Positions 1-10,765 of a stretch of 10,765 bases of DNA are shown here, piece after piece. The translations under genes and the position numbers were made by a program. Source of the stretch: Mycobacterium sp. (GTDB lineage: Bacteria; Actinomycetota; Actinomycetes; Mycobacteriales; Mycobacteriaceae). Below the pieces are notes generated by a model. It saw only the letters and a list, made by a program, of their open reading frames with translations, did no database searches and was not told where the DNA came from. How positions within the stretch are numbered: the first letter of the stretch is position 1; every line of letters begins with the position of its first letter. Where the stretch lies: contig JAOPWF010000835.1 of NCBI GenBank assembly GCA_025965815.1, forward strand, positions 1-10,765, written 5' to 3'.

Positions 1-82
1 GTAACTCGACGATGTTCGTCTCGTCGTCGACGACGAGGACCCGGGCGTCCGGTTTTGACTCTGATGTCGCTGGCATTGCCAT
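1..82 (-). CDS. phoP: PhoP-like two-component response regulator, N-terminus (partial)
   Basis: The reverse strand from 82 reads MAMPATSESKPDARVLVV, then DDETNIVEL, and runs off the left edge, so only 27 residues are visible. ARVLVVDDE is the first beta-strand and the acidic Asp-Asp pair of a receiver domain, which helps hold Mg2+ near the phosphorylated Asp. As I remember it, ARVLVVDDEANIVELL is the start of the M. tuberculosis PhoP receiver domain, so this differs at one visible position. PhoP is the DNA-binding partner of the sensor kinase PhoR and controls cell-envelope lipids, acid response and virulence. I chose the ATG at 82 because GGGGAG lies about 9 bases upstream; the ATG at 76 would also be possible. 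The PhoP box at 127-144 supports the identity and suggests autoregulation. Another OmpR-family regulator remains possible because the DNA-binding domain is outside the window. Confidence 0.72.
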   Translation of the reverse strand, partial: MAMPATSESKPDARVLVVDDETNIVEL

Positions 83-126
83 ACCGCCAATCTCCCCGCA
101 TGCCCTTGCATACATCCTGCACGTGG

Positions 127-144
127 CCTGTGAAGTTGCTGTGA
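127..144 (-). promoter_or_regulatory. PhoP box between phoP and the divergent repeat-protein gene
   Basis: The plus strand reads CCTGTGA-AGTT-GCTGTGA, which on the minus strand is TCACAGC-N4-TCACAGG. The published M. tuberculosis PhoP motif is two direct 7-bp repeats, TCACAGC, with a 4-bp spacer, so this matches at 13 of 14 positions with the exact spacing. It lies 44 bases upstream of the phoP start. A possible minus-strand -10 (TATGCA, 107-112) would put the -35 region inside the box. The site could serve phoP autoregulation, the divergent gene at 210, or both. The match is seen directly; binding is inferred. Confidence 0.68.
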
Positions 145-209
145 GTTTAGTCCGACGAGTCCCCGGCGAAGCGCTCAGGGGCCCCATGCTGCGCCAATAC
201 ACTGGGGCG

Positions 210-962
210 ATGGACCTCGGCAAGAACCTTGCGTCGCTCGCCACCGCTCCCGTCCGGATCGGGCTCGCGGTCGCCGAAACCGGCCTCGACGTCGCAGGCG
301 GGGCGCTCGGTATGGCGCAGCGAACGCTCGGTGACGCCGGCGCGCGCACCAGGTCGCCGTCTGTCGCCGGGTTCTTCGGACTCGAGGACACCCTGGAGCG
401 GGCCAATCGGCTCACGCACCTGATCGATGACGACGCGCCACTGGGCCGGGCGCTGGCACCGGACGGCCCGCTCGACCGGCTGATGCGCCCCGGCGGTGTG
501 GTGGATCGGCTGACCGCGCCCGGCGGCGTGCTGGACCGGCTGACCGAAGAAGGCGGCGGCCTGCAGCGGGCACTGGCGCCCGGCGGCCTGGTCGATCAAC
601 TGCTCGCCGATGACGGCCTGATCGAGCGGGTGCTCGCCGAGGACGGCCTGGCCGACCGGCTGCTTGCCGAGAATGGGTTGGTCGACAAGCTGACCGCGAG
701 AAATGGTCCACTCGAGCAACTGGCGGATGTCGCGGACACGCTGAACCGGCTGGCACCGGGGCTGGAGGCGCTCGCTCCGACCATCGACACGCTGCGGGAC
801 GCCGTGACCACGCTGAGCCGGGTGGTGAACCCGCTGAGCAATATCGCCGACCGGATCCCGATGCTGCCGCGGCGTCCGGCCCGGCGCTCACCGCCGCGGA
901 CCGTGCCATCGGAGCGGGTACTGCGGGCCGAGGCCGAGCGTCACCGCGACGAGGACATCTGA
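210..962 (+). CDS. Uncharacterised protein with ten tandem decapeptide repeats
   Basis: A 250-residue protein I cannot assign to a functional family. It starts MDLGKNLASLATAPVRIGLA; residues 1-45 are mildly hydrophobic and Gly/Ala-rich without a clear signal peptide. Residues 74-173 are ten 10-residue repeats, roughly xDGLxDRLLA. A helical part (about 174-220) follows, then a basic, Pro/Arg-rich tail (MLPRRPARRSPPR) ending in an acidic stretch. I chose the ATG at 210 because the protein reads naturally from there, though the ribosome site is weak. The ATG at 186 (258 residues) has AGGGG upstream and is the main alternative. From memory, M. tuberculosis also has a short divergent hypothetical gene (Rv0756c) beside phoP, so this may be its orthologue; that is unchecked. 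It ends 25 bp before tRNA-Thr. Confidence 0.82.
   Translation: MDLGKNLASLATAPVRIGLAVAETGLDVAGGALGMAQRTLGDAGARTRSPSVAGFFGLEDTLERANRLTHLIDDDAPLGRALAPDGPLDRLMRPGGVVDRLTAPGGVLDRLTEEGGGLQRALAPGGLVDQLLADDGLIERVLAEDGLADRLLAENGLVDKLTARNGPLEQLADVADTLNRLAPGLEALAPTIDTLRDAVTTLSRVVNPLSNIADRIPMLPRRPARRSPPRTVPSERVLRAEAERHRDEDI
429..728 (+). repeat. Ten in-frame 30-bp repeats encoding decapeptides
   Basis: Ten consecutive units of exactly 30 bp each encode variants such as PGGVVDRLTA, PGGVLDRLTE, PGGLVDQLLA, DDGLIERVLA, EDGLADRLLA and ENGLVDKLTA. Gly at position 3, Leu/Val at 4 or 5, an acidic or polar residue at 6 and Leu at 8 recur. The DNA units have diverged while the period is unbroken, which points to selection on the protein and not to recent slippage. 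An amphipathic helix-turn repeat is possible but not shown. Confidence 0.85.
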
Positions 963-987
963 CCCGATAGGCTGTCAGCCGGTTCTC

Positions 988-1059
988 GCCTCCTTAGCTC
1001 AGTGGTAGAGCACTCGCCTTGTAAGCGAGCGGTCGTCAGTTCAATCCTGACAGGAGGCT
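988..1059 (+). tRNA. tRNA-Thr (TGT anticodon)
   Basis: A complete 72-base cloverleaf can be drawn by eye. The acceptor stem is GCCTCCT (988-994) with AGGAGGC (1052-1058) and discriminator T at 1059. The D-arm contains AGCTCAGTGGTAGAGC. The anticodon stem is CTCGC/GCGAG with loop CTTGTAA and anticodon TGT at 1020-1022. The T-arm is GTCAG-TTCAATC-CTGAC. CCA is not encoded. The 3' part from 1014 is duplicated downstream at 4230-4277 and partly at 4872-4900, so this gene appears to be the integration target of the accessory DNA that follows. Confidence 0.95.
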
Positions 1060-1061
1060 CA
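1014..1061 (+). repeat. Putative attachment-site core inside tRNA-Thr (copy 1)
   Basis: The 48 bp from the anticodon stem to just past the tRNA 3' end recur in direct orientation at 4230-4277 with 44 identities. Tyrosine integrases commonly use the anticodon-to-3'-end part of a tRNA gene and leave one intact gene plus a displaced 3' fragment. That is the layout seen here. The site assignment is inferred. Confidence 0.72.
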
Positions 1062-1218
1062 GTTCAAAAAGTTCTTCTAGCTACGAAAACACCCTGGGCG
1101 GCGCCGAATCTGTGTTCGACTGGCCGGTTCGGTTCCACGACGGTGTCACAGACTCCCGCGTGAGCGTAGCCTCGATCTGCCCTTGGTTTGGCCTGCCGCG
1201 GAAAAGAGAAGGTCCGAC

Positions 1219-2820
1219 ATGATTGGCGTTCGGCAAGCAACGATCGACCTGTTCCGCGCGTACGGGCTGACCACCTGGTTCGGCAACCCCGGCTCATCGG
1301 AGCTGACCCTGCTGGAGGATTTTCCTGAAGATTTCCGCTATGTGCTGGGACTCCAGGAGATGGTGCCGGTAGGGATGGCCGACGCCTATGCCCAGATCAC
1401 CGGACGACCCGCTGTGGTCAACGTTCACACCGCTCCAGGCATGGGCAACTCCCAGGGTGCGCTCTACAACGCATTCGTCAACAAGACCCCGCTCATCGTC
1501 ACCGCCGGAAACCAGCGCCGCTTCATGCAAAACCAGTACTGCCTGCTGACCAACATCGAGCCCACGACGGTGCCCAAGCCGTTCGTGAAGTGGGCGGCTG
1601 AACCGGCAATCGCGAGCGAGGCTCCCGCTGTGCTCGCCCACGCCATCCACCTGGCCACAAGCCCACCGATGGGCCCGGTGTTCGTCTCGCTGCCGATGGA
1701 CGACATGCAGGCCGAACTCGACGACACCCAGGCCGCGGACATCGCCGCGGTGCGCGACCGCAAAGTCACCCAAGCGGTCGGCTTTCCCACAGATCTCGCC
1801 GAGCAGATCTGTACGCGCATCGAAGCCGCGACATCACCGGCGCTGATTGTGGGTGGCGACGTCGAACGCTACGGGGCGTGGGACGCGGCGATCAGGTTGG
1901 CCGAAAGCACCCAGTCTGTCGTGTGGACGGCCCCGCTGACCGGATGGAGCGGATTCCCTGAGAATCACCCGTTGTACCAGGGCATGCTGCCGCCCGGTGC
2001 CGGATGGATCTCCCAAGCGCTAACCGGACGCGATCTCGTACTGGTGATCGGGGCTCCGGTGTTCCGGTACTACCCGCGAGTCCCCGGACCCTATCTGCCC
2101 GCAGGCACAAGCCTTATTCACATCACCAACGATCCCGACGAAGCCGCCCGCGCCCCGGTCGGGGACGCGATCATCGCCGACCTGCGCAGCGCCGCCGAGG
2201 CCCTACTCGCTGCGGCCAAACCAACCCAGCGGCCCGCTCCACCGCCGCGCGCCCCGATCCCCGACATCGAGCACGCGGAAACACCGCTCAAACCCGAAAC
2301 GCTATAGGCGGCCGTCGGGCATGCCGCACCCCCAGACACGCTGTGGGTCAGCGAGGCCGGCAGCAACGAGTTCCCCATCACTAACGGTATCCGGCCCGGC
2401 AACCCGTTCTCGCACTTATCAGCCGCCGGTGGCGGACTGGGCTTTGGGCTACCTGCTGCCGTTGGCGCTCAACTTGCCGCGCCGGATCGCCCCGTGGTGG
2501 CGTTGATGGGCGACGGTTCCATGCATTACGCGATCACCGCGCTGTGGACAGCGGCGCATTACCGGATCCCGGTGACCATCGTGGTCGCATCCAACGCCGA
2601 ATACGGGGTCCTCAAAGAGTTCGGCAAGTGGGAGAAAACGCCGGGGGTTCCCGGCCTGGACCTGCCCGGGCTGAATGTCGTAGGCACCGCCGCCAGCTAC
2701 GGCGTGGACGCCCACGAAGCACACACCACCGACGAGGTCATCAAGCTCGTGGAATCGGGCATCGCCGATCGCGGGCGACCTACCCTTGTCAACGCGCGCA
2801 CCATCCCAGTTGATACCTAA
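1219..2820 (+). pseudogene. mdlC: Benzoylformate decarboxylase, interrupted by one in-frame TAG
   Basis: The frame encodes a thiamine-diphosphate (ThDP) enzyme like benzoylformate decarboxylase, which turns benzoylformate into benzaldehyde and CO2 in the mandelate pathway. It is one continuous frame of 533 codons (Pseudomonas putida enzyme: 528) broken only by TAG at 2305-2307, codon 363. Visible residues are Ser26 and Glu28 in GNPGSSE, Glu47, His70 in VNVHTAPGMGN, and the ThDP/Mg motif GDGS (431-434) ending at Asn459. The second active-site His (281 in P. putida, FRYH) is Tyr285 here (FRYY). Start: ATG at 1219 with GAGAAGG seven bases upstream; TTG at 1183 is less likely. The stop removes the cofactor-binding third domain, so the 362-residue product should be inactive. 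A downstream GTG (2494) could yield only a fragment. Possible causes are recent mutation, sequencing error or readthrough. No mandelate-pathway partner is adjacent. Confidence 0.86.
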
Positions 2821-3215
2821 ATCCACTGACACCGTGCGGAATTGAACGCTCACGTTGTCCACTCGACAACCAGGTCGGGCTGGCCCAGCCGATCCTGACC
2901 GACCCTTACGCAACACCGCCCTCAGCGGAAAGCGCCCCCGCGCCCGCGTTGTCAGCCACGAGCCGCGGCGCGGAGGTGCTGTCACGCAGACTGCCGAAGC
3001 GGCGAGCAAGACTTTTCAAGACTTGCTAAGCGGACAGAGAATGCCGGGCGTCGACATAGTAAATGAGTCGGTGGACACCGGCGGGCACGGTGGTTCTAGA
3101 TCATTCGAGCAGGCCCTTCGCTGGGCGTGGGGGCTCCCGGCCGTCTAGCGCGTGTAGTGCAGCGTCGCTCTTGTTGGGCCGCCCCCATCCACCACCGGTC
3201 ACCACGATGTGTCAC
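2821..3215. other. Intergenic stretch with hairpins, no convincing gene
   Basis: These 395 bp lie between the decarboxylase stop and the toxin stop on the opposite strand. Two hairpins follow the decarboxylase: GTTGTC/GACAAC with a 5-base loop (2854-2870), and GGCTG/CAGCC with a 3-base loop (2878-2890). They may act as a weak terminator, but no T-run follows. A plus-strand frame ending at 3148 reads plausibly from about 2981 (VTQTAEAASKTFQDLL) yet has no good start or ribosome site. It may be a gene remnant; I do not recognise it. Confidence 0.45.
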
Positions 3216-3602
3216 TCAGGAAGGGTGGCGGGCTGTCGCCTCGCCACGCTCCTGTGCCCTGTGGATGCCAAGAATGAGGGCCAGGGCATCTTCGATTTCG
3301 CCCATCGTGCCGGACCTGATGGTGCCGAGTCGTTCCACTAGGCGGGTGCGGGCGACTGCGCGGATGCTGCGGCAGACGGCGACGCTATCAGTATCCACAC
3401 CTTCAGCGGGCGAGACGGGTGGCCGCAGTGGGGTGCGCGAGCGGGAGCTTGACACCGGCACGACCACGACGAGTTCGTCGTCGATGCCGGTGAGTAGCTC
3501 GTCGACGGACACGACTACGGCGGGGCGATGTTTGCCGGGCTCACCGGCGCGAGCCGCGCCAAGGCTGACCAGCCAGAGGTCTCCCCGTCGCGGCTCAGGC
3601 AA
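3216..3602 (-). CDS. MazF-type endoribonuclease toxin
   Basis: A 128-residue protein of the usual MazF size. It begins [15 protein letters not shown], where RRGDLWLV is the conserved first strand of the family, followed by [14 protein letters not shown], the conserved second segment with the RP pair. MazF toxins cut single-stranded RNA at short specific sequences and halt translation unless bound by the antitoxin. I chose a TTG start at 3602: it places RRGDLW near the N-terminus, as expected, and overlaps the antitoxin stop by 8 bp, the normal layout for a coupled pair. A longer frame up to 3764 only adds low-complexity sequence that shadows the antitoxin gene. The pair lies inside the putative tRNA-Thr element and could stabilise it. 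RNA target sequence cannot be predicted. Confidence 0.85.
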
Positions 3603-3831
3603 GGCCGTCGCCTGCGGTGTCCTGCCAATCGCGGTCCTCCTCGCGGACGGCGTGGGCAGTCGCTTCGGCCTGGGTGGCGTCGCGTTCGGCGCGGAAGATC
3701 GCCTGGCGCTCGGTCTGGGAGGCCAGTTCGGTGAGGAGAGCGGAGATCGAGATCCCTCGTTCACGGGCTTGGGCGGCTAGGCGGTCACGAGTCTGGATTG
3801 AAACCCTGATCGTCGTCGTGGAGGTAGACAT
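3595..3831 (-). CDS. MazE-type ribbon-helix-helix antitoxin
   Basis: A 78-residue protein. Residues 7-38 ([20 protein letters not shown], then [11 protein letters not shown]) have the strand-helix-helix pattern of ribbon-helix-helix DNA-binding proteins. The acidic, Ala-rich C-terminal half would wrap the toxin. It starts at the ATG at 3831 with no ribosome site; TAGACT (minus strand, at 3838-3843) lies six bases upstream, so a leaderless mRNA starting at the ATG is likely, which is common in mycobacteria. Its 3' end overlaps the toxin start, so the two are co-transcribed and probably co-translated. It should neutralise the toxin and repress the shared promoter through the palindromes at 3824-3855. 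Confidence 0.83.
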
Positions 3832-3855
3832 AAATGTAGTCTACTTGTGTCTACA
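3824..3855 (-). promoter_or_regulatory. Promoter and palindromic operator of the toxin-antitoxin pair
   Basis: Several related half-sites are packed into 32 bp: GTAGACA (3824-3830) and TGTCTAC (3848-3854) form an inverted repeat flanking GTAGTCTAC (3836-3844), itself a palindrome around its central base. The group covers the antitoxin start codon and the putative -10 TAGACT. This is the arrangement expected of autorepression by a ribbon-helix-helix antitoxin, whose dimers bind short spaced half-sites. The repeats are seen; the regulator is inferred. Confidence 0.66.
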
Positions 3856-4094
3856 CCCAGTCGGTCGTGGAGACAATCCGGCGCTTGGACACCGGCGCAG
3901 TAGACGCCGCATGCGAGACAGCTTTTCCTGGGCGTGGCCGGCGGTGTCCTGATGGGCACATCCACCGCCATCACGGCGCCCCCGCCGATTGCGGCGCCCC
4001 CGCCGGCGGCGACATCCAGCACCACCGCGACGGTGGATCCCTCCGGCAGGCTTCGAACCAGAACCACAGAATCTCGTACGAAAGTACCACTAAT

Positions 4095-4126
4095 TTTGCC
4101 GTCACTTTGCCGTCACTTTGCCGTCA
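4095..4126 (+). repeat. 11-bp tandem repeat TTTGCCGTCAC, about 2.9 copies
   Basis: TTTGCCGTCAC occurs at 4095-4105 and 4106-4116, and TTTGCCGTCA at 4117-4126. The array lies about 100 bp inside the displaced tRNA-Thr fragment. Phage-type tyrosine integrases bind short direct repeats (arm-type sites) at this sort of distance from the crossover core, so this may be part of the old attP arm. The repeat is seen; the role is inferred. Confidence 0.6.
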
Positions 4127-4163
4127 ACCCCCGCGGATCAGGGCGAACAACGGCGAACTGTCA

Positions 4164-4177
4164 CGAATGCGCATTCG
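4164..4177. repeat. Perfect 14-bp palindrome
   Basis: CGAATGCGCATTCG reads the same on both strands. It lies 52 bp left of the displaced tRNA copy and 37 bp right of the 11-bp repeat array, inside the presumed attachment-site arm. It could be a recombinase, excisionase or regulator site; nothing in the sequence decides between them. Confidence 0.5.
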
Positions 4178-4229
4178 CAGGTGGCGGGCATGCATGAATA
4201 AGTGCGAACCCAGCCGAACTCGGCTTCGA

Positions 4230-4277
4230 TCGCCTTGTAAGCGAGCGGTCATCGGTTCAATCCCGATAGGAGGCTCA
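4230..4277 (+). repeat. Displaced tRNA-Thr 3' end (copy 2), putative att site
   Basis: These 48 bp match 1014-1061 at 44 positions and run from the anticodon stem through the acceptor 3' strand. The 5' half of a tRNA is absent, so this is not a functional gene. All four differences lie in the T-stem: GTCAG/CTGAC in the intact gene is ATCGG/CCGAT here. They pair with each other, so stem pairing is kept. This suggests the copy once belonged to a working tRNA-Thr, either the original host gene end or that of another lineage carried on the element. Confidence 0.78.
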
Positions 4278-4369
4278 CAACACGCCACTGCGAAATCACC
4301 ACGATTCGGCGATCGGGCAGGGCGCCACACCCTCGGCCGGCACGGTCCACCCGGCCGCAGGCGAAATTG

Positions 4370-4385
4370 GAGTAGTTGACTACTC
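4370..4385. promoter_or_regulatory. Inverted repeat, possible operator upstream of the DUF3303-like gene
   Basis: GAGTAGT-TG-ACTACTC is a perfect 7-bp inverted repeat with a 2-bp centre, 90 bp upstream of the ATG at 4476. Its size suits a dimeric helix-turn-helix regulator. TTGACT within it resembles a -35 box, but I find no good -10 at the right spacing. No regulator gene is adjacent. Confidence 0.45.
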
Positions 4386-4475
4386 GGAAGACTGAGCAGG
4401 CCTGGGGAGGACACTGTGAGCCGTGCGGGTTACGCACAGGCAACCAGGCCACGACCCTATTCCTTGGAGGAAGAA

Positions 4476-4787
4476 ATGAAATACGTGGTTTCGATGACCT
4501 TCCGGCTGAACGGCTCCGCAACAGACAACGAGGCGGCTCAGCGGCGAATTTTGGACTTGTATTCCAAGTGGACGCCACCAGACAGCACGACATTCCACCA
4601 GTTCGTCGGCCGGATCGACGGCGCTGGAGCGTTCTCCGTAGTGGAGACCGACAACCCGGCCGACCTGATGGACACCACCAGCAAGTTCGGCCCGTACGTC
4701 GATTACCAGATCTACCCTGTCCTCGACATCGCCGAGACGGTGCGGGTAGCGCAGGAAGCCATTGAGTTCAGGGAATCGATCAGCTGA
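4476..4787 (+). CDS. DUF3303-like small protein
   Basis: A 103-residue protein starting MKYVVSMTFRLNGSATDNEA. The pattern fits the DUF3303 family of small alpha/beta (ferredoxin-like) proteins of unknown function: an N-terminal strand, a helix with AAQRRILDLYSKW, then FHQFVGRIDGAGAFSVVETDN and YVDYQIYPVLDI. No catalytic motif, signal peptide or membrane segment is visible. The ATG at 4476 has a strong ribosome site, GGAGG, five bases upstream. A GTG at 4416 also has GGGGAGG before it and would add 20 residues, but the family-like sequence begins at the ATG. It is the only gene between the two displaced tRNA-Thr fragments and is followed by a hairpin terminator. The family assignment is from recalled sequence pattern; function unknown. 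Confidence 0.78.
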   Translation: MKYVVSMTFRLNGSATDNEAAQRRILDLYSKWTPPDSTTFHQFVGRIDGAGAFSVVETDNPADLMDTTSKFGPYVDYQIYPVLDIAETVRVAQEAIEFRESIS

Positions 4788-4800
4788 ACCACGAAACGCA

Positions 4801-4829
4801 AAAGGGGTCGCACCTGGGGCGGCCCCTTT
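4801..4829 (+). terminator. Hairpin terminator after the DUF3303-like gene
   Basis: AAAGGGGTCGC (4801-4811) pairs with GGGCGGCCCCTTT, using 4819-4829, to give an 11-bp stem with one G-T pair and a 7-base loop. It begins 13 bases after the stop. No T-run follows beyond TTT, which is usual for mycobacterial intrinsic terminators. Confidence 0.75.
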
Positions 4830-4871
4830 ACTGTCCTGACGGCGTGGGCATCAAATCCACTCCACCCGTTA

Positions 4872-4900
4872 GTCGTCAGTTCAATCCCGACAGGGGGCTC
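4872..4900 (+). repeat. Second displaced tRNA-Thr 3' end (copy 3)
   Basis: These 29 bp match 1032-1060 of the intact tRNA-Thr at 27 positions and cover the T-arm and the 3' acceptor strand. One change breaks a T-stem pair (GTCAG with CCGAC), and the other turns AGGAGGC into AGGGGGC. The fragment is shorter and more decayed than copy 2, as expected for an older displaced end. It ends 6 bp before the stop codon of the mmpL gene. Confidence 0.68.
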
Positions 4901-4906
4901 CAGGCA

Positions 4907-7183
4907 CTACTCGCCGCCCGTTGCCGAAGCCATCGGTCGCTGACCCTCCGCCGCCGGCTCTGATGGAGGGTCGGGGTCGCTGATCCCTAACCACTCGCGC
5001 AGCCGCGCAAGCGGTTTCGGTGCCCACCAGTTGAACCGGCCCATCACATGCATGAAAGCCGGAACCAACAGCATGCGCACCAGCGTCGCGTCGGCCAGCA
5101 CCGCCAGCGTCAGTCCAACTCCGAACATCCGCATGAACGACACCTGGGCGGCGATCAACGCGGCGAACGAAATCGACATGATCAGTGGCGCGGCCGTGAT
5201 CACCCGGCCGGTATGCGCCAGCCCCAGCGCCACGCTCTCGTCGTTGTCGGCCGGCGTCCGCCCAGACGCTAGCCAGTACTCCCGGATGCGCGACACCAGG
5301 AATACCTCGTAGTCCATCGACAACCCGAACGCGATGCAGAACAGCAGCACCGGGATGTTGACCACCAGTGTGCCGGTGGCCGTGGTACCCAGCCCGCCGA
5401 GGTGGCCATTCTGGAAGATCCACACCATTGCGCCGAAAGCGGCGGTCAACGATAAGACGTTGAGCACCAGCGCCTTCAGCGGCAATACCACGCTGCCGGT
5501 CAGCAAGAACAACAACACGAACGTGATTGCGCCAATGACCGCGAGCACGATGGGCAGCCGGGAGGTGACGGCGTTGGCAGTGTCACGGTTTACCTGCGCA
5601 GTCCCGGTCATGAGGACACGCTGGCCGCCCGGACCCGGAACAGCGTGCAGCCGGTCGAGCTGCGTCTTGGAGGTCTGCGAGAACAGCGGCGCGCTGCTCG
5701 AAACGGTGAGAAACGCGCTGCCTTTCGTTATCGCGGCTGCAGCCGAGGGCGGTCCGACAAGCGCACCAGCGGTGAATGTGCCACTCGGCGCGGATACTGA
5801 CAACACGTCGGGAACCCTCGACAGCTGGGAGGCGTACCGAGCCAGCTCCGCCGGAGTGACGCCGCTGGTGTCCCGGATCACCAGTGTCACGTTCGTCGCC
5901 AAGTCGTCGGCGAAATCGGCGCGAAGCTGATCCCCAACTTGACGAGCCGAGCTCGATGTCGGTAACACGCGATCGTCGGGCACGCCCCACTTGACACCGA
6001 TGAACGGCATGCCGAGCGCGACCAGCAGCGCAATGATCGCGAGCCCGATCGGGACGGCCCGGCGCATCGCGAACTTGGCTAAGCGGTACCAGAACGTCTG
6101 CTCCACCGGGCGTTGGACGGGCTCCGGCCTCCGCAGCAGGCGCCTCATAAGGCGGTGAAGATCGAAGGAGTCCAACCGTGGGCCGAGCAGCGCGATGGCC
6201 GCCGGCGCCACCACGATCGCGGCGACCGCCGCGAAGGCAACCACCGCGATGCCGGCATAAGCGAACGACTTCAGAAAGTACATCGGGAACAACACCATGG
6301 CGGACATCGACAGCGCGACCGTCATCGCGGAGAACAGCACGGTCCGGCCGGCGGTGGCCATCGTGCGCATCAGCGCCTCGTCCCGCCCGGCACCTTCGGC
6401 AAGCTCGTCCCGGTACCGGCTGAGGATGAGCAGCGTGTAGTCGATCGCCAACGCCAGCCCCATGGCGACGGACAGATTCAGCGCGAAGATGGAGACGTCG
6501 GTCGCGAAGGTGAGCGCCCGCAGCACCGCCATTGAACCGAAGATTGCGAAGCCGCCGACCGCCAACGGCAGCGCCGCCGCCACCAACCCGCCGAACACCC
6601 AGACCAGCACCAGGAAGCTCAGCGGAATCGCGATCGCTTCCATGACCTTCAGATCTTTTTCGCTTTGGACTTTGATCTGGGTATAGGTCATCGCCTCACC
6701 GCCGACGCGCACGGTCACACCGTCACGGTCGTGCACCAGTGCGTTGCTCAGCGTCTCGGCATGCTTGCGCGCGCCGCTCTCACCGCCAGTGATGCCGGCG
6801 ATGATCACACCGATCTTGCCGTCCTTGCTGATCAGCAACCTCGACGCCGACGGCGGCGTCGTCCATGCCGACGTCACCTGTGCCACATACGGGGAGCTAT
6901 GAAGCTGACGCACAATGTCGGTGCCGACCCCCCGGGCGGCGCTGCTCTGTACACCGTCGTTGGAGCTGACGGTGATCAGCATCTGCATGTCACCCTGATG
7001 AAACGTGTTTACCAGCAGGTTCGTCGCGTGCGCAGACTCAGCGGTTGGATCCTGGAAGCCAGCCGCGGAGAGGCTGTTCGCCACCGGTATGCCGAACACT
7101 GCCGCACCCACCATCACAAGCAGCGCGATCGCGATGATCCGCCGCGGCGCATGAATGGCCAGCCGAGCAATCCCCTCTAACAC
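4907..7183 (-). CDS. MmpL/RND-family lipid transporter
   Basis: A 758-residue inner-membrane protein of the MmpL branch of RND transporters, which export lipids across the mycobacterial membrane using the proton gradient. The layout is typical: TM1 (about 16-35), a periplasmic loop, a group of five TM segments (about 183-340), then a second half of the same design with TMs near 380-400 and 545-715. Asp-Tyr pairs of the proton relay occur in both halves: AIDYTLLILSRYRDE (Asp248-Tyr249) and SMDYEVFLVSRIREY (Asp624-Tyr625). It lacks the long C-terminal domain of MmpL3, and I cannot name a numbered orthologue. Start: GTG at 7183, four bases after GGAGG and 13 bp from the preceding stop; a GTG at 7216 is possible. 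As the last gene of the operon it probably exports the product of the upstream type III PKS. Confidence 0.9.
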   Translation of the reverse strand: MLEGIARLAIHAPRRIIAIALLVMVGAAVFGIPVANSLSAAGFQDPTAESAHATNLLVNTFHQGDMQMLITVSSNDGVQSSAARGVGTDIVRQLHSSPYVAQVTSAWTTPPSASRLLISKDGKIGVIIAGITGGESGARKHAETLSNALVHDRDGVTVRVGGEAMTYTQIKVQSEKDLKVMEAIAIPLSFLVLVWVFGGLVAAALPLAVGGFAIFGSMAVLRALTFATDVSIFALNLSVAMGLALAIDYTLLILSRYRDELAEGAGRDEALMRTMATAGRTVLFSAMTVALSMSAMVLFPMYFLKSFAYAGIAVVAFAAVAAIVVAPAAIALLGPRLDSFDLHRLMRRLLRRPEPVQRPVEQTFWYRLAKFAMRRAVPIGLAIIALLVALGMPFIGVKWGVPDDRVLPTSSSARQVGDQLRADFADDLATNVTLVIRDTSGVTPAELARYASQLSRVPDVLSVSAPSGTFTAGALVGPPSAAAAITKGSAFLTVSSSAPLFSQTSKTQLDRLHAVPGPGGQRVLMTGTAQVNRDTANAVTSRLPIVLAVIGAITFVLLFLLTGSVVLPLKALVLNVLSLTAAFGAMVWIFQNGHLGGLGTTATGTLVVNIPVLLFCIAFGLSMDYEVFLVSRIREYWLASGRTPADNDESVALGLAHTGRVITAAPLIMSISFAALIAAQVSFMRMFGVGLTLAVLADATLVRMLLVPAFMHVMGRFNWWAPKPLARLREWLGISDPDPPSEPAAEGQRPMASATGGE

Positions 7184-7196
7184 GTCTCCTCCGACG

Positions 7197-8315
7197 TCAA
7201 AAGCGAAGAACTGCACCCTCGATGGTGAGCCCCGGCCCGAACGTCAACAGGACCCCGTACTCTCCCGGGCGGGGCTTATCGACTCGCAGGATGTTCTCGA
7301 GCACGAGCAGCACCGTGGCTGATGCGCAGTTTCCGGCGTTCGCGAGCACGTCCCAGCTCGCGCGCAATTGGGCAGGCTTCAAGGCCAACTGTTTTCCCAG
7401 CGTCCGCACGATCTTCGGACCACCCGGATGAATTCCCCAGTGCATGATGTCACGGGGGGCCAGTCCCACCGGTTCGAGCAGCTTGACCAGGAAGCCGTCG
7501 ATGTTCTCCTGCAGCACCGCCGGCACACCGGCGGCCAGCGTCATCCAGAACGACTGGTTGCCGATGTTCAAACTCATCATCGTGTGCTTGTCATAGAGCT
7601 GCTCGGTGTGGGTGGCCAGAAACTGGATCCCATCACCGTCGGGCGCGGCTCCCAGCAGCATCGACACGCTGGCGTCGCCGAAAAGCGCCTGCGTGATCAA
7701 GGATTCCGTCGGATCCTCACTCGGCATCGGGGTATCGCGGATGTGGGCGGAACTGAGCTCCGTGCAGTTGCAGATCACCCGCTCGTCGGGTCGGGCGGCC
7801 AGGCTGTCCATTGCGACCTTGATCACGTTGAGCGCCGCATAGCAGCCCATGTGGCCGATGAAGGTGCGTCGCAGATCCGAGCGCAGCCCAAGTTCTTTCG
7901 CTAATAAAAGGTCGGGGCCCGGATTGGCGTAGCCGGTCGAGCACGCCATCACGAAGCTGCCGACGCTGCCGGTGTTGAACCCGCCGATCGCCTGCTTGAT
8001 CGAACGCGACGCTACGTCGATAACCGCGTCGGCGTGTGCGGCCATCCGGTCACCGGTGAGCATGGCACAGAGTTCCACTCGCCGATCTGGGTCCCAGATG
8101 ATGTAGCGCTTCTTCACCCCCGTCGACTCAACGATCCGCTTGGCAAACGGAACCGACGAGGACATGTGCTGGAAGAACCGCTCCCAGCTCTCCTGCTGAG
8201 TGACCTCGAATGGCGGATACGCCGACGAAATGCCCAGCAGCGTTGGCCGCACGGGCACCGCGCTCGATGTCAGCTGTCCTGGGGAGGAGGCGTCAATCGT
8301 GCCTGCTCGATACAT
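7197..8315 (-). CDS. Type III polyketide synthase (chalcone/stilbene synthase family)
   Basis: A 372-residue homodimeric-type ketosynthase, the usual family length. The Cys-His-Asn triad is visible: Cys158 in FIGHMGCYAALNVIK, His296 in WGIHPGGPKIV, and Asn329 in ANAGNCASATVLLVLE. The GPG loop near the C-terminus is present (TFGPG, 358-362). These enzymes extend an acyl starter with malonyl-CoA in one active site and cyclise the chain, giving pyrones, resorcinols or similar rings. The substrate is not readable, but the adjacent FAAL and ACP suggest a long-chain acyl starter delivered on ACP, as opposed to free acyl-CoA. The ATG at 8315 has GGAGGG six bases upstream. It begins 21 bp after the FAAL stop and precedes mmpL by 13 bp, so it is in the same operon. 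Confidence 0.92.
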   Translation of the reverse strand: MYRAGTIDASSPGQLTSSAVPVRPTLLGISSAYPPFEVTQQESWERFFQHMSSSVPFAKRIVESTGVKKRYIIWDPDRRVELCAMLTGDRMAAHADAVIDVASRSIKQAIGGFNTGSVGSFVMACSTGYANPGPDLLLAKELGLRSDLRRTFIGHMGCYAALNVIKVAMDSLAARPDERVICNCTELSSAHIRDTPMPSEDPTESLITQALFGDASVSMLLGAAPDGDGIQFLATHTEQLYDKHTMMSLNIGNQSFWMTLAAGVPAVLQENIDGFLVKLLEPVGLAPRDIMHWGIHPGGPKIVRTLGKQLALKPAQLRASWDVLANAGNCASATVLLVLENILRVDKPRPGEYGVLLTFGPGLTIEGAVLRF

Positions 8316-8336
8316 GGCTATCCCTCCGGTATTCCG

Positions 8337-10109
8337 CTACCCGACCGACGGCGTCTTCGCTGTATGCCGGGCGAATTTCGCGCGCGCGTGGAAGAGTTCT
8401 CCGTTGGCCGCGGCTACCAATAACCTTGCGGCGGAGAGCTTCTTCGGCGGGGACAGCGTCCCCGCCAGCCACTGCGCGCGCGCCTCGCGTCGTCGGAGCT
8501 TTCCGCTCGTCGTGCGGGGCAACGTACCCGGTGCCAGCAACTCCACCTGCGCCGGCAGTATGCGAGTGCGCTCCTCGACTCGCGACGCCACGCCGTCCGC
8601 CAGCGTCGGGGCGGCGTGCGAGGTGCTCTCGACGAGCATCGCCAGCGCCTCGTCATCCTCGCCCGCAGGGACGAATCCAACGGCGACTGCGCATCCGCTC
8701 CGAACGCCGGGTGGTTCGCTCAGCGCTGCCTCAAAATCCTGGGGCGCGTATTTGGCGCCACGCACGATCACGATCTCCTTGTGCCGTCCGCACAAGAAAA
8801 GCTCGCCGTCCTGTTCGAACCCGAGATCCCCCGACTCCAGCCAACCGTCGTGCAGCACCTGATCGGTCAGATCGGTCCGGCCGAAGTAGCCCGCCATGAC
8901 GCTGGGCCCACGAACGAAAACGTGACCGGCGTGCCCAGGAGGCAGCGCCACGCCCTCGGCATCGCGGATCTCGACCTCCACTCCGGCCAGCGGACGGCCC
9001 ACACTCACCAGCTCTTTGCCACCCGGTTCGACCACGCCGTCGGAAGCCAATTTGTCGGCGTCCACTCCAAGGGTGCGGAAGGAGGTGCCAGCCGGCTTGA
9101 ACGTCACGGCCAACGAGGCCTCCGCCATCCCATAGACGGGTGTCAGCGACGACGCGCGAAAGCCCCAGCGCCCGAATCGCTCATTGAATCGCCGCTGCAC
9201 CTCGGCGCTGACCGCCTCCGCTCCATTGAGAGACAGGCTCCAAGAGGACAGGTCTACGCCCTCGAGTTCGTCGTCGCGAATGCGTTTGAGGCACAAACCG
9301 AAGGCGAAGTTGGGCGCCGCCGAGAGCGTGCCCCGGTGTCGTGAGATGGCGCTCAGCAACGCAGCCGGTATCGCGACGAACAACTCAGGCGGAATCAGGA
9401 CGAGCGGGCCCGGAATGTAGAACGCTTCAAGCAGATTCCCAATCAATCCCATGTCGTGGTAGAGCGGCAGCCACGTGACCCCGACCGGGTTCGGCGTTCC
9501 CTCGTCTGTGATGTAGCGGTCAATCGCGGCGAGGTTCGACAGCAGATTCGCATGGGTCAGGGCCACCGGCTTGGGATCGTGCGTCGTGCCCGAGGAGAAT
9601 TGGATCAATGCCACGTCGTGGGCGGCGACTTCTATCTCGCCCGAGTTCGTGCCGGCCAGGCTGGACGCGGTCACACAGCCGAGGCGAGGAGCTGCGATCT
9701 GAACGGCGATCCCGAGGAACCGGCGGATGCGTTCGTCGGTGACGACTAGGACCGCATCCACCGCCGCCAGCATGGCCGCCGTCCTCCGGTGATACTCGTC
9801 GAGTCTGCCGAGCCGGACGGGCGGATACAGCGGAACCGGGATGGCGCCCGCGCACAGCACGTCGAAGAAGCACTCCACGAACTCCGGAGAGGTTGGCAGC
9901 ACGAGCGCGACGCGATCGCCCCTCTTCACCCCGGGAGCCATCAGATCCGCGGCGATCCACAGCGCGTGCTCGCGTACGCGAGCCATCGGCACGTCCTGGT
10001 CTTGCTCTTTCCGGTTCACGAAGAACAGGCTCACGCCACTGTGTGCGGCTGCGGCGAGCATTTCATTGAGCGTCTCGTGCTTCGGTGGGACCGCCGGAGC
10101 GCCTCTCAC
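8337..10109 (-). CDS. Fatty acyl-AMP ligase (FAAL, FadD-like)
   Basis: A 590-residue ANL-superfamily adenylate-forming enzyme. Visible motifs: phosphate loop FSSGTTHDPKPVALTHAN (171-188), WLPLYHDMGLIG (213-224), YGMAE (326-330), SGDLG with Asp428, and the catalytic Lys537 in LPRTTSGKLRRRE. Between about 335 and 370 there is extra sequence before LVSVGRPLAG, where FAALs carry the insertion that favours acyl transfer to ACP over CoA. It therefore probably makes acyl-AMP from a fatty acid and passes it to the neighbouring ACP. Start: GTG at 10109 with AGGAGG just upstream, overlapping the ACP stop as GTGA. A longer open frame to 10454 only shadows the ACP gene. The FAAL versus acyl-CoA ligase choice is inferred from pattern and context. 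Confidence 0.9.
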   Translation of the reverse strand: MRGAPAVPPKHETLNEMLAAAAHSGVSLFFVNRKEQDQDVPMARVREHALWIAADLMAPGVKRGDRVALVLPTSPEFVECFFDVLCAGAIPVPLYPPVRLGRLDEYHRRTAAMLAAVDAVLVVTDERIRRFLGIAVQIAAPRLGCVTASSLAGTNSGEIEVAAHDVALIQFSSGTTHDPKPVALTHANLLSNLAAIDRYITDEGTPNPVGVTWLPLYHDMGLIGNLLEAFYIPGPLVLIPPELFVAIPAALLSAISRHRGTLSAAPNFAFGLCLKRIRDDELEGVDLSSWSLSLNGAEAVSAEVQRRFNERFGRWGFRASSLTPVYGMAEASLAVTFKPAGTSFRTLGVDADKLASDGVVEPGGKELVSVGRPLAGVEVEIRDAEGVALPPGHAGHVFVRGPSVMAGYFGRTDLTDQVLHDGWLESGDLGFEQDGELFLCGRHKEIVIVRGAKYAPQDFEAALSEPPGVRSGCAVAVGFVPAGEDDEALAMLVESTSHAAPTLADGVASRVEERTRILPAQVELLAPGTLPRTTSGKLRRREARAQWLAGTLSPPKKLSAARLLVAAANGELFHARAKFARHTAKTPSVG

Positions 10110-10372
10110 GGTCCCTCCTGAATGCTGCGGACCACTAAAGCTGCGAGATCCCCAATCGTCCGGAGATCGTCTGCGTCCTCCTCTTGTAGAACGACGTCGT
10201 AGCGCGCCTCGATCTTGAAGACGAGCGACAAGACCTTGAGCGAATCCAGCCCCCCACCGAGGAGGGTCGAATCGGCCGTGAGATCGACAGCTCCCACTTC
10301 GGCCCGGATGAGATCGATGAGGTCTTGAGTGACGGCCGCAAGAGTTGCCGAGCGACCTGTTGGCAATGTCAT
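10106..10372 (-). CDS. Stand-alone acyl carrier protein
   Basis: An 88-residue acidic carrier protein. The phosphopantetheine attachment site is Ser44 in LLGGGLDSLKVLSLVFKIE, followed by the typical helix III region DADDLRTIGDLAALV. After modification it would carry an acyl chain as a thioester. Its stop overlaps the FAAL start by 4 bp (GTGA), strongly suggesting a working pair: FAAL loads the ACP, which hands the chain to the type III PKS. I chose the ATG at 10372 because GGGGG lies eight bases upstream and the family pattern begins there; a TTG at 10435 would add 21 residues without ACP character. Confidence 0.9.
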   Translation of the reverse strand: MTLPTGRSATLAAVTQDLIDLIRAEVGAVDLTADSTLLGGGLDSLKVLSLVFKIEARYDVVLQEEDADDLRTIGDLAALVVRSIQEGP

Positions 10373-10434
10373 AACAACTACCCCCGGGATGACGGCCGTA
10401 AAACTCTCGGCTTTGCCCCCTTCCGGAAACGTCA

Positions 10435-10440
10435 ATCATA
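10435..10440 (-). promoter_or_regulatory. Candidate -10 box upstream of the ACP gene
   Basis: TATGAT on the minus strand is one base from TATAAT and lies 62 bases upstream of the ACP start, in the 147-bp gap after the hydrolase gene. No clear -35 is present, which is common in mycobacteria. It could give the ACP-FAAL-PKS-MmpL genes their own promoter. Inferred only from the hexamer and the gap. Confidence 0.4.
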
Positions 10441-10519
10441 AGCTCGTGTGCCACGCGGCGAGGCGAAACTGCTCAGCACACCGACCGGGGCCGAACCGCC
10501 GGATTTATGTCGAGCATAG

Positions 10520-10765
10520 CTAGGCGGTCGGACTCGGGAAAAGTCCTTTCCTTTTCAACCAATCGAGCACAGTCATGTTGAACTGGTCGTGCTGCTCGAA
10601 ATAGCCGAGATGCCCCCCACCTTCGAGGAGCTGGTACTCCGCACCATCGATATGGTCGGCGAGATACTTGCCATGCTCGATAGGCACATCCTCGTCCAAG
10701 GTCCCGGACATGATCAGCGTTGGAACACCCTTAATGCGTGGCAGAACATCATGAATGCGCGTGTT
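10520..10765 (-). CDS. Alpha/beta hydrolase, C-terminal part
   Basis: The minus strand is open from the right edge to the TAG at 10520, giving the last 81 residues of a longer protein; its start is outside the window. PTLIMSGTLDEDVPIEHGK carries the strand and loop with the acid of the catalytic triad (Asp in GTLDEDVP). LLEGGGHLGYFE carries the catalytic His. The Ser nucleophile is not visible. The substrate is unknown: it could be a thioesterase or esterase releasing or trimming a lipid of the pathway, or be unrelated. It lies 147 bp upstream of the ACP on the same strand, so membership of the same operon is possible but less certain than for the tightly packed genes. Confidence 0.85.
   Translation of the reverse strand, partial: NTRIHDVLPRIKGVPTLIMSGTLDEDVPIEHGKYLADHIDGAEYQLLEGGGHLGYFEQHDQFNMTVLDWLKRKGLFPSPTA

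Follow-up and report, generated by a model that had tools for sequence, protein, structure and literature searches.

Hayashi et al., writing in ChemBioChem in 2011, reportedly described a fatty acyl-AMP ligase (FAAL) and a type III polyketide synthase (PKS) of Myxococcus xanthus that yield alkylresorcylic acid. Cylindrocyclophane biosynthesis also begins with a FAAL and an acyl carrier protein (ACP), and a type III PKS forms the resorcinol (available sections of PMC11837247), while an acyl-ACP starter has been proposed for the hierridin enzyme HidC (PMC8086630, in part). On the accessible text of such sources, coupling of a FAAL and an ACP to a type III PKS is thus not a new idea, with M. xanthus and cylindrocyclophane as precedents. 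By the usual account, type III PKSs are supplied by CoA thioesters, and the FAALs of mycobacteria supply type I PKSs (PMC11837247, same sections); the type III PKSs that accept acyl-ACP (ArsB/ArsC, GCS) can also use acyl-CoA, according to the available part of PMC6274091. Known mycobacterial type III PKSs include Pks18, Pks11 and MMAR_2470/2474 (PMC5916927, in part).

The window, i.e., the whole 10,765-nucleotide stretch of a Mycobacterium sp. contig analysed here, carries four genes that probably form one small lipid-biosynthesis operon, in the order ACP, FAAL, type III PKS and MmpL transporter (Table 1). All four reading frames are open. The ACP and FAAL genes overlap by 4 bp (GTGA, common to the ACP stop and the FAAL start), and the following gaps are 21 bp (FAAL/PKS) and 13 bp (PKS/MmpL). 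The gene calls and the operon of an earlier sequence-only reading were confirmed, with coordinates and gaps correct to the base. The end of an alpha/beta hydrolase gene (10520-10765) precedes the ACP gene by 147 bp; we left it out of the set because no homologue of its 81 residues occurs in the covered DNA of the eight other mycobacterial loci (L006-L013). A scan for sigma-70 promoters and terminators gave nothing clearly above chance (0 vs 1.1 and 5 vs 3.8).

Table 1 Features of the operon and its 3' flank in the window.
Feature	Position	Strand	Basis
Stand-alone acyl carrier protein (ACP), 88 aa, Ser44 in GLDS	10106..10372	-	Pfam PP-binding; GLDS kept in 9/9 loci
Fatty acyl-AMP ligase (FAAL), 590 aa, GTG start	8337..10109	-	AMP-binding; best PDB matches are FAALs
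Type III polyketide synthase (PKS), 372 aa, Cys158-His296-Asn329	7197..8315	-	Pfam Chal_sti_synt N and C domains
MmpL3-like MmpL transporter, 758 aa, GTG start	4907..7183	-	MMPL; match to MmpL3 structures
tRNA-Thr 3'-end remnant, 5 bp from mmpL stop codon	4854..4901	+	65% over 48 nt, 3' part better

The operon is rare, being found in 8 of the 396 genus genomes searched. The ACP-FAAL-PKS order and the 4-bp overlap were nevertheless kept in all nine Mycobacterium loci compared (the window and L006-L013), so that the arrangement, which the sequence-only reading had proposed to look for elsewhere, is not confined to this strain. FAAL-PKS gaps ranged from 2 to 32 bp. MmpL came directly next in 7 of the 8 loci where this could be seen (PKS-MmpL gaps of 5-93 bp); it lay 6.3 kb further on in L007, and the contig of L006 stops within the PKS gene. 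Identity to the window's proteins was 77-85% for the PKS, 73-82% for the FAAL and 55-70% for the ACP. That the four genes are mere neighbours with no common function is very hard to reconcile with an overlap retained at nine loci despite such protein divergence, and we give this explanation almost no weight; a chance cluster was rejected on the same grounds.

The ACP has a PP-binding domain (Pfam E 2.7e-8, scored on a longer frame) with the DSL serine present. The FAAL matched 3PBK with an E value of 8.8e-84; in that alignment, which holds no CoA ligase, the FAAL-specific helix is ungapped and the insertion region is present with small gaps. Its best curated NCBIfam score falls short of the cut-off (NF006624, 404 vs 600 bits), which marks it as a divergent member of the family. 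Residues W213, M220 and F268 align, assuming a one-residue numbering offset, with W224, M231 and F279 of EcFAAL, the CoA-pocket residues reported to reject CoA (PMC8460268, available part). The W and F are found in 9/9 loci and the M in 8/9, with F in its place in L008. Family membership and these retained residues suggest that the enzyme activates a fatty acid and loads it onto the ACP.

With regard to the PKS, the Cys-His-Asn triad was invariant in 23/23 aligned sequences (window included). The predicted structure (pLDDT 88.9) was closest to an M. marinum type III PKS among PDB entries (26% identity), and the sequence is 25-26% identical to 1tee and 7d41. Pks18, Pks11 and MMAR_2470/2474 (PMC5916927; PDB 1tee, 7d41) have the same fold and triad and are among its nearest solved structures. 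Other type III PKSs differ in their surroundings. As a control, 36 such places were taken from the genome of the window and from 20 relatives; 7 of the 36 places gave no locus, and none of the remaining 29 had a FAAL in the flanks covered (~0.7-1.5 kb, less in some). Met258, which by alignment occupies the CHS Phe265 position, is also invariant in the 23 sequences. A Met at this position has been reported for the HidC clade (available part of PMC8086630). We rejected it as a sign of acyl-ACP use: it also occurs in three loci where no FAAL is seen (L062, L065, L066), and so marks a clade only. The basic residues of the CHS CoA site were too variable to indicate the starter, and we found no basis in the sequence for predicting the ring type (pyrone vs resorcinol).

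The transporter has an MMPL domain (Pfam E 1.8e-80, frame from 7216), and its residues 16-743 match MmpL3 structures with 318 bits. Both transmembrane Asp-Tyr pairs are kept. At 376 bits against an NCBIfam equivalog cut-off of 1400, it does not score as an MmpL3 orthologue. The MmpL tree, in which some rows represent one locus twice (e.g., L163/L176), was not clean, and the MmpLs of L007, L171, L181 and L182 fell outside the main group. A carrier protein, AcpM, is part of several solved MmpL4/MmpL5 entries, as seen from common entry codes.

Thirteen relatives of the PKS outside Mycobacterium (43-48% identity) were retrieved by the PKS sequence alone. In 7 of them a FAAL frame of more than 240 bits overlapped the PKS gene or started at most ~0.6 kb downstream, and 6 of these 7 had an ACP candidate just upstream. 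Four of the ACP candidates were compared with Pfam: two were above the cut-off, one scored 20.7 vs 20.8 and one had no match. FAAL and ACP genes thus adjoin related PKSs elsewhere, in a gene order different from that of the window. One further locus (L026) has its FAAL kilobases from the PKS, and in 5 of these 13 clade A loci no FAAL above 200 bits was found within the DNA covered (only 5.9 kb for L016).

Clade A is a FAAL-linked PKS clade with members from Myxococcota, Microvirga and actinobacteria, and the window's PKS groups with it (100/100). Clade B comprises Myxococcota type III PKS loci with FAALs; grouping of the PKS with this set, in which the M. xanthus enzyme was not identified, was rejected (AU p 1e-15). 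The opposite holds for the FAAL, which groups with the FAALs of clade B (100/99; none of these is assigned to the M. xanthus locus) and for which a clade A grouping was rejected (AU p 0.0006). The groups in these AU tests were named post hoc, after a prior tree, and the tree used lost L106 to a score threshold. The PKS tree, with FAAL labels assigned by hand, excluded duplicate loci and rows below 250 aa (L023 among them) and kept both of the identical L020 and L029; the FAAL tree excluded L140 as too short. In the latter, the 35 mycobacterial FAAL rows fall into a single clade (100) that includes the 9 rows from PKS operons. Judged by these trees, the operon has a mosaic make-up: the PKS groups with one FAAL-linked PKS clade and the FAAL with the FAALs of another, as if put together from components that occur in different combinations in related bacteria. 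A clade A PKS would have joined an ACP-FAAL-MmpL chassis whose homologues, in most places examined, are found beside KASIII.

This chassis is more widespread than the operon. Homologous ACP-FAAL pairs, often with MmpL, had a FabH-like KASIII beside them in 26 of 34 places examined and a PKS in 8; in the window, the type III PKS takes that place. The KASIII version was found in at least 26 of 392 genus genomes searched, as 34 of 45 places were examined (three FAAL candidates scored per genome, repeated with all candidates for the 8 PKS genomes). These loci (L139, L144, L149-L169, L170-L183) resemble the window in their ACP, FAAL and often MmpL, and three of them (L139, L173, L181) share the 4-bp ACP-FAAL overlap. 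They differ in that KASIII replaces the PKS and that many add a TPP enzyme, methyltransferases, P450 or aminotransferase. A simple swap of KASIII for the PKS was rejected, since 7 of the 8 PKS-operon genomes still carry KASIII genes.

We propose that the four-gene set probably makes a small ring-containing lipid from a free fatty acid and then exports it. The FAAL would convert the acid to acyl-AMP and transfer it to the phosphopantetheine of the neighbouring ACP. The acyl group would then pass to Cys158 of the PKS for malonyl extension and cyclisation, giving possibly an alkylpyrone, alkylresorcinol or alkylresorcylic acid. Linkage and fold suggest that the MmpL3-like pump would move this lipid to the outer envelope. 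We consider the proposal as a whole, including its mosaic operon, to be somewhat better than evenly balanced. No sequence feature proves that the PKS uses acyl-ACP, and delivery of the chain by the ACP is predicted from gene content and homology. The claim of the sequence-only reading that the PKS takes its starter from the ACP has become likelier, because FAAL and ACP genes stand beside related PKSs outside Mycobacterium and the FAAL keeps its CoA-rejecting residues; a preference over acyl-CoA is a prediction. Its "dedicated route" is doubtful, given KASIII beside most homologous ACP-FAAL pairs (one in the window's own genome) and in nearly all PKS-operon genomes.

It is conceivable, although we think it unlikely, that the PKS draws acyl-CoA from general fatty-acid metabolism and merely sits in the operon, while the ACP-bound chain goes to KASIII modules elsewhere and ACP-FAAL-MmpL is a chassis inherited from a KASIII pathway. 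This explanation was framed after the KASIII checks. Apart from the presence of KASIII in 7 of 8 genomes, it draws on the modules of F1a protein, KASIII and aminotransferase, mostly with a TPP enzyme and lacking ACP or FAAL, that occur in 7/7 PKS genomes looked at (9 regions); most of the KASIII genes seen in these genomes belong to such modules. In four of the genomes (G051, G058, G300, G392) no close FAAL was found apart from that of the PKS operon: the runner-up in G058 is at 40%, and the other three gave none at E 1e-90. This FAAL, and likewise the ACP, may therefore serve KASIII too. The window's genome also has a KASIII-ACP-FAAL locus, on contig C854, with a FAAL 85% identical. However, in G139 (93% complete), which carries the PKS operon, a search at E 1e-20 gave no KASIII of this family, so that its FAAL and ACP have no such partner; 7 of the 8 named loci showed no KASIII in the DNA covered, and the pairing of ACP and FAAL with related PKSs extends beyond Mycobacterium.

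Less probable still is that the PKS and then KASIII act on the same ACP-bound chain, which would make the operon half of a divided pathway and the MmpL cargo more elaborate. The layout of L007 suggests such action in turn, as one strand holds O-methyltransferase, ACP, FAAL, type III PKS, TPP enzyme, F1a protein, KASIII, aminotransferase, P450 and MmpL genes, and the scattered modules in 7/7 genomes would fit. However, PKS and KASIII occur together in only 1 of 9 loci, G139 again has no such KASIII, and tailoring genes like those of L007 were absent beside the other PKS operons in the DNA covered, except for a methyltransferase homologue ~4 kb off in L006.

Compared with the known systems, our proposed pathway resembles that of M. 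xanthus, as far as the latter is described, in coupling FAAL activation to a type III PKS. A published legend gives the M. xanthus cluster, to which none of the loci compared here is assigned, methyltransferase and monooxygenase genes (available part of PMC5006271). Within the DNA covered, no MmpL was scored next to the loci of clade B, unlike in the window. In cylindrocyclophane biosynthesis, type I PKS modules separate the ACP from the type III PKS, and both cyanobacterial pathways (cylindrocyclophane and hierridin) have other tailoring, with no MmpL mentioned in the available sections (PMC11837247, PMC8086630). The open-access literature searched, which leaves subscription papers mostly outside its scope, gave no description of the four-gene set or the KASIII loci. 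Like the sequence-only reading, we found no product for the set; the underlying FAAL-ACP-type III PKS idea has precedents.

More tentatively, ACP-FAAL-MmpL chassis, type III PKS and TPP enzyme-F1a-KASIII-aminotransferase set may be portable modules, variously combined to give different exported lipids. The chassis would carry the PKS, KASIII or both (L007), or the parts would be spread across the genome and share one ACP. This ACP would bind successively to the FAAL, to an interchangeable condensing enzyme of the thiolase fold and perhaps, in view of the AcpM in solved MmpL4/MmpL5 entries, to MmpL as well. Alternation of KASIII and type III PKS beside homologous ACP-FAAL pairs would show new envelope lipids arising through a change of condensing enzyme, and the KASIII version may be the larger question. 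With its conserved FAAL, free ACP, type III PKS and MmpL, the operon offers a compact test case for acyl-ACP use, for which three purified proteins would suffice.

The tRNA-Thr remnant 3' of mmpL is possibly an old attachment site; in L008, an intact tRNA-Thr adjoins the mmpL stop.

The window is an entire contig (C76; 10,765 bases) from a fragmented assembly of 877 contigs that totals 5.66 Mb and is 81% complete; among named organisms, Mycobacterium is closest to it. Coordinates together with Pfam matches confirmed the four genes that the sequence-only reading had recognised there, including the 4-bp ACP/FAAL overlap (spacing of -4 bp) and the gaps of 21 bp between FAAL and the type III PKS (here PKS) and of 13 bp between PKS and MmpL. 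Judged from sequence, we consider it somewhat probable that the four genes form one lipid operon, leading from FAAL through ACP and PKS to export by MmpL. From family knowledge, FAAL would convert a fatty acid to acyl-AMP and load it onto the ACP; the acyl chain would then pass from ACP to PKS, to be extended with malonyl-CoA and closed to a pyrone or resorcinol ring, and MmpL would export the product.

Operon genes and other features of the window
Feature	Position	Strand	Basis
ACP	10372-10106	-	Pfam
FAAL	10109-8337	-	Pfam; 3PBK match
Type III PKS	8315-7197	-	Pfam; triad; model
MmpL	7183-4907	-	Pfam; MmpL3 structure match
Partial copies of tRNA-Thr 3' end	4230-4277 and 4854-4901
PemK/MazF-type toxin gene	3216-3831	-
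Benzoylformate-decarboxylase-like gene	1183-2820 (in-frame TAG, 2305-2307)
tRNA-Thr(TGT)	988-1060		tRNA found in window

The FAAL/type III PKS enzyme logic is already known. Reportedly, its precedent lies in the alkylresorcylic acid of Myxococcus xanthus (Hayashi et al. 2011). We recognised no description of the PKS operon, or of loci with the FabH-like condensing enzyme KASIII, in the open-access literature, a coverage that leaves subscription journals mostly outside. The sequence-only reading had matched the set to no described product. Further precedents are cylindrocyclophane for FAAL/ACP with a type III PKS (in part of PMC11837247) and, for acyl-ACP use, ArsB/ArsC with the ArsA ACP domain and GCS with hexanoyl-ACP (in part of PMC6274091).

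The nearest PDB entry to the window FAAL was the E. coli FAAL 3PBK (8.8e-84), and the alignment suggests that the window FAAL retains the three bulky residues described as a block against CoA in excerpts of PMC8460268. Its basic tail (PPKK...HARA, about the last 40 residues) extends past the aligned end of the E. coli FAAL, is largely kept in 9/9 loci, and could be a docking element. A Cys158-His296-Asn329 triad is found in the window PKS and in 22/22 relatives aligned with it, and the predicted PKS model (pLDDT 88.9) matched type III PKSs, first M. marinum 7d41 (26% identity). MmpL residues 16-743 match MmpL3 structures with both Asp-Tyr pairs present, and its score is far under the MmpL3 equivalog cut-off.

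Scanning GTDB species genomes with the PKS alignment gave 21 loci, of which eight were Mycobacterium or Mycobacteriaceae records (77-85% identity) and 13 were from elsewhere (43-48%). The PKS was present in 8/396 genus genomes (E 1e-60 or better; window genome counted), after 4/148 in an initial genus sample. The gene order, which the earlier reading had wanted checked beyond one strain, does recur: ACP-FAAL-PKS with the exact 4-bp overlap is kept in all nine mycobacterial loci (window and L006-L013), and MmpL lies directly after PKS (5-93 bp) in 7/8 loci where it is visible. The exception is L007, with MmpL 6.3 kb further on, while the L006 contig stops before any MmpL.

Outside Mycobacterium, seven of the 13 relatives have a FAAL frame (>240 bits) overlapping the PKS or at most ~0.6 kb after it (Myxococcota L014, Nannocystis L015, Microvirga L017, L021 and L022, uncultured L019 and L020). 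All of these except L015 have an ACP candidate immediately upstream of the PKS; in Pfam searches of four candidates, L014 and L021 passed, L019 scored 20.7 against a cut-off of 20.8, and L020 had no match. The order there is ACP-PKS-FAAL, whereas it is ACP-FAAL-PKS within Mycobacterium. In L026, kilobases separate the PKS from an upstream FAAL-like gene (245 bits), and no FAAL >65 bits was found in the stretches examined of L016, L018 and L023-L025. The Streptomyces relatives (L023-L026) probably belong to a different pathway. L024 and L025 lie beside methyltransferases, L023 and L025 have an MMPL gene, and L026 neighbours include class III aminotransferase, amine oxidase, acyl-CoA dehydrogenase and ACP genes besides the FAAL-like gene. 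As a control, we took 36 other type III PKS places from the window genome and 20 relatives, and found FAAL in none of the 29 with DNA examined (flanks ~0.7-1.5 kb, shorter in some). On a PKS tree of 78 rows, 6 changes were enough to explain the FAAL labels, against a shuffled mean of 22.7 (0/500 shuffles as low), a figure favoured by near-copies among rows.

The nearest kin of the mycobacterial operon PKS and operon FAAL differ. In a 25-row tree, the PKSs group with clade A (a FAAL-linked PKS clade that includes Myxococcota, Microvirga and actinobacteria; 100/100), and in a 28-row tree the FAALs group with clade B (a second Myxococcota group, FAAL-linked in 9/10 tree rows; 100/99). The opposite groupings were rejected (p 1.4e-15 for PKS with clade B, p 0.00056 for FAAL with clade A), although these p values are guides, given that the groups were picked after an exploratory tree. 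Most simply, two type III PKS systems, each linked to a FAAL, exchanged partners, or the operon was put together from parts of separate origin. Clade B may include the M. xanthus pathway described in the literature.

Within the genus, the FAAL family is broader than the PKS, occurring in 43/392 genomes at 45 places (E 1e-110 or better). At the 34 places examined, this type III PKS was near FAAL in 8, KASIII in 26 (26 genomes) and neither in 0, with flanks mostly ~1-1.5 kb and the more distant KASIII of the L007 genome uncounted. KASIII-ACP-FAAL loci (L149-L183) often include a TPP enzyme, F1a (a 220-230 aa protein without Pfam match), MmpL, methyltransferases and P450. Among 14 larger regions taken around such places (L170-L183), seven (L173, L175-L179, L183) carry, in this order, TPP enzyme, F1a, KASIII, ACP, FAAL, MmpL, O-methyltransferase and P450, and five of the seven have one more methyltransferase; in L171, L172 and L182 the FAAL and MmpL genes are separated by an aminotransferase and a flavin monooxygenase, and L170, L174 and L180 showed no MmpL within the stretch examined. 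A different type III PKS (28% identical), at L173:14560-15606, directly follows the P450 of that KASIII locus. The window genome itself has KASIII-ACP-FAAL on contig C854, and on C91 an ACP-FAAL pair downstream of a PapA-like acyltransferase gene, where the contig ends.

In the FAAL tree, 35/35 mycobacterial rows formed one clade (100), with the nine PKS-operon FAALs nested inside it; two KASIII loci share their set, and one of these two belongs to the window genome. The MmpL tree has a 26-row group (99) mixing PKS and KASIII loci, in which some rows are one locus twice; MmpLs of L007, L171, L181 and L182 fall outside. The most telling locus of this comparison is L007, which holds on one strand O-methyltransferase, ACP, FAAL, type III PKS, TPP enzyme, F1a, KASIII, aminotransferase, P450 and MmpL. 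This combined locus spans L007:4048-19505.

KASIII was also found in 7/8 PKS-operon genomes (1-3 copies, 64-100% identity). Nine regions (L194-L202) from G000, G051, G058, G300, G392, G409 and G416 carry F1a-KASIII-aminotransferase, in most cases next to a TPP enzyme, and gave no ACP, FAAL or MmpL matches (3/9 truncated by contig ends); L194 holds two such modules. Since the PKS-operon FAAL is the only close FAAL found in G051, G058, G300 and G392, the operon ACP-FAAL may serve KASIII too, or instead of the PKS. The same genomes favour an alternative that we regard as unlikely, in which acyl-CoA feeds the PKS, and ACP-FAAL-MmpL is a KASIII-pathway chassis passing acyl-ACP to KASIII elsewhere. 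However, G139 has the PKS operon without KASIII at E 1e-20, so the operon ACP-FAAL cannot serve this KASIII family there, to the extent that a genome 93% complete can show it. Because KASIII is so frequent in PKS genomes, in modules without ACP/FAAL, we slightly lowered our confidence in the FAAL-ACP-PKS-MmpL route and slightly raised that in acyl-CoA feeding.

The MmpL link of the preferred route is supported by another, distinct family of type III PKSs in the genus, whose genes come immediately after an MmpL gene of this kind at L105 (the L079 site), L106 (the L082 site) and L080, with MmpL scores of 1022 and 1031 bits at L105 and L106 and an ICMT-type methyltransferase gene in L105. AcpM is present in solved MmpL4/MmpL5 entries (PDB 8zkp, 9rgb, 9u4t, others), so ACP-MmpL contact may have structural precedent.

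The tRNA-Thr and its two partial 3' copies resemble stacked attachment sites. Because just 5 bp separate the copy at 4854-4901 from the mmpL stop codon, and an intact tRNA-Thr directly adjoins mmpL in L008 (same outer gene next, without the window's 3.8 kb between), a tRNA-Thr site may have been where the operon entered this lineage; the ~3.8 kb would then be a later addition in the window species. In the stretches examined of the other seven named loci, no tRNA was found. The PemK/MazF-type gene belongs to a toxin-antitoxin module, and a small frame beside it has a NikA match under cut-off. The benzoylformate-decarboxylase-like gene is broken by its TAG, with the N-terminal and middle TPP domains before it and the C-terminal domain after.
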